Positions 1-52,935 of a stretch of DNA of 52,935 nucleotides are shown one piece after another (within the stretch, counting starts at the first letter, position 1; every line of letters starts with the position of its first letter). The DNA comes from Succinivibrio dextrinosolvens DSM 3072. GTDB lineage: Bacteria; Pseudomonadota; Gammaproteobacteria; Enterobacterales; Succinivibrionaceae. The notes under the pieces were generated by a model, which had not been told where the DNA came from, did not search any database, and worked only from the letters and a program-made list of their open reading frames with translations. The stretch is from positions 1 through 52,935 of the forward strand of contig NZ_FUXX01000014.1 in NCBI RefSeq assembly GCF_900167015.1, in the 5' to 3' direction. A program made the translations under genes and the position numbers.

Positions 1-678
1 ATGCTTCAGCGTATTCGTACCTTAGCTATTCAGGCAGCAAACGGTACCAATACTTCAATTGACAGAAAGTCAATTCAGCAGGAAGTTGAGGCTTTATCAC
101 AGGAAATTACCCGTATTGCATGTAAGACTACCTTCGGTGGCCAGCAGTGTTTGGCTGGACCTCATGGATTACTTGAGCCTAATGGTAAGATAGTATTCCA
201 TGTCGGTGCTTATTCCATGGATACCATCTCGCTATCCTTATCCTGTGGCTTTACCCTATCAGGTATCTGCGGAGATACAGTTGCACTTGGTACCGATGCT
301 ATTGCAGCAAGGGAAGGATTGGAAGGCCTAAAGACAACCTCTACAGGTTTATCAAAAGTAGATGGATTCTACCAGTTCTCTGTAATTACTCAGTCTACTG
401 CAGAATATACCATTGGTACAATCGATAAGATTATTAACGTGGTTGACACTCACCGTGCTGCTCTTGGTGCTCTTCAGAACCGTATGGAATCTACCATACG
501 TAACCAGGAAGTTACACATGAGAATGTTTCTGACGCTCGTTCACGTATCCGTGATGCTGACTATGCTGAGGAAGCAGCTAACCTGTCTGCTCAGACCATT
601 ACACAGCAGGCTGCAACCACTGTTCTGACACAGGCTAACCAGCGTCCTCAGATTGCTCTGAGTCTGCTTGGCGGTTAA
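1..678 (+). CDS. flagellin, C-terminal part (cut by window start)
   Basis: Flagellin is the exported subunit of the flagellar filament. The visible 225 residues begin inside the conserved N-terminal helix region (LQRIRTLAIQAANG is normally near residue 85-100), so the first ATG is internal and the true start lies upstream of the window. TFGGQ near residue 44 and the C-terminal helix (SRIRDADYAEEAANLSAQTI, ending LSLLGG) are diagnostic. The variable D2/D3 part is short. Four cysteines (visible residues 41, 50, 82, 90) are odd, because flagellins rarely contain any. A strong hairpin at 713-737 follows the stop codon. Confidence 0.93.
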   Translation: MLQRIRTLAIQAANGTNTSIDRKSIQQEVEALSQEITRIACKTTFGGQQCLAGPHGLLEPNGKIVFHVGAYSMDTISLSLSCGFTLSGICGDTVALGTDAIAAREGLEGLKTTSTGLSKVDGFYQFSVITQSTAEYTIGTIDKIINVVDTHRAALGALQNRMESTIRNQEVTHENVSDARSRIRDADYAEEAANLSAQTITQQAATTVLTQANQRPQIALSLLGG

Positions 679-712
679 AGCCTGAGCTAATGTTAGATAT
701 CTCTCCCTTTCA

Positions 713-737
713 ATACCGCAGATCTCATCTGCGGTAT
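713..737 (+). terminator. hairpin after flagellin gene
   Basis: An 11-bp perfect stem (ATACCGCAGAT / ATCTGCGGTAT) with a 3-nt loop, and a possible outer extension CTCCC/GAGGG. It lies between convergent genes. No clear T-tract follows, so it may be a weak or bidirectional terminator, or an mRNA 3'-end stabiliser. Confidence 0.6.
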
Positions 738-816
738 ATGAGGGAAAAGGTTGAAGGCAAAAAAAATAGCACCACAAAGGATGCTAATTTTGTTATTTCT
801 GAAAAGGAATTCTTAC

Positions 817-1128
817 CTAAGCATATACAGACACACCTAACTGTTCTGAAATAGCCTCGCGTCTGTCCTGATTCTGCACACTGCTGTATGCACTGGCCTT
901 ACTCTTAGTTGCTTTCTGGGTATATCCAAGCTCCTCTCTGGCCTCAGCGTAATTATCCTCGTGCTCCTTTCCCTGAACCTTTGGGGTTACAGACAAAGTC
1001 TGCTGAACTTTTACAGAAGAATTATTCTCCTCATCATTACGGTTAATCTGCTCGTCAAGTCGCTGACGATTTGTGTGGCTCTGAATGATCTGAAATCTTG
1101 AAGAGTCAACAACATTAGATATAGCCAT
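817..1128 (-). CDS. small hypothetical protein, 103 aa
   Basis: I do not recognise a family. The protein is soluble and polar, has no signal peptide or membrane segment, and is rich in Q, N, E and S, with a probably disordered middle. A GAGG ribosome-binding site lies 6 nt before the ATG, which supports the start. The N-terminus (MAISNVVDSSRFQIIQ) and C-terminus (REAISEQLGVSVYA) look more ordered and may be the conserved parts. It lies convergent to flagellin and downstream of tsaB, across a 130-nt gap. A flagellar link is only a guess from position. Confidence 0.65.
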   Translation of the reverse strand: MAISNVVDSSRFQIIQSHTNRQRLDEQINRNDEENNSSVKVQQTLSVTPKVQGKEHEDNYAEAREELGYTQKATKSKASAYSSVQNQDRREAISEQLGVSVYA

Positions 1129-1258
1129 TTGAACCTCAAAAATTTAACACGAACAAGTTCGGATGAACAAAAATATTCAACTGTATTAAGTTTAGGTCAG
1201 GATCACACTTTATGCTAATCAGTAATTATTCCTTTTTACAAAGAGTTAAGAATTATTT

Positions 1259-1945
1259 TTACTGCTCGGAAACCTTCTTCCAGGTAACTTCATTTCTTAC
1301 ATATAAAGGAAGAGCTTCTTCAGGATCAACAACCTTGCCTAATGAGAACAGTTCAGCGCCCTTGTTTAAAAGGAACTGAGCCTGAGGAAAATCTGCAAGC
1401 TTTGGATAATCATTCATACCTGCTTTCTTCAGGATATCAACACCAGAACCGGCACAGATAACATCCTCACAGTCACCTACATTCTCCTTGAAGAATGCAA
1501 CAGCCTCTTCCGGCTTTAATACTTTTTCCTCTGACATTAGTGACAATGAACTGCCTTCTACCTTGTATACAGCAATATAAACCTCGCCCATACGAGCATC
1601 GATTGATGAAACCACATATGAGGCAGAAGCTTTTGATAGAGCCTCAATAGCAAGAGCCTCCAGCGACGTAATTTTGGCAACCTTAAGATTTAAGCCCAGG
1701 GCCAGTCCTTGTACGGTTGATGCCGCAATACGAACACCAGTGAAGGAGCCTGGACCGATTCCTAAAACAAGACCATCAAGATCATCCTTTGATAAGGAAT
1801 TATCCTTTAAGATTGTATCCAGCATCTCAAGAACAATTTCAGCATGCTTCTGAGGAGCAACTTCTGACCTGAAGGCAATTCTGGCTTCATTTAACAGAGC
1901 AACAGAGCAGTTTTCAGTTGAAGTATCAATAGCAATAAGTTTCAT
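1259..1945 (-). CDS. tsaB: tRNA threonylcarbamoyladenosine biosynthesis protein TsaB
   Basis: TsaB is the inactive ASKHA-fold partner of TsaD and TsaE. The complex transfers threonylcarbamoyl from TC-AMP to A37 of ANN-decoding tRNAs in the cytoplasm. The 228 residues match the usual length. The N-terminal MKLIAIDTSTENCSVALL motif and GIGPGSFTGVRIAAS (about residues 62-76) are typical. AGGA about 10 nt upstream supports the start. The gene is 30 nt downstream of yoaA, and the tsaB-yoaA pairing is also found in Escherichia coli. It is probably the last gene of a SIMPL-rlhA-yoaA-tsaB operon. Confidence 0.95.
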   Translation of the reverse strand: MKLIAIDTSTENCSVALLNEARIAFRSEVAPQKHAEIVLEMLDTILKDNSLSKDDLDGLVLGIGPGSFTGVRIAASTVQGLALGLNLKVAKITSLEALAIEALSKASASYVVSSIDARMGEVYIAVYKVEGSSLSLMSEEKVLKPEEAVAFFKENVGDCEDVICAGSGVDILKKAGMNDYPKLADFPQAQFLLNKGAELFSLGKVVDPEEALPLYVRNEVTWKKVSEQ

Positions 1946-1975
1946 AAAAAAGCATTCCTGATGAACAGTTATATA

Positions 1976-4219
1976 TTATTGGCCTTGAATTTTACCACTT
2001 TCGTCAAGAGTTTTTAAAAATGATTTAAAGTCCTCAAGATTATTGTAAATTGCCATATTCGGCAACGATTTTATAAACTGAGAACCATAGCCTTTATTGA
2101 CAATTCTAGGATCACAGATAATAAGACCACCTACATCCTTCTCATGTCTAATCAGACGACCTACGCCCTGTCTTAAATCGATAACAGCCTCAGGTACAGA
2201 GATCTTTACAAAGCTTGCGCCTCGTTTCTGCACTCTGGCATCAAAGAAGTCACAGCGGGCCTTAAAAATAGGATCAGAGATATTCTCAAATGGCAGCTTA
2301 TCAATGATTACCAGAGATAAAGCCTGGCCTGGCACATCCACGCCAGCCCAGAAGGATGAGGTACCGACCAGTATGGCATGACCATCTTTCTTGAACTTTA
2401 AAAGCATATCTGAGTTTGAAAGCTTCTCGTTCTGAGAGAAGATCTTTCTCTTTTTTCCAAACTTACGTCTTAAGGCCGTAGTAGCCTTGGATAAGGCATC
2501 ACGTGAGGTTGTAAGGAAGAAGATTCCTCCATTTACCTGGTTTATAACCGGTTCAAGCAGATCTACAATCTTATCGATTCGATCAGCATCATCGTGTGGA
2601 GGAAAACTGCCATCAAGGTACAGGCCTGCCTGACGACTATAGTCAAAGGAACTTTCAACCTCAAGAGTATGAGTTTCTGCAGGTGCGCCTATATCATTTA
2701 AAAACTTGTCAAACCTATGATTTACAGCAAGTGTGGCAGAGGTCATCAGCACACCGATATTGCTGCTGTAGCAGTTATCAAGATAGCTGCCGAAGATACC
2801 TGAAATCTCAAGAGGAGTAAGGCTTAATTTGAAGGTCTTGCGCTGAACTTCAACAGTGCCCACGTATTTACCATAATAGATATTCTTTGGATCCTGTCGG
2901 TCATCGAGCTTCATCAGACTTACCAGAGTCTCAATCTTTCCCTTGATAAAGGCTGCAACCTTGTCAAAAAACTCCTCATCAAAATCGACATTGTCTAAGA
3001 TGAACTTCTTGTATTCAGTAAGCTCTTTGTACAGATTTACCATGAGCATACGGAAATCCCTGTTAACCTGATGATACTCAACAAAAGGATCACGGCTGTT
3101 CTCATCATAGTCATCGTATTTATAGAAAAGGAAGTTGCGCTTGTTGCTGCCTCCAGCCTCTGCGGTTGAAAGGTAGGAGAAGATCTCCGAATAAACCTTG
3201 CGGACTCTTAAGAACCAGTCTTCAAAAGGACGATAAGGGATAGCTGCGTTCTTTCTGATATAGTTTAAATCTTCTTTGAGCTTCTCTAAATCTGATGAGC
3301 CAATGGTCTCAGACATATGCTCTCTTCCGATTGCAGGCAGTTCATGAGCCTCATCAAAAATGATGGAACGGAACTTAGGCAGCAGAATGGCAGGAGATAG
3401 AGCTGAGAAAGGATCATCAATAAACATATCTGCAAAGAACAGTGAATGATTGATTACCACAACCTTGGTTCTGATAGCCTTTTCTCTTGCAAGATAAGGA
3501 AAACACTCATCTGCGTACGGACAGCGTTTTTTAGAACACCATTCAGGAGCACAGGTAACACGTCTGGTTACAGCAGATGGAAACTTGGAGTTAACCTCGA
3601 CAAAATCGATGTTAGGCAGATCCTTTTCAATCTGAAAATTAGCATTCTGAATCAGAAGCTCAAGCTTTGCCAACACCTCTTCAGTGATGGCATTCTCGTT
3701 TAAGGACTCCTCGCTTGGCTTGTTCTCATCAAGCATGCCCTCATCCACTCCATCACTTTTCTCAAGATTGGATTCATCAAATTTAAGAGCGGTCTTATTC
3801 AGAAATCTAGAGCATTCCTCATGGTACTTCTTAAGACAGAGATAGTTAGAAAAGCCCTTTAAGGCCATAAATGAAGGAGTAAGCTTCAATAGAGAGAAAA
3901 CTGCAGGAAGATCCTTTTCTACAAGCTGATCCTGCAGAGCCTTTGAAGCTGTAGAGATAACCACGGTCTTACCTGACAGCAGAGCGGGAATCAGATAGGC
4001 AAAGGTTTTACCTGTTCCGGTACCAGCTTCGCAGACAATAAGCTCACTGTTGCGCAGAGACTGCTGCCAGTTTTTTGCCATCTCTATCTGGCCGGCTCTT
4101 ACACGAAAGCCCTCAACAGAGGATTTGAATGAGCCATTATCTCCGATAAAGCTCTCCACATCCTGCATTGACGGATGAATATAGTCTTCGGTATCGTTGT
4201 TATCTTCAGCAAATGACAT
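1976..4219 (-). CDS. yoaA: DinG/XPD-family ATP-dependent DNA helicase YoaA
   Basis: A superfamily 2 iron-sulfur DNA helicase, 5'-3' in family members; YoaA is linked to replication-fork repair. Walker A is EAGTGTGKT (64-72) and Walker B is the DEAH of IIFDEAHELP (about 287-296). The iron-sulfur cysteines are C128, C228, C233 and C239, with the spacing C-x4-C-x5-C seen in DinG. The late motif RQGVGRLIRH is present. At 747 residues it is longer than E. coli YoaA (about 636). The extra length includes an acidic insertion around residues 145-185, inside the iron-sulfur domain. It lies 21 nt after rlhA. Confidence 0.93.
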   Translation of the reverse strand: MSFAEDNNDTEDYIHPSMQDVESFIGDNGSFKSSVEGFRVRAGQIEMAKNWQQSLRNSELIVCEAGTGTGKTFAYLIPALLSGKTVVISTASKALQDQLVEKDLPAVFSLLKLTPSFMALKGFSNYLCLKKYHEECSRFLNKTALKFDESNLEKSDGVDEGMLDENKPSEESLNENAITEEVLAKLELLIQNANFQIEKDLPNIDFVEVNSKFPSAVTRRVTCAPEWCSKKRCPYADECFPYLAREKAIRTKVVVINHSLFFADMFIDDPFSALSPAILLPKFRSIIFDEAHELPAIGREHMSETIGSSDLEKLKEDLNYIRKNAAIPYRPFEDWFLRVRKVYSEIFSYLSTAEAGGSNKRNFLFYKYDDYDENSRDPFVEYHQVNRDFRMLMVNLYKELTEYKKFILDNVDFDEEFFDKVAAFIKGKIETLVSLMKLDDRQDPKNIYYGKYVGTVEVQRKTFKLSLTPLEISGIFGSYLDNCYSSNIGVLMTSATLAVNHRFDKFLNDIGAPAETHTLEVESSFDYSRQAGLYLDGSFPPHDDADRIDKIVDLLEPVINQVNGGIFFLTTSRDALSKATTALRRKFGKKRKIFSQNEKLSNSDMLLKFKKDGHAILVGTSSFWAGVDVPGQALSLVIIDKLPFENISDPIFKARCDFFDARVQKRGASFVKISVPEAVIDLRQGVGRLIRHEKDVGGLIICDPRIVNKGYGSQFIKSLPNMAIYNNLEDFKSFLKTLDESGKIQGQ

Positions 4220-4240
4220 ATGGTTACTGATTATTTGTAG

Positions 4241-6169
4241 TTATTCTGAGAGTATATGCATAAAGCATTTTTTGCAGTCTACTCTGATTTTAAAGGTTTT
4301 ACCGCTAACACTTAAGGTATAGCCGCTGACCTTTCCTCCAAGCTTGGAACAGGTGCCATACTCGTTGATAAGGCAGAACTTGCAGGTCATAACAGAATTC
4401 TTTTCAAGACTCTCTGATGGTGTATCATCAAGACCGACCTTAGAGCCGCATGCTTCATAAAATCTTTTTGAAACAGAGTTTAGAACAAGTCTTGAATCAA
4501 TATTATTCTTTGGATATCTGAGAGTATCAGACTCAAATTTAAAAGGTATAAATAAACTATCTGCATTGACTCTGTCATGTTCAAGACATGCTGTCAGAAC
4601 CTTGCGTCTTAACTCATTTACGGAGGACAGCCGTAAAGAAAGTCGGTCTGTTTCTCCGGTTATTGTAAGGTTATTTAGAAGACTGTATTCATCAAGTCTC
4701 TTTGATAAGGTAGCTTTAAGCTTCTCAGGACTTATAACACCGAGCTCACTGCTGTATTCAAAGTCCAGTGACTCACAGGCTGTATTCATACTCTCATCTT
4801 TAGCCTTGAGTACTAAAGTGTATAAATTGCCCTCTTTATGCTCTACTGAACATTCAAGATCGTAGGATACAGAACGCTGAGCAAAGTTTTTGGAATCAAG
4901 AGTCTTTTCAAATTCTGCATCAAGATTTCTGTAAAGAACAGTTCCAGAGGTTAAATTAACCCTGCCAAATACATTTATAACAGCCGACTTTGGATTCTGC
5001 TCTGTAACAGAATTGATTCTAAAGCCATCAACTGAAGGTACCCGCTCTGAAATATTGATTGAGTTCCTTAAGGCAGAATCACTTTCTTTTAGGTAAGTTA
5101 AACCATCACCATTGTTAAGTACTGTTTTACCTGCAAGCTTAACTGTAATCTCACTTTCCTTGCCTCTGCGCTTTACAGAAACCACCGTTCCGATCTTAGG
5201 TCCCAGGAACTTTGGTGTAGCAGAAAATGGCAGAGCTTTTTTGTTATCAGTGAAAAGACCATCTGTAAAACCGCGGTTGAAGGTCTTATCTAGATCTGCT
5301 TTAAAGGCTATCTTGGTTTTTCCGTAGGATGCCCTTTCATACTGATCGTTATTCTTTATGAAAGAATCAAGCTTTGAGCTTACAAATGCGGTGGTGTTAG
5401 CCACATAATTCTTATCCTTTAATCTGCCCTCAATCTTAAAGGAGGTTACACCTGCAGACAGAAGATCATCCAGATGATCACCAAGATAATTGTCCTTTAA
5501 AGATAAAAGATGGCCTACAGCAATTTCCTTTCCGTTATGGAAAAGCTGCATTGGCAGTCGACAGATCTGGGCACAGCTGCCGCGATTGGCAGAACGCCCC
5601 TTCAGATAATCTGAGATATGACAGATTCCGGAAACACCGACACATAAGGCACCAAGAATAAAAGCCTCTAATCTTACAGATGGACAGGCTTCATGGAATT
5701 CTCTTATCTGATCTTTTGTAAACTCTCGAGGCAGAACAACCTGAGTTACACCTAAGGATGCATAAAACCTGAGCTTGTCAACAGTATCTATACAGCACTG
5801 TGTTGATGCATGAAGCTCGATTCCCTTTGGGATATCAAAGGTAAAAATACTTAAATCCTGAACGATAAGAACATCGATGCCGGCATCGGCAAGCTCATAG
5901 ATAATATCCTGAGCATTTTTCAGCTCCTCATCATACAAAAGAGTGTTTAATGTAACATGAACCTTTACACCAAAACGATGAGCTAATGAGCAGACCTTTT
6001 TGATATCTTCAATTTTATTGGTCGCATCGACCCTGGCGCCGAATGCAGGACCACCGATAAATACGGCATCAGCACCACATAGAATAGCGTTTTTTGCAGA
6101 CTGATAATCTTTAGCTGGAGCTAAAAGCTCCAGTTTTGTTCTATTCAATTGAGAATGTTGCATATACAT
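4241..6169 (-). CDS. rlhA: 23S rRNA 5-hydroxycytidine C2501 synthase (U32 family)
   Basis: A U32 'peptidase' family protein. RlhA (YdcP) hydroxylates 23S rRNA C2501, with prephenate-dependent chemistry reported for E. coli. The 642 residues match the RlhA length (about 650), including the DUF3656-like C-terminal half that the shorter U32 proteins lack. The N-terminus LELLAPAKDYQSAKNAI is diagnostic. Candidate iron-sulfur cysteines are C176, C183, C199 and C203. A second cysteine group lies at the C-terminus (MTCKFC...GTC, then DCKKC). The start overlaps the end of the upstream SIMPL gene by 29 nt, which indicates translational coupling. A second ATG two codons in is equally possible. Confidence 0.9.
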   Translation of the reverse strand: MYMQHSQLNRTKLELLAPAKDYQSAKNAILCGADAVFIGGPAFGARVDATNKIEDIKKVCSLAHRFGVKVHVTLNTLLYDEELKNAQDIIYELADAGIDVLIVQDLSIFTFDIPKGIELHASTQCCIDTVDKLRFYASLGVTQVVLPREFTKDQIREFHEACPSVRLEAFILGALCVGVSGICHISDYLKGRSANRGSCAQICRLPMQLFHNGKEIAVGHLLSLKDNYLGDHLDDLLSAGVTSFKIEGRLKDKNYVANTTAFVSSKLDSFIKNNDQYERASYGKTKIAFKADLDKTFNRGFTDGLFTDNKKALPFSATPKFLGPKIGTVVSVKRRGKESEITVKLAGKTVLNNGDGLTYLKESDSALRNSINISERVPSVDGFRINSVTEQNPKSAVINVFGRVNLTSGTVLYRNLDAEFEKTLDSKNFAQRSVSYDLECSVEHKEGNLYTLVLKAKDESMNTACESLDFEYSSELGVISPEKLKATLSKRLDEYSLLNNLTITGETDRLSLRLSSVNELRRKVLTACLEHDRVNADSLFIPFKFESDTLRYPKNNIDSRLVLNSVSKRFYEACGSKVGLDDTPSESLEKNSVMTCKFCLINEYGTCSKLGGKVSGYTLSVSGKTFKIRVDCKKCFMHILSE

Positions 6170-6863
6170 TAGAATCTACTGACTGCTTCTCCGGCATATA
6201 CTCTGTAGCAGGTTCAGCGGCTTCTGCCTTTGCTGCCATCAGAGATACCGCAGCCCTGTTTCTTACATAGTATACGTTGGAGTTATTTCCTTCAAATTTT
6301 AGGGAGCAGGCCTTCTTAATCTTCACACCGAAACCTTCGGCAAGACGCTTAGCCTGATCTCTGGCATCAGCAATTGCCTTGGCATCTGCTTCCCTTTTAA
6401 CGGCTGTTGTATCCTTGACCTCATAGCCAAAGCCATTAATGTCAGATACCCCTGATTCAACAGCAGCTGTGGTTATTTTTTCAATCAGAGAGAAATCATC
6501 AATTTTAAAGACTATATCTCTACTGCAGAAATAACCGTCAAATACTCGCTTAGATTTATCTGTATAGTGATATTTAGGATAGAGAGTAATACTACCTGAA
6601 ATAATCTGTTCTTTTTTTACACCAAAACTTAGGGCCTTATCGTATAGTGATGTGATTTTCTTTTCAACATTATTTCTTGCCTTAACTGGATCTTTATTCT
6701 CATCTTTGGCGCTATAGCTTAATACAGCAGTATCCGGCATGACGTCAACCTTACCGTGACCAACAACCTCAATCACTCCGCTGTCAGTACATGATTCTGC
6801 AAATACGGAGGCTGAACCTAAAATCATCATTGGCGCTGCCAAATATAAAAACGCTTTTTTCAT
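6141..6863 (-). CDS. SIMPL-domain (DUF541) periplasmic protein
   Basis: A member of the YggE-type SIMPL family, exported proteins of poorly defined function, linked to oxidative-stress protection in E. coli. A signal peptide is clear (MKKAFLYLAAPMMILGSASVFA, cleaved after about residue 22). The family start (GVIEVVGHGKVDVMPDTAVL) and the GSITLYPKYHY strand follow. AAGGAT lies about 9 nt before the ATG. It is the first gene of the operon, and its last 29 nt overlap rlhA. The link with an rRNA hydroxylase has no obvious functional logic. Confidence 0.9.
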   Translation of the reverse strand: MKKAFLYLAAPMMILGSASVFAESCTDSGVIEVVGHGKVDVMPDTAVLSYSAKDENKDPVKARNNVEKKITSLYDKALSFGVKKEQIISGSITLYPKYHYTDKSKRVFDGYFCSRDIVFKIDDFSLIEKITTAAVESGVSDINGFGYEVKDTTAVKREADAKAIADARDQAKRLAEGFGVKIKKACSLKFEGNNSNVYYVRNRAAVSLMAAKAEAAEPATEYMPEKQSVDSNVYATFSIE

Positions 6864-6888
6864 ACAACAAATCCTTATGTGTTTTTTA

Positions 6889-6932
6889 AGCTATAAAAAA
6901 ACAAAAGGCCATAGAATTTTGATCTGTGGCCT
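6889..6932 (-). terminator. rho-independent terminator of the dhaM-like gene
   Basis: On the minus strand the hairpin AGGCCACAG / CTATGGCCT (one mismatch) is followed by TTTTGTTTTTT. It lies 21 nt after the stop of the EIIA-Man-like gene and separates it from the SIMPL operon. Confidence 0.8.
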
Positions 6933-6953
6933 GTCTGTCTGAGAATAGAAAAA

Positions 6954-7361
6954 TTATTTTTTGTGTAGCTGACGTGAAGCTTCTGCTGCAGATACAACAC
7001 TATCTAAAGAGCTGTTAGCATCTGATGCAACTTCAACAGCTGCGCCAACTGCACCTTCTAAAACAGGAGCATCGGCGATTCTTACTCTTGATTTTAATGG
7101 TTCCTCAAGCATTGCAATTGCTGCCTGAGAACTGATAACACCAGAGCCCAGGTCACAAATAACAACAACACCGTCGCCCTGATCTACTTTTTTGATTGAC
7201 TCTAAAATACGGTTTGGGTCTGTACCAAGTTTACCCTCTGAGTTACCACCTGCGGCGATAATAGGTAGCTTGCCAGTTCCAGAAGCAGAAATCTGCTCAA
7301 CCATATCGCAGATACCTTCAGATACTTTAACACTGTGCGATACCACTACGATACCAATCAT
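6954..7361 (-). CDS. stand-alone DhaM-like PTS EIIA-mannose domain protein
   Basis: An EIIA-Man superfamily phosphocarrier, closest by eye to the N-terminal domain of DhaM, which passes phosphate to the DhaL-ADP subunit of dihydroxyacetone kinase. His9 in VVVSHS is the expected phosphorylation site. GDGVVVICDLGSGVISSQ (about 71-88) is typical of DhaM. At 135 residues it is the single-domain form, without the fused HPr and EI domains of E. coli DhaM. No dhaK or dhaL is in the window. A GAGGAG site supports the start. A lone HPr-like protein is encoded at 32651. Its partner kinase is unknown, so a regulatory role is possible. Confidence 0.85.
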   Translation of the reverse strand: MIGIVVVSHSVKVSEGICDMVEQISASGTGKLPIIAAGGNSEGKLGTDPNRILESIKKVDQGDGVVVICDLGSGVISSQAAIAMLEEPLKSRVRIADAPVLEGAVGAAVEVASDANSSLDSVVSAAEASRQLHKK

Positions 7362-7726
7362 TTGAAACTCCTCTTTACGCTATAAATTCTTCTTGTCTGC
7401 TAGCTATTGTAGATAAAATAAAAAGCATAAAACATGAAAACATTCACATTAGTGAATTTTTCTCTTTATTGATCCATATTTAACTAACTTTTTAACTTGT
7501 GTAAGATTATATACCCAGATTCTTAGGTTTGTATTTACAAGGATAGTGAGTTAGTACAACTTTTGTTTACGAAAAAAATTTCCACACTCTGAGTATAGCA
7601 CTTCTTTTGAAGAAGAAATTGTAGAGAATTAAGCAATTTACTAAAAAAAATATCGCAGGAAAAGGACAAATGAAGACACTTTCCTATACATATCCGTATG
7701 TTAGGAAAAACACTGCACGCAAAGGA
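7362..7726. other. intergenic region upstream of the dhaM-like gene
   Basis: 365 nt, AT-rich. The one clear structure is a 16-nt dyad at 7442-7457 (ATTCAC-ATTA-GTGAAT), about 80 nt before the dhaM-like start and a candidate operator. A 55-codon plus-strand frame begins at 7670 with a good AAAGGA site, but it lies antisense to the next gene (see rejected list). Confidence 0.4.
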
Positions 7727-7951
7727 CTACACAATAGCATCAATCCTGCCACTGTTCTTTTCCTTTTCATCCTCATAAACCTCGTTGAACTCTTTCCTGT
7801 CAGAATTTTCAAGTTCATACTTATGCTCTTTGGATGAGGTTCCCTTGGTATCATCTCCGCTGTCAGGCTTACTGACACGGCGGCGATAAACCAGATCAGA
7901 TGGCCTGAGTGTAGGTCTTGGGAGAGCTGAATATACGAACTCCTGTCCCAT
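7727..7951 (-). CDS. small hypothetical acidic protein, 74 aa
   Basis: No family recognised. A very good ribosome-binding site (AAGGAGG, 7 nt before ATG) supports it as a real gene. The N-terminal third (MGQEFVYSALPRPTLRPSDL) looks structured. The rest is charged and low-complexity (KEHKYELENSDRKEFNEVYE) with no membrane segment. It is transcribed divergently from hinT, 170 nt away. Two other frames overlap it, but neither is better supported. Confidence 0.6.
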   Translation of the reverse strand: MGQEFVYSALPRPTLRPSDLVYRRRVSKPDSGDDTKGTSSKEHKYELENSDRKEFNEVYEDEKEKNSGRIDAIV

Positions 7952-8042
7952 AATCTGCCTCCTTTTTGATCATTTTGTTCCCTTTATCTATTTAACGGCA
8001 GAAATATCAAACAATTAAGTTTTTATAACGAAAAATCAGTCT

Positions 8043-8072
8043 TTTAAACACAATCTTTTTTTGTGATATAAT
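8043..8072 (+). promoter_or_regulatory. sigma-70-like promoter of hinT
   Basis: A perfect -10 TATAAT (8067-8072), extended by an upstream TG, with a weak -35 TTTAAA (8043-8048) at 18-nt spacing. It lies about 50 nt before the hinT start. Confidence 0.65.
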
Positions 8073-8121
8073 CGACATCACATAAGTATGGAACCCAAAA
8101 CATAAGATGAGGCTTTAGAAA

Positions 8122-8484
8122 ATGAGCGAAGAGACACTGTTCACTAAAATTATTAACGGCACAATTCCTTCCAAAACAGTCTACCACGATGATCTGGTTA
8201 CTGCTTTTTTAGATATCGCTCCTAAGGCTGAACATCACATACTGATCGTAACCAATAAGCCAATTCCATCTGTTGCTCATGTTGAGCCTGAAGATGAAAA
8301 GATGCTGGGTCATCTTTTCATTGTTGCTCGCAAAATTGCAGAGGATCTTGGTGTAAATGAATCTGGTTACCGCTTAATTGTTAACGTTGGAAAAAACGGA
8401 TGTCAGGAAGTTCCACATATTCACATGCATCTTCTTGCAGGTGGATATCTGGGCGGATTCGGTTTTCCTAATGATAAAATCTAA
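8122..8484 (+). CDS. hinT: HIT family purine nucleoside phosphoramidase
   Basis: HinT hydrolyses AMP-N-linked phosphoramidates such as AMP-lysine. The histidine triad is H99, H101 and H103 in VPHIHMHLLAGG. The N-terminal TLFTKIINGTIPSK is typical, and 120 residues is the family length. A GAGG site lies 11 nt upstream. The next gene, a lipoprotein, begins 9 nt after the stop. This mirrors the hinT-ycfL-lpoB order of enteric bacteria. Confidence 0.96.
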   Translation: MSEETLFTKIINGTIPSKTVYHDDLVTAFLDIAPKAEHHILIVTNKPIPSVAHVEPEDEKMLGHLFIVARKIAEDLGVNESGYRLIVNVGKNGCQEVPHIHMHLLAGGYLGGFGFPNDKI

Positions 8485-8493
8485 CAAAAAAAT

Positions 8494-9519
8494 ATGAAAA
8501 CAAATTCATCTTTAATTGCAAAATTCTTTCTAGCTATAACTGCCGGCTGGCTATTGTCAGCCTGCAGCAGTTCAATGTTTGACAGCTCTGTTGATGCCAA
8601 CGGTAAAAAGGTTATTGTTCAGCAGCAGCCAACTGCAAAGGTAAAAAAGAAAAAAACAAAGAAGATTACCGCTGCAAAGCCAGAAACTGCTCTTGAGACA
8701 GAGGATGCAGATACCGAAGCTAAGAGTGAAGAAGTTGCAAAGGCCTTCTCTCAGGAAATACAGGCGGGTCAGGTAAAGCCTTATATTCCAGATCCATCAG
8801 ACAATGTCGGCAATGCGGAGAATGTTGGAACTCTGCTGCCAACAGTAAAGGCTCTTGAGGGCAAGGAAAACTCAAGTCCTCTATCAAAGATCACTGTTCA
8901 GGATGTTATTAAAGGAAACGTAAGTCTAAATAACATCGATGAAAAGGACGAAAACAGCGCAGATAAGGCCACTGCAGAATCTCAGGTAAATCTGCCACAG
9001 CCATATCTTCCAGCGCAAACCTCTCCACAGGATCTTCAGCCAATTGCACAGGTTGGAGAGACAATTGAGGTTTTAAATACAGATAACGATAATAATGTTG
9101 CAGCTCTTTCAGCAACTGCAAAATGTGATTCTGAAGCAGCATCAAATGCTACTCAGGTAGCCTATGATTTAGCAACCTCACAGGCTGATAGACTTAAGAA
9201 CGAGGATGGACCAATCTATATTGCCCCAACCATCGTGTCAGATTCTGTAAGTGACTGTGTAACCGATGTTTCAGGTGCAATCAATCAGTCATTAAAATCA
9301 AACGGACTTAAGACTGTTGTAGGAACCAGAGTTCATGTAGCTCAGAACACAGGTTCAGCTGCTGTTATTCCACCACTTATCAGAGCCTGCAAACAGACTG
9401 GAATTCCACTGCTGAATGTATCTGTAATCAGACATATCGGCCAGAAAACAGTTATCACAATCAGAAATATCCGTGTAAAAGACGGTATTACCCTGGTTCA
9501 GAATACCACTCAGCTCTGA
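8494..9519 (+). CDS. outer-membrane-type lipoprotein, possible LpoB-like PBP activator
   Basis: A lipoprotein signal is clear, with lipobox LSAC and the modified cysteine near residue 24. A basic patch (KVKKKKTKKITAAK) and a long disordered linker rich in E, A, S and Q run to about residue 215. The C-terminal 110 residues look folded (PIYIAPTIVSDSVSDCV, then IPLLNVSVIRHIGQKTVITI). In enteric bacteria hinT is followed by ycfL and lpoB. LpoB is a lipoprotein with a disordered spacer and a small folded domain that activates PBP1B. The shape and position fit, but I see no decisive LpoB motif, so this is an inference. A strong terminator follows at 9536. Confidence 0.6.
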   Translation: MKTNSSLIAKFFLAITAGWLLSACSSSMFDSSVDANGKKVIVQQQPTAKVKKKKTKKITAAKPETALETEDADTEAKSEEVAKAFSQEIQAGQVKPYIPDPSDNVGNAENVGTLLPTVKALEGKENSSPLSKITVQDVIKGNVSLNNIDEKDENSADKATAESQVNLPQPYLPAQTSPQDLQPIAQVGETIEVLNTDNDNNVAALSATAKCDSEAASNATQVAYDLATSQADRLKNEDGPIYIAPTIVSDSVSDCVTDVSGAINQSLKSNGLKTVVGTRVHVAQNTGSAAVIPPLIRACKQTGIPLLNVSVIRHIGQKTVITIRNIRVKDGITLVQNTTQL

Positions 9520-9535
9520 TTTTTACCCCATCACT

Positions 9536-9570
9536 AAAAACAGTGGACTTTGTTCCACTGTTTTTGTTTA
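9536..9570 (+). terminator. rho-independent terminator after hinT-lipoprotein pair
   Basis: A 12-bp perfect stem AAAAACAGTGGA / TCCACTGTTTTT with a 6-nt loop and a T-rich tail. It ends just before yheS. Confidence 0.9.
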
Positions 9571-9585
9571 TCAAGACTATAAAAA

Positions 9586-11508
9586 ATGATTCAGCTAAAT
9601 GACGTAACAATAATGAGAGGAAGCAAGTACCTTTTAGAAAATGCTTCCTGCAGTATTTTTCCTAACCAGAAAGTAGGTATTATCGGTCGTAACGGCTGTG
9701 GAAAATCTACATTATTCGCCGCCATCAAAGGAGAGGTTGCCCCAGAACTTGGAAACATATCCATTCCAAAGGGATTCAAAATCTCCTCTGTTTCTCAGCA
9801 GACTCCTTCTTTAGAGATCTCAGCCCTTGAATACGTTAAACAGGGTGACAAGGATCTGTGCGAGCTATTAAAGCAGAAAGAGCAGGCATATAAAGAAAAC
9901 AATGGTGAGAAGATCGCCTTAATTGAGGATAAGCTGGGTATCGCTGGAGCCTGGACCATTGACAGCAGAGCAAGGATTCTGCTGCACGGTCTTGGTTTTA
10001 GTGAAGAGGAAATGGATAAGAGTGTAAAGGAGTTCTCCGGTGGATGGAGAATGCGTCTGAACCTGGCTCAGGCTCTTATCTATCAGTCAGATGTTCTGCT
10101 TTTGGACGAACCAACAAACCATCTTGATCTGGATACTATCATCTTCCTAGAGAACTACCTGAAAAACTATGAAGGCACAGTTCTGTGTATTTCTCACGAT
10201 AGAGATTTCCTGGATACATTCTGCTCTCATATACTTCATTTTGAATCTTGCAAGCTTGTTTCCTATACCGGTAACTATTCTGATTACGAAAGACTAAGAG
10301 CTGAAAGAATCAGAAATGAGAAGGCTTCAAGAAAACGAGAGGAAGCTGCCCTTGCCCATATGCAGGACTTTGTGGAAAGATTCAGATACAAAGCCAGCAA
10401 AGCCAAGCAGGCTCAGAGTATGTTAAAGGCCATCGACAGACTGAAGCTTACCGCTGTTACAGCAGAGGAATCTCCTTACCATATCCAGTTTGCAGAGCCT
10501 GAGAGAACAGTGGATATTCTTGCAGATCTAAAGAATCTTGATGCCGGTTATTCAGAAAATGATGTCATTTTAAAAAACATCAATCTGATGCTTATCGCCG
10601 GTGACAGAATCGGTCTTTTAGGAAAGAACGGTCAGGGTAAGTCAACTCTTATCAAAACCTTGTGCAACGTGCTAAAGCCTGTACATGGAACTGTAACCTT
10701 AGGTAAGGGAATTAAAATCGGCTATTTCGCACAGCATGAGCTTGACCAGCTTTCAGGACAGATGAGCGGTCTTGACCATCTAAGAGCAATTGATCCAAAT
10801 GCCAAGGAAAAGGATTTAAGAACATTCCTGGGGTCATTCTCATTCAGCGGAGACAAGGCTACAGCCAAGGTTGAGACAATGTCCGGAGGTGAGCAGGCAA
10901 GACTTGCTCTTGCAATTGTTGCCTATCAGAAACCAAACCTGCTTCTGCTTGATGAGCCAACCAACCATCTTGATCTTGATATGCGTGAAGCACTGTCAAT
11001 TGCCCTTTCATCCTATCAGGGAGCTCTGATTTTAGTATCCCATGACAGACATCTTCTTGAGGCAATTGCAGATAAACTGTGGCTGATTGATAACGGCAAT
11101 GTTACAGAATTCAACGGGGATCTGAATGACTATCAGGAATTTTTAAATCAGAAGAACCGTGAATATAAAGAACAGCTTGCACAAAAAAAGGACAATTCTC
11201 TGAATCTTTCAGCTTCAGCCTCTTCATTTAAGACTAAAGAGCAGAAAAAACTTGAAGCCCAGAAACGACAGGCTTTAAGACCTCTGAAAAAAGAGATTGA
11301 ACAGCTTGAAAAGACTATGGAAAAGCTAAGAGCAGAGATCGCAAAAATCGATGAGACTCTCTCTGACAGCAGTCTTTATCAGACTCAGAAAGAAAAGGTT
11401 GAAGAGCTGTCAATTCAGCGTTCAGAATACAGCGAAAAGCTTGATGAAACAGAGCTTTGCTGGCTGACAAAACAGGAAGAACTTGAAAATGCTGAGGCAG
11501 AGATTTAA
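9586..11508 (+). CDS. yheS: ABC-F family ATPase YheS
   Basis: A soluble ABC-F protein with two ATP-binding domains. ABC-F proteins act at the ribosomal E site, and YheS is the least characterised of the four E. coli members. Walker A motifs are GRNGCGKST (about 36-44) and GKNGQGKST (about 347). Signatures are FSGGWRMRLNLAQ and MSGGEQARLALA, and both Walker B are LLLDEPTNHLDLD. The 640 residues, the start MIQLNDVTIMRGSKYLLENA and the charged C-terminal coiled coil fit YheS better than Uup or EttA. There is no clear Shine-Dalgarno site. It starts 21 nt after a terminator hairpin. Confidence 0.9.
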   Translation: MIQLNDVTIMRGSKYLLENASCSIFPNQKVGIIGRNGCGKSTLFAAIKGEVAPELGNISIPKGFKISSVSQQTPSLEISALEYVKQGDKDLCELLKQKEQAYKENNGEKIALIEDKLGIAGAWTIDSRARILLHGLGFSEEEMDKSVKEFSGGWRMRLNLAQALIYQSDVLLLDEPTNHLDLDTIIFLENYLKNYEGTVLCISHDRDFLDTFCSHILHFESCKLVSYTGNYSDYERLRAERIRNEKASRKREEAALAHMQDFVERFRYKASKAKQAQSMLKAIDRLKLTAVTAEESPYHIQFAEPERTVDILADLKNLDAGYSENDVILKNINLMLIAGDRIGLLGKNGQGKSTLIKTLCNVLKPVHGTVTLGKGIKIGYFAQHELDQLSGQMSGLDHLRAIDPNAKEKDLRTFLGSFSFSGDKATAKVETMSGGEQARLALAIVAYQKPNLLLLDEPTNHLDLDMREALSIALSSYQGALILVSHDRHLLEAIADKLWLIDNGNVTEFNGDLNDYQEFLNQKNREYKEQLAQKKDNSLNLSASASSFKTKEQKKLEAQKRQALRPLKKEIEQLEKTMEKLRAEIAKIDETLSDSSLYQTQKEKVEELSIQRSEYSEKLDETELCWLTKQEELENAEAEI

Positions 11509-11623
11509 AGCTGAAATTTCTTTGTTAAAACAGAAAAATTTTAGATAAAAATCTCAATTTTCAGTGTAAAATACATCACAATTTAATTCGTACCATAAAT
11601 CCAAGTATATTGAGGACATTTCA

Positions 11624-12541
11624 ATGAGCGTTTTGGTTCTAGGTCATAAGAATCCTGATACAGACTCTATCGTTTCAGCTATTTCATTTGCACACGTTTT
11701 AAATCAGCGTGGTATTCAGGCAACTGCAGTTGCTCAGGGTACTCCAGCACCTGAGACAGAGTTTGTTTTAAATAAATTCAATTTAAAGGCTCCAGAGGTT
11801 GTAACTTCTGTTGCATCAAAGGAACTTTATTTAGTTGATTATTCAGACTTAGCACAGGCTCCTGCTGATCTTAAGGATGCAAAGATCCTAGGTATCGTTG
11901 ATCACCACAAGCTAGGTGACGTAACCACCGATACTCCTCTAGAGTGCTGGATTCAGCCATACGGCTGTTCAAACACCATCATCAAGATGGTTGCAGATTA
12001 CTACAACGTAACTATTCCTGCTGATATTGCAGGCGCAATGTTATGTGCAATCCTTTCAGACACTGTTCTGTTCAAGAGCCCAACCTGCACCGAGTTCGAT
12101 AAGAAGGCAGCAAAGGAACTTGCTAAAATTGCTAACGTTTCTGATTTAGAAGCTTTAGGCATGGAAATGTTCAAGGCTAAGTCAAATCTGAATGCTTCTC
12201 CACGCGACCTTATCTTCCGTGACTTCAAGGATTTCGACATGGGCGGCAAGAAGATTGGTATCGGTCAGCTAGAGCTGATTTCATTATCAATGGTTACCCC
12301 AGAGTTAAAGGAATCATTAAAGAAAGAGCTTGCTGCTGTTAAGTCTGAAGGCAGACATTCAGCTGTTCTAGTTCTAACCGACATCATGAAGGAAGGTTCA
12401 GAGCTTCTATTAGTTTCTGATGAAGAGGACATCATCATCAACGCTTTAGGCACCCAGAAGTCAGACAATATCTGGATGCCAGGTGTTATGAGCCGTAAGA
12501 AGCAGGTTGTTCCTCCTCTACAGGGCGCTTTTAAGGCTTAA
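11624..12541 (+). CDS. ppaC: manganese-dependent inorganic pyrophosphatase (DHH family)
   Basis: A family II pyrophosphatase that hydrolyses PPi to phosphate in the cytoplasm with Mn or Co. The N-terminal GHKNPDTDSIVSAI supplies the first metal ligands, and VDHHKLGD is the DHH motif. A DHHA2 domain follows, with SRKKQVVP near the end (the substrate-binding SRKKQ). No CBS or DRTGG insertion is present. Length 305 is normal. GAGGA lies upstream and a terminator downstream, so it is probably a single-gene unit. Family II enzymes are less common than Ppa in gammaproteobacteria. Confidence 0.96.
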   Translation: MSVLVLGHKNPDTDSIVSAISFAHVLNQRGIQATAVAQGTPAPETEFVLNKFNLKAPEVVTSVASKELYLVDYSDLAQAPADLKDAKILGIVDHHKLGDVTTDTPLECWIQPYGCSNTIIKMVADYYNVTIPADIAGAMLCAILSDTVLFKSPTCTEFDKKAAKELAKIANVSDLEALGMEMFKAKSNLNASPRDLIFRDFKDFDMGGKKIGIGQLELISLSMVTPELKESLKKELAAVKSEGRHSAVLVLTDIMKEGSELLLVSDEEDIIINALGTQKSDNIWMPGVMSRKKQVVPPLQGAFKA

Positions 12542-12563
12542 TAACTTAAAAAATAAATATAAG

Positions 12564-12586
12564 GCCAGGATTTTATCCTGGCTTTT
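12564..12586 (+). terminator. rho-independent terminator of ppaC
   Basis: An 8-bp stem GCCAGGAT / ATCCTGGC with a 3-nt loop and TTTT tail, 23 nt after the ppaC stop. Confidence 0.88.
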
Positions 12587-12624
12587 GGCTATTCATATCA
12601 TAAAACTTAACGAATTATAAACGC

Positions 12625-13950
12625 ATGCGTAAATCACCTAAAATTGGTCTTGTTTCCCTAGGATGTGCAAAAAACCTTGTTGATGCACAGCGATTAACTT
12701 CTGTCCTGATTGCAATGGGATATGAAATTGAGAACGAATACAGTAAATGTGATGCTGTAATCGTCAATACCTGTGGCTTCATCGGACCTGCAGTTGAAGA
12801 ATCAATGCAGGCCATCGGTGAAGCTTTAAACTATTCAAGAAAGGTTATCGTCACTGGCTGTCTTGGAGCAAGAGCAAAGGTGATCCTGGATAAATATCCT
12901 CAGGTTGCTGCAGTTTATGGCCCTGGAATGAGAGCCACTGTTATTCGTGGAATCATCAGTCTGGTAGGAACACCTGATCCTTCAGCTGCTCAGTCAGTTA
13001 ACCCATCAGGTATTCTATTAACCCCTCCTCACTACGCTTATCTGAAGATTGCAGAAGGATGCAGACATCACTGCTCATTCTGTATCATTCCTTCACTGAG
13101 AGGACCATTACGTTCACGCTTTAGTGATGCCATCTACAATGAGGCATCAGATCTTGTAAGACGCGGAGTAAAGGAACTTCTTGTGATTGCTCAGGATTCT
13201 TCGGACTATGGAATGGATCTTAAAAAGAACAAGACTTCCCTATCAGCTCTGCTGCGTCAGTTAAGTGAGCTAAAACGCTGGATACGAGTGCACTATGTCT
13301 ACCCTTCAGATGAGGCTGACAGAGTTGTTGATTTAATGGGCGAAGGTCTGGTTCTGCCATACCTTGATGTTCCATTCCAGCACGTAAATCCAACAATTCT
13401 GCGTTCAATGAAGCGTCCAGGCAATATTGAAAAGACCCTTCGCTCAATTGAAAAATGGCGTAGCGTCTGTCCTGATATTGCAATCAGATCAACCTTCATT
13501 GCAGGATTCCCTGGCGAGACTGAAGAGCAGTTCAATGAGCTTTTAGACTTCATTAAAGAAGCTAAGCTGGACAGAGTCGGATGTTTCCCTTACTCAGATG
13601 TTGACGGTGCAACTGCTAACACCTACTTAAATCCGGTTGACGAACAGATTCGTGAAGAGAGAGCAGCAAGACTGATGGAACTTCAGGCAAAGATTTCATA
13701 TGACAAGCTTGAGGCAAGAGTCGGCAAGGAATATCAGGTTTTAATAGATTACGTTTCAGACGACGGCGTTGCTGTCGGTCGTTCCAAATACGAGTCTCCT
13801 GATATTGACGGTGTTATTTCTATTCCAAATACCAAGGATGTACAGGTTGGTGATTTGGTTAAGGCTGTTATCACTGGTCATGATGAACACGATATGGAAG
13901 CATCTCTGGTTGAAAAGACCACAGGCTCGATTTCATTTATAAAGAAATAA
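12625..13950 (+). CDS. rimO: ribosomal protein S12 methylthiotransferase RimO
   Basis: A radical-SAM enzyme that adds a methylthio group to the conserved aspartate of ribosomal protein S12. Domain order is UPF0004 ([37 protein letters not shown] with the three cluster cysteines), the radical-SAM core ([12 protein letters not shown], a CxxxCxxC motif), then a TRAM domain. The 441 residues match E. coli RimO. No strong ribosome-binding site is visible. It begins 38 nt after the ppaC terminator and may head a rimO-xpt-xanP transcript. Confidence 0.96.
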
Positions 13951-13978
13951 TTGTTTTTACTTCTATAAGGACTTTTTT

Positions 13979-14572
13979 ATGTCAGATCACTACAAGCCAT
14001 TTGAACCATTGGTTAAGCGCATCAAAGAGGATGGCAAATGCCTGGACGGTGGAATACTGAAGGTTGACAGCTTTATCAATCATCAGATTGATCCTACCCT
14101 GCTTCAGGCTATGTCGATTGAGTTTGTTCGCAGATTTGCAACAAAGGAAATCAACAAGATCATCACCATTGAGGCATCTGGTATCGCACCTGCAATCATG
14201 GTTGGATTCCTACTGAATGTTCCTGTAGTGTTCGTCAAGAAAAAGAAGCCATCAACAATGACAGGAATGTATTCCACCGAAGTTTTCTCATTCACTAAGA
14301 ACAGATCATATACCGTATGCTGCTCTCAGGAATTTTTAAACGAAGGAGATAAGGTTCTGTTCATCGATGATTTCCTTGCAAACGGTAATGCTGCAAAAGG
14401 CATTATTGAGCTTGTAAAGCAGGCTAAAGCTGAGCTTGTAGGTATGGGCTTTATTGTTGAGAAATCATTCCAGTTAGGTGGCAGCTATCTGAGAAACGAA
14501 GGTTATCAGGTAGAGTCTCTAGCTATTATTGATAGTCTGGATAATTGTCAGATAAAGTTTAAAGAGAATTAA
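13979..14572 (+). CDS. xpt: xanthine phosphoribosyltransferase
   Basis: Converts xanthine and PRPP to XMP for purine salvage. The PRPP-binding loop is [16 protein letters not shown] (about 125-140). At 197 residues it resembles the Bacillus-type Xpt rather than the shorter E. coli Gpt. AAGGA lies 10 nt before the ATG. It sits 28 nt after rimO, leaving no room for a purine riboswitch, and 3 nt before the xanthine permease. Import and salvage are therefore coupled. Confidence 0.94.
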
Positions 14573-14575
14573 AAA

Positions 14576-15910
14576 ATGACCCAGAGCACCAAACCAGAGC
14601 TTTTTACATCGCAACTTATTTATAAGCTTGAGGATAGACCTCCTCTAAGAGATGCCATCTTTGCAGCCTTCCAGCATCTTCTGGCTATCTTCGTAGCAAT
14701 CATCACTCCGCCTCTGATTATTGCCAGTGCCCTTAAGCTTGATCTGGAAACTACAGGTTATCTGATTTCCATGTCTCTTCTGGCTTCAGGTATTTCAACA
14801 TTTATTCAGTGCAAAAAGGTTGGTCCTATCGGATGCGGCCTTTTGTGTATTCAGGGCACATCATTTTCATTCATCTCACCAATTATCGGTGCTGGACTGA
14901 ATGGTGGTCTTGCAGCAATATTCGGAGCAGTAATCTCTGGATCATTCATTGAAATGTTCATCAGTAGAGTACTTCGCTACACCAGACAGATTATTACTCC
15001 TTTAGTTTCAGGTATCGTAGTCTGCCTTATCGGTTTAAGTCTGATTAAAGTTGGTGTAATCGCCTGTGGTGGCGGTTTTGGAGCAAAAGCAGACGGAACC
15101 TTTGCTTCAGTTGAGAATATCTCTCTTGCAGCAATAGTTATTGTTACAATTCTGTTCTTTAACCGCAGTTCAAACCGTTACCTGAGAATGAGTTCTATCG
15201 TTCTAGGACTAATCATCGGCTTTGTAGTAGCTTACTTTATGGGCAGAGTTGATTTCTCTCAGATTGACAGCTTCGGTGGCTTCAACGTACCACATCCATT
15301 CAAGTATGGCCTTGCATTTGATCCAGGTGCAATCATCGGTCTTGGTATCGTTTATATGATCACCGCAATTGAGGCTTATGGCGATATCACTGCAAACTCT
15401 CTGATTTCAGGCCAGAAGATTGAAGGTTCAGAATTCCAAAAGAGATCATCTGGCGGTATTCTGGCAGATGGATTCAATTCAATGATCGCAGGCTGTCTAA
15501 ACTCATTCCCTAACTCAATCTTTGCACAGAACAACGGAATGATTCAGCTTACAGGTGTAGCTTCAAGATATGTTGGCTTCTTTATCGCAGGCTTCCTTGT
15601 AGTACTTGGTCTATTCCCTGCTGTAGGAAAGGTATTCTCTTTAATTCCTGATCCTGTATTAGGTGGAGCTACTCTTCTGATGTTCGGTACTGTAGCAGCT
15701 GCAGGTGTAAGAATTATTGCCTCACAGGAAATGAACAGAAAAGCTATTCTGGTTATGGCAGTAAGTTTCTCATTTGGTCTTGCAGTTGAATTTGAACCAG
15801 ATATCTTAAACTTCCTGCCAGATAACATTAAATCTCTGTTCACATCTGGAATTACTACAGGTGGTCTTGTAGCAATTATTTCAAACTTCATGATCAGAAT
15901 TAAAGAGTAA
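14576..15910 (+). CDS. xanP: xanthine/uric acid:cation symporter (NCS2 family)
   Basis: A nucleobase-cation symporter-2 permease in the inner membrane with about 14 hydrophobic segments. Family motifs include FQHLLAIFVAIITPPLI near the start, QGTSFSFI (about 99-106) and the central FDPGAIIGLGIVYMITAIEA. Length 444 fits XanP, UacT and PbuX. It starts 3 nt after xpt, so the substrate is most likely xanthine. The exact subtype (XanP or UacT) is not settled by eye. Confidence 0.85.
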   Translation: MTQSTKPELFTSQLIYKLEDRPPLRDAIFAAFQHLLAIFVAIITPPLIIASALKLDLETTGYLISMSLLASGISTFIQCKKVGPIGCGLLCIQGTSFSFISPIIGAGLNGGLAAIFGAVISGSFIEMFISRVLRYTRQIITPLVSGIVVCLIGLSLIKVGVIACGGGFGAKADGTFASVENISLAAIVIVTILFFNRSSNRYLRMSSIVLGLIIGFVVAYFMGRVDFSQIDSFGGFNVPHPFKYGLAFDPGAIIGLGIVYMITAIEAYGDITANSLISGQKIEGSEFQKRSSGGILADGFNSMIAGCLNSFPNSIFAQNNGMIQLTGVASRYVGFFIAGFLVVLGLFPAVGKVFSLIPDPVLGGATLLMFGTVAAAGVRIIASQEMNRKAILVMAVSFSFGLAVEFEPDILNFLPDNIKSLFTSGITTGGLVAIISNFMIRIKE

Positions 15911-15937
15911 GCAAAAAAGCTTACCCTAGACATTCAA

Positions 15938-15989
15938 AAAGACTTCATAACTGAGTCTTTCCTATTATTCTCGGGTGTTTCCCGAGAAT
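15938..15989 (+). terminator. two hairpins after xanP
   Basis: Hairpin 1 (15938-15960) is AAAGACT / AGTCTTT followed by TCCTATTATT. Hairpin 2 (15967-15989) is a perfect 9-bp stem ATTCTCGGG / CCCGAGAAT. Together they probably end the rimO-xpt-xanP transcript and insulate it from the convergent receptor gene. Confidence 0.7.
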
Positions 15990-15993
15990 ATCA

Positions 15994-16027
15994 TAAAAAA
16001 AATCAGAGATAATGCTACCTCTGATTT
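15994..16027 (-). terminator. rho-independent terminator of the chemotaxis receptor gene
   Basis: On the minus strand a 9-bp stem AAATCAGAG / CTCTGATTT is followed by an uninterrupted T-tract, 32 nt after the receptor stop codon. Confidence 0.9.
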
Positions 16028-16059
16028 CTCTGTTCATTTTAAATAAGGTATTAACGTTT

Positions 16060-17666
16060 CTATACGATAAACCTATCCACCATTGCCTTTAAGGAATTGA
16101 GGTTATCGACAGAAGAGTTAACTGTTCCCTGAGCAGCTCTTACATTCTCTGTCAGATTCTGAGATTCATTGGTAATACTCTGCATATTGGTTGAAATCTC
16201 AGAAGTTGCAGTTGTCTGCTGCTCAGCTGCAGTAGCGATCTGAGATATCTGAGTATTAACGGATGTAACATTCTCAATAATACTGGACAGTAATGATTCG
16301 ACTTCCTCAGTCTGGGTTGCCAGAACTCCCATCTGTTCAACAGAAGCAGCCATACTGTCATTAGCTGTATTAGCGTCATTCTGAATTTCAGTAACCATCT
16401 TGGTAATCTCTGAGGTCGAACCTGAGGTTCTAGATGCAAGAGAACGAACCTCATCGGCAACCACAGCAAAGCCCTTACCGGCTTCACCTGCACGAGCTGC
16501 CTCAATAGCAGCATTAAGAGCAAGAAGATTAGTCTGAGAAGCAATATCCTCAATAGTCTGGACAATAGTACCGATCTTCTGAGTCTGATCTACAAGACGA
16601 GCAACCAGTGAGGCTCCTTCTTAGATTTCTCAACCTGCTCTCGAATTGAATCAATAGTCTGATGTACCTTATCAACACCATCCTGAGTACTCTTGTTACT
16701 CTCATCTGCTGTAAGCGCAGCATTCTGACAGTTCTTTGCAATATCACCTGTTGTGGACACCATCTCGTCTGATGCAGCAGCAACAGTCATAGCTTTTGAC
16801 TCATTTGAACGGGCAGATTCATCAATAACCATTGTTATATCGTTGATTGAACCAAAATCATTTACAGCCTGACCAACTGAAGACTTAATCTTGCCTACAA
16901 GCTCATTAAGCTGAGTTCTCATCTGCTCAACTTCATCTAAAAGCTTACCAAATTCATCTTTTGATGTGGACTTGACTGGTTTTGAAAGATCTCCTTTTGC
17001 AATTGCTGAAGAAGCGATTAAGGCTGTACGCAGATTCTTAACTGTATAGTTTGAAACTATCATGGCAATCATGATAGCCAGCACCGTAGCACAGGCAGAT
17101 GCAACCAGAATTCCGTATATAGGTGTATACGATGTGTTCTCCTCAATTTTGGCAATACCATTTCCAATCTGAGTCTCAACAATAGTAGCGCAGGCTTTAT
17201 CTGCAGCAACCTTTAGTTTATGCATCTTCGCGAATGTACTCTGCATTCTGTCGAGATCCTGTGCTGCTAAAGCTGGGAGAAATTCGTTTCTATACAGGTT
17301 CTCGTATTCAGCAATTGAATTTTTGATGATTGCAGTCTGCTGTGGAGTAGTTCTGCCTCTTAGAGCTTTAACCTTGGTGGATACTGCAACAACCTTTTCT
17401 TCAATGTCTTTTAATAAACCCAGTGTATTGTTCTCAAGTTCCGCCTGAGACTCAAACAGGTCATTGTGCATGTTATCAATCATATCGCGAACAGTCGATA
17501 GAGTAACACGTCTTACGGCTAACACCTCATGAGCATAAGATGAGGCTGAGTTAAAATTCAGCATTATCAGTACTGACACAGTTGAAATGAGAATTGTGAA
17601 GATAATTACTACGGCAAAACCACCCATTACCTTTCCACGAACGGATAGTCTTTCAAAGAATCCCAT
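16060..17666 (-). pseudogene. methyl-accepting chemotaxis protein, one-base frameshift
   Basis: An inner-membrane chemoreceptor. The N-terminal part has membrane segment 1 (about residues 13-33), a four-helix-type periplasmic sensor, membrane segment 2 (about 184-206), a HAMP domain and the start of the signalling coiled coil. Reading stops after VEKSKK at about position 16590. The downstream frame resumes with [19 protein letters not shown] and continues through the receptor hairpin tip ([20 protein letters not shown]) to the stop at 16060. One base is missing near 16615-16620, probably AAA shortened to AA. Restoring it gives 535 residues, a normal size. AGGAG lies before the start. This is either a genuine lesion or a sequencing error. 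All key residues otherwise look intact, which suggests the lesion is recent or artefactual. Confidence 0.9.
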
Positions 17667-17835
17667 AAGATTTCTCCTAAAAACTTCAAACCTATCCTTG
17701 AGTATAAATTAGATTAAAAACAATGCATTAAAAAAGCAGGAGAATGATATTAAAAATGTGAATATTGAACAGCAAATTATATTAAACAATGACGCAGTTA
17801 AAAAAAAAGTTTAATACAGAAGGGAGAGGTAAACC

Positions 17836-17855
17836 GCGTTACTGAGATGTAACGC
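17836..17855 (-). terminator. hairpin after metallophosphoesterase gene
   Basis: A 7-bp perfect stem GCGTTAC / GTAACGC with a 6-nt loop, 13 nt after the stop codon. The following T-tract is weak. Confidence 0.5.
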
Positions 17856-17868
17856 AGATTAGTTTTGC

Positions 17869-19068
17869 CTAGCTTTCAAAGTAGATTGAGTAATTCTTTG
17901 AGCTTAGTTTTCTCTGAGTATTTGGAGACTCAAGAATAATAATATTGATTGCAGGTTTATTGAATATTCTGAAAGCTGAGGCTGTATTGATACGTGTACC
18001 AGGAGAAACAATAACCTTCTCCCTGCCAAGCTTATAAAGACCGTGAGTCATACCTTCGTTCAGAAGACCGACCAGTCTATCGATACCAGGCATAAAACCG
18101 CCATGAGTATGACCACACAAGGTCAGATCAGATAACTCCTGAAGTTCTACAGCAAACTTTGGACGATGAGACATGAAAACAGTTGGAACAGTGTTATCAA
18201 TACCTTCAAGAGCATCTTTGATGCTAGGCTCAGTCATATCGTAGTTTTCAGCAGTAGGGTCGGTGATTCCGCAAAGATTTATTACATTTTTCTGAGCATA
18301 ATTCTTGATGGAAATATTTTTATTCTCAAGGAACCTGATATTGCCCTTTTCAAAGTATGCAATCCACTTTTTGTAGTCAGAATAGTATTCATGATTACCA
18401 GGAACTGCGTATGTACCATACTTTGAATCCAGATCAAAAAGAATGTCTGTGATTTCCTTTAAATCAGCAACCTTACCATCAACAAAATCACCGGTAATTA
18501 AAACAAGATCCGGTTTATGTTCATTTACCCTATCAACAATATCTCTGATTTCACTCTTGGTAGTGATGCCATCAATATGAAGATCTGAAAGCTGAATAAT
18601 CTTAAGACCAGAATTCTCCTCAGAAAGCTTATCAACAGTAAATGAATAATTCTTGATAACGGGAGGAACAAAGCCGTTACTTACAGCAACAGCTGAAATG
18701 TAAAAGCTCAATGCAGTCATGAATAAACCAAGAATAACTGATTCTGGTTTAAACAGATTGAATGAAAGATTTCTTCTAATAATCTTGAACACAAAATTCA
18801 GGACTAATCTGATGCCGATTAGAATACATAAAACAGCCATAGCCCAGAATATATTAAGAACAATCATCACCATCCACTTTGGAATTCCAAAGTAAGCAGT
18901 TGTCATCTTAAAGAAGATATAAAGATAACCGTTTAACGCGCTTATTCCCAATAATACAAAGAAAAGCTTTCTAAAGATGAAAGAGTATTTCTGAATAGGC
19001 TTTAGAAACAGGTAATAAACGAAAACGAACTGTAAAATCGGGATAATAGAAAGAAGAAGAATGTTCAT
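17869..19068 (-). CDS. membrane-anchored metallophosphoesterase (YkuE/YaeI-like)
   Basis: A calcineurin-like phosphoesterase. The first 135 residues hold about four membrane segments, and the catalytic domain follows. Metal-ligand motifs in order are QLSDLHID (D-x-H), LITGDFVDG (GD), VPGNHEYY (GNHE), FMSHRP and CGHTHGG. Relatives include Bacillus YkuE and E. coli YaeI, whose lipid or cell-wall substrates are uncertain. The 399 residues fit the multi-membrane subfamily. No strong ribosome-binding site is visible. It is preceded by an unusual nested dyad about 170-220 nt upstream. Confidence 0.88.
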   Translation of the reverse strand: MNILLLSIIPILQFVFVYYLFLKPIQKYSFIFRKLFFVLLGISALNGYLYIFFKMTTAYFGIPKWMVMIVLNIFWAMAVLCILIGIRLVLNFVFKIIRRNLSFNLFKPESVILGLFMTALSFYISAVAVSNGFVPPVIKNYSFTVDKLSEENSGLKIIQLSDLHIDGITTKSEIRDIVDRVNEHKPDLVLITGDFVDGKVADLKEITDILFDLDSKYGTYAVPGNHEYYSDYKKWIAYFEKGNIRFLENKNISIKNYAQKNVINLCGITDPTAENYDMTEPSIKDALEGIDNTVPTVFMSHRPKFAVELQELSDLTLCGHTHGGFMPGIDRLVGLLNEGMTHGLYKLGREKVIVSPGTRINTASAFRIFNKPAINIIILESPNTQRKLSSKNYSIYFES

Positions 19069-19236
19069 ATAAATTTTGTTTGTTCTTGTTATTTATATTG
19101 GTTTAATGATTCTGTATTTTATTACCCCAGAATTATATAAGACTTATTTTTTCTATAAAAGAAAAAAGGAACCAGTATGTTGAAATTTACCAGAAAACAA
19201 GCCTTTTCCTAATCATAAAAAATAATTCGATTGGTA

Positions 19237-19286
19237 ATCAAACACTAAATCAAACGTAAAATTTTGCGTTTGATTTTTCGTTTGAT
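19237..19286. repeat. nested inverted repeat of four ATCAAAC units
   Basis: ATCAAAC occurs at 19237-19243 and 19249-19255. Its reverse complement GTTTGAT occurs at 19268-19274 and 19280-19286. The 12-nt spacing is the same on both arms, and the whole 50-nt array is exactly symmetric about 19261.5. It could be an operator array for a dimeric regulator or a long hairpin. Confidence 0.75.
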
Positions 19287-19315
19287 CAGAAGACGCAAAA
19301 TATAAACATTTTATA

Positions 19316-19360
19316 ACAAAAAAGGCTTCTGCCCATGTAAAAACAGAGAGCAGAAGCCTT
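19316..19360 (-). terminator. rho-independent terminator after DUF945 gene
   Basis: An 11-bp perfect stem AAGGCTTCTGC / GCAGAAGCCTT; on the minus strand it is followed by TTTTTTG. Confidence 0.9.
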
Positions 19361-19404
19361 AATGTAGAAAGATCTGGTTCAATTATTGAACCTTATTCTG
19401 CATA

Positions 19405-20553
19405 TTACATGAATGGCTTGCCGTTAACCATTAAACGACCGTTTTCAATTGAAATAGCTGACTCATAGGAACCATCCTCTCCTTCAACAAAAAACTGTTC
19501 AGCATTCTTGTTAGAATCAGACTTAACGGTCAGCATACCCTTTAAAGAATCCATTCCTTCCTCAAGATTCCATTCAAATTTGCCACTTGAAGTCAGATTG
19601 AACTGATCAACATTCTGAATTCCTGTAAAGAAAGCTACGATTTTACCAACCTTACCATTAAGCTTGTTTATGGCTAGAGAATTAACAGATTTGAAAAGCT
19701 CCTGATATGATTTATCTGTATCTGCACTCTGAGATAGCTGTTCAATTACATCAGTATTGAACTTTGAAACAGTTAAATCGATGTCATAATTCATCAGATA
19801 GCCAAATAAATCATCACCGGATAAGGTAACGTTCATATCAAAATCACCTTCTTTGGTCTGATTTACAGCCTTTGAAGTTAATTTCAGGTTATCGAACTTG
19901 TAAGGCATAGCCTCAAAGCCTTTAATGATAAGAGATGAATTACCAAAACTCTTGATATCAGTTATGCCCTGCATATTTCCTGACATTTCGATTTCTTTAA
20001 CAGAGAATGATTTGCCATCCTGCAGATTCTTGATATTCAGATGGGAAACAACATCTTCATCTGAGTTGATATCGATATTAAGAGCAGAATCCAGAGCTCC
20101 CTTGGTGTTATCAAGATAATCAGCCTTTAGAGCACCGTGAGCTTTGATCTTTGAGGAGAATACAGATGAATCAAACTCAAGATCTGCCTTTACAGTATTT
20201 GGAGCGAATTTGATAGAATCATTCTTAGCAATCATCTCTTCAAATTTGGCAGTATCAATTACAGTATTTGCTGAGCCAAAGCCCTTATTGATTGTGAATG
20301 GAATATTTAAGGTCTCATCCTCGAAAGCAATAGTGAAATTACCCTTTTCTGAAAAGAATGAGTCATCATCAACCTTGCAGCTGACCTTTGCGCCAGGAAG
20401 ATACTGATTGATCTGTTTAGTTATAGTTTCATTATTTTCAATACCATTCAGGTATTCGTTGATCTTAACACCAGTGTAATAAACACCACCAACATAAACA
20501 GCAGATGCAAGAACAACTGCGCCGGCACCAAATAATACTGATTTTTTTGCCAT
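19405..20553 (-). CDS. DUF945 family protein (YdgA-like), copy 1
   Basis: An inner-membrane-anchored, mostly periplasmic beta-rich protein of the DUF945/YdgA type, function unknown. The N-terminal MAKKSVLFGAGAVVLASAVY is a signal anchor. I chose the ATG at 20553 because it is preceded by GAGG at 12 nt and starts exactly at the signal anchor. A more upstream ATG at 20631 would add 26 residues with no family resemblance and would run into the intergenic terminator region. The product has 382 residues. It lies downstream of a related gene, with a terminator between them. Confidence 0.78.
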   Translation of the reverse strand: MAKKSVLFGAGAVVLASAVYVGGVYYTGVKINEYLNGIENNETITKQINQYLPGAKVSCKVDDDSFFSEKGNFTIAFEDETLNIPFTINKGFGSANTVIDTAKFEEMIAKNDSIKFAPNTVKADLEFDSSVFSSKIKAHGALKADYLDNTKGALDSALNIDINSDEDVVSHLNIKNLQDGKSFSVKEIEMSGNMQGITDIKSFGNSSLIIKGFEAMPYKFDNLKLTSKAVNQTKEGDFDMNVTLSGDDLFGYLMNYDIDLTVSKFNTDVIEQLSQSADTDKSYQELFKSVNSLAINKLNGKVGKIVAFFTGIQNVDQFNLTSSGKFEWNLEEGMDSLKGMLTVKSDSNKNAEQFFVEGEDGSYESAISIENGRLMVNGKPFM

Positions 20554-20601
20554 AAAATAGTTTAGCCTCAAAAAAATACCCGCAATTGCGGATTTATAAT
20601 A

Positions 20602-20626
20602 AAATCTCGGAGAGATTCCGAGATTT
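20602..20626 (-). terminator. terminator between the two DUF945 genes
   Basis: A 10-bp perfect stem AAATCTCGGA / TCCGAGATTT with a 5-nt loop; the minus-strand continuation is TATTATAAAT. A separate 10-nt palindrome CGCAATTGCG lies at 20581-20590. Confidence 0.75.
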
Positions 20627-20703
20627 AACAACCTTTTGCTTATATCTGAATTAGCAGAACGTTAATAGTAAATAAAGATTGGGAAGATCATATCCCTTTT
20701 CTG

Positions 20704-21999
20704 CTATCTAATCATCTTGAAAATATTAGAATTTTTAATCTTGTCATCCAATTTGTTTAATTCCTTATCAAGTTTTTCCGTCTTGATATTAAGTTTGTCC
20801 TCTAGCTTGATTTTTTCAATCAGGCCATTGATTGCAGAGTTCTTAAGAAAATCTGAAGACAAGGCAAAATCACCTAACTGATACTGTCCGTTTTTAATAA
20901 CCAGATCAGTTCCATAATAGCCATTGCCCTGATCTTTAAGCAGGAAGCCAAGACCTTTTAAAGTTCTGGTACCGAGGTGCAGAACGCCGTTTAAACTCTG
21001 AGGTATGGTTGCATACTGGAATTTAAAGCTACCGTTTGACTGGAATGGAATATCAGCAGAATTCTCCGATAAAAGTCGCTTTGCAAAGTTTCTTGATAGG
21101 CTGAAATTGAATTTATCGATTTTAGCTTCAGTAAGATCAGACAGAATAATGTCTAAAGCTTCATCAGATTCTTTTTTCTTGTACTTATCGGTTGAAAGTA
21201 TCTTATCAAGATTAAATGAGGAGAATGTTCCCTCAAAATCAAAGCTGCTCAAGTGCTCAGTTACGCCTTTGCCCTGAGAATTTACATACAGCTTAAAGAT
21301 TCCGTTTTCATATTCAAAGGTTCTGTATTCACCATCAAGAGTATTCAGCACATACTTATCAAGATTCAGATTCTTTCCGCTGAATTTTCCCTTTCCTAAA
21401 GAGGTAATAGAGGTAAGTCCCTCGATATTACCCTTGTAATTAAAGCTGTCACATGAGAAAAGAGCTGGGTTCTTAAAGTTCTGAACATCTAGGGTAGCTT
21501 CAGGATTAAAGGAAGAATCGACGTTGGCTACAAGCTTTAATGCAAAATCCTTATAACGGTTCTTCTGGTATTTTGATGAAAGATCAGTAGTTGCTACTCC
21601 CTTTAAAGACAGCACATTAACATCAGCCTCAAAATCACCTTTAGAGGTCTTGGTATCAAAGGTTGATGGCAGCACAATGTTCTTACGTGAAAGGTTTGCA
21701 ACAAGCTCATCTAGCTTCATCTTTACATTAGCATGAAGGAACCCAGAGTAAATTGCTGTAGGACAGACTGATTTGCCAAAGACAGGAGAGTCAATTATAT
21801 AATCGCCTTCACGATTATACAGACCAGATGATTTGGAAACGTAGCTTAGTTTTGTACCTTTTAGAAGTTCTGAATCCGAAGATTCAATGAACTGCTGAGA
21901 ATTTACAAGATTAGATTCGATAAGATAGCCTGTTATATAGCAGATTCCTACATATACGAAACAGACAAGAACCAAAAGAAAAACAATAAATTTCTTCAT
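20704..21999 (-). CDS. DUF945-like membrane-anchored periplasmic protein, copy 2
   Basis: A 431-residue protein with an N-terminal anchor (FIVFLLVLVCFVYVGICYIT, about 4-23) and a long beta-rich exported part, ending in a charged helix (about 385-431). The pattern matches the downstream gene: an early 'SGLYNREGDYII' strand, then a series of 'S..DFEADVNV' strands. I therefore read it as a diverged paralogue. AGGTGGA lies before the ATG. Function unknown. Relatives are sometimes annotated YdgA. Confidence 0.7.
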   Translation of the reverse strand: MKKFIVFLLVLVCFVYVGICYITGYLIESNLVNSQQFIESSDSELLKGTKLSYVSKSSGLYNREGDYIIDSPVFGKSVCPTAIYSGFLHANVKMKLDELVANLSRKNIVLPSTFDTKTSKGDFEADVNVLSLKGVATTDLSSKYQKNRYKDFALKLVANVDSSFNPEATLDVQNFKNPALFSCDSFNYKGNIEGLTSITSLGKGKFSGKNLNLDKYVLNTLDGEYRTFEYENGIFKLYVNSQGKGVTEHLSSFDFEGTFSSFNLDKILSTDKYKKKESDEALDIILSDLTEAKIDKFNFSLSRNFAKRLLSENSADIPFQSNGSFKFQYATIPQSLNGVLHLGTRTLKGLGFLLKDQGNGYYGTDLVIKNGQYQLGDFALSSDFLKNSAINGLIEKIKLEDKLNIKTEKLDKELNKLDDKIKNSNIFKMIR

Positions 22000-22151
22000 A
22001 ATCCACCTCCGATCAGCTTATTGAATGCTGATTTTGGAAAACCTTATGTTTGAAAAATCTGTAATCCTTTCTGATTATATTCCTTACCTCTTGATAAAAA
22101 AAAGAATTCTCTCAAATTAACAGAAAAAAGATAATATCAATTTTGCAGATC

Positions 22152-22192
22152 TAAAAAAGCAGGAGATTACACATCAAAAGTGAAATCTCCTG
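22152..22192 (-). terminator. rho-independent terminator of abgT-pepT
   Basis: A 9-bp outer stem CAGGAGATT / AATCTCCTG with a short inner CAC/GTG stem; on the minus strand it is followed by CTTTTTTAG. Confidence 0.92.
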
Positions 22193-22213
22193 TTAGTCTC
22201 TTTCAACTTAATT

Positions 22214-23443
22214 TTATTTTCTGCATGAAAGCTCAATAAGCTTTAAGGTAACCTCACATGATTTTTTAAAGGAGGTTAATGGCAGAAACTCACAGTTGCT
22301 GTGGAAATTAAAGGCACCAGTGAAATAGTTTGGAGTAACAATTCCCCTGGTAGACAGCTGAGAGCCATCAGTACCGCCACGCATTGCGTAGGTGACACTC
22401 TTTATCCCAAGCTCGGACAGAGCCTGATAAAGCATGGCTACAGGAGGGTCTTCGCGCTTTACGTTATTGGCGATGTTCTCATAGGTATCAGAAAGTTCAA
22501 CAGATATCTCAGCCTTTGGATAACGCTTTTTAAGCATCTCAACAGCATCCAGCACATACTGTTTGCGCCACTCATATAGCTTTTTGTCATGATCACGTAT
22601 CAGCATGGTCAAATCACAGTAAAGAGGATCAGCATGCATACCGCTAAACCACCAGTAGCCCTCCTTGCCCTCTGTATGCTCTGGAGTCTGAGCTCTGTCA
22701 AACATTGAGATCAGATCATGAGCAACAATGATAGGATTAACAAGTACATTCTTAGCTGACATAGGATGAGCGCTTACACCTTTGATTCTGAACTTAACAG
22801 TACCTGCATTGAAGGTCTCATATACAACCTGTCCAACACCAGAACAGTCAATGGTATACGCAAAATCCACCTTGAACTTTTCCAGATCCATGCACTTTGA
22901 GCCAAGAAGCCCGATTTCCTCATCAGGGACAAAAGCTATTTTAAGCTCAGGATGTTTTCTGGACGGATCATTTTTTAAGACCTCAAGCATGGTCATGATG
23001 TTGGCAATTGCAGACTTATCATCCGCTCCCAAAACAGATGTACCATCTGAGAAGATAATGTCCTCACCGATAAAATCCTGAAGTTCAGGATGCTCTGAGA
23101 GTTTCATGATGATGTTCTTCTCTTTGTTAAGAACAACATCTCCTCCCTCATAATGAATAATCTGAGGATGAATCTCTGGACTTAGAGCAACATCAACTGT
23201 ATCAAGATGTGCTAAAAAGCCAACCACAGGACCATTACAGTTTCCCTTTAAGGTTGCATAGACACAGCTGTGTTCATCTACGCTGACATCTGTTAGCCCT
23301 AGCTCACGAAGTTCATCTGCAAGCATATTGGCAAGTACAGTCTGCCCCTTTGAAGTTGGGACAGTCTTTACAGTCGCATCTGACTGGGATGCAACTGCAA
23401 CGTAGCGGTAGAATCTGTCTGTAAGACATTTAATCAGATCCAT
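22214..23443 (-). CDS. pepT: peptidase T (tripeptide aminopeptidase, M20 family)
   Basis: A cytoplasmic di-zinc aminopeptidase that removes the N-terminal residue of tripeptides. Zinc and catalytic motifs in order are FLAHLDTVD (about residues 75-83), the bridging region TSVLGADDKSAIA (about 135-147), PDEEIGLLG (about 173-181) and YTIDCSGVG. Near the C-terminus lies MRGGTDGSQLSTRG. The 409 residues match E. coli PepT. AAGGAG supports the start. It lies 9 nt after the AbgT-family transporter gene, so the two are co-transcribed. Confidence 0.95.
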   Translation of the reverse strand: MDLIKCLTDRFYRYVAVASQSDATVKTVPTSKGQTVLANMLADELRELGLTDVSVDEHSCVYATLKGNCNGPVVGFLAHLDTVDVALSPEIHPQIIHYEGGDVVLNKEKNIIMKLSEHPELQDFIGEDIIFSDGTSVLGADDKSAIANIMTMLEVLKNDPSRKHPELKIAFVPDEEIGLLGSKCMDLEKFKVDFAYTIDCSGVGQVVYETFNAGTVKFRIKGVSAHPMSAKNVLVNPIIVAHDLISMFDRAQTPEHTEGKEGYWWFSGMHADPLYCDLTMLIRDHDKKLYEWRKQYVLDAVEMLKKRYPKAEISVELSDTYENIANNVKREDPPVAMLYQALSELGIKSVTYAMRGGTDGSQLSTRGIVTPNYFTGAFNFHSNCEFLPLTSFKKSCEVTLKLIELSCRK

Positions 23444-23452
23444 GAGTTCTCC

Positions 23453-25030
23453 TTAATGTCCCTGAGGGAACATGCTTGATGGATAGTCAAAACCGCTCTG
23501 GAATCCTAGAGGTATACCTATAAACCAGTACAGATACAGAACTATGGTTAAAACAATCATCAGTGCAAAGGTATATGGCAGCATCATGGAGCTTAAGGTA
23601 CCCACACCAGCCTTCTTGCAGTAACGCTGACAGTATGAAATCAGCAGAGGATAGAAAGCAAACATAGGGGTACATACGTTTACTGCTGAGTCAGATACTC
23701 TGAATGCAGCCTGAGTAAGCTCTGGAGAAATGCCAAGCATCATCAGCATTGGAACAAAGATGGTTGATAGAATAGCCCACTTTGAAGTTGCAGAAGTAAT
23801 CAGAAGGTTCAGACAGCCGGTCAGAATAATAATACCAAGCAGAGTAATACCAGATGGAAGTCCCATATTCTTTAGGAATTCTGCGCCGGAAATTGCCAGC
23901 AGTGAACCTATATTGGAGTGACCGAACACATACAGGAACTGACCTGCGAAGAAGCAGAATACAATGAAGGAAATCAGCATATTCATGATGTGTTCCATTG
24001 AGCGGATTACATCGTTTGCATTCTTGAAGGTTCCTGCAGCATAACCGTATACAATACCAGGCAGAGAGAAGAAGATAAACAGTAATGGAACAAGCCCCAT
24101 CATTACTGGAGCCTTAGGTGAGGTTAAGGTACCGTCAGGAGCTCTTAGCATTGAGTTCTCTGGATAGCACAGAATAAAAAGCAGAGCCAGAAGACCGATA
24201 ACAGTTGAGATAGCAAACTTGAAGGCATGATTCTCTTTTGCGCTTACTGGAGTTACTGCAAGATTCTTATCCTCTTTGATGTCAAGATCAAGAGGCATGG
24301 TACGCATCAGTCTTGGCTCGATAATCTTATCGGTTACATACCATACGGAAAGGATAACAAAGATAGTTCCGCCTAAAGCATAGAAATAGTTGCACAGAAC
24401 ATTCACTGAATAATCAGGATCAATTATATGAGATGCAGCTTCTGTAAAACTCTGCATTACAGGATCAATAATTGATGGAGTAAAGCTTGCTGTGAAACCG
24501 CCTGCAAGACCTGCAAACGAGCAGGCAATACCAGCTAATGGATGACGTCCGCAGGAGTAGAACATCAGAGCGGATACAGGCATCAGAATGGTATAGGCAC
24601 TGTCTGAAACAAGATGGCAGACAATGGAAATAAAGATAACAGTTGGAGTCAGAATCTTTCTTGGGGTAACTGACAGAAACTTTTTAATCAGAACATTAAC
24701 AAAGCCTGAACCTTCAGCAATACCGATACCCAAGGTTGCAACTATAGTAATGCCTAAAGGAGGGAATCCCATGAAGTTCTTGACGGAATTAACGATCAGA
24801 TCAAGTACATTGGCAGGTGCCAGCATATTTAAAATCTGAATCTTTTCCTTGGTTGTCGGATGAATGTAGTCAAAATCCACAAATGATAGAAGAGATGAAA
24901 TAATCATCGTCACAATAAGAGCATAAATAAACAGCATGGTAATGTGAGGAAGCTTATTTCCCAGACTTTCGATAAGGTTCAGAAACCTGTTAAACAGATT
25001 AGGTTGAGAATTATTTTGAATATCAGTCAT
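23453..25030 (-). CDS. AbgT family transporter, paired with pepT
   Basis: An inner-membrane protein of 525 residues with at least 11 hydrophobic segments. AbgT-family features include SDSAYTILMPVSALMFY, AGLAGGFTASFTPSIIDP and the C-terminal SDSAVNVCTPMFAFYPLL. E. coli AbgT imports p-aminobenzoyl-glutamate, which the M20 peptidase AbgAB then cleaves. Other members export sulfonamides. Here the partner is PepT, also an M20 peptidase, so import of a small peptide or aminoacyl conjugate is a reasonable inference. No strong ribosome-binding site precedes the ATG. Confidence 0.9.
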   Translation of the reverse strand: MTDIQNNSQPNLFNRFLNLIESLGNKLPHITMLFIYALIVTMIISSLLSFVDFDYIHPTTKEKIQILNMLAPANVLDLIVNSVKNFMGFPPLGITIVATLGIGIAEGSGFVNVLIKKFLSVTPRKILTPTVIFISIVCHLVSDSAYTILMPVSALMFYSCGRHPLAGIACSFAGLAGGFTASFTPSIIDPVMQSFTEAASHIIDPDYSVNVLCNYFYALGGTIFVILSVWYVTDKIIEPRLMRTMPLDLDIKEDKNLAVTPVSAKENHAFKFAISTVIGLLALLFILCYPENSMLRAPDGTLTSPKAPVMMGLVPLLFIFFSLPGIVYGYAAGTFKNANDVIRSMEHIMNMLISFIVFCFFAGQFLYVFGHSNIGSLLAISGAEFLKNMGLPSGITLLGIIILTGCLNLLITSATSKWAILSTIFVPMLMMLGISPELTQAAFRVSDSAVNVCTPMFAFYPLLISYCQRYCKKAGVGTLSSMMLPYTFALMIVLTIVLYLYWFIGIPLGFQSGFDYPSSMFPQGH

Positions 25031-25100
25031 TATTCTACAGTGCAGAAAGAATTCTTCTCTGAACTGTCTCCTTATATTTTATTGTCAAGCTTTACCAAAA

Positions 25101-25135
25101 CAAATGATACAAATAACAACAAATGTATTCATTTG
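25101..25135 (-). promoter_or_regulatory. candidate operator upstream of abgT-pepT
   Basis: A perfect dyad CAAATG-N4-CATTTG plus an upstream half-site, 70-105 nt before the abgT start. The position fits a regulator site, but none is known to me with this sequence. Confidence 0.35.
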
Positions 25136-25312
25136 GATATTCTGTATTAGCAACTATTTGAATTAAAAACTAATACACTTTTATTATACACCTCTGATTT
25201 TTGTTCTTTATAACAACACCGAATTTGTGCGGTTTTATTTTATTTTTTCAGACTGGTGCAAGAATTGGTTAAAAATGATCTGATAGAATTGGAAAATTTT
25301 AAGAAAAAAAAG

Positions 25313-25330
25313 TCAGAGATTATACTCTGA
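25313..25330 (-). terminator. rho-independent terminator of eno
   Basis: A TCAGAG / CTCTGA stem, 6-nt loop, followed on the minus strand by CTTTTTTTTC. Confidence 0.8.
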
Positions 25331-25439
25331 CAAAAAAAATGGAACCGAAGATATACACTGTAACTAGTTCAAAACACGGATTTTTGAACCATTCTAAGGC
25401 ACCGAGAGGATACCCGATGCCCTAAGACCGAAGCCAGAA

Positions 25440-26756
<1,317 letters not shown>

Positions 26757-26785
26757 TTAGAAATAACATTTATTTGAACAGGATC

Positions 26786-26814
26786 ATTGTATAGAAACAG
26801 TAAGCCTAATGCAA
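26786..26814 (-). promoter_or_regulatory. sigma-70-like promoter of eno
   Basis: Minus strand: -35 TTGCAT (26809-26814), 17-nt spacer, -10 TACAAT (26786-26791). The predicted leader is about 40 nt. Confidence 0.65.
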
Positions 26815-26834
26815 CTAAAATTAGTTGCAACTAA
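26811..26834. promoter_or_regulatory. palindrome overlapping the eno -35 box
   Basis: Three alternating half-sites, GCAACTAA (26811-26818), TTAGTTGC (26821-26828) and GCAACTAA again. The last two form a perfect 14-nt palindrome TTAGTTGCAACTAA (26821-26834). The position suggests a repressor site. Confidence 0.5.
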
Positions 26835-26935
26835 CAGAATTGATATTTTTTTTCTAAAAAAGTGCATGTTAGATAATTTAGACTTGAAAGAAATACAAAT
26901 AGACTCTTTATTTTCTATACAAAAAACATTCAAAG

Positions 26936-26965
26936 AAAAGGGCAGATCATTAGATCTGCCCTTTT
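26936..26965 (-). terminator. rho-independent terminator of fimV
   Basis: A 13-bp perfect stem AAAAGGGCAGATC / GATCTGCCCTTTT with a 4-nt loop. Confidence 0.92.
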
Positions 26966-26991
26966 CTTATGAACCACGTTTCGTTCTATTT

Positions 26992-29900
26992 TTAGCTTCC
27001 GTAGGCTTCCATTACTTTAGAGGCCTCTTTCTTAAGATCAAGACTTCCGTGCTCCTGAACATCGGCAATTATCTTGATAGCCTCTTCTGTATCGCCTGTC
27101 TCAAAGTACAGTCTTGCAAGATTCAGCTCGTCAACATAATACTGATGCTCTTTAGGAGAGAGGATTTCCTTTTCTCCCTCTGAAAGGTTCTCTGCTAATG
27201 TTGCCTGATCAGAAAGATCCGCATTTGCAGAAATTGGGCCTATGGTATTAGAAACCTGCTGTAGTTCAGGAACGTCTGACTGTGAAGGATCACCGTTAAT
27301 CATTCTTGAAATCTCTTCAGGAGAAAATGCAGTCTCTCCACCTGAAGATAGTGACTCATTATCTGCTGATACACCATTTCCAAGCATATTCATGAGTTCA
27401 GACTCTGCCTGAGGATCAACATAGTGAGCAGCAGAATTGATTCTTGCTTCAAGCTGAGCTAACGCTGCAGCTGCATCTTCAACAGAATCATCCTGGGAAT
27501 TAGAACTTACTACATCGTACTCATCCTGAGGTACTTCCCATGAAACAACATCTTCCTTTGCTGGTTCAGCAGCTTCAGGTGCAGGAGCTGCCTCAGTAGC
27601 GGCAACCTCTTCTGAAGCGGCCTCGGCTACTGTAGCATCTGCAGGCTCTTCAACAGGAATGTCTGTATTCTCTGCCAGAGCTTCCTCTGACTGAGCATCT
27701 TCCTGAGGCTCATTCTGAACCAGATCAGATTCACCTTCACCTTCGCCGGTTACAGGTCTTAACAGGACTTCAAGATCAATCTCATCATCAACAACTTCAT
27801 CAACCTTGGCAGCATCTTCAGAAGGCTCTTCAACAACCTCAGCTTCGGCATCAGGAACAGCATTTTCCTGTGCAGTCTGATTCTCCATTGCATCAAGTAA
27901 AGCACTTTCTTCGCCGCTGATTTCATCAGATGGAGCTGCTTCCTGTTCGACTTCATTCTGAACCAGATCACCAACATCGATTTCCTGTTCTGCAGGATCG
28001 GAAGAACCTTCCTCAGCAGGAGCCTCAGCTGCAATATCTTCGACATTTACATCTTCAGATACTGCTTCCTCAGCAGGAGCCTCTGCAGCGATATCCTCAA
28101 CATTTACATCTTCAGATACAGCTTCCTCAGCAGGAGCTTCAGCTGCTATATCTTCGACATTTACATCTTCAGATATCGCTTCTTCAACAGGAGCTTCAGC
28201 TGCAATATCTTCGACATTTACATCCTCAGATACAGCTTCCTCTGCAGGAGCTTCAGCTGCTATATCTTCGACATTTACATCCTCAGATACAGCTTCCTCT
28301 GCAGGAGCTTCAGCTGCAATATCCTCAACATTGATATCTTCAGATACCGCTTCCTCAGCAGGAGCCTCAGCTGCAATATCATCAACATTGATATCTTCAG
28401 ATACTGCTTCCTCAGCAGGAGCCTCAGCTGCAATATCCTCGACATTTACATCCTCGGATACGGCCTCCTCTGCAGGAGCCTCAGCTGCAATATCATCAAC
28501 ATTGATATCTTCAGATACTGCTTCCTCTACAGGAGCTTCAGCTTTCTTTTCAGGAGCAGGTTTTGCAGGAGCTTCCTTAGCAGGAGCCTTCGCCTCAGGT
28601 GCAGCAGGTGCAGCTTCCTCTGCCGGAGCAGCTTCCTCTGCCGGAGCAGCTTCCTCTGCAGGAGCACCTTCCTGTTCACCTAGTGCAGCAGCCCAGGCAG
28701 CAGCCATATCTTCCTGTTCACCAGAGCTTGCACTTTCTTCAGCAGGAGCAGCTTCCTGTGCAGGCTTATCTTCAGCAGGTTGTTCTTCAGCACCGCCTTC
28801 CTGCTCACCTAATGCTGCAGCCCATGCTGCGGCCATATCTTCCTGTTCATCTTTCTTAGGTTCTTCAGGAGCTTCAGCAGCTTTCTCTGCATTTTCCTGT
28901 TCACCTAAAGCTGCAGCCCATTCATCAGCTACGCTGGCATCATCTGATTTGCCTTCAACTTCTGTTTCTTTCTCGCCTGACTGCTGGTCCTCATTAAGAG
29001 CCTTAGACCACTCATCAAGAACATTCTGATCGTTGCTTGAACCCTCAGCTGATTCTTCAGCAGCCTTATCCCACTCTTCCTGAGCCTTGGATTCATCAGA
29101 GCCTTCAGCTGCAGGAGCAGCTTCATCCTTATTCTCAGCAGGAGCAGCCTCTCCCTCAGCAGCAGGAGTTCCATCAGCTGCAGGGGCAGCGGCATCACCG
29201 CCTTCAGCTGGAGCTGCTGCGCCTTCGGCAGAAGCCTCATCGGCAGAATCATCTCCATCTGGAGCATGTGTCTCAAATTCAATAGAACCATTATCATCAG
29301 ACAGCAGCATATCGTCTGAGCCTAATGAAGATGTATCATCAAAATCGAAGTCATCATGATACTTGCGGGAACGGGCACGTGCTCTTGCCTTGAAGATAAT
29401 AAACAGAATCAGGATAACCAGTGACAGTAAACCGGCACCGAACAGAATCATCATCACAGGCTTATCCATATCAATGCTTGCATCAACTGATGACACTGTA
29501 AACTGAGACATCTGCAGCTGCATATCCTCAATCTTTTCGTCATTAGCAAGAAGCATTTCTCTCATTCTGTCGTTATCCTGAGAGAGCTTAGATACATTAC
29601 CCTTGATTTCAATCAGATCCTGCTGAATACCAGCAATAATATTGTCATACTGACTTGAAAGGGATGAAACACTGTCTGCAGCAGTCTGAGCTGTAACAGC
29701 TGATGACTTTTTCATTCTGGCTATAGCATCAGCAAGCTGCTGCTCAATAACCTTGGTTTTCTGGTCAATCTGCTTTTTATTTTCCTCAAGCATAATTCTG
29801 ATTGACTTAACATCAACAGCTTCCTGAGGATTCTGTTTTAACAGAGCCTGAATCTGTTTCATCTGCTCAGGAGTAAAGCCCTGATTTGAAAGCTGAGGAT

Positions 29901-30768
29901 TTGCATTTGCGCCATCAGGAGTATTGGCTAATTCAGCTCCATTCTGCACCTCTAACTGAGTGCCGTTCTGAGCAAGATTACGTCTTTCATTTGGATTCTG
30001 TGAATCTTTGTTTGAAGCTGCAGATGGAATCAGCTCTCCATTCTCTTCGGCCTCACGCTGCTTCTGGACTTCCTTGATACGGGTTTCAGTAGCTGTGTAT
30101 ACAGGAATATCATTGGCAGGCTGTTTTGCATTAGCTGCAGGTGCAGGAGCTCCATTCTGAGCAACAGCAGCAGAACTCTGAACAGCAGGTGCGGCAGGAG
30201 TCTGTGCTACAGGCAGAGGAGGAAGAGCCATTGAGCCCTGAGCTAAAAGGGAACTTCCTGTCTGAGTATTTTCCTGGGCAATTACTGAATCAGGAGGAAT
30301 TCTGAGAGTAGTTCTCATCAGATTATTGACATTGCCGCCAGCAAAAGCCTGAGGATTATTTCTATAGATAGAAGCAACAACCTGGAATTCGTTGATACTT
30401 CTATTAAGCTGGGCATAACGATGGGCAACAGACCAGATGGTATCTCCGGTTACAACATTATAGGTTCTGAACTCTCCCTGTGGAACAGCAGAAGCTGCTG
30501 CAGGAGTCTGAGCAGGAACAGCTACAGCACCCTGAGGAACTGCGGCATTCTGTCTAGGGGTAACAGTTACTGCAGGAGCCTGACGAGGTGTAACAGTGCT
30601 TCTTCTAGGAGTAGTACGGACTTGTGGACGTGTTGCAGGAGCTGTATCTTCAACTTCTGGGCCTTGGATTGTAATGGTGAAAGTACCATCATCATCTGCA
30701 GCAAATGCAGATAACGACATAACAAGACCCAATGTCACTTCTAAGGTGACTTTTTTTAACCTATGCAT
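26992..30768 (-). CDS. fimV: FimV/HubP-like polar scaffold protein with tandem repeats
   Basis: A 1258-residue inner-membrane protein. Parts in order: signal peptide (1-23); Pro/Ala-rich segment; FimV-type LysM domain (101-160, YNVVTGDTIWSVAHRYAQLN); coiled coil (about 300-420); one membrane segment (about 438-460, ILFGAGLLSLVILILFIIF); and a very acidic cytoplasmic part. That part holds five tryptophan motifs (28672-29080), nine 19-residue repeats (744-914) and the conserved FimV C-terminus (about 1205-1258, LNLARLYFETGDTEEAIKII). FimV/HubP proteins mark the cell pole for flagella, pili, chemotaxis arrays and chromosome origins. usg lies next to it, as in many gammaproteobacteria. AGGGGAG supports the start. 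Confidence 0.9.
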   Translation of the reverse strand: MHRLKKVTLEVTLGLVMSLSAFAADDDGTFTITIQGPEVEDTAPATRPQVRTTPRRSTVTPRQAPAVTVTPRQNAAVPQGAVAVPAQTPAAASAVPQGEFRTYNVVTGDTIWSVAHRYAQLNRSINEFQVVASIYRNNPQAFAGGNVNNLMRTTLRIPPDSVIAQENTQTGSSLLAQGSMALPPLPVAQTPAAPAVQSSAAVAQNGAPAPAANAKQPANDIPVYTATETRIKEVQKQREAEENGELIPSAASNKDSQNPNERRNLAQNGTQLEVQNGAELANTPDGANANPQLSNQGFTPEQMKQIQALLKQNPQEAVDVKSIRIMLEENKKQIDQKTKVIEQQLADAIARMKKSSAVTAQTAADSVSSLSSQYDNIIAGIQQDLIEIKGNVSKLSQDNDRMREMLLANDEKIEDMQLQMSQFTVSSVDASIDMDKPVMMILFGAGLLSLVILILFIIFKARARARSRKYHDDFDFDDTSSLGSDDMLLSDDNGSIEFETHAPDGDDSADEASAEGAAAPAEGGDAAAPAADGTPAAEGEAAPAENKDEAAPAAEGSDESKAQEEWDKAAEESAEGSSNDQNVLDEWSKALNEDQQSGEKETEVEGKSDDASVADEWAAALGEQENAEKAAEAPEEPKKDEQEDMAAAWAAALGEQEGGAEEQPAEDKPAQEAAPAEESASSGEQEDMAAAWAAALGEQEGAPAEEAAPAEEAAPAEEAAPAAPEAKAPAKEAPAKPAPEKKAEAPVEEAVSEDINVDDIAAEAPAEEAVSEDVNVEDIAAEAPAEEAVSEDINVDDIAAEAPAEEAVSEDINVEDIAAEAPAEEAVSEDVNVEDIAAEAPAEEAVSEDVNVEDIAAEAPVEEAISEDVNVEDIAAEAPAEEAVSEDVNVEDIAAEAPAEEAVSEDVNVEDIAAEAPAEEGSSDPAEQEIDVGDLVQNEVEQEAAPSDEISGEESALLDAMENQTAQENAVPDAEAEVVEEPSEDAAKVDEVVDDEIDLEVLLRPVTGEGEGESDLVQNEPQEDAQSEEALAENTDIPVEEPADATVAEAASEEVAATEAAPAPEAAEPAKEDVVSWEVPQDEYDVVSSNSQDDSVEDAAAALAQLEARINSAAHYVDPQAESELMNMLGNGVSADNESLSSGGETAFSPEEISRMINGDPSQSDVPELQQVSNTIGPISANADLSDQATLAENLSEGEKEILSPKEHQYYVDELNLARLYFETGDTEEAIKIIADVQEHGSLDLKKEASKVMEAYGS
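28027..28539 (-). repeat. nine tandem 57-bp repeats inside fimV
   Basis: Nine in-frame copies encode EAPAEEAVSEDVNVEDIAA with variation only at I/V, D/E and A/V positions; a partial tenth unit follows. The near identity at DNA level implies recent expansion, and the copy number probably varies between strains. Confidence 0.95.
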
Positions 30769-30869
30769 ACATCTCCCCTATTTCTATGCATTATTGTATC
30801 TAAAAACGGGACCGTCAAAAATCTAGCAAGATCCCATTTTTTCTAACGAAATGCATAAAGTGTGCAAGG

Positions 30870-31874
30870 CTATATATTTTGTGCAATCAATTTAACAATT
30901 TCTACACATGAAATTGCTTCGCCACGTCTTGTATTATCCATCAGACATACAAAACTTACATTCTTGCTTCCCTTGATATTCTGACGAATTCTGCTTACAA
31001 GGACAGTTCTTTCGTTAATTACATCCTCAACAGGAGTCAGATTCTCATCATTATCCTTTACAGTAACAAATTGGGATTTCTTGAAAGCTTCAATCACATC
31101 CTCAACATTTACTGATTCTTCAAGATCTGCGTTAACACTGATGGTATGTCCGTAGAATACAGGAACCTGAACAGTTGTTACATCGAAGCCTCGCTCGAAT
31201 TTACCAAGAATTCTTGAAACTTCTGACTTTATGGTCTGTTCATGATCTGTATAGCCATTGTCCTCAACAGATCCGCTAATGGTATGAAGATTAAATGCAA
31301 CCTGAGCAGAGAAGCCCTGGTGGTCACCGCTCATGCCATTTAATAGTAATGTGGTTTCATGAGCAAGAGTTTCAGTTCCTAATCTTCCTGACTCTGATAC
31401 AGACTCCATTGCGGTTGCAACTGCTCTGGTAACCCCAAATTCATCGTGAAGGGCACCTAAAGCCAGGCATAGCTGAACAGATGGAGCCAGTGCCGGAATA
31501 ACCAGACGAGACTCTATAGCCTTTTTAATATCAAATGGATTAATCTCAGGTACAACTAAAGCTGTTTTTTCATCACCGCTGAAAAGATGGCTGTTATCAA
31601 CAACAATACAGCCGGCATTCTGAGCTTTAGAAATCCAGCGCTGACTTTCATCCTGAGTACTTAAAAACAAGGCAACATTTGCCTTTTCAAAATCGAATTC
31701 TTCAATTGGCTGCACAAAGTAATTCTGTGAACAGATATTTACGGCATCATATTCACCTGAGAAAGGTGATAATGGGAAAACATCATCTAATGGAATCTTC
31801 TGCTCTTCTAGTGTTTCAATAACCAGCTTTCCAATATCTGAATCATAACCGTAAATAGCTAATTTTAATGCCAT
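30870..31874 (-). CDS. usg: USG-1-like protein, aspartate-semialdehyde dehydrogenase homologue
   Basis: Has the aspartate-semialdehyde dehydrogenase fold but probably no such activity. The N-terminal Rossmann strand is LAIYGYDSDIGKLV, and the C-terminal region has PVFYGHTISVNADLEE. The catalytic 'NC' of true Asd is replaced by ALAPSVQLC (about residues 129-137), as expected for USG-1. 334 residues. AGGAG precedes the start. The function of Usg is unknown. The gene is just upstream of fimV, a conserved order (asd-usg-fimV-truA) in many gammaproteobacteria, although asd is not present here. Confidence 0.88.
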   Translation of the reverse strand: MALKLAIYGYDSDIGKLVIETLEEQKIPLDDVFPLSPFSGEYDAVNICSQNYFVQPIEEFDFEKANVALFLSTQDESQRWISKAQNAGCIVVDNSHLFSGDEKTALVVPEINPFDIKKAIESRLVIPALAPSVQLCLALGALHDEFGVTRAVATAMESVSESGRLGTETLAHETTLLLNGMSGDHQGFSAQVAFNLHTISGSVEDNGYTDHEQTIKSEVSRILGKFERGFDVTTVQVPVFYGHTISVNADLEESVNVEDVIEAFKKSQFVTVKDNDENLTPVEDVINERTVLVSRIRQNIKGSKNVSFVCLMDNTRRGEAISCVEIVKLIAQNI

Positions 31875-32270
31875 GTCTGGCTCCTACCTTTCAATAATAA
31901 TCAAACTAGAAAAATTGTAGCACACCAGTCAAGTCCACATTCTATTAATGTTCAGCCATGAGATCTGATTGCACATTATTCTCAGAAATTAGATCTCACG
32001 AAAAAATTTAACAGAAAAAATCCTTTAAATTTAATATAGTTCTACCTAAAAGCTAGTTCGTGTTATGAAATTTTTACAGAAAAATAAGAAAAAATCTCAG
32101 AAAAGTGTTAGCGAGATAAAATTTTTTACTAAATTATTGATAACTTATAAAAAAAATGGGAGAGATAACTAATTTTTTTTTGATTTTTGTATTATATTAC
32201 AAACAGTAAGTATTTTTATTGGTACTTATTCCCCTGTTGCTGGGGATTTACAGTACGAGGAATGGTGAAA
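31875..32270. other. 396-nt divergent region between usg and ihfA
   Basis: Very AT-rich. It contains a minus-strand match to the IHF consensus WATCAANNNNTTR (32130-32142), long A and T tracts, and a small hairpin CCCC/GGGG (32231-32246) in the probable ihfA leader. TATTAT near 32190 may be part of an ihfA promoter. No gene seen. Confidence 0.45.
32130..32142 (-). promoter_or_regulatory. candidate IHF binding site upstream of ihfA
   Basis: TATCAATAATTTA on the minus strand fits WATCAANNNNTTR exactly, flanked by A/T tracts, about 130 nt before ihfA. It suggests autoregulation, but chance matches are frequent in AT-rich DNA. Confidence 0.35.
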
Positions 32271-32561
32271 ATGGCGTTAACTAGAGCAGATATTGCAGAC
32301 CGTCTTATCATAAAACAAGGTCTACCTAAGACTACAGCACAGGAATTTGTTGATTCATTTTTTGAGCAGATAGCCTCAACTCTAGAGTCAGGAGAAATCG
32401 TAAAACTAACCGGATTTGGTAACTTTGAACTGAAGGTAAAAAATGCCCGTCCTGGAAGAAACCCAAAAACAGGAAAAGAAGTAACCATCTCATCAAGACG
32501 AGTTACAACCTTCAGAGCTGGACAGAAGTTGAGAAACAGAATTGACATGCCTGGCGAATAG
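32271..32561 (+). CDS. ihfA: integration host factor subunit alpha
   Basis: A DNA-bending nucleoid protein that works as a heterodimer with IhfB. I chose the ATG at 32271 ([12 protein letters not shown]), which has GAGG 10 nt upstream and gives the family length of 96 residues. Upstream ATGs at 32262 and 32187 would add unrelated sequence. The beta-arm region [20 protein letters not shown] contains the intercalating proline. It stands alone, not after pheT as in E. coli. Confidence 0.95.
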
Positions 32562-32650
32562 TATTTTTTTGGTGAAAAAACACTATTAAATAAAAATAAT
32601 GGCATAATACCGATATTGATTATTTCTTTTCTACGTGGATTTCTTTAGAT

Positions 32651-32911
32651 ATGGAAAAAATTGTTTACAAAATCAAAGATCGTGATGGTGTACATGCACG
32701 TCCAGCTGGTGCAATTATCAAGGCAATCAGTGGTTACAAGTCAAAGATCACTTTAATTTACCAGGATCGTCAGATTGATCTGAAGGGTGGTATCTTTGGA
32801 CTATTAGGTTTAGGTATTCGTTTTGACGACGAAATCTACATTCACGTTGAAGGTGAAGACGAGAAGGAAGCAGTTGTTGCTGTAAGAAGAGCCTTCGAAG
32901 AGTATCTATAA
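32651..32911 (+). CDS. HPr-like phosphocarrier protein
   Basis: An HPr-family PTS phosphocarrier of 86 residues. The active-site histidine is His15 in DGVHARPAG. The region that normally carries regulatory Ser46 (KSLFKLQTLG in E. coli) reads KGGIFGLLGLG, so that serine is absent. No ptsI or crr is in the window, unlike canonical ptsH operons. It could be the main HPr or a paralogue serving a regulatory PTS such as the EIIA-Man protein at 6954. It follows ihfA by 90 nt and ends at a strong terminator. The ribosome-binding site is weak. Confidence 0.88.
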   Translation: MEKIVYKIKDRDGVHARPAGAIIKAISGYKSKITLIYQDRQIDLKGGIFGLLGLGIRFDDEIYIHVEGEDEKEAVVAVRRAFEEYL

Positions 32912-32936
32912 TCCAGATTCATATTTGGATATTGAG

Positions 32937-32968
32937 AAAAACTCATTCATTTCTGAATGAGTTTTTTT
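32937..32968 (+). terminator. rho-independent terminator of the HPr-like gene
   Basis: A perfect stem AAAAACTCATTCA / TGAATGAGTTTTT with a 4-nt loop and T7 tail. Confidence 0.95.
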
Positions 32969-33008
32969 GTATCTGAAATTCTACAAAGAAGAAGTCGGTT
33001 CTTTCTGA

Positions 33009-34553
33009 TCAGGTTACGATATACGTAATAATTTCAATTATCAGCGTACCCGACAGCATTGCAATCGATCGGGAAAGATCGTAGTTAAAATCAATAAATT
33101 TCGAGATATTTTCAAAGGTTTTAGACGCCAGCATAACCTCATAGAACTTGAGGGTCTTGGTTCCAAAATAGGCAACCAGAAATGACGCCACCAGAGAAAA
33201 AAGCACACACGCCACCAGATTTACAGGGTTGTGAATAAAGAAATTCAGCATAAACGTGATTACCCATATAAATGAGGTAGTCATATCCCAGTAATGTCTT
33301 CCAGAATGCTCTCTGAATTTGAGGTTACTGATATATTCCACCAGAGAAAGACAGATTTCCTTTGAAAAATTCTCTTTCATCAGATTATTGGTGGACATCA
33401 GAAGCTTCTTGCTAAGTTCATCGGCCAGCTGTTCTTTACGGTATGCAAGAAGACTCATCAGCTTCTCACGCATGGTAAAGATTTTTGAAGTGTAATTGTC
33501 TGTCTTAACAACCTCGTTCTGAAGCTTACGGGTTACAAGGTCAAAATAAAACTCATAAGAACATAACAGACCGTAAAAGAAGCGGTTCTGACAGAGAATT
33601 CTGAAAAGGTCAATCTTGATATCAATATCAGTGAGTGTATTTCCTATAGCGGCGTCAGAAAGTCTCATCTTCAGCTCACTGTATATACTTTCAAGAACAG
33701 GCGGTATGTTCATTGGAGTGAAATCATTGCCGCAGGTGTAGAAAGTGAATGACTTGGGAACCTGAGAAATCTCAAAGGTCACATAATCCATTCTGCATTC
33801 TGCAACATAAGTGATAAGAAATACACCGCTCTCTTTGAACTCAGCATCAAATATCTGGAACGGAAGTTTCTTTAGAAGCTCAAAATAGCAGACATAATCA
33901 ACATGACAGTTTGGAACAGCAAAAACATTGTTCATGTCCTTGACTTCAACATCGATTACAGGGAAATTTCTTGCCAGAAGACAGATCATTCTGTCGACCA
34001 TGATTCTGCCCTTTCCTTTACAGTTCTGACAGGCAATCTTCTGCAGATTGTTACATGTAGGACAGACTATATAGCCGGTTCTGTTACATCTTGTGCAGCC
34101 GCCTTCTCTTCCCTGACAGGATGGACAGAGAATCATACCGTAGCCAGAGCAGTTCGGACAGTTGACCCTCTTGGTTCCCTTACATGAAGGACAGGTACAG
34201 TCACCCTTGGCATGTCTTGCCGAAATACGGTTGACCTTATTACAGATTTTAAAGATATCCGCAGCTGACTTATTCTCAAGACCGGTACAGAAAGGTCTTT
34301 TCAGACTGGCATCTTTTAGTAGAGCATCAGTATTGCTTTTCTGAAAATCTTTTAAGGCATCCTCATCTAAAATTGTATCTGAGGACATAACCGAGTTTAA
34401 AACAGTATCCTTGCAGTTAACCTCAAAAAACCAGTTAACACTGAAAGTGAGTTTCACGTCGACGGTACGGGATTCGCCATAGGAAACCTTATCAGGCGGG
34501 ATATCTACACTCTGGAGCAGCTTGGTAATGACTTCTGTAATATTATCATGCAT
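33009..34553 (-). CDS. membrane protein with DnaJ-like cysteine-rich zinc domain, copy B
   Basis: Unknown function, 514 residues. The N-terminal 115 residues are alpha/beta. Six CxxC motifs follow (first cysteines at 121, 132, 143, 153, 164, 175), in CPSCKGTKRV-type units like the DnaJ zinc domain but with no J-domain. A beta-rich middle and a helical part come next, then about three membrane segments (around 425-460 and 495-513). It is paralogous to the gene 17 nt upstream, with identical cysteine spacing. GGAG lies about 12 nt before the ATG. DnaJ-type CxxCxGxG domains bind zinc and can act on thiols or unfolded proteins; anything more would be a guess. Confidence 0.85.
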   Translation of the reverse strand: MHDNITEVITKLLQSVDIPPDKVSYGESRTVDVKLTFSVNWFFEVNCKDTVLNSVMSSDTILDEDALKDFQKSNTDALLKDASLKRPFCTGLENKSAADIFKICNKVNRISARHAKGDCTCPSCKGTKRVNCPNCSGYGMILCPSCQGREGGCTRCNRTGYIVCPTCNNLQKIACQNCKGKGRIMVDRMICLLARNFPVIDVEVKDMNNVFAVPNCHVDYVCYFELLKKLPFQIFDAEFKESGVFLITYVAECRMDYVTFEISQVPKSFTFYTCGNDFTPMNIPPVLESIYSELKMRLSDAAIGNTLTDIDIKIDLFRILCQNRFFYGLLCSYEFYFDLVTRKLQNEVVKTDNYTSKIFTMREKLMSLLAYRKEQLADELSKKLLMSTNNLMKENFSKEICLSLVEYISNLKFREHSGRHYWDMTTSFIWVITFMLNFFIHNPVNLVACVLFSLVASFLVAYFGTKTLKFYEVMLASKTFENISKFIDFNYDLSRSIAMLSGTLIIEIITYIVT

Positions 34554-34570
34554 CTGAAACAGCTCCAGTT

Positions 34571-36274
34571 TTACCAGCCGCGATAGTTATACAGTACAAA
34601 CAGTACCACATTTATAAGAATCGTTCCAAAAAGAAGGCGCACTGAATGAATTGCTTCGGAGGTAAGATTTGGAACCTTTCGCATTTTATGCCTTATTCGA
34701 AGAGAACTTACAGCAGAATAATAAGTCCAGTTCTTGGTTAAGGTAATTGATGTAAACGCACATACAGCGATAGAAAGACCGATGCACAGGAATATACACG
34801 CAATCGTCGGAACAAAGTACACGGCCAGAGAATTTACGAGCCATACCGCAAGCGATACTGAAGTCCATACCGTTTGGGTATTCGGATTGAGCATCATTAA
34901 AAGCGGAACAAAATCAATCAGATTCTTGGCAAAGTACCTTGAGAATTCTTTGGAAATAAAGCCCTGAGCATTTGTCATAAGCTCTAAGGAGACATTATCA
35001 ATAAGCTGTTCTCGAACTGTAGATTTAATCAGTCTTGCCTTGCTGTTCAGATCGTTCTTATTCTCCCAGATTATGGACTCAACAGTAACGCCCTGCTTGG
35101 CAGCTTCCTTTTTGATAATATCAAGCTCATAGTTTTCAATTGAGCGAATTGTCTTGGCAAGAATTGCCTTGCCAGCCAGAGCCTTCACGCAGACTATCTT
35201 CTCATCCACATCATCCGAACCGATATTCAGAGTTGAGGACAGAATATTTGACTCTTCCTTGAACACAACATCCAAAAGAGGCGGCTTGCAGATTGGTTTT
35301 AATGACTTACCGCAGAGAATAAAATCAAAAGGAGTTGTTTCTCCCTTAAGATTTACTCGCACTGCAAAACATGGAGCATAGCCAAGGAATGTGGCCTTGT
35401 ATCCGTGAGAGCTTTCAGAGCCTAATGACTGATCATCAAAGTTGGCTGCCTCAAGGATAATCTTCTCATCTTCCTTTGAAAAACTGGTAATGGTCTTATC
35501 TGAGCCAGGAACACTAAGAGAGATTTCAATATCCTTGCTGCACTCGGAGTCATAGATAATCTCACGCTCAACAACCAGCTCACCCATGCCCTTACAGTCA
35601 CGACAGACTACCTTGCCGGTGCCGTCGCAGGTGTCACAGTTGATAAATCCGGTGCCATTACACATCGAGCAGCTGTCAGAAAGTCCCTGACAGGATGGAC
35701 AGGTAATAACGCCTTTACCAGAGCATACCTCACACATGGCCATTTTGCTGCCATGGCATTTCTTACAGCGGGCTCTACCAATGGCAGAGATACGGTTAAA
35801 CGCCATAATCTGTCCTGCCAGAGCGGTAAGTTCACTGAATTTTGCCTCAGCAAGACGTTTGATGTAGGCTTTGGTAATATCACTTTCCTTTTCAAGCTCC
35901 TTGGAATTTTTTTGAGTGAATTCATCAAGACCGCTCTGAGATAACACATGAGTCTCGTCACTGATCTTGCCTGCAGGCTTATCTGATGCTCTGCATTTGA
36001 AATTCCAGGTAAGGTTGTAATTGACTTTAGCGAAGAAGGATAGAGGTTCAGATACAGTAAAATCGGCAATAGGAACACCGCAGCGAGAAAATATTGCCGA
36101 AACAATAGAATTCAGCTTTCTTGCGAAATCTACATTTTTTACCTCTAAAGCCGCGGCCTCTCTTGCCTTGCTGCCATCCGCTACAGCTTCAGCTGAAGTG
36201 GCAGACCTGGTATCTGAGGATACGACGGCTTTGTTTTCCTTTTTAACAGGATTTTGTTTTTCTGGCTGCTGCAT
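34571..36274 (-). CDS. membrane protein with DnaJ-like cysteine-rich zinc domain, copy A
   Basis: 567 residues, paralogue of the next gene. A disordered, Ala- and Lys-rich head (1-45) precedes the domain shared with copy B (IFSRCGVPIADFTVSEPLSF). Six CxxC motifs have first cysteines at 170, 181, 192, 202, 213 and 224, with canonical CSGKG and CNGTG units. The beta-rich middle and helical part follow, then a C-terminal membrane region of three or so segments (LLMMLNPNTQ... to the end). No J-domain and no signal peptide, so the zinc domain is probably cytoplasmic. There is no strong ribosome-binding site. It starts 36 nt after the 358-residue membrane protein. Confidence 0.85.
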   Translation of the reverse strand: MQQPEKQNPVKKENKAVVSSDTRSATSAEAVADGSKAREAAALEVKNVDFARKLNSIVSAIFSRCGVPIADFTVSEPLSFFAKVNYNLTWNFKCRASDKPAGKISDETHVLSQSGLDEFTQKNSKELEKESDITKAYIKRLAEAKFSELTALAGQIMAFNRISAIGRARCKKCHGSKMAMCEVCSGKGVITCPSCQGLSDSCSMCNGTGFINCDTCDGTGKVVCRDCKGMGELVVEREIIYDSECSKDIEISLSVPGSDKTITSFSKEDEKIILEAANFDDQSLGSESSHGYKATFLGYAPCFAVRVNLKGETTPFDFILCGKSLKPICKPPLLDVVFKEESNILSSTLNIGSDDVDEKIVCVKALAGKAILAKTIRSIENYELDIIKKEAAKQGVTVESIIWENKNDLNSKARLIKSTVREQLIDNVSLELMTNAQGFISKEFSRYFAKNLIDFVPLLMMLNPNTQTVWTSVSLAVWLVNSLAVYFVPTIACIFLCIGLSIAVCAFTSITLTKNWTYYSAVSSLRIRHKMRKVPNLTSEAIHSVRLLFGTILINVVLFVLYNYRGW

Positions 36275-36310
36275 CCGATTCGAATCTATTTTAGTTAACT
36301 ACTATATCTA

Positions 36311-37387
36311 CTATAGTGTTTTATTAAGATTTAACATTACAAATCTGAAGAAATTCGTATCTAACACACAAAAATAATTAGAATTATCAAAAGAAATGTC
36401 ATCACCGAAGGAAAAAACAGCGTCACTGATCGGAAAATCACTCTTTGAATATGGAGTTTTTACAATTATCTTCTTTGATGTAAGAATAATGGTTCCTTCG
36501 TCCTTTGAGGTAAGCTTTGCAAATTTAGCAACAATAGCTCTGAATACAGGGCTTAGGTTCTGATTTATTTTGTACATAGGAGATGTAGATACATAGAGAA
36601 TCTTCTCAGAATTCTCTAAAGACTCACCATCAACTGCAATTGAATAGTCAGATGAAGTCTTCTCCAGCAGAGATACAGTAAGGTCTGCCTCTGCAATAAA
36701 CTTGGCAATATTGTAAGGAACTGCATTAAACTTAATCTCAAGGAGTTTTGCAATTGCCTTTGATTTTTCACAGAAAACCTGCAGATTCTCATAAAGCTTC
36801 TTGTTGTCATAACGGCTTGTCATGTACTCAAGCAGGAAAATATACTGAGCTTTAACATCAACAGCACCATCCAGAACCCAAGGAAGAGATTTTAGAGTAT
36901 CTACAGTAACCTCAGGAGTATTCTCCAGTAATCCGTCAGCTAATGTCTTGTTGGATTTCTCTCTTGCAAATATTTCCTTAAAGAAGTACTTAGGTCCGAT
37001 AGCCTTCATTCTCTGAGAATAGTTGTTAAGATAGCCGTATACATCATTGCAAGGCTCTAAAACCTCACCGTTATCATTAAAGCAGACCTTTGAATCACGA
37101 CGAAGCTCAACGTTTCTGTCATCATTAAACTTTAAGACTGTGAATATGGAAACAACTGCAGGAATGAGACCTAGAATCAGTGGATACATACCCTGAGAGA
37201 AATCACCATCCCAAAGGAAAGGAAGAGCAACAAACAGATTTACCCATCCGTACCAGCCTAAAAGGCCCTGCCATTTTGTAACCTTTACAGTATCAGGAAA
37301 CATGCATAGAGCAAGTCTGTAGTTAAACTGATTTAAAACAACTGCGATTACAGCCAGTAGCAAAAGAATAATAATTAAATCTTCCAT
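36311..37387 (-). CDS. hypothetical membrane protein of the DnaJ-like module
   Basis: 358 residues, not recognised. Three hydrophobic segments near the N-terminus (about 4-22, 38-58, 66-87) are followed by a soluble part. The end is beta-rich (GTIILTSKKIIVKT, then FPISDAVFSFGDDISF) and resembles bacterial PH-like domains in outline only. It is the first gene of the three-gene minus-strand module, 105 nt after hrpA. The spacing to the next two genes suggests one transcript. Confidence 0.78.
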   Translation of the reverse strand: MEDLIIILLLLAVIAVVLNQFNYRLALCMFPDTVKVTKWQGLLGWYGWVNLFVALPFLWDGDFSQGMYPLILGLIPAVVSIFTVLKFNDDRNVELRRDSKVCFNDNGEVLEPCNDVYGYLNNYSQRMKAIGPKYFFKEIFAREKSNKTLADGLLENTPEVTVDTLKSLPWVLDGAVDVKAQYIFLLEYMTSRYDNKKLYENLQVFCEKSKAIAKLLEIKFNAVPYNIAKFIAEADLTVSLLEKTSSDYSIAVDGESLENSEKILYVSTSPMYKINQNLSPVFRAIVAKFAKLTSKDEGTIILTSKKIIVKTPYSKSDFPISDAVFSFGDDISFDNSNYFCVLDTNFFRFVMLNLNKTL

Positions 37388-37492
37388 TTATATTCCACTT
37401 CTTAAAATTCTAAAGCATGCAAATAAACAAATGCATGACAGCAAAAAATTCTAACCTACTTAGGTCTGGAGCTCAATCAGTTACGATGAATT

Positions 37493-40400
37493 TTAACCGT
37501 GTTCGGGATATTCCTCTAAAATACGCTTAAGCTCATTTGAAATGCGCTTGTCAGAAACACTTACTCTGACTCCAAGCTGCTGAGCAAAATAGGACACTCT
37601 CAGCTCCTCAATCAGCCATTTGACGTTGATAAGATCATCTGGAATGGCAGTATATTTATAGCGAGATAAGGTATTCTTATAAAGAGTATTAACTTCCTCA
37701 ATCTTTCTGGTATGAACCAGATCACGGTTAACATCCCGGTGAACCTTCTCGATTCTGTAAAGCATTGCATCAAGATATCTTGGGATCTGCTCCAGGTACT
37801 CAACCTTGGTTGAGCTTAAAAAGCCCTTATACACAAGAGAATCAAGCTGAGCTGCCATATCCTTGTAGCTGTAGGCTACAGCAAGGTTCAGCTGACCTTT
37901 AAGCTTACGCTTAAGCTCATGAGCCTTTAAAAGAATCTTCTCAACAATATTACAGAGCTTCAAGGCTGTATCGTTCAGATCACCTCGAACCTTCTCTAAA
38001 AGCTTTTTAAAGCTCTCCTCGTCATATACAGGAGCATTGTTCTCGACCATAATAAGGTCAATTGAGGCCAGCATCAGATCATTTATCAGATCTTTGATGG
38101 TTCCCAATGGCTGATAGTACATTGAGAGTTTTGACTTGTTAGGCAGGTGCTGCTCAAGATATGCTGTAGGCTGTTTTAAGCCTAATGATAAAAGCTTTCT
38201 CTGACCGGTCCACATGGCTTTTGCCTGCTTGTATTTGCTGTCATACAGCTCGAGGGTTACGCCCTGACCTTTATCGGTTAAAGCAGGATATGCTGTAATC
38301 TCAATGCCGTTCTGGCGGGTAACCTCGGTTGGTTTTATAGTACCGAAATTCCACTCGCTTAAAGGCTTCTGAACCTTGGTGGTCTTTGATGCATACTTAC
38401 TCAGAGCATCCTTAACCTGCCCCTGAAGAGAGGCGGCGATAGCATCAAAGTTTCTGCCTTTTTTGATAACTCTGCCCTTTTCATCCTCAACAGAAAAAAT
38501 CATGAAAAGATGCTTTTCAATAAGAGTCCTGTCAAAATCATCAGCTGTGACAATCTCTCCTCCCATACGGGTAAGCTCCTTTGCAGCTCTCACATAGAGA
38601 TCATCCCTGCAGGGACCTCCCAGTGATTCAGACAGAGCCTTTGCATAGTTTGGAGCTGGGATCAGATTCTTTCTTAAGCGCTTAGGCAGAGACTTAATCA
38701 GCGAGGTTAAAAACTCAAGTCTTAAACCAGGAATCTGATAGGCAAATTCCCTGCTGTTGATTCTGTTAACAATAGCCAGAGGAATATGTACGGTAACACC
38801 GTCATCCTTTGAGGTTGGATCAAAGACATAGCTTAAAGGAAGTTTAAAGCTGTCATAATGCCAGAACTCTGGGAAATCGTGTTCCTCTACCTCATTGAAG
38901 GCATCCTTTGAAACCAGATCAATTGAGAAATTCAGGTAATCAGGCTCGCTTACGCGTTTCTCTTTCCACCATTTGTCAAAATGTCTCTGAGTCAGAATAT
39001 CCTGAGGAAGTTTCTTGTCATAGAATTCCTCTAAAACAGATGAATCAACAAGAAGATCACGGCGACGCAGCTTATCCTCTACATGCTCAACCTCGTCTAT
39101 AACCTCAAGATTATGTCTGAAGAATGCGTGATTACACTCGATATCTCCTCCGACTAGTCCATCACGGATAAAGAGTTCACGACAAAGCTTAGGATCAATA
39201 CTGGTATAAAGAACCTTTCTGCCCTGAACAACAGGAAGACCGTATAGAGAAATGGTCAGATTGGCAACAACACTCCCCTTTGATTTTGACCAGTGAGGTT
39301 CTGCATAGTTCTTTTTAACAAGATGTCTGCCAATTGACTCAACCCATAAAGGATCAATTGCGGCAACAGTTCTTGCAAACAGTCTTGAGGTCTCATTAAG
39401 CTCACCGGCACAGATCCACTTAGGCTTTTTCTTGTTGAACACTGATGAAGGATGTATTACAAACTTAATGCCTCGAGCGCCAAGATACAGTCCCTTGTCA
39501 TTGTCATCATAGTGACCGACCTGAGACAGAAGACCACTTAATATTGCCCTGTGAATTGCATCGTAGCCTGCTGGTACCTCATTTAGAGTATACTTGAGCA
39601 TCTGGCAGGAAGCTCTTAGCTGACGGAGCAGATCGAACCATTCACGGACTCTCAGATATGAGATAAATTCTGATTTTAACTTCTTGCGAAGCGCTGAGTT
39701 GCTCATCTCCTTCTGGCACTTGCAGATGTAGTGATACAGATTCAGATATGCAAGGAAATCTGACTTCTCATCATCAAATCGGGCATGCTGCTGTCTGCTC
39801 TGCTCCTGTCGGTCGACAGGTCTCTCTCTAGGATCCATGACCGCCATGGCAGAAACGATAACCAGAACCTCAGATAATGAACCTTCTCTGTGAGCCTCAA
39901 CCAACATTCTTGAGAGTCTAGGGTCACAAGGGATCTTTGATAAATCTGTACCAATCTTGGTAAGTCTTAACTCATCAGTTGAAAGACCTCGTGACTCACT
40001 GATGGCTCCGACTTCCTCTAAAAGTCTGATACCATCGGTAATCTGCTTGCCTGATGGAGGATCAATAAATGGAAATACAGTTATATTTCCAAGACGCAGA
40101 GAAACCATCTGCAGAATTACAGACGCAAGATTGGTTCTCAGAATTTCAGGATCAGTGAAATCCTGTCTTAAATCGAAATCTTCCTTTGAATAAAGTCTTA
40201 CACAGACACCTTCACTGACACGTCCGCATCGGCCTTTACGCTGATCAGCACTGGCCTTTGAAATCTTTTCAATCGGCAGACTCTGAACCTTGGTTCTAGG
40301 AGAGTATCTGCTTATTCTTGCTGTACCAGGATCAATTACATATTTGATGCCCGGAACTGTCAGAGAGGTTTCAGCCACGTTTGTTGCAAGAACAACTCTT

Positions 40401-41452
40401 ACAGTTGAATGAGGAGCAAAAATCTTGTTCTGATCAGATGTTGCAAGACGAGCATATAAAGGAAGAATCTCGGTATTAGGAAGATGAGCCTTTGAGAGGA
40501 ACTTTGAGATATCCATAATCTCACGTTCTCCTGGCAGGAATACCAGAATATCCTCTCTGCCATATTCTTTGAAAAGGAATTTAATGGCATTGAGAATACC
40601 GTTTCTCAAATCCTTCTCATCAGTTTCAACCTCATCATCATTATCAGTTTCATCTGTCTGACCAAGTGGTCTGTAAACAACTTCAACCGGATAGGTACGA
40701 CCAGAAACCTCGATAATAGGAGCATTATCAAAGTGCTCAGAGAATCTTCTGGTATTGATGGTTGCTGAAGTAATAATAAGCTTAAGATCAGAGCGAACCT
40801 TTAAAAGCTTCTTTAAATAGCCTAAAAGGAAATCAATATTAAGAGAACGCTCATGAGCCTCATCGATGATGATACAGTCATAATTTAATAGCTTTCTGTC
40901 ATGGGCTGTTTCAGCCAGAAGAATACCATCGGTCATAAGCTTGATGTAGCTTGTATCAGAGGTTACATCATTAAATCTGACCTTGTAGCCTACACTCTGA
41001 CCTAACTCCTCTCCAAGCTCTGAAGCAATTCTTGTACTTACAGCACGGGCTGCAATACGGCGAGGCTGTGTATGTCCGATAAACCCGAAACGACCTAATC
41101 CCGCCTCAAGACACATCTTCGGAATTTGTGTAGTTTTACCAGAACCGGTTTCACCTGCAATGATTACAACCTGATTGGATCTGATAGCCTCAATAATCTC
41201 TTCGCGTTTCTGAGATACAGGAAGATTCTCATCATAGGTTAAATTCGGGATATGAGATTCACGCTGCTTGAAGAACTCAAGATACTCTTCAAGTTTTTCA
41301 CAGATATAAAGCTTCTGCTCAACCTCTTTATCGCCCTGACAAGAAGAGAGCTTATTAAGCTCCCTTGAAATTAAATGTCTATGTCTGAAAGTTAATGATG
41401 GAAATTTGCTTTTTACTTCTGAGATAAATTTTTCTTGTTCTTTCTTGTCCAT
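37493..41452 (-). CDS. hrpA: DEAH-box ATP-dependent RNA helicase HrpA
   Basis: A large DEAH/RHA helicase. E. coli HrpA has been linked to mRNA processing and rescue of stalled ribosomes. Walker A is GETGSGKT (100-107) and DEAH is at 197-200. SATINTRRF, the helicase C motifs (LATNVAETSLTVPGIKYVID; DQRKGRCGR), HA2/OB-fold and the long DUF3418 C-terminal region follow. The 1319 residues match full-length HrpA (about 1300), not the shorter HrpB. It starts 2 nt after the antiporter stop, so the two are coupled. No strong ribosome-binding site of its own is seen. Confidence 0.95.
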   Translation of the reverse strand: MDKKEQEKFISEVKSKFPSLTFRHRHLISRELNKLSSCQGDKEVEQKLYICEKLEEYLEFFKQRESHIPNLTYDENLPVSQKREEIIEAIRSNQVVIIAGETGSGKTTQIPKMCLEAGLGRFGFIGHTQPRRIAARAVSTRIASELGEELGQSVGYKVRFNDVTSDTSYIKLMTDGILLAETAHDRKLLNYDCIIIDEAHERSLNIDFLLGYLKKLLKVRSDLKLIITSATINTRRFSEHFDNAPIIEVSGRTYPVEVVYRPLGQTDETDNDDEVETDEKDLRNGILNAIKFLFKEYGREDILVFLPGEREIMDISKFLSKAHLPNTEILPLYARLATSDQNKIFAPHSTVRVVLATNVAETSLTVPGIKYVIDPGTARISRYSPRTKVQSLPIEKISKASADQRKGRCGRVSEGVCVRLYSKEDFDLRQDFTDPEILRTNLASVILQMVSLRLGNITVFPFIDPPSGKQITDGIRLLEEVGAISESRGLSTDELRLTKIGTDLSKIPCDPRLSRMLVEAHREGSLSEVLVIVSAMAVMDPRERPVDRQEQSRQQHARFDDEKSDFLAYLNLYHYICKCQKEMSNSALRKKLKSEFISYLRVREWFDLLRQLRASCQMLKYTLNEVPAGYDAIHRAILSGLLSQVGHYDDNDKGLYLGARGIKFVIHPSSVFNKKKPKWICAGELNETSRLFARTVAAIDPLWVESIGRHLVKKNYAEPHWSKSKGSVVANLTISLYGLPVVQGRKVLYTSIDPKLCRELFIRDGLVGGDIECNHAFFRHNLEVIDEVEHVEDKLRRRDLLVDSSVLEEFYDKKLPQDILTQRHFDKWWKEKRVSEPDYLNFSIDLVSKDAFNEVEEHDFPEFWHYDSFKLPLSYVFDPTSKDDGVTVHIPLAIVNRINSREFAYQIPGLRLEFLTSLIKSLPKRLRKNLIPAPNYAKALSESLGGPCRDDLYVRAAKELTRMGGEIVTADDFDRTLIEKHLFMIFSVEDEKGRVIKKGRNFDAIAASLQGQVKDALSKYASKTTKVQKPLSEWNFGTIKPTEVTRQNGIEITAYPALTDKGQGVTLELYDSKYKQAKAMWTGQRKLLSLGLKQPTAYLEQHLPNKSKLSMYYQPLGTIKDLINDLMLASIDLIMVENNAPVYDEESFKKLLEKVRGDLNDTALKLCNIVEKILLKAHELKRKLKGQLNLAVAYSYKDMAAQLDSLVYKGFLSSTKVEYLEQIPRYLDAMLYRIEKVHRDVNRDLVHTRKIEEVNTLYKNTLSRYKYTAIPDDLINVKWLIEELRVSYFAQQLGVRVSVSDKRISNELKRILEEYPEHG

Positions 41453-41454
41453 AT

Positions 41455-43317
41455 TTATGAGTATTCTTCGTCGTCATTTATACTGTCAAACAGCTGCTTC
41501 TGCGCAGCCTTACGACGACGCTCAAGTTCATCCTGTTCTATTTTCTGCATTATAAGCTTATCTTTGCGCTTACGTTCAAACTCCTGCATCAGCTCAGAAG
41601 TCAGATACAATCCGGCACGTCTAATCTTGTCACCTTCAAGATCAACAACCACCAGGGAGATTTTAATCAGATTTACTCTATCTCCTGGCTGAGGATATCC
41701 GCCAATATGATAGGACATGAAATCACCCAGAGTTAAGGTCTTCTCGTATGTAGTAAGTTCAAAGCCGTACTGTTCGCCAAGCTCCATCATGAGAGTATCG
41801 GCGGCGTACATTTTATCACCTTTATATAATGGGTGTCTCTTCTCTTTTAAAGGATGAGAAAACAGAGAATTCAAAAGCAGTTCATCTGCATCTCGACCGA
41901 TTAGGGACAGAATATCGCCAACCTTGATAGGTGTATCTCCCTGACATTTAATCATCTTGCCATCACGGAAAATAGCTGCAACAGAGGTGCCCTTTGGAAA
42001 AGGAATGGTTCTTAAAATTGCTCCGTCAAAGGTTTGTTCCTTGATTCTGTAATTGAGGATTTCATAGTCGTTTGAAAGCATAATGCCCACATCTGACTTG
42101 GTAATTGGAACCATAACCGATGGAGTACATACCCTTAGGAACTTTGATAATGGAACAATCAGTGACCCCTGGAACAGCAGAGATACAATAACAACCACGA
42201 AAGCTACATTGAAGTACAGCTGAGGATTATCAAGATTCTCAAATACAGGATAGATTGCAAGTACAATAGGAACAGATCCTCTCAAGCCCACCCATGACAT
42301 GAAAATCAGATCACGATTGTTATAGGCTCTGAAGAATGGCTTTAGACACAGGAATACAGCCAGAGGTCTTGCTAGTACGGTAATTACTACGGCAATAACA
42401 ACACCAGGGAACCAGTAGTTAAACATCTCATGTGGGGTAACCAGAAGACCTAACATTAAGAACAGAGTGATCTGAGAGAGCCAGGTAAAACCTTCTGATA
42501 CAGGAAGAATATAGCTTACATGACGGGTTTTCTGATTACCGACAAACATACCGATAATAAAGATAGCCAAAAAGCCAGAACCATTGAGATAAGCTGTAAC
42601 AGCAAAACCTACAAGGCCCATACCTATAACCAGAATACAGTACAGACCAACACCCAGGGAGATATTGGCAATAATAAATCTTGCAACTGCACCTATACAG
42701 ACACCTATCAGGATACCAAAGCCAAACTGGGTTGCAAAAAACAGCAGAGCATCAGTAAGAGAGGTTGCTTTTGCTGAGGCAAAGGCAATCATGGTAGTGG
42801 TAAGAAGAATTGCCATAGGGTCGTTGGTTGCAGATTCAATCTGCAGTGTACTGCTGACATTGGTCTTAAGAGAGACATCTTCGTTTCTTGAAAGCAGAGA
42901 GAAAACAGCAGCAGCGTCAGTAGATCCTACGATACAGCCTAAAAGCAGAGACTCAATCAGGGAAATATCCAAAAGCAGATAGGCAATGCCGCCGGTAATA
43001 CCGGAGGTAAACACAACGCCCAGAGTTGCAAGTATGGTCGATTCACTTGCCACCGACTTCATGGTTGTGAAATTGGTTCTGAGTCCGCCATCAAGCAGAA
43101 TAACCGCCAGCATAAGGTTGGCTATAAAGAAAGCAGATCTGTAATCTGTATACTGAATGTGCAGAATCACACCGTCTTCACCGGTTAACATACCGATTGC
43201 CAAGAACAGCAGCAACAGTGGAGTTCCGAAGAATGATGAAAGCTTTGAGGCAAAAATTGCGAAGGTAAGCAGTAATCCCACAATAAAGAATGCGTAATTT
43301 ACATCAGTAATCTGCAT
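41455..43317 (-). CDS. K+/H+ (or Na+/H+) antiporter, CvrA/NhaP2 type
   Basis: A CPA1-family cation/proton antiporter in the inner membrane. About 12 segments cover residues 1-390, with the CPA motifs LLDGGLRTNF, GSTDAAAVFSLL, ESATNDPMAI and GLRGSVPIVLAIYP. A cytoplasmic TrkA-C domain (about 415-480) and a CorC/HlyC-like domain follow, as in E. coli CvrA. The 620-residue length includes an extra basic coiled tail (MQEFERKRKDKLIMQKIEQD) absent from most relatives. AAGGAGG lies 5 nt before the ATG. It is co-transcribed with hrpA. Confidence 0.9.
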   Translation of the reverse strand: MQITDVNYAFFIVGLLLTFAIFASKLSSFFGTPLLLLFLAIGMLTGEDGVILHIQYTDYRSAFFIANLMLAVILLDGGLRTNFTTMKSVASESTILATLGVVFTSGITGGIAYLLLDISLIESLLLGCIVGSTDAAAVFSLLSRNEDVSLKTNVSSTLQIESATNDPMAILLTTTMIAFASAKATSLTDALLFFATQFGFGILIGVCIGAVARFIIANISLGVGLYCILVIGMGLVGFAVTAYLNGSGFLAIFIIGMFVGNQKTRHVSYILPVSEGFTWLSQITLFLMLGLLVTPHEMFNYWFPGVVIAVVITVLARPLAVFLCLKPFFRAYNNRDLIFMSWVGLRGSVPIVLAIYPVFENLDNPQLYFNVAFVVVIVSLLFQGSLIVPLSKFLRVCTPSVMVPITKSDVGIMLSNDYEILNYRIKEQTFDGAILRTIPFPKGTSVAAIFRDGKMIKCQGDTPIKVGDILSLIGRDADELLLNSLFSHPLKEKRHPLYKGDKMYAADTLMMELGEQYGFELTTYEKTLTLGDFMSYHIGGYPQPGDRVNLIKISLVVVDLEGDKIRRAGLYLTSELMQEFERKRKDKLIMQKIEQDELERRRKAAQKQLFDSINDDEEYS

Positions 43318-43509
43318 CGCATCCTCCTTTTCTTGTTATTGTGGGAATCCAGAATTGAATTCTTTACATTTTCTTTAGTGTCATATTTATATTCTAAATT
43401 ATCGCCGGCTTTAAACATAGTAAAATTCAAACATTTGTCAAAATTTTTTAAAATTTTTTCGTTCTATTACACTAGGTTAGAAAGGATATACGAAAAATTG
43501 AGAAGAAAG

Positions 43510-43526
43510 TCTGAATATTATTCAGA
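43510..43526. promoter_or_regulatory. 17-nt dyad upstream of the 348-residue unknown gene
   Basis: TCTGAATA-T-TATTCAGA is perfectly symmetric and lies 75 nt before the gene at 43602, in the 284-nt divergent spacer next to the antiporter gene. It is not a LexA box (CTGT-N8-ACAG). Confidence 0.35.
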
Positions 43527-43601
43527 AAAAATCAGATCAATTTTATTGAGATTTATGCCTTTTCCATTTAATTAAGTGAGAGATAGAGCCTCTGTGATAG
43601 A

Positions 43602-44648
43602 ATGGAAGGCCGTGTATATAACAAAAGAAAAATAGATTGTATTATGGAAGAATTTGGCTTAACTCGTGTTCCCTACTACCCAGAACTGAATGTAGTTAAT
43701 AGAGATAATGTTAATAATGACTGCAGCTCACTGGTTCTGTCGGTTCTGCTTTTCTGGCATTCAAAAGATAAATATGTAAGATTCAACGCCAGATGTCATA
43801 CCCATCTTCTTGCAAGAAATCTAAGAGTAAGTCCAGAGGCTGTCAAAGAGGCACTTGAGTATCTTGCTTCCATAAAAATTCTTATAAAGGAAGAGGAAGT
43901 CATAACCACCCAAAGTGAGGATCCAGACAAGAGAACCAAGCTTAATGAGTTTTATGATCTGGATTTTCACAGCCTTCATGAATACCTAAAGACACGTGAC
44001 ATCATTATTCCTGTGAAGGTCCTGAGACTTGCATCAGATGATTATTTTGATTTCTATTCCTATATAAGTCCAAGACGACTTCCTGTGGTTCAGGGACTTT
44101 TAGGCATGGTAAAGGGAGAGAAATACGATACTGCAGCCTTAAATGCATGTGCAATCATCTGTGGTATCTGTCGCGAAAGTGAGTATGAGGATTTCTCTTA
44201 CAAGGCTCTGGCCCCAGGCTGGAGAATGCTCGCTCAGCCACCTGCAACAGCATATGATGTCGTACAGAGATACCAGAGAGAGGGCGAGCGTTCTGTAGAT
44301 ATTGATCTGATGGATGGATCCTTCTTTATGCCAGACGGAGATTACTTTGGTACAGAAAAACACAAAATCTGGCATTCAGGCAAAACCACTGAACCAAGAA
44401 TTCTTGCTGCAGCTCTTTATCTGTGTTTTACAGCTGTAGATGAGGATGTTGAATTCTACTCTGATCTGAATATGGACGAGCTTAAAGCCGCCTTTGAACT
44501 TCTATACAGATTCACATCTCTTAAGGGCAGAATCGGAGATTACTACTATCATTACCGTGATGTTCATGGAGAAAGACTCAAAGAGGAGCAGGAAAAATAC
44601 AAGGCCATCCTGGATTCTCTGGACAGCCTTGAGACTTTTGAATTTTAG
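43602..44648 (+). CDS. unknown protein with possible winged-helix N-terminus
   Basis: 348 residues, no family recognised. No signal peptide or membrane segment. Residues 45-95 have the rhythm of a winged helix (SSLVLSVLLFWHSKD, then LLARNLRVSPEAVKEALEYL and a beta hairpin), which may bind DNA. The C-terminal half is acidic and rich in Tyr. The start is uncertain: ATG at 43602 or at 43644 (MEEFGLTRVPYYPELN), neither with a strong ribosome-binding site. It lies between divergent antiporter and convergent macrodomain genes and is transcribed alone, with a terminator just after it. Confidence 0.75.
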   Translation: MEGRVYNKRKIDCIMEEFGLTRVPYYPELNVVNRDNVNNDCSSLVLSVLLFWHSKDKYVRFNARCHTHLLARNLRVSPEAVKEALEYLASIKILIKEEEVITTQSEDPDKRTKLNEFYDLDFHSLHEYLKTRDIIIPVKVLRLASDDYFDFYSYISPRRLPVVQGLLGMVKGEKYDTAALNACAIICGICRESEYEDFSYKALAPGWRMLAQPPATAYDVVQRYQREGERSVDIDLMDGSFFMPDGDYFGTEKHKIWHSGKTTEPRILAAALYLCFTAVDEDVEFYSDLNMDELKAAFELLYRFTSLKGRIGDYYYHYRDVHGERLKEEQEKYKAILDSLDSLETFEF

Positions 44649-44655
44649 AGGAATC

Positions 44656-44677
44656 TGGCGCCACTGGCGCCATTTTT
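44656..44677. terminator. bidirectional terminator between unknown gene and macrodomain gene
   Basis: A TGGCGCC-ACT-GGCGCCA hairpin followed by T5 on the plus strand, in the 27-nt gap between convergent stops. Confidence 0.8.
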
Positions 44678-45518
44678 AAATCAGATTGATATTAAAGAAA
44701 GGATGAAGCTCTGCACTGTCCTTTTCAGGCTGAGGTTCAAACTCAATCTTATAGGCCTTTGCATCTCTGTCTGATTCCACATCAAAGATAACCTTCAGAT
44801 CATTTCCATGAGCCTTGAGATCCTCATTGACGGTACTTACTGCAATCTTGGCAGCAACAGCATTTGGGAAGCCTAAAGTATCTGTAGAAATACTGCAGAA
44901 TGCCAGTGATTTAACCCCGTTCTTTCTTGCAACCTTCAAAGCCTCGGTATAGCAGGAAGCTAATGTAGCCTTTTCTCTTGGTGAAATGTTAAATCCAACC
45001 TTAGGACCTACAACATGAATTACGAATTTGCATGGAAGATTGAATCCATGAGTAATGGTTGCGGTGCCTTCCCTAGCCTCTCCGCCACCCAGAATCTTGT
45101 AGCACTCATAGCGAAGCTGCAGACCGGCTGCAGAATGAATGCAGTTGTCGATACAGTTATGACCTGCCTGGAAACATCCTAAAAGAGATGGTGTTGCAGA
45201 ATTAACAATTGCATCCACCTTTAATGTAGTTATGTCCCCCTGATGAAGACTCATATTTGAATTGATCTTAGCCTTTAAAAGACCTCCTGGCTGCACCAGT
45301 TTTTTCTCTGCAAGCTCTGCCTGAAGCAGCTGATCCTGCATTGTAAAATATTCAGGAGGAAGTTTATTCTGGACTTTATGCATATTCATAAGACCTCTTA
45401 ACAGAGCTCTCTGAGCAAAGTAGTCATCAGAAAAGGACTGAGCCTGATTCTTTAAACTAGGCACGTACTGTACTAATATCTCGATAAGCTTTTCTACTAA
45501 AGGTTCTTTCTCAGTCAT
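44676..45518 (-). CDS. Zn-dependent macrodomain protein-ADP-ribose hydrolase
   Basis: Removes mono-ADP-ribose from proteins. The N-terminal helical region (1-75) and macrodomain (about 80-260) match the Zn-macro class of staphylococci and streptococci. GDIT (94-97) and VDAIVNSAT hold the ADP-ribose-binding residues. LLGCFQAGHNCIDNCIHSAAG carries the zinc ligands C115, H120 and C122. 280 residues is normal for the class. In Gram-positive bacteria these genes sit with a SirTM sirtuin and lipoate machinery. Neither is in this window, so its target is unknown. It is transcribed divergently from lon. Confidence 0.92.
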   Translation of the reverse strand: MTEKEPLVEKLIEILVQYVPSLKNQAQSFSDDYFAQRALLRGLMNMHKVQNKLPPEYFTMQDQLLQAELAEKKLVQPGGLLKAKINSNMSLHQGDITTLKVDAIVNSATPSLLGCFQAGHNCIDNCIHSAAGLQLRYECYKILGGGEAREGTATITHGFNLPCKFVIHVVGPKVGFNISPREKATLASCYTEALKVARKNGVKSLAFCSISTDTLGFPNAVAAKIAVSTVNEDLKAHGNDLKVIFDVESDRDAKAYKIEFEPQPEKDSAELHPFFNINLI

Positions 45519-45847
45519 ATCGGTTCACCTTTATGAATGTTATTTTTATAAGACTAACTTTTTTATACCTTCACCCTCCATTTTTTTCAACAAATTTACT
45601 TTAAAAATACGGTCTACTCTGCAACTAATAAAATTTTTCTTAAAATTGCATAAAAATCAGATCTGTATAGGATTTTTCAGCAAACTGAATTTCCTTATCT
45701 AATACAAAAAGTTATTCGTAAAGATCAAAAATGCAGAAAAACAAGTTAGACAAAAGTACTTATTAGAAAAAAAATTACTTGAAAAAAAGGTGAGTTGGCA
45801 CCATGTTTAAAGAGAACGAGTGAAACTGAATTAAGGTATGAAAATAT
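45519..45847. other. 329-nt divergent region between macrodomain gene and lon
   Basis: Very AT-rich. It carries the lon heat-shock-type promoter (45778-45806). No convincing promoter for the macrodomain gene was picked out, and no small gene or RNA was recognised. Confidence 0.5.
45778..45806 (+). promoter_or_regulatory. sigma-32 (heat-shock) promoter of lon
   Basis: -35 CTTGAAA (45778-45784) is a perfect match to the sigma-32 consensus. After a 14-nt spacer, CACCATGT (45799-45806) differs at one position from CCCCATNT. It lies about 42 nt before the lon ATG. Confidence 0.8.
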
Positions 45848-48409
45848 ATGTCAGATAATACTCCTAAAGATAGAGACGACCTTGATCCTCAAAAGCTTAA
45901 AACTCTTAGTGACAAGGTAAACTCCATCAAAGAGAATATAAAGAAAGGTGTAGAGGAATTGCAGAAGACCGAAGCCCTTATCAATGCACAGAATACAGAT
46001 TCATTAAAATCTCTTGCCGCAAAACTTGCAAGTTTGGGCGAGAATACCGATGGCATGGAAACATCAAAAAATGAGCCTGAGGAGTTATTTGTAATTCCTA
46101 CCTTCGGCCGACCAGTAATGCCATCTCAGATCACCCCTATGCAGATTAAGTCTGACTACGAGGAGATCATTACCCAGATAGCTCAGTCTGACAGTAAAAC
46201 ATTTGCAATTTTCGCTATTGACGAAAAACTAGAGAAAAAAGGAAAAATCAGACAGGCTGACTTTCCTAGGATCGGAACCCTGGTAAAACTACTGCATGCA
46301 AAGGCTGTAACCGGAGAGGTTCATTTTGTATGTGAAGGTATTGAGCGTGTAACCATCAAGGAATGGAGAAACTTCAACGGCTCGCCTAAGGCTGTTTTGG
46401 GATACCCAGAAAATGAGATGCCAGAGCCGGGTTCAGAGGATGAGGTTAAGGTTAAGGCCTATGCTATGAACCTTGTCTCTCTACTGCAGGAGCTTCTGCC
46501 TTTAAATCCAATGTACTCTGATGAAATGCGTCAGTACCTGCTGCGCTTTGATCAGAACGATCCTTCCCTGCTTGCAGACTGTGCAGCATCAGTTACAACA
46601 ACCTCTGCAAAATCACTGCAGAAGGTTTTAGACTGCACCAATATCTTAAAGCGACTTGAGCTTTCTCAGGATCTGCTGCAGAAAGAACTGAAGGCAGCTA
46701 AACTGCACGATGAGATCAAAACCACTGTTAATGAAAAGCTTTCAAGAAAACAGAAGGAATATGTTCTAAGAGAGCAGTTAAAGCAGATCCAGAAAGAGCT
46801 GGGCACACGTTCAGACAGCTCAACAGAGGCTGACGAGTATGTAGACAGAATGAAGAAGCTATCTCCTCCTGACTACATCAGCAAGAGATTTGAGAAGGAG
46901 CTTAAGAAGCTTAACTCACTTGATCCAAATTCTCCTGAATACGCAGGATTAACCAATTATCTTGATATTCTGACAACTATCCCATGGGGAGAGGTTGCAA
47001 AGGAAGAGCTTGATATTGCCAAGGCCAAGAAGATTCTGGATGAGGATCATGAGGGACTTAAGGATGTTAAGGATCGTATCCTTGAATTCTTAGCAGTTGG
47101 AGCCCTAAAGGGAAATACCAACGGTTCAATTCTTCTGTTTGTTGGACCTCCAGGTGTAGGTAAAACCTCTATCGGCAAGTCCATTGCAAAGGCTTTAAAC
47201 AGACCTTTCTACAGACTGTCTTTAGGCGGTGTAAACGACGAATCTGTTATCAAGGGACATCGTAAGACCTATGTGGGAGCAATGCCAGGTAAATTCGTAC
47301 AGGCACTGCGTGAAGCCAAGGTAATGAATCCTGTAATCATGCTCGATGAAATCGACAAGCTTACAAGATCTTATCATGGTGATCCAGCATCTACCCTGCT
47401 TGAAACCTTAGATCCAGAGCAGAACAACGGCTTTATGGATCATTACCTGGATGAAAGACTGGATTTATCAAAGTGTCTGTTTATCTGTACAGCAAACACC
47501 ACTGATACAATTCCACCTGCTCTTTTAGACAGAATGGATCCTATAAGACTCTCAGGCTATATCAGTCAGGAGAAGCTTGCGATTGCCAAGAAGCATCTGC
47601 TGCCAAAAGGTCTTGAGAAAGCAAACATGAAAAAGAGCCAGCTTAAGATTTCAGACAGCGTGCTCAAAAAGATCATTGAAGAGTATGCCCGTGAAAGTGG
47701 AATGCGTTCTACTCAGAGAGCAATAGATAAAATCATCCGTAAGGCTGCTGTAAAGATTTTAGAGGGCGAAAAGTCCGTAACAATTACAGCATCATCACTG
47801 TTTGATTATCTTGGCACCGCCCCATTCAAGCGAGAAAAGAAGCTTGAGGGTGTAGGTGTAATCACAGGTCTTGCCTGGACCTCAGTAGGTGGAGCTACTC
47901 TGCCAATTGAATCATCCAGAGTAAGCAATGATGCCAAGGGCTTTGAGCTGACAGGATCTTTAGGTGATGTAATGAAGGAGTCTGCCCATATTGCCTACAG
48001 CTATGTACAGGCTCACATGGGAACCTTCTGCAAAGACAAGAAGGATTTCTTTAAAAAAGCATTCATCCATCTGCATGTACCAGAGGGAGCTACTCCTAAA
48101 GATGGTCCGTCAGCCGGTGTAACCATGGCAACAAGTCTGCTGTCACTTGCCATGAACAAGGCCCCAAGAAAAGGCTTTGCCATGACTGGAGAGCTGTCTC
48201 TTACCGGACAGGTTCTGGCTATCGGTGGAATTAAAGAGAAGACTATTGCCGCAAGACGCATGGGTATTACCAATATCATCTGCCCTAAAGCAAATGAGTC
48301 TGACGTCAAGGAGCTGCCTCCTGAGGTAACTGAGGGAGTCACCTACTACTATGCAGATACATTCAACGATGTTGCCAATGTAATCTTCGACAGTCGTAAA
48401 ACAAAGTAA
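45848..48409 (+). CDS. lon: ATP-dependent protease Lon
   Basis: A cytoplasmic AAA+ serine protease that degrades misfolded and regulatory proteins. Walker A GPPGVGKT begins at residue 433, followed by VIMLDEIDKL and the sensor region. The catalytic dyad is Ser755 (DGPSAG) and Lys798 (IKEK), 43 residues apart as in E. coli (S679/K722). At 853 residues it is about 70 longer than E. coli Lon. The extra length is a charged coiled-coil-like head (1-75) before a rather diverged N-terminal domain (FVIPTFGRPVMPSQITPMQI). A weak AAGG site precedes the ATG. It has its own heat-shock promoter and a strong terminator, so it is a single-gene unit. Confidence 0.96.
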   Translation: MSDNTPKDRDDLDPQKLKTLSDKVNSIKENIKKGVEELQKTEALINAQNTDSLKSLAAKLASLGENTDGMETSKNEPEELFVIPTFGRPVMPSQITPMQIKSDYEEIITQIAQSDSKTFAIFAIDEKLEKKGKIRQADFPRIGTLVKLLHAKAVTGEVHFVCEGIERVTIKEWRNFNGSPKAVLGYPENEMPEPGSEDEVKVKAYAMNLVSLLQELLPLNPMYSDEMRQYLLRFDQNDPSLLADCAASVTTTSAKSLQKVLDCTNILKRLELSQDLLQKELKAAKLHDEIKTTVNEKLSRKQKEYVLREQLKQIQKELGTRSDSSTEADEYVDRMKKLSPPDYISKRFEKELKKLNSLDPNSPEYAGLTNYLDILTTIPWGEVAKEELDIAKAKKILDEDHEGLKDVKDRILEFLAVGALKGNTNGSILLFVGPPGVGKTSIGKSIAKALNRPFYRLSLGGVNDESVIKGHRKTYVGAMPGKFVQALREAKVMNPVIMLDEIDKLTRSYHGDPASTLLETLDPEQNNGFMDHYLDERLDLSKCLFICTANTTDTIPPALLDRMDPIRLSGYISQEKLAIAKKHLLPKGLEKANMKKSQLKISDSVLKKIIEEYARESGMRSTQRAIDKIIRKAAVKILEGEKSVTITASSLFDYLGTAPFKREKKLEGVGVITGLAWTSVGGATLPIESSRVSNDAKGFELTGSLGDVMKESAHIAYSYVQAHMGTFCKDKKDFFKKAFIHLHVPEGATPKDGPSAGVTMATSLLSLAMNKAPRKGFAMTGELSLTGQVLAIGGIKEKTIAARRMGITNIICPKANESDVKELPPEVTEGVTYYYADTFNDVANVIFDSRKTK

Positions 48410-48428
48410 TATCAAAGAATAAGAAGAC

Positions 48429-48473
48429 AAATCCTCCTTACAGGTTCAAATTCTGAAAGGAGGATTTTTTTTG
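48429..48473 (+). terminator. rho-independent terminator of lon
   Basis: A long stem AATCCTCCTT / AAGGAGGATT followed by an 8-T run, 20 nt after the stop. Confidence 0.93.
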
Positions 48474-48623
48474 TTGTTACACTAAAATCAAAGAAAAATA
48501 ATTAAATAAGAAAAGACTTACAGATAGCAAAGGAAACAAAAAAAAATATTGTGACAGAATCTTCTGATTTAGAGTGGTGACAATCTGAAAGTAATCAGAC
48601 TTTAAGATAGGAGGGAAAAGCCG

Positions 48624-48645
48624 TCCCAGACGGTTACGTCTGGGA
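48624..48645 (-). terminator. terminator of the metal-ATPase operon
   Basis: A 9-bp perfect stem TCCCAGACG / CGTCTGGGA with a 4-nt loop; the minus strand continues CGGCTTTTCCC. It lies 11 nt after the stop of the last operon gene. The 247-nt lon-operon spacer holds nothing else I can identify. Confidence 0.78.
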
Positions 48646-48656
48646 TGTGCTTTGTA

Positions 48657-48893
48657 TTACTTAGCTTTCTTAGCAGCCTTCTGCTCTGCAATCAGGTCCT
48701 CTAAGTGCTCTTTCTGAGCCTGAAGCTCTTCCTCTGATAAGGCAGTCTCTTCAGTCTTTGAGAACTTTGAGGTTAAAGAATCAAAAGAACCTAGAATCTG
48801 CTCTTTGTGGTCCTGAAATAGCTTGTAGCCAACAGCACCAGCAACAGCACCTGCTAGTAAGCCGATAAAGAAATCAGTCTTGTTTGATAACAT
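48657..48893 (-). CDS. small YtxH-like membrane protein of the metal-ATPase operon
   Basis: 78 residues. One glycine-rich membrane segment (about 8-25, FFIGLLAGAVAGAVGYKL) is followed by an amphipathic, charged helix to the C-terminus (SEEELQAQKEHLEDLIAEQK). The outline resembles YtxH-type proteins and other membrane-shaping or scaffold proteins with GxxxG packing, but I cannot assign a family firmly. It is the last gene of the operon, 37 nt after the ATPase. If the operon makes a ferrosome-like organelle, this could be a membrane component (inference). Confidence 0.72.
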   Translation of the reverse strand: MLSNKTDFFIGLLAGAVAGAVGYKLFQDHKEQILGSFDSLTSKFSKTEETALSEEELQAQKEHLEDLIAEQKAAKKAK

Positions 48894-48930
48894 ATTTATC
48901 TCCTATCAATTTATTAAGACTTAGTTAAAA

Positions 48931-51090
48931 TTATAAATTATCCAGATCCTGATTGCGTTTAATTTTTTCAAAATTAAACTTCTTATCAAAAAGAATTCTG
49001 GCAGAATTGATTACCACACCTATGGTTGCGGCATTGTGAATTGTTGCAGCAATCAGAGGATTGATTTTACCCAGTGCACCTAGCATCATTGCAGCAGAAT
49101 TAATAGCGATAGTTGCTGCAAAGTTCTGACGAACCAGCCCCATAGTGGACTTAGATAATTCCATAACCTTTGCAAGCTTTAAAGGCTCATCTGAAGTTAT
49201 GGTAATATCTGCAGACTCCATAGCAATATCAGTAGATTTACCTCCTAAGGCAACACCAATATCGGCATAAGCTAAAGCTGGAGCATCGTTAATACCGTCA
49301 CCTACCATCAGAACCTTTGAGTAGCTCTGTTTGCTTGCCACAAACTCAGCTTTTTCGTGAGGCAGAACATCCGACTTATAGCCATCAAGATCAAGTTTTC
49401 CTGCAACATATTCGGCTGTAACCTTGTTGTCACCAGTCAGCATAACAATCTCATCCACACCGTTTCTGCGGATTCTGTTAAGAGTCTTCTTGATGTCCTT
49501 ACGGATTGGATCAGTAATTACCAGAGCGCCTAAAAGCTCACTGTTTCTAGCAACATAAATAATATTGCATTCCTTTGAGAAGCCGGATCTGTCAATGTCA
49601 TTTACTCCAGGAATATGCTTCTCTTTCATGAAGGTTCTGCTACCTACCAGGATCTCTCCGCCCTTATAGCCATCAAAATCAGAAACACTGGCGCTGATAC
49701 CACGACCAACTACTGTTTCAGTCTTTACTTCATGAGGAACATTCCACTCTTTATCCTGAGCGTAGTTGATTACAGCTTCAGCTAAAGGATGTGATGAGGA
49801 TTTCTCGGCAGCTGCTGCTAACAGAACCAGCTCTTTCTCCTCAATCTCATTGCATCTGATGGTATCAATAAGAATTGGGTGACCGTCGGTAATGGTTCCG
49901 GTCTTATCCAGAATAACAGTATCAATATCAGCTAAGGTTTCAATAAAGTTACCGCCCTTGACCAGAACACCAATCTGAGCAGCCTTACTTATTGAAGCAG
50001 AGATTGCTGTTGAGGTTGAAAGCTTCAGACCGCAGCTGAAATCAATGAAGAACATATTCAAAACACGCTGGAAGTCACGGGTTACACCGTAAACTACAGC
50101 AGCTGACAGGAATGAAATTGGCACTAGCGCATTTGCCATTCTGTCAGCAAAGTTCTGGATAGGTGCTCTTCGGTTCTGAGCATTCTCCACCATGTTGATA
50201 ATGCGGGCCAGATTAGTCTCATCACCAACCTTGGAAACTCTGATGGTAATTTCACCGGAACGAACTACAGTACCGGCATAAACTTCCTGTTTAACAGTCT
50301 TGAAAGCAGGAATCGACTCACCGGTCAGTGATGACTGATCAATTGAAGCTTCACCTTCAATAATCACGCCGTCAACGCAGATCTTCTCACCCACGTAAAC
50401 TACGACTTCATCATTTACCATTACATCGTCAATGCTTACCTTAGAAATATGACCCTGCTTATTCTTAAGCCATACATATTTCTCCTTCATATCAAGAAGA
50501 GTTGAAATATGCTGACGAGCCTTCTCTGCCGCACCGATAGTCAGCATCTCAGCAAAGTTGGAAAGAACAAGTAGAGAAAGACTGGACTCAGGCTTGCCAG
50601 AAAGTACAGATGCAAGCACTGCAGTTGCAGTTAAGGTATCTGCATTAGGTGCTTTCTCCTTGATAAGGCCCAATACACCTTCTTTAAAAATATCCTTTGC
50701 AATCAGCAGAACAAAAGCTGTTCTTAAAAAAGACAGATTGGTGAATGCTGTTGGAGACAGACGCTTGAACGCCTCTAAAGCACCAAAGCCGAACAGTGAA
50801 ACCAGAGCTTTGAACTTATAGTTCTTAAGTTCCTCTGATACCGCCTTAATATCATTCTTTTCCTTTTTAGCCTTGGCTTTAAGCTCTTCCCTAACAGGAA
50901 CAAGTCTTAATGCAAAAAGAGCTTTAGCTAAAGACAGCTTGTCTTTAGCATAAACGCTTAAAGTATTGTCCTTTAAAATACAGGCTGATACTACACCTGG
51001 AACCTTTCTTAGCTTATATTCAAGAACAGCAGTGCCTTTTGCACTGTATTCCTGTTCGAGCTTGGTTGTATAGTGAAATACTTGTGCCAT
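48931..51090 (-). CDS. P1B-type heavy-metal ATPase with S-C-G motif (FezB-like candidate)
   Basis: A metal-transporting P-type ATPase, 719 residues. The N-terminal 70 residues form an HMA-like fold without CxxC. Core motifs are SSLTGESIPA, the phosphorylation site DKTGT (Asp about 395), SSSHPLAEAV (the P1B His-Pro) and GDGINDAPAL. The key membrane motif, normally CPC, reads DFSCGLKLSTS (about 347-357). A lone cysteine flanked by Ser and Gly argues against copper or zinc export and fits the P1B-6-like group linked to iron and to the ferrosome ATPase FezB, from memory of the family. The ATG overlaps the upstream stop (TAATG), so it is translationally coupled. Confidence 0.85.
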   Translation of the reverse strand: MAQVFHYTTKLEQEYSAKGTAVLEYKLRKVPGVVSACILKDNTLSVYAKDKLSLAKALFALRLVPVREELKAKAKKEKNDIKAVSEELKNYKFKALVSLFGFGALEAFKRLSPTAFTNLSFLRTAFVLLIAKDIFKEGVLGLIKEKAPNADTLTATAVLASVLSGKPESSLSLLVLSNFAEMLTIGAAEKARQHISTLLDMKEKYVWLKNKQGHISKVSIDDVMVNDEVVVYVGEKICVDGVIIEGEASIDQSSLTGESIPAFKTVKQEVYAGTVVRSGEITIRVSKVGDETNLARIINMVENAQNRRAPIQNFADRMANALVPISFLSAAVVYGVTRDFQRVLNMFFIDFSCGLKLSTSTAISASISKAAQIGVLVKGGNFIETLADIDTVILDKTGTITDGHPILIDTIRCNEIEEKELVLLAAAAEKSSSHPLAEAVINYAQDKEWNVPHEVKTETVVGRGISASVSDFDGYKGGEILVGSRTFMKEKHIPGVNDIDRSGFSKECNIIYVARNSELLGALVITDPIRKDIKKTLNRIRRNGVDEIVMLTGDNKVTAEYVAGKLDLDGYKSDVLPHEKAEFVASKQSYSKVLMVGDGINDAPALAYADIGVALGGKSTDIAMESADITITSDEPLKLAKVMELSKSTMGLVRQNFAATIAINSAAMMLGALGKINPLIAATIHNAATIGVVINSARILFDKKFNFEKIKRNQDLDNL

Positions 51091-51722
51091 TATTTAGTAC
51101 CACCCTCAAGAATCTTATAACCCCACCATACTAAAGAAGGGCCGTTTGGAACCTGATTCTGTGTAAAGACCTTATATCCGCCCCATAAAAGACAGATCGC
51201 ACCGACAACTACAGCAAGATCCGCAACACCGTTAGTTGAGCGCTTTACACATGAGTTAACCTTTGTGGTGTAATTTCTCAAAGACTGACCAATAAGCGAA
51301 TTTCTGCCGATTGATGCTGCCTGCTGTCCAACGCTGTAAGCTGAGGTTGCACCAAGTGTTGAATTGGCAATCTTTGACTTGCTTTCTGCTACCTTAAGGG
51401 TCTGAGCATTCAGATGATCAATTACGGTATCTACATCCTTCTCCTCACATTTATAGGTAAGAAGAATAGTGCCGGTAACATTGTTTACAGTTATCTGATC
51501 GAACAGATCCAATCCTTTTAACTTATTCTTTAACGCATCAGAGAACGATTTATCCTTCAAAAGAACACTCTTATAGCGTCTTCTTCCCTCAATACTGTGT
51601 AAACAGGTAAACATAGCTAATTTGGTATTCTCGTTGAGTTTCTTGTTAGAGTAATTATTAAAAACCATCTGCATTAAAGGCTGAGCTACAGCAATAAGTA
51701 CAGATAAAACGGTAATATTCAT
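51090..51722 (-). CDS. membrane protein with CxxC-less HMA-like domain
   Basis: 210 residues. An N-terminal membrane segment (about 3-22) is followed by an HMA-like domain (about 35-115). Its metal-loop position reads HSIEGRRRYKS instead of CxxC, and its last strand is NNVTGTILLTYK, matching NEVTGSILIEYD in the next protein. A Ser- and Asn-rich linker and a second membrane segment (about 168-185, LAVVVGAICLLWGGYKVF) follow. The stop overlaps the ATPase start by one base. The xGRxR loop is what I recall for HMA-like proteins of ferrosome clusters. Confidence 0.8.
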   Translation of the reverse strand: MNITVLSVLIAVAQPLMQMVFNNYSNKKLNENTKLAMFTCLHSIEGRRRYKSVLLKDKSFSDALKNKLKGLDLFDQITVNNVTGTILLTYKCEEKDVDTVIDHLNAQTLKVAESKSKIANSTLGATSAYSVGQQAASIGRNSLIGQSLRNYTTKVNSCVKRSTNGVADLAVVVGAICLLWGGYKVFTQNQVPNGPSLVWWGYKILEGGTK

Positions 51723-51731
51723 TTAAGTTTC

Positions 51732-52022
51732 CTACTTTCCCGCCTTCTTTCGAAGACAATGTTCAATTTCCAGTAATTCTTTGTTCGAGGCTAATTTATC
51801 AACATCGTATTCAATCAGAATTGAACCGGTTACTTCATTTATGGAAAAGCTATCCAGTTCCTTAAACTGTGAAAAATACTCTTCAAGAGCCTTTGCATTT
51901 TCATGATTTCCCTTGATAAGAGAACTGTATCCTCTGATACGTCCAGGGATATAGCTTGCAACGGTTACAGTTGACAGAAAGTATTTTTTTTCGTTAAAAA
52001 ACTGAGATAAGAAATTAAACAT
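51732..52022 (-). CDS. small CxxC-less HMA-like protein
   Basis: 96 residues, first gene of the operon. The HMA-like fold starts after a short amphipathic helix (FNFLSQFFNEKKYF). The loop that carries CxxC in metallochaperones reads SYIPGRIRGYSS, with two arginines. The final strand is NEVTGSILIEYD. A soluble or membrane-peripheral accessory of the ATPase is likely. AAAGG lies 7 nt before the ATG. A promoter and a TGAT...ATCA dyad lie immediately upstream. The next gene starts 9 nt after its stop. Confidence 0.8.
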   Translation of the reverse strand: MFNFLSQFFNEKKYFLSTVTVASYIPGRIRGYSSLIKGNHENAKALEEYFSQFKELDSFSINEVTGSILIEYDVDKLASNKELLEIEHCLRKKAGK

Positions 52023-52046
52023 AAATTACCTTTTTTAATTTTTAAA

Positions 52047-52069
52047 TGATTTTATTACATAAATAATCA
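52047..52069 (-). promoter_or_regulatory. imperfect dyad overlapping the operon -10, possible Fur-like site
   Basis: A 23-bp element bounded by TGATT and AATCA with partial internal symmetry, covering the -10 box. It is AT-rich and Fur-like in outline but not a good match to the 19-bp Fur consensus. Confidence 0.3.
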
Positions 52070-52083
52070 GTGAGCATAGTCAA
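52054..52083 (-). promoter_or_regulatory. sigma-70-like promoter of the metal-ATPase operon
   Basis: Minus strand: -35 TTGACT (52078-52083), 18-nt spacer, -10 TGTAAT (52054-52059), about 32 nt before the first ATG. Confidence 0.6.
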
Positions 52084-52417
52084 ATCTTTATTACTAATAA
52101 ACAATACAAATTAGCAGAGTCTAACTATTATGATAAAAATCAAGGAAATATTGTTTAATTCATTCCACTTTCAGCATAAATTAGCCATAGCTAATTAGTA
52201 TATGCTAACAGAAATAGTGGAAATTTTCATGCTAAAAAAATTATTTTTTTGACGGGTTAATAACTGTTTTGAAAAATCTATAAATTGTTTATAAAGTCTA
52301 CAAAAATTTTGTAGACTTTTATTTTTTAGGCTTTATTTGATTTTCTACAGAAGGTAGAATACACAGTCTCGTTAATTATTAAAAGAAGCAGCGGAAGCTG
52401 ACAGGTAACATAAAAGA

Positions 52418-52935
52418 ATGATTGTAGGACAGGTTATAGAGCTAAAGGCAAACAATAAGTTTTTCACTTATTGCAGAAAAGCCTTTGGAGTAAAAAGATT
52501 TGCCTACAACTGGTGTGTTGAGAAGTTTAAAAAAGACTATGTTTCACATATAGCCGCCATGAAACGATATACCAGAGAACTTGCCGAGTATAAAAAATCA
52601 CCACTCCAGTCTACAACAGCACCTGTAAAACCTAAACTGCCAACATGGCAGGATTATAAAAAAGAATTCAATGCAATCCGCCTGGAAAAATACCCCTTCA
52701 CTTACGAAGTAACAAAATATGCGTCACAGCAGACCTTCGTCAATTTCGGAACGTCCGTAAAAAGTTACTTTGAAAATGTAAAAAAGAGAAAGAAGACCAA
52801 GGTAAAGAAGAATAGTAAAAAACGAAAAGCATTCTTTCCAAGATTCAAAAAGAAGAGTTACCAGCATGGCTCCTTCTATATAGGCGGTGACCAGGTAAAG
52901 CTTGTAACAGGAAAATCCTGTTCAAAGAAATTAGA
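52418..52935 (+). CDS. tnpB: TnpB-like protein of an IS200/IS605-type element (cut by window end)
   Basis: TnpB is an RNA-guided, RuvC-like nuclease carried by IS200/IS605 and IS607 elements. It is guided by an RNA from the element's right end. The visible 172 residues are the N-terminal part: the helix-turn-helix-like start (CRKAFGVKRFAYNWCVEKF, about 19-37), SQQTFVNFGTSVKSYFENV (about 117-135), a very basic stretch, and PRFKKKSYQHGSFYIGG, the start of the barrel. The RuvC and zinc parts lie beyond the window. No tnpA is seen on the visible side, so it may be a tnpB-only element. No clear ribosome-binding site, though AAAAGA lies just upstream. Confidence 0.85.
   Translation, partial: MIVGQVIELKANNKFFTYCRKAFGVKRFAYNWCVEKFKKDYVSHIAAMKRYTRELAEYKKSPLQSTTAPVKPKLPTWQDYKKEFNAIRLEKYPFTYEVTKYASQQTFVNFGTSVKSYFENVKKRKKTKVKKNSKKRKAFFPRFKKKSYQHGSFYIGGDQVKLVTGKSCSKKL

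Follow-up and report, generated by a model that had tools for sequence, protein, structure and literature searches.

A probable fez-like operon of the Fusobacterium/Priestia type in Succinivibrio dextrinosolvens with a candidate role in iron compartmentalization

Iron organelles are known from few bacteria. Ferrosome (fez) gene clusters have been demonstrated experimentally in Desulfovibrio magneticus and Clostridioides difficile and are stated for R. palustris (PMC12574912, PMC10979944, PMC12016538). In C. difficile, ferrosomes need FezA and FezB and both proteins are repressed by Fur (PMC12574912), which fits a system made when iron is scarce. FezC, which PMC10979944 describes as a DUF4405-like cytochrome of Desulfovibrio-type ferrosomes, was not counted here as a defining component because the C. 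difficile account names FezA and FezB only. The proven clusters combine a P1B pump with a membrane protein partner, for which the locus described below has candidates beside its own P1B pump.

The locus lies near one end of a window of 52,935 nucleotides (the whole stretch of DNA analysed) from S. dextrinosolvens DSM 3072. Four close-packed minus-strand genes encode A1 (96-aa HMA_2 protein; 51732..52022), A2 (210-aa HMA_2 protein whose C-terminal part is hydrophobic; 51090..51722), B (719-aa P1B-type ATPase; 48931..51090) and D (78-aa protein; 48657..48893), and the spacings between them (9-nt gap, TAATG overlap, 37-nt gap) were all confirmed. The first-pass annotation had also proposed one promoter and one terminator. 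A scan that returned five terminator-like sites, versus 3.0 in shuffles, placed a GC-rich hairpin after the last gene (48622..48647, minus strand) that is a plausible terminator, whereas the single-promoter claim is unsupported because promoter calls were no better than shuffles (seven versus a mean of 11.1). The cluster is conserved, with the ATPase gene in 14 of 40 genomes (host included) and in 12 of the 19 from the host genus. No relative was found in the viral contigs scanned with the pump, and phage tblastn gave identities of 32-35% among the matches listed (10 of 107 records).

Both A1 (E 2.8e-15) and A2 (E 1.1e-21, profile positions 8-154 of 154) match PF19991 (HMA_2) above the cut-off, and each carries the xGRxR loop noticed earlier, IPGRIR in A1 and IEGRRR in A2. 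Moreover, I-x-G-R-x-R and N-x-x-T-G are common to A1 and the HMA_2-type proteins of six Shewanella/Vibrio/Photobacterium clusters. The N-terminus of the ATPase had been counted as a third arginine-type HMA domain, but it has no Pfam HMA match and no GRxR, and CxxC is absent from its first 140 residues. In the AlphaFold model (mean pLDDT 77.5 for the whole ATPase, about 70-83 in this region) strands and helices follow the HMA order (E5-10 H17-28 E33-38 E43-48 H51-62), suggesting an HMA-like fold lacking both motifs. The count should therefore be two arginine-type domains plus a third that lacks the arginine motif. For A2, the AlphaFold model (mean pLDDT 45.7) was too poor for use.

The 17 best PDB matches of the ATPase are all P1B pumps. 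TM4 of the pump reads DFSCGLK, confirming S-C-G in place of the CPC of copper and zinc pumps, and TM6 contains HNAAT (His-Asn). FezB pumps are classed as P1B-6 (non-CPx). The TM4 pattern D-x-x-C-x-x-K/R was present in 10/10 family pumps, 2/2 Fusobacterium/Priestia pumps and 17/17 proteobacterial FezB-type pumps, in one member of a Deinococcus/cyanobacterial pair, and in 0/11 CPx-type pumps. For the TM6 pattern HNxx[ST] the corresponding counts were 9/10, 2/2, 17/17, one of the pair, and 1/11. A drifted ordinary copper or zinc exporter would account for the strong matches to general P1B models (TIGR01525 9.7e-156, also TIGR01512). However, none of the ten family members has CPC in TM4 (all have SCG), the host genome already encodes two CPC pumps, and the pump falls in a clade apart from E. 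coli CopA and ZntA. Motif, tree and the host's own CPC pumps were taken to rule out this identity, which we consider highly improbable.

The trees, in which none of the proven FezB sequences figures (RS-1, S. putrefaciens, R. palustris, C. difficile), unite the window pump with those of Fusobacterium and Priestia (support 100/100; 40-44% identity) and not with pumps of its own order. The window clade and the proteobacterial FezB-type clade are separate, and common descent of the two to the exclusion of Fusobacterium/Priestia was rejected, both in the cleaner test with Deinococcus inside (p-AU 1.7e-5) and in the first joining test, where Deinococcus was also shut out (p-AU 7.2e-6). In a second, careful tree, from which four long-branch rows of 42 were dropped (host ZntA-like, Nia, FixI, Gloeothece), a 99/96 branch split the non-CPx pumps from eight CPx pumps, with E. 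coli CopA, E. coli ZntA and host CopA across it from the window pump. Nia, FixI and PbrA are presumptive labels, assigned by us from position or neighbours and not given by the records. Read unrooted, a 100/99 branch places the window clade on the CPx-pump side. A Rhodococcus CPC pump is the best match outside the pump's own clade (35%, in the set compared), and its grouping with the window clade was rejected only marginally (p-AU 0.059).

Priestia megaterium plasmid clusters are arranged HMA2-HMA2-P-type ATPase-HMA2-small protein, and a like cluster occurs in Fusobacterium vincentii; as in the window, two HMA_2 genes, the pump and a small glycine-zipper protein follow in the same order. In these clusters, unlike the window, an additional gene separates the pump from the small protein (HMA_2 in Priestia, without a Pfam match in Fusobacterium), and the pumps keep GRxR in their own N-terminal domain, a motif also kept in 12/17 of the proteobacterial pumps compared. 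FezB-type clusters of Shewanella, Vibrio, Photobacterium, Ferrimonas and Hafnia share with the window the TM4/TM6 signatures, HMA_2-type partners and a small pump-adjacent protein, but they differ in carrying extra Gly/Pro/Tyr-rich and second glycine-zipper genes as well as in pump clade. Both pump groups have HMA_2 partners.

Protein D consists of a glycine-zipper TM and a C-terminal EELQAQKEHLEDLIAE helix, a layout repeated in the Fusobacterium and Priestia clusters, whose small proteins end in a KExxEDxIAE helix; those of the proteobacterial clusters have a similar ending. With a profile built from 11 seeds, none of them from the searched set, 64 of 8,652 ORFs matched at E<=1, 56 of which adjoin a pump, and the small pump-adjacent protein was picked in 56 of 81 other loci. 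The suggestion that D is lineage-specific does not hold, as look-alikes occur next to pumps in Priestia and Fusobacterium and also in many clusters from Proteobacteria. Matches of D to DUF3948 and the ssl2009-family were below the cut-off, and a literature search for ferrosome together with YtxH found none. D and A2 are the candidates for a FezA counterpart. FezC, earlier invoked as an HMA-like partner, had to be dropped from that role given its description as a DUF4405-like cytochrome (PMC10979944): unlike Desulfovibrio-type fez clusters, the operon has no such gene, and DUF4405 (PF14358) was found in 0/15 genomes comprising the host and 14 genus mates, and in 5/9 other genomes searched.

Upstream of the operon are three predicted DtxR-like operators, none assigned to a strand: one exact match to TTAGCNNNNGCTAA (52181..52194) and two with one mismatch (52195..52208 and 52111..52124). 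PMC7762939 gives a DtxR-type operator consensus with a TTAG-N6-CTAA core. The predicted site TTAGCTATGGCTAA is an exact match to this core, as in TTAGGTTAGCCTAACCTAA, and is accompanied by the predicted sites TTAGCATATACTAA and TTAGACTCTGCTAA. Sites with at most one mismatch lie upstream of 8/11 fez clusters, host feoA, host fur-dtxR and feoA of genome G023, and none was seen within two mismatches in 5/5 control regions. No site was found in two of the 11 regions upstream of fez clusters, those of G007 and G022 (start unsure); the site of G008 was no better than chance, and several others reached a shuffle p of only 0.02-0.03. Control by DtxR-like sites would differ from the Fur repression of C. 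difficile fez. Among the FezB-type clusters, a Fur-box-like GATAATGATTATC was spotted by eye upstream of the G024 cluster.

These sites bear on the main rival explanation, efflux of Fe(II) across the plasma membrane: the pump, with HMA_2 helpers, would lower cytosolic iron and form no compartment. The sequence does not in itself require an organelle, but sites common to the operon and host feoA would mean efflux induced together with uptake at low iron, an arrangement hard to reconcile with detoxification. That a small glycine-zipper partner recurs also argues against efflux, since to our knowledge such a protein is not part of simple exporters. We consider efflux rather unlikely.

The pump might instead move a different metal, manganese for instance, whether or not a compartment is involved; the case for this comes from the putative regulator. 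The host genome encodes a 149-aa DtxR-family protein (PF02742 1.1e-15) with no further domain matched and no SH3, and DtxR-family members without SH3 are reported to be unresponsive to iron in vivo (PMC7762939); manganese control of the operon is therefore possible. The genomic surroundings point instead to iron: besides the site upstream of host feoA, the fez-like cluster of G023 lies behind feoA-feoB (on a scaffold interrupted by a run of Ns within or just after feoB), a Cereibacter FezB-type cluster is adjoined by FeoA and TonB-receptor genes, and one in Azospirillum by an iron ABC transporter. Another metal is accordingly improbable.

Taken together, the non-CPx P1B pump, HMA_2 partners, FezB-type signatures and ferrous-iron genome context partly support the original ferrosome-like interpretation without proving it, and the separation from the proteobacterial FezB-type clade weighs against it. 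The operon is probably a fez-like system of the Fusobacterium/Priestia type, most likely serving to load a membrane compartment with Fe(II) and repressed together with iron uptake. In such a system, low iron would release a DtxR-family repressor so that FeoAB and the operon are made together, the HMA_2 proteins may deliver Fe(II) to the pump or guide it there, and the pump would carry it out of the cytosol into membrane-bound compartments, with D possibly needed for their shape or assembly. The store would serve a cell in whose genome searches found no ferritin, Dps or encapsulin, the sole ferritin-family match being rubrerythrin. Two observations count against this reading: genus mates without the pump also gave no strong ferritin match, and G010, which has the pump, gave one (1.8e-32) on a short contig. 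A literature search for Succinivibrio with iron storage found none.

More tentatively, the operon could belong to a horizontally acquired ferrosome branch, shared with Firmicutes and Fusobacteria, that forms the main iron store of gammaproteobacteria mostly without ferritin. This possible branch would be under DtxR-type rather than Fur control together with FeoAB, would have shifted the pump's arginine HMA function onto separate proteins, and would need the small glycine-zipper protein with its KExLEDLIAE-like helix as a widespread, unnamed ferrosome-building part across phyla. If the operon makes an iron organelle, such organelles occur in one more gammaproteobacterial family, which came to them by a route unlike that of other members of its order, and the small pump-adjacent protein becomes a testable and widespread vesicle-building candidate. 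The DtxR-like sites predict when to look: under iron limitation, then upon a shift back to iron.

The four genes of the operon, their gaps and their motifs were confirmed on the window sequence as the first-pass annotation had described them. Profile searches matched both A1 (96 aa) and A2 (210 aa), encoded upstream of the pump, to HMA_2 (PF19991), and the motifs I-x-G-R-x-R and N-x-x-T-G are common to these two proteins and six HMA_2-type proteins from Shewanella, Vibrio and Photobacterium clusters. The pump matched general P1B models and carries SCG in TM4. Its N-terminal part has an HMA-like fold in the predicted model but neither CxxC nor GRxR, so that arginine-type domains number two (A1 and A2) rather than the three originally proposed. 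N-terminal GRxR was absent from all ten window-family pumps compared (those of the window's type), present in both Fusobacterium/Priestia pumps and retained by 12 of the 17 FezB-type pumps from Proteobacteria. Such domains are not confined to non-CPx pumps, since a Rhodococcus CPC pump (L207:2158-4648) has a GRIR N-terminus, as well as a small DUF1490 partner. Three genus mates also encode, apart from the pump cluster, an HMA_2-type relative of A2 of 220-221 aa (L046:5117-5779, L047:8871-9536, L044:7865-8527), with no operator-like site upstream in the two regions examined (L044, L047).

The genome of S. dextrinosolvens DSM 3072 is assembled into 104 contigs (2.67 Mb), one of which is the window. 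At E 1e-100 the pump was found in 14 of 40 genomes searched, this one included: 12/19 from the genus, 2/5 other genomes of the family and 0/16 from other families. HMA_2 was found in 15 of the same 40, and in 13 of 397 genomes, again including this one, across a phylum sample. Pump clusters from 12 of the 14 genomes, window included, were compared (G010 and G018 were left out). A small glycine-zipper gene follows the pump in 11/11 clusters, the twelfth contig stopping inside the pump. Five of those 11 have two such genes; in this second subtype (L038, L039, L043, L045, L048) the LEDLIAE-like ending is missing from the second copy. An IS605 OrfB/TnpB-like frame (window 52418-52935; PF12323, 20.1 bits, slightly under the cut-off of 21) starts divergently before the operon and continues past the contig end.

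The window's 78-aa protein comprises a glycine-zipper helix followed by a C-terminal EELQAQKEHLEDLIAE. The same ending is found in the small proteins of Fusobacterium (MKEHIEDLIAE) and Priestia (EELQAQKERLEDMIAE), and in Vibrio-type clusters the protein adjoining the pump contains VEELKERLEDTQAEL. A profile of 11 sequences (window family, Fusobacterium, Priestia) was run against 8,652 ORFs from a further 86 loci, giving 64 matches at E<=1; 56 of these immediately adjoined the pump, pump-adjacent ORFs being 181 of the 8,652. The enrichment p value is not literal, because individual E-values were weak (best pump-adjacent match 0.0024), many loci come from related species, and even at E 10 an adjacent match was missing from 16 of the 81 loci in which a pump was recognised, mostly those of purple sulfur bacteria together with Azospirillum, Cereibacter and Deinococcus; helical composition may also add to the score. 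The pump-adjacent protein is annotated as YtxH-domain in two records; the Azospirillum neighbour so annotated was missed by the profile, which matched another gene of that cluster. The suggestion that the 78-aa protein is lineage-specific did not hold, given matches beside the pump in 56/81 other loci and the ending shared with Fusobacterium and Priestia.

A tblastn search of plasmid records with the pump (E 1e-100) returned 14 records from Priestia and one from Fusobacterium; in the ones inspected, HMA_2 genes are accompanied by a small glycine-zipper protein, ordered as in the window. Among the 38 pumps of a carefully built tree, those of the window family formed one clade with the Fusobacterium/Priestia pumps (100/100), and 17 proteobacterial FezB-type pumps formed another (100/99). 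The tree set eight CPx pumps apart (99/96; 76 in a quick tree of 42), but, read unrooted, a 100/99 branch has the window clade and the CPx pumps on the same side. Forcing the window clade together with the Rhodococcus CPC pump gave a borderline rejection (p-AU 0.059). Weighed against these cautions is the TM4 signature, found in all 29 pumps of the three groups (window, Fusobacterium/Priestia, proteobacterial) and in 0/11 CPx pumps. A constraint placing the window family with the proteobacterial clade and Deinococcus, to the exclusion of Fusobacterium/Priestia, was 50.1 log units worse and was rejected (p-AU 1.7e-5). Because three genomes of the same order (G024, G234, G312) carry the proteobacterial-type clade, the simplest reading is that the window-type pump was acquired from outside its order; the tree includes just two non-proteobacterial relatives. 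The scan of named relatives covered the best 80 of 454, ranked by resemblance to a Vibrio-type pump, and was therefore blind to window-type pumps.

Upstream of the first operon gene, at a distance of 89-186 bases, TTAGCNNNNGCTAA occurs three times (1, 0 and 1 mismatches). As the pattern was derived from this promoter, its p value there is after the fact and other regions constitute the test. A candidate site at <=1 mismatch was present in 8 of 11 fez upstream regions, four of these, window included, being near-identical relatives; G008 had a 2-mismatch site not above chance (p 0.17), and none was found before the G007 and G022 clusters. Candidate sites also precede feoA in the window's genome (1 and 2 mismatches, p 0.027) and in G023 (1 mismatch, p 0.020), and an exact site lies 391 bases ahead of the fur-like gene in the fur-dtxR pair of the window's genome (p 0.003). 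Five of five control regions lacked a site within 2 mismatches. Genome-wide, the six exact sites comprised fez, fur-dtxR, one ~50 bases upstream of a porin-like 360-aa gene and three within other reading frames. At one mismatch there were 97 sites against 64 with a reversed control, making any single such site weak evidence. The window sites share TTAG-N6-CTAA with the published DtxR consensus TTAGGTTAGCCTAACCTAA (PMC7762939), and the genome encodes a DtxR-family protein (PF02742, 1.1e-15) adjoining a Fur-family protein. By eye, a Fur-box-like GATAATGATTATC was seen in the divergent upstream region of the proteobacterial-type cluster of G024 (L042, upstream of 7828).

S. putrefaciens is among the bacteria that make ferrosomes. 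The ferrosome literature describes FezC as a DUF4405-like cytochrome (PMC10979944), FezA and FezB as required for ferrosomes and repressed by Fur in C. difficile (PMC12574912; fezAB gene numbers in PMC11651100), six fez genes in R. palustris (PMC12016538), and ferrosomes upon iron return in RS-1 (PMC12748827). DUF4405 was absent from the window's genome and 14 genus mates. In G023, feoA and feoB lie on one strand ahead of the A2, pump and small-protein genes, with a 1,476-N run inside or behind feoB; the A2 frame (L050:7600-7914) looks broken by a stop beside the assembly gap. The feoAB genes of the window's genome are separate from the operon; after them on their strand come genes for an HMA-like protein of 73 aa and a P1B pump of the CPC type with 621 aa (whole stretch L053:1763-6547, G000:C33). 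A ferritin-family search of this genome gave one match, a rubrerythrin, and no encapsulin was found. These iron-related findings are context rather than proof, because genus mates without the pump likewise had no strong match, the assembly is 97% complete, and a strong ferritin-family match (1.8e-32; L234:279-830, G010:C157) does occur in pump-bearing G010, on a contig of 3.9 kb whose assembly is listed as 3% contaminated.

The G010 ferritin, the unrooted 100/99 branch and the loci lacking the small protein shift weight toward a plain Fe(II) efflux pump with no compartment, a reading that we nevertheless regard as rather unlikely, and slightly weaken those involving a compartment. Judged from sequence, the operon is conserved, iron-linked and fez-like, on a branch separate from the one found in three further genomes of the order, and its role is probably iron storage. 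We moderately favour a fez-like operon that would load Fe(II) into a membrane compartment and be repressed together with iron uptake. A bolder version, in which a horizontally acquired ferrosome branch would be the main iron store, under DtxR control and with a widespread small builder protein, is possible though doubtful. The widespread small partner protein and the DtxR-like sites common to the operon and feoA are the most useful of the new findings.
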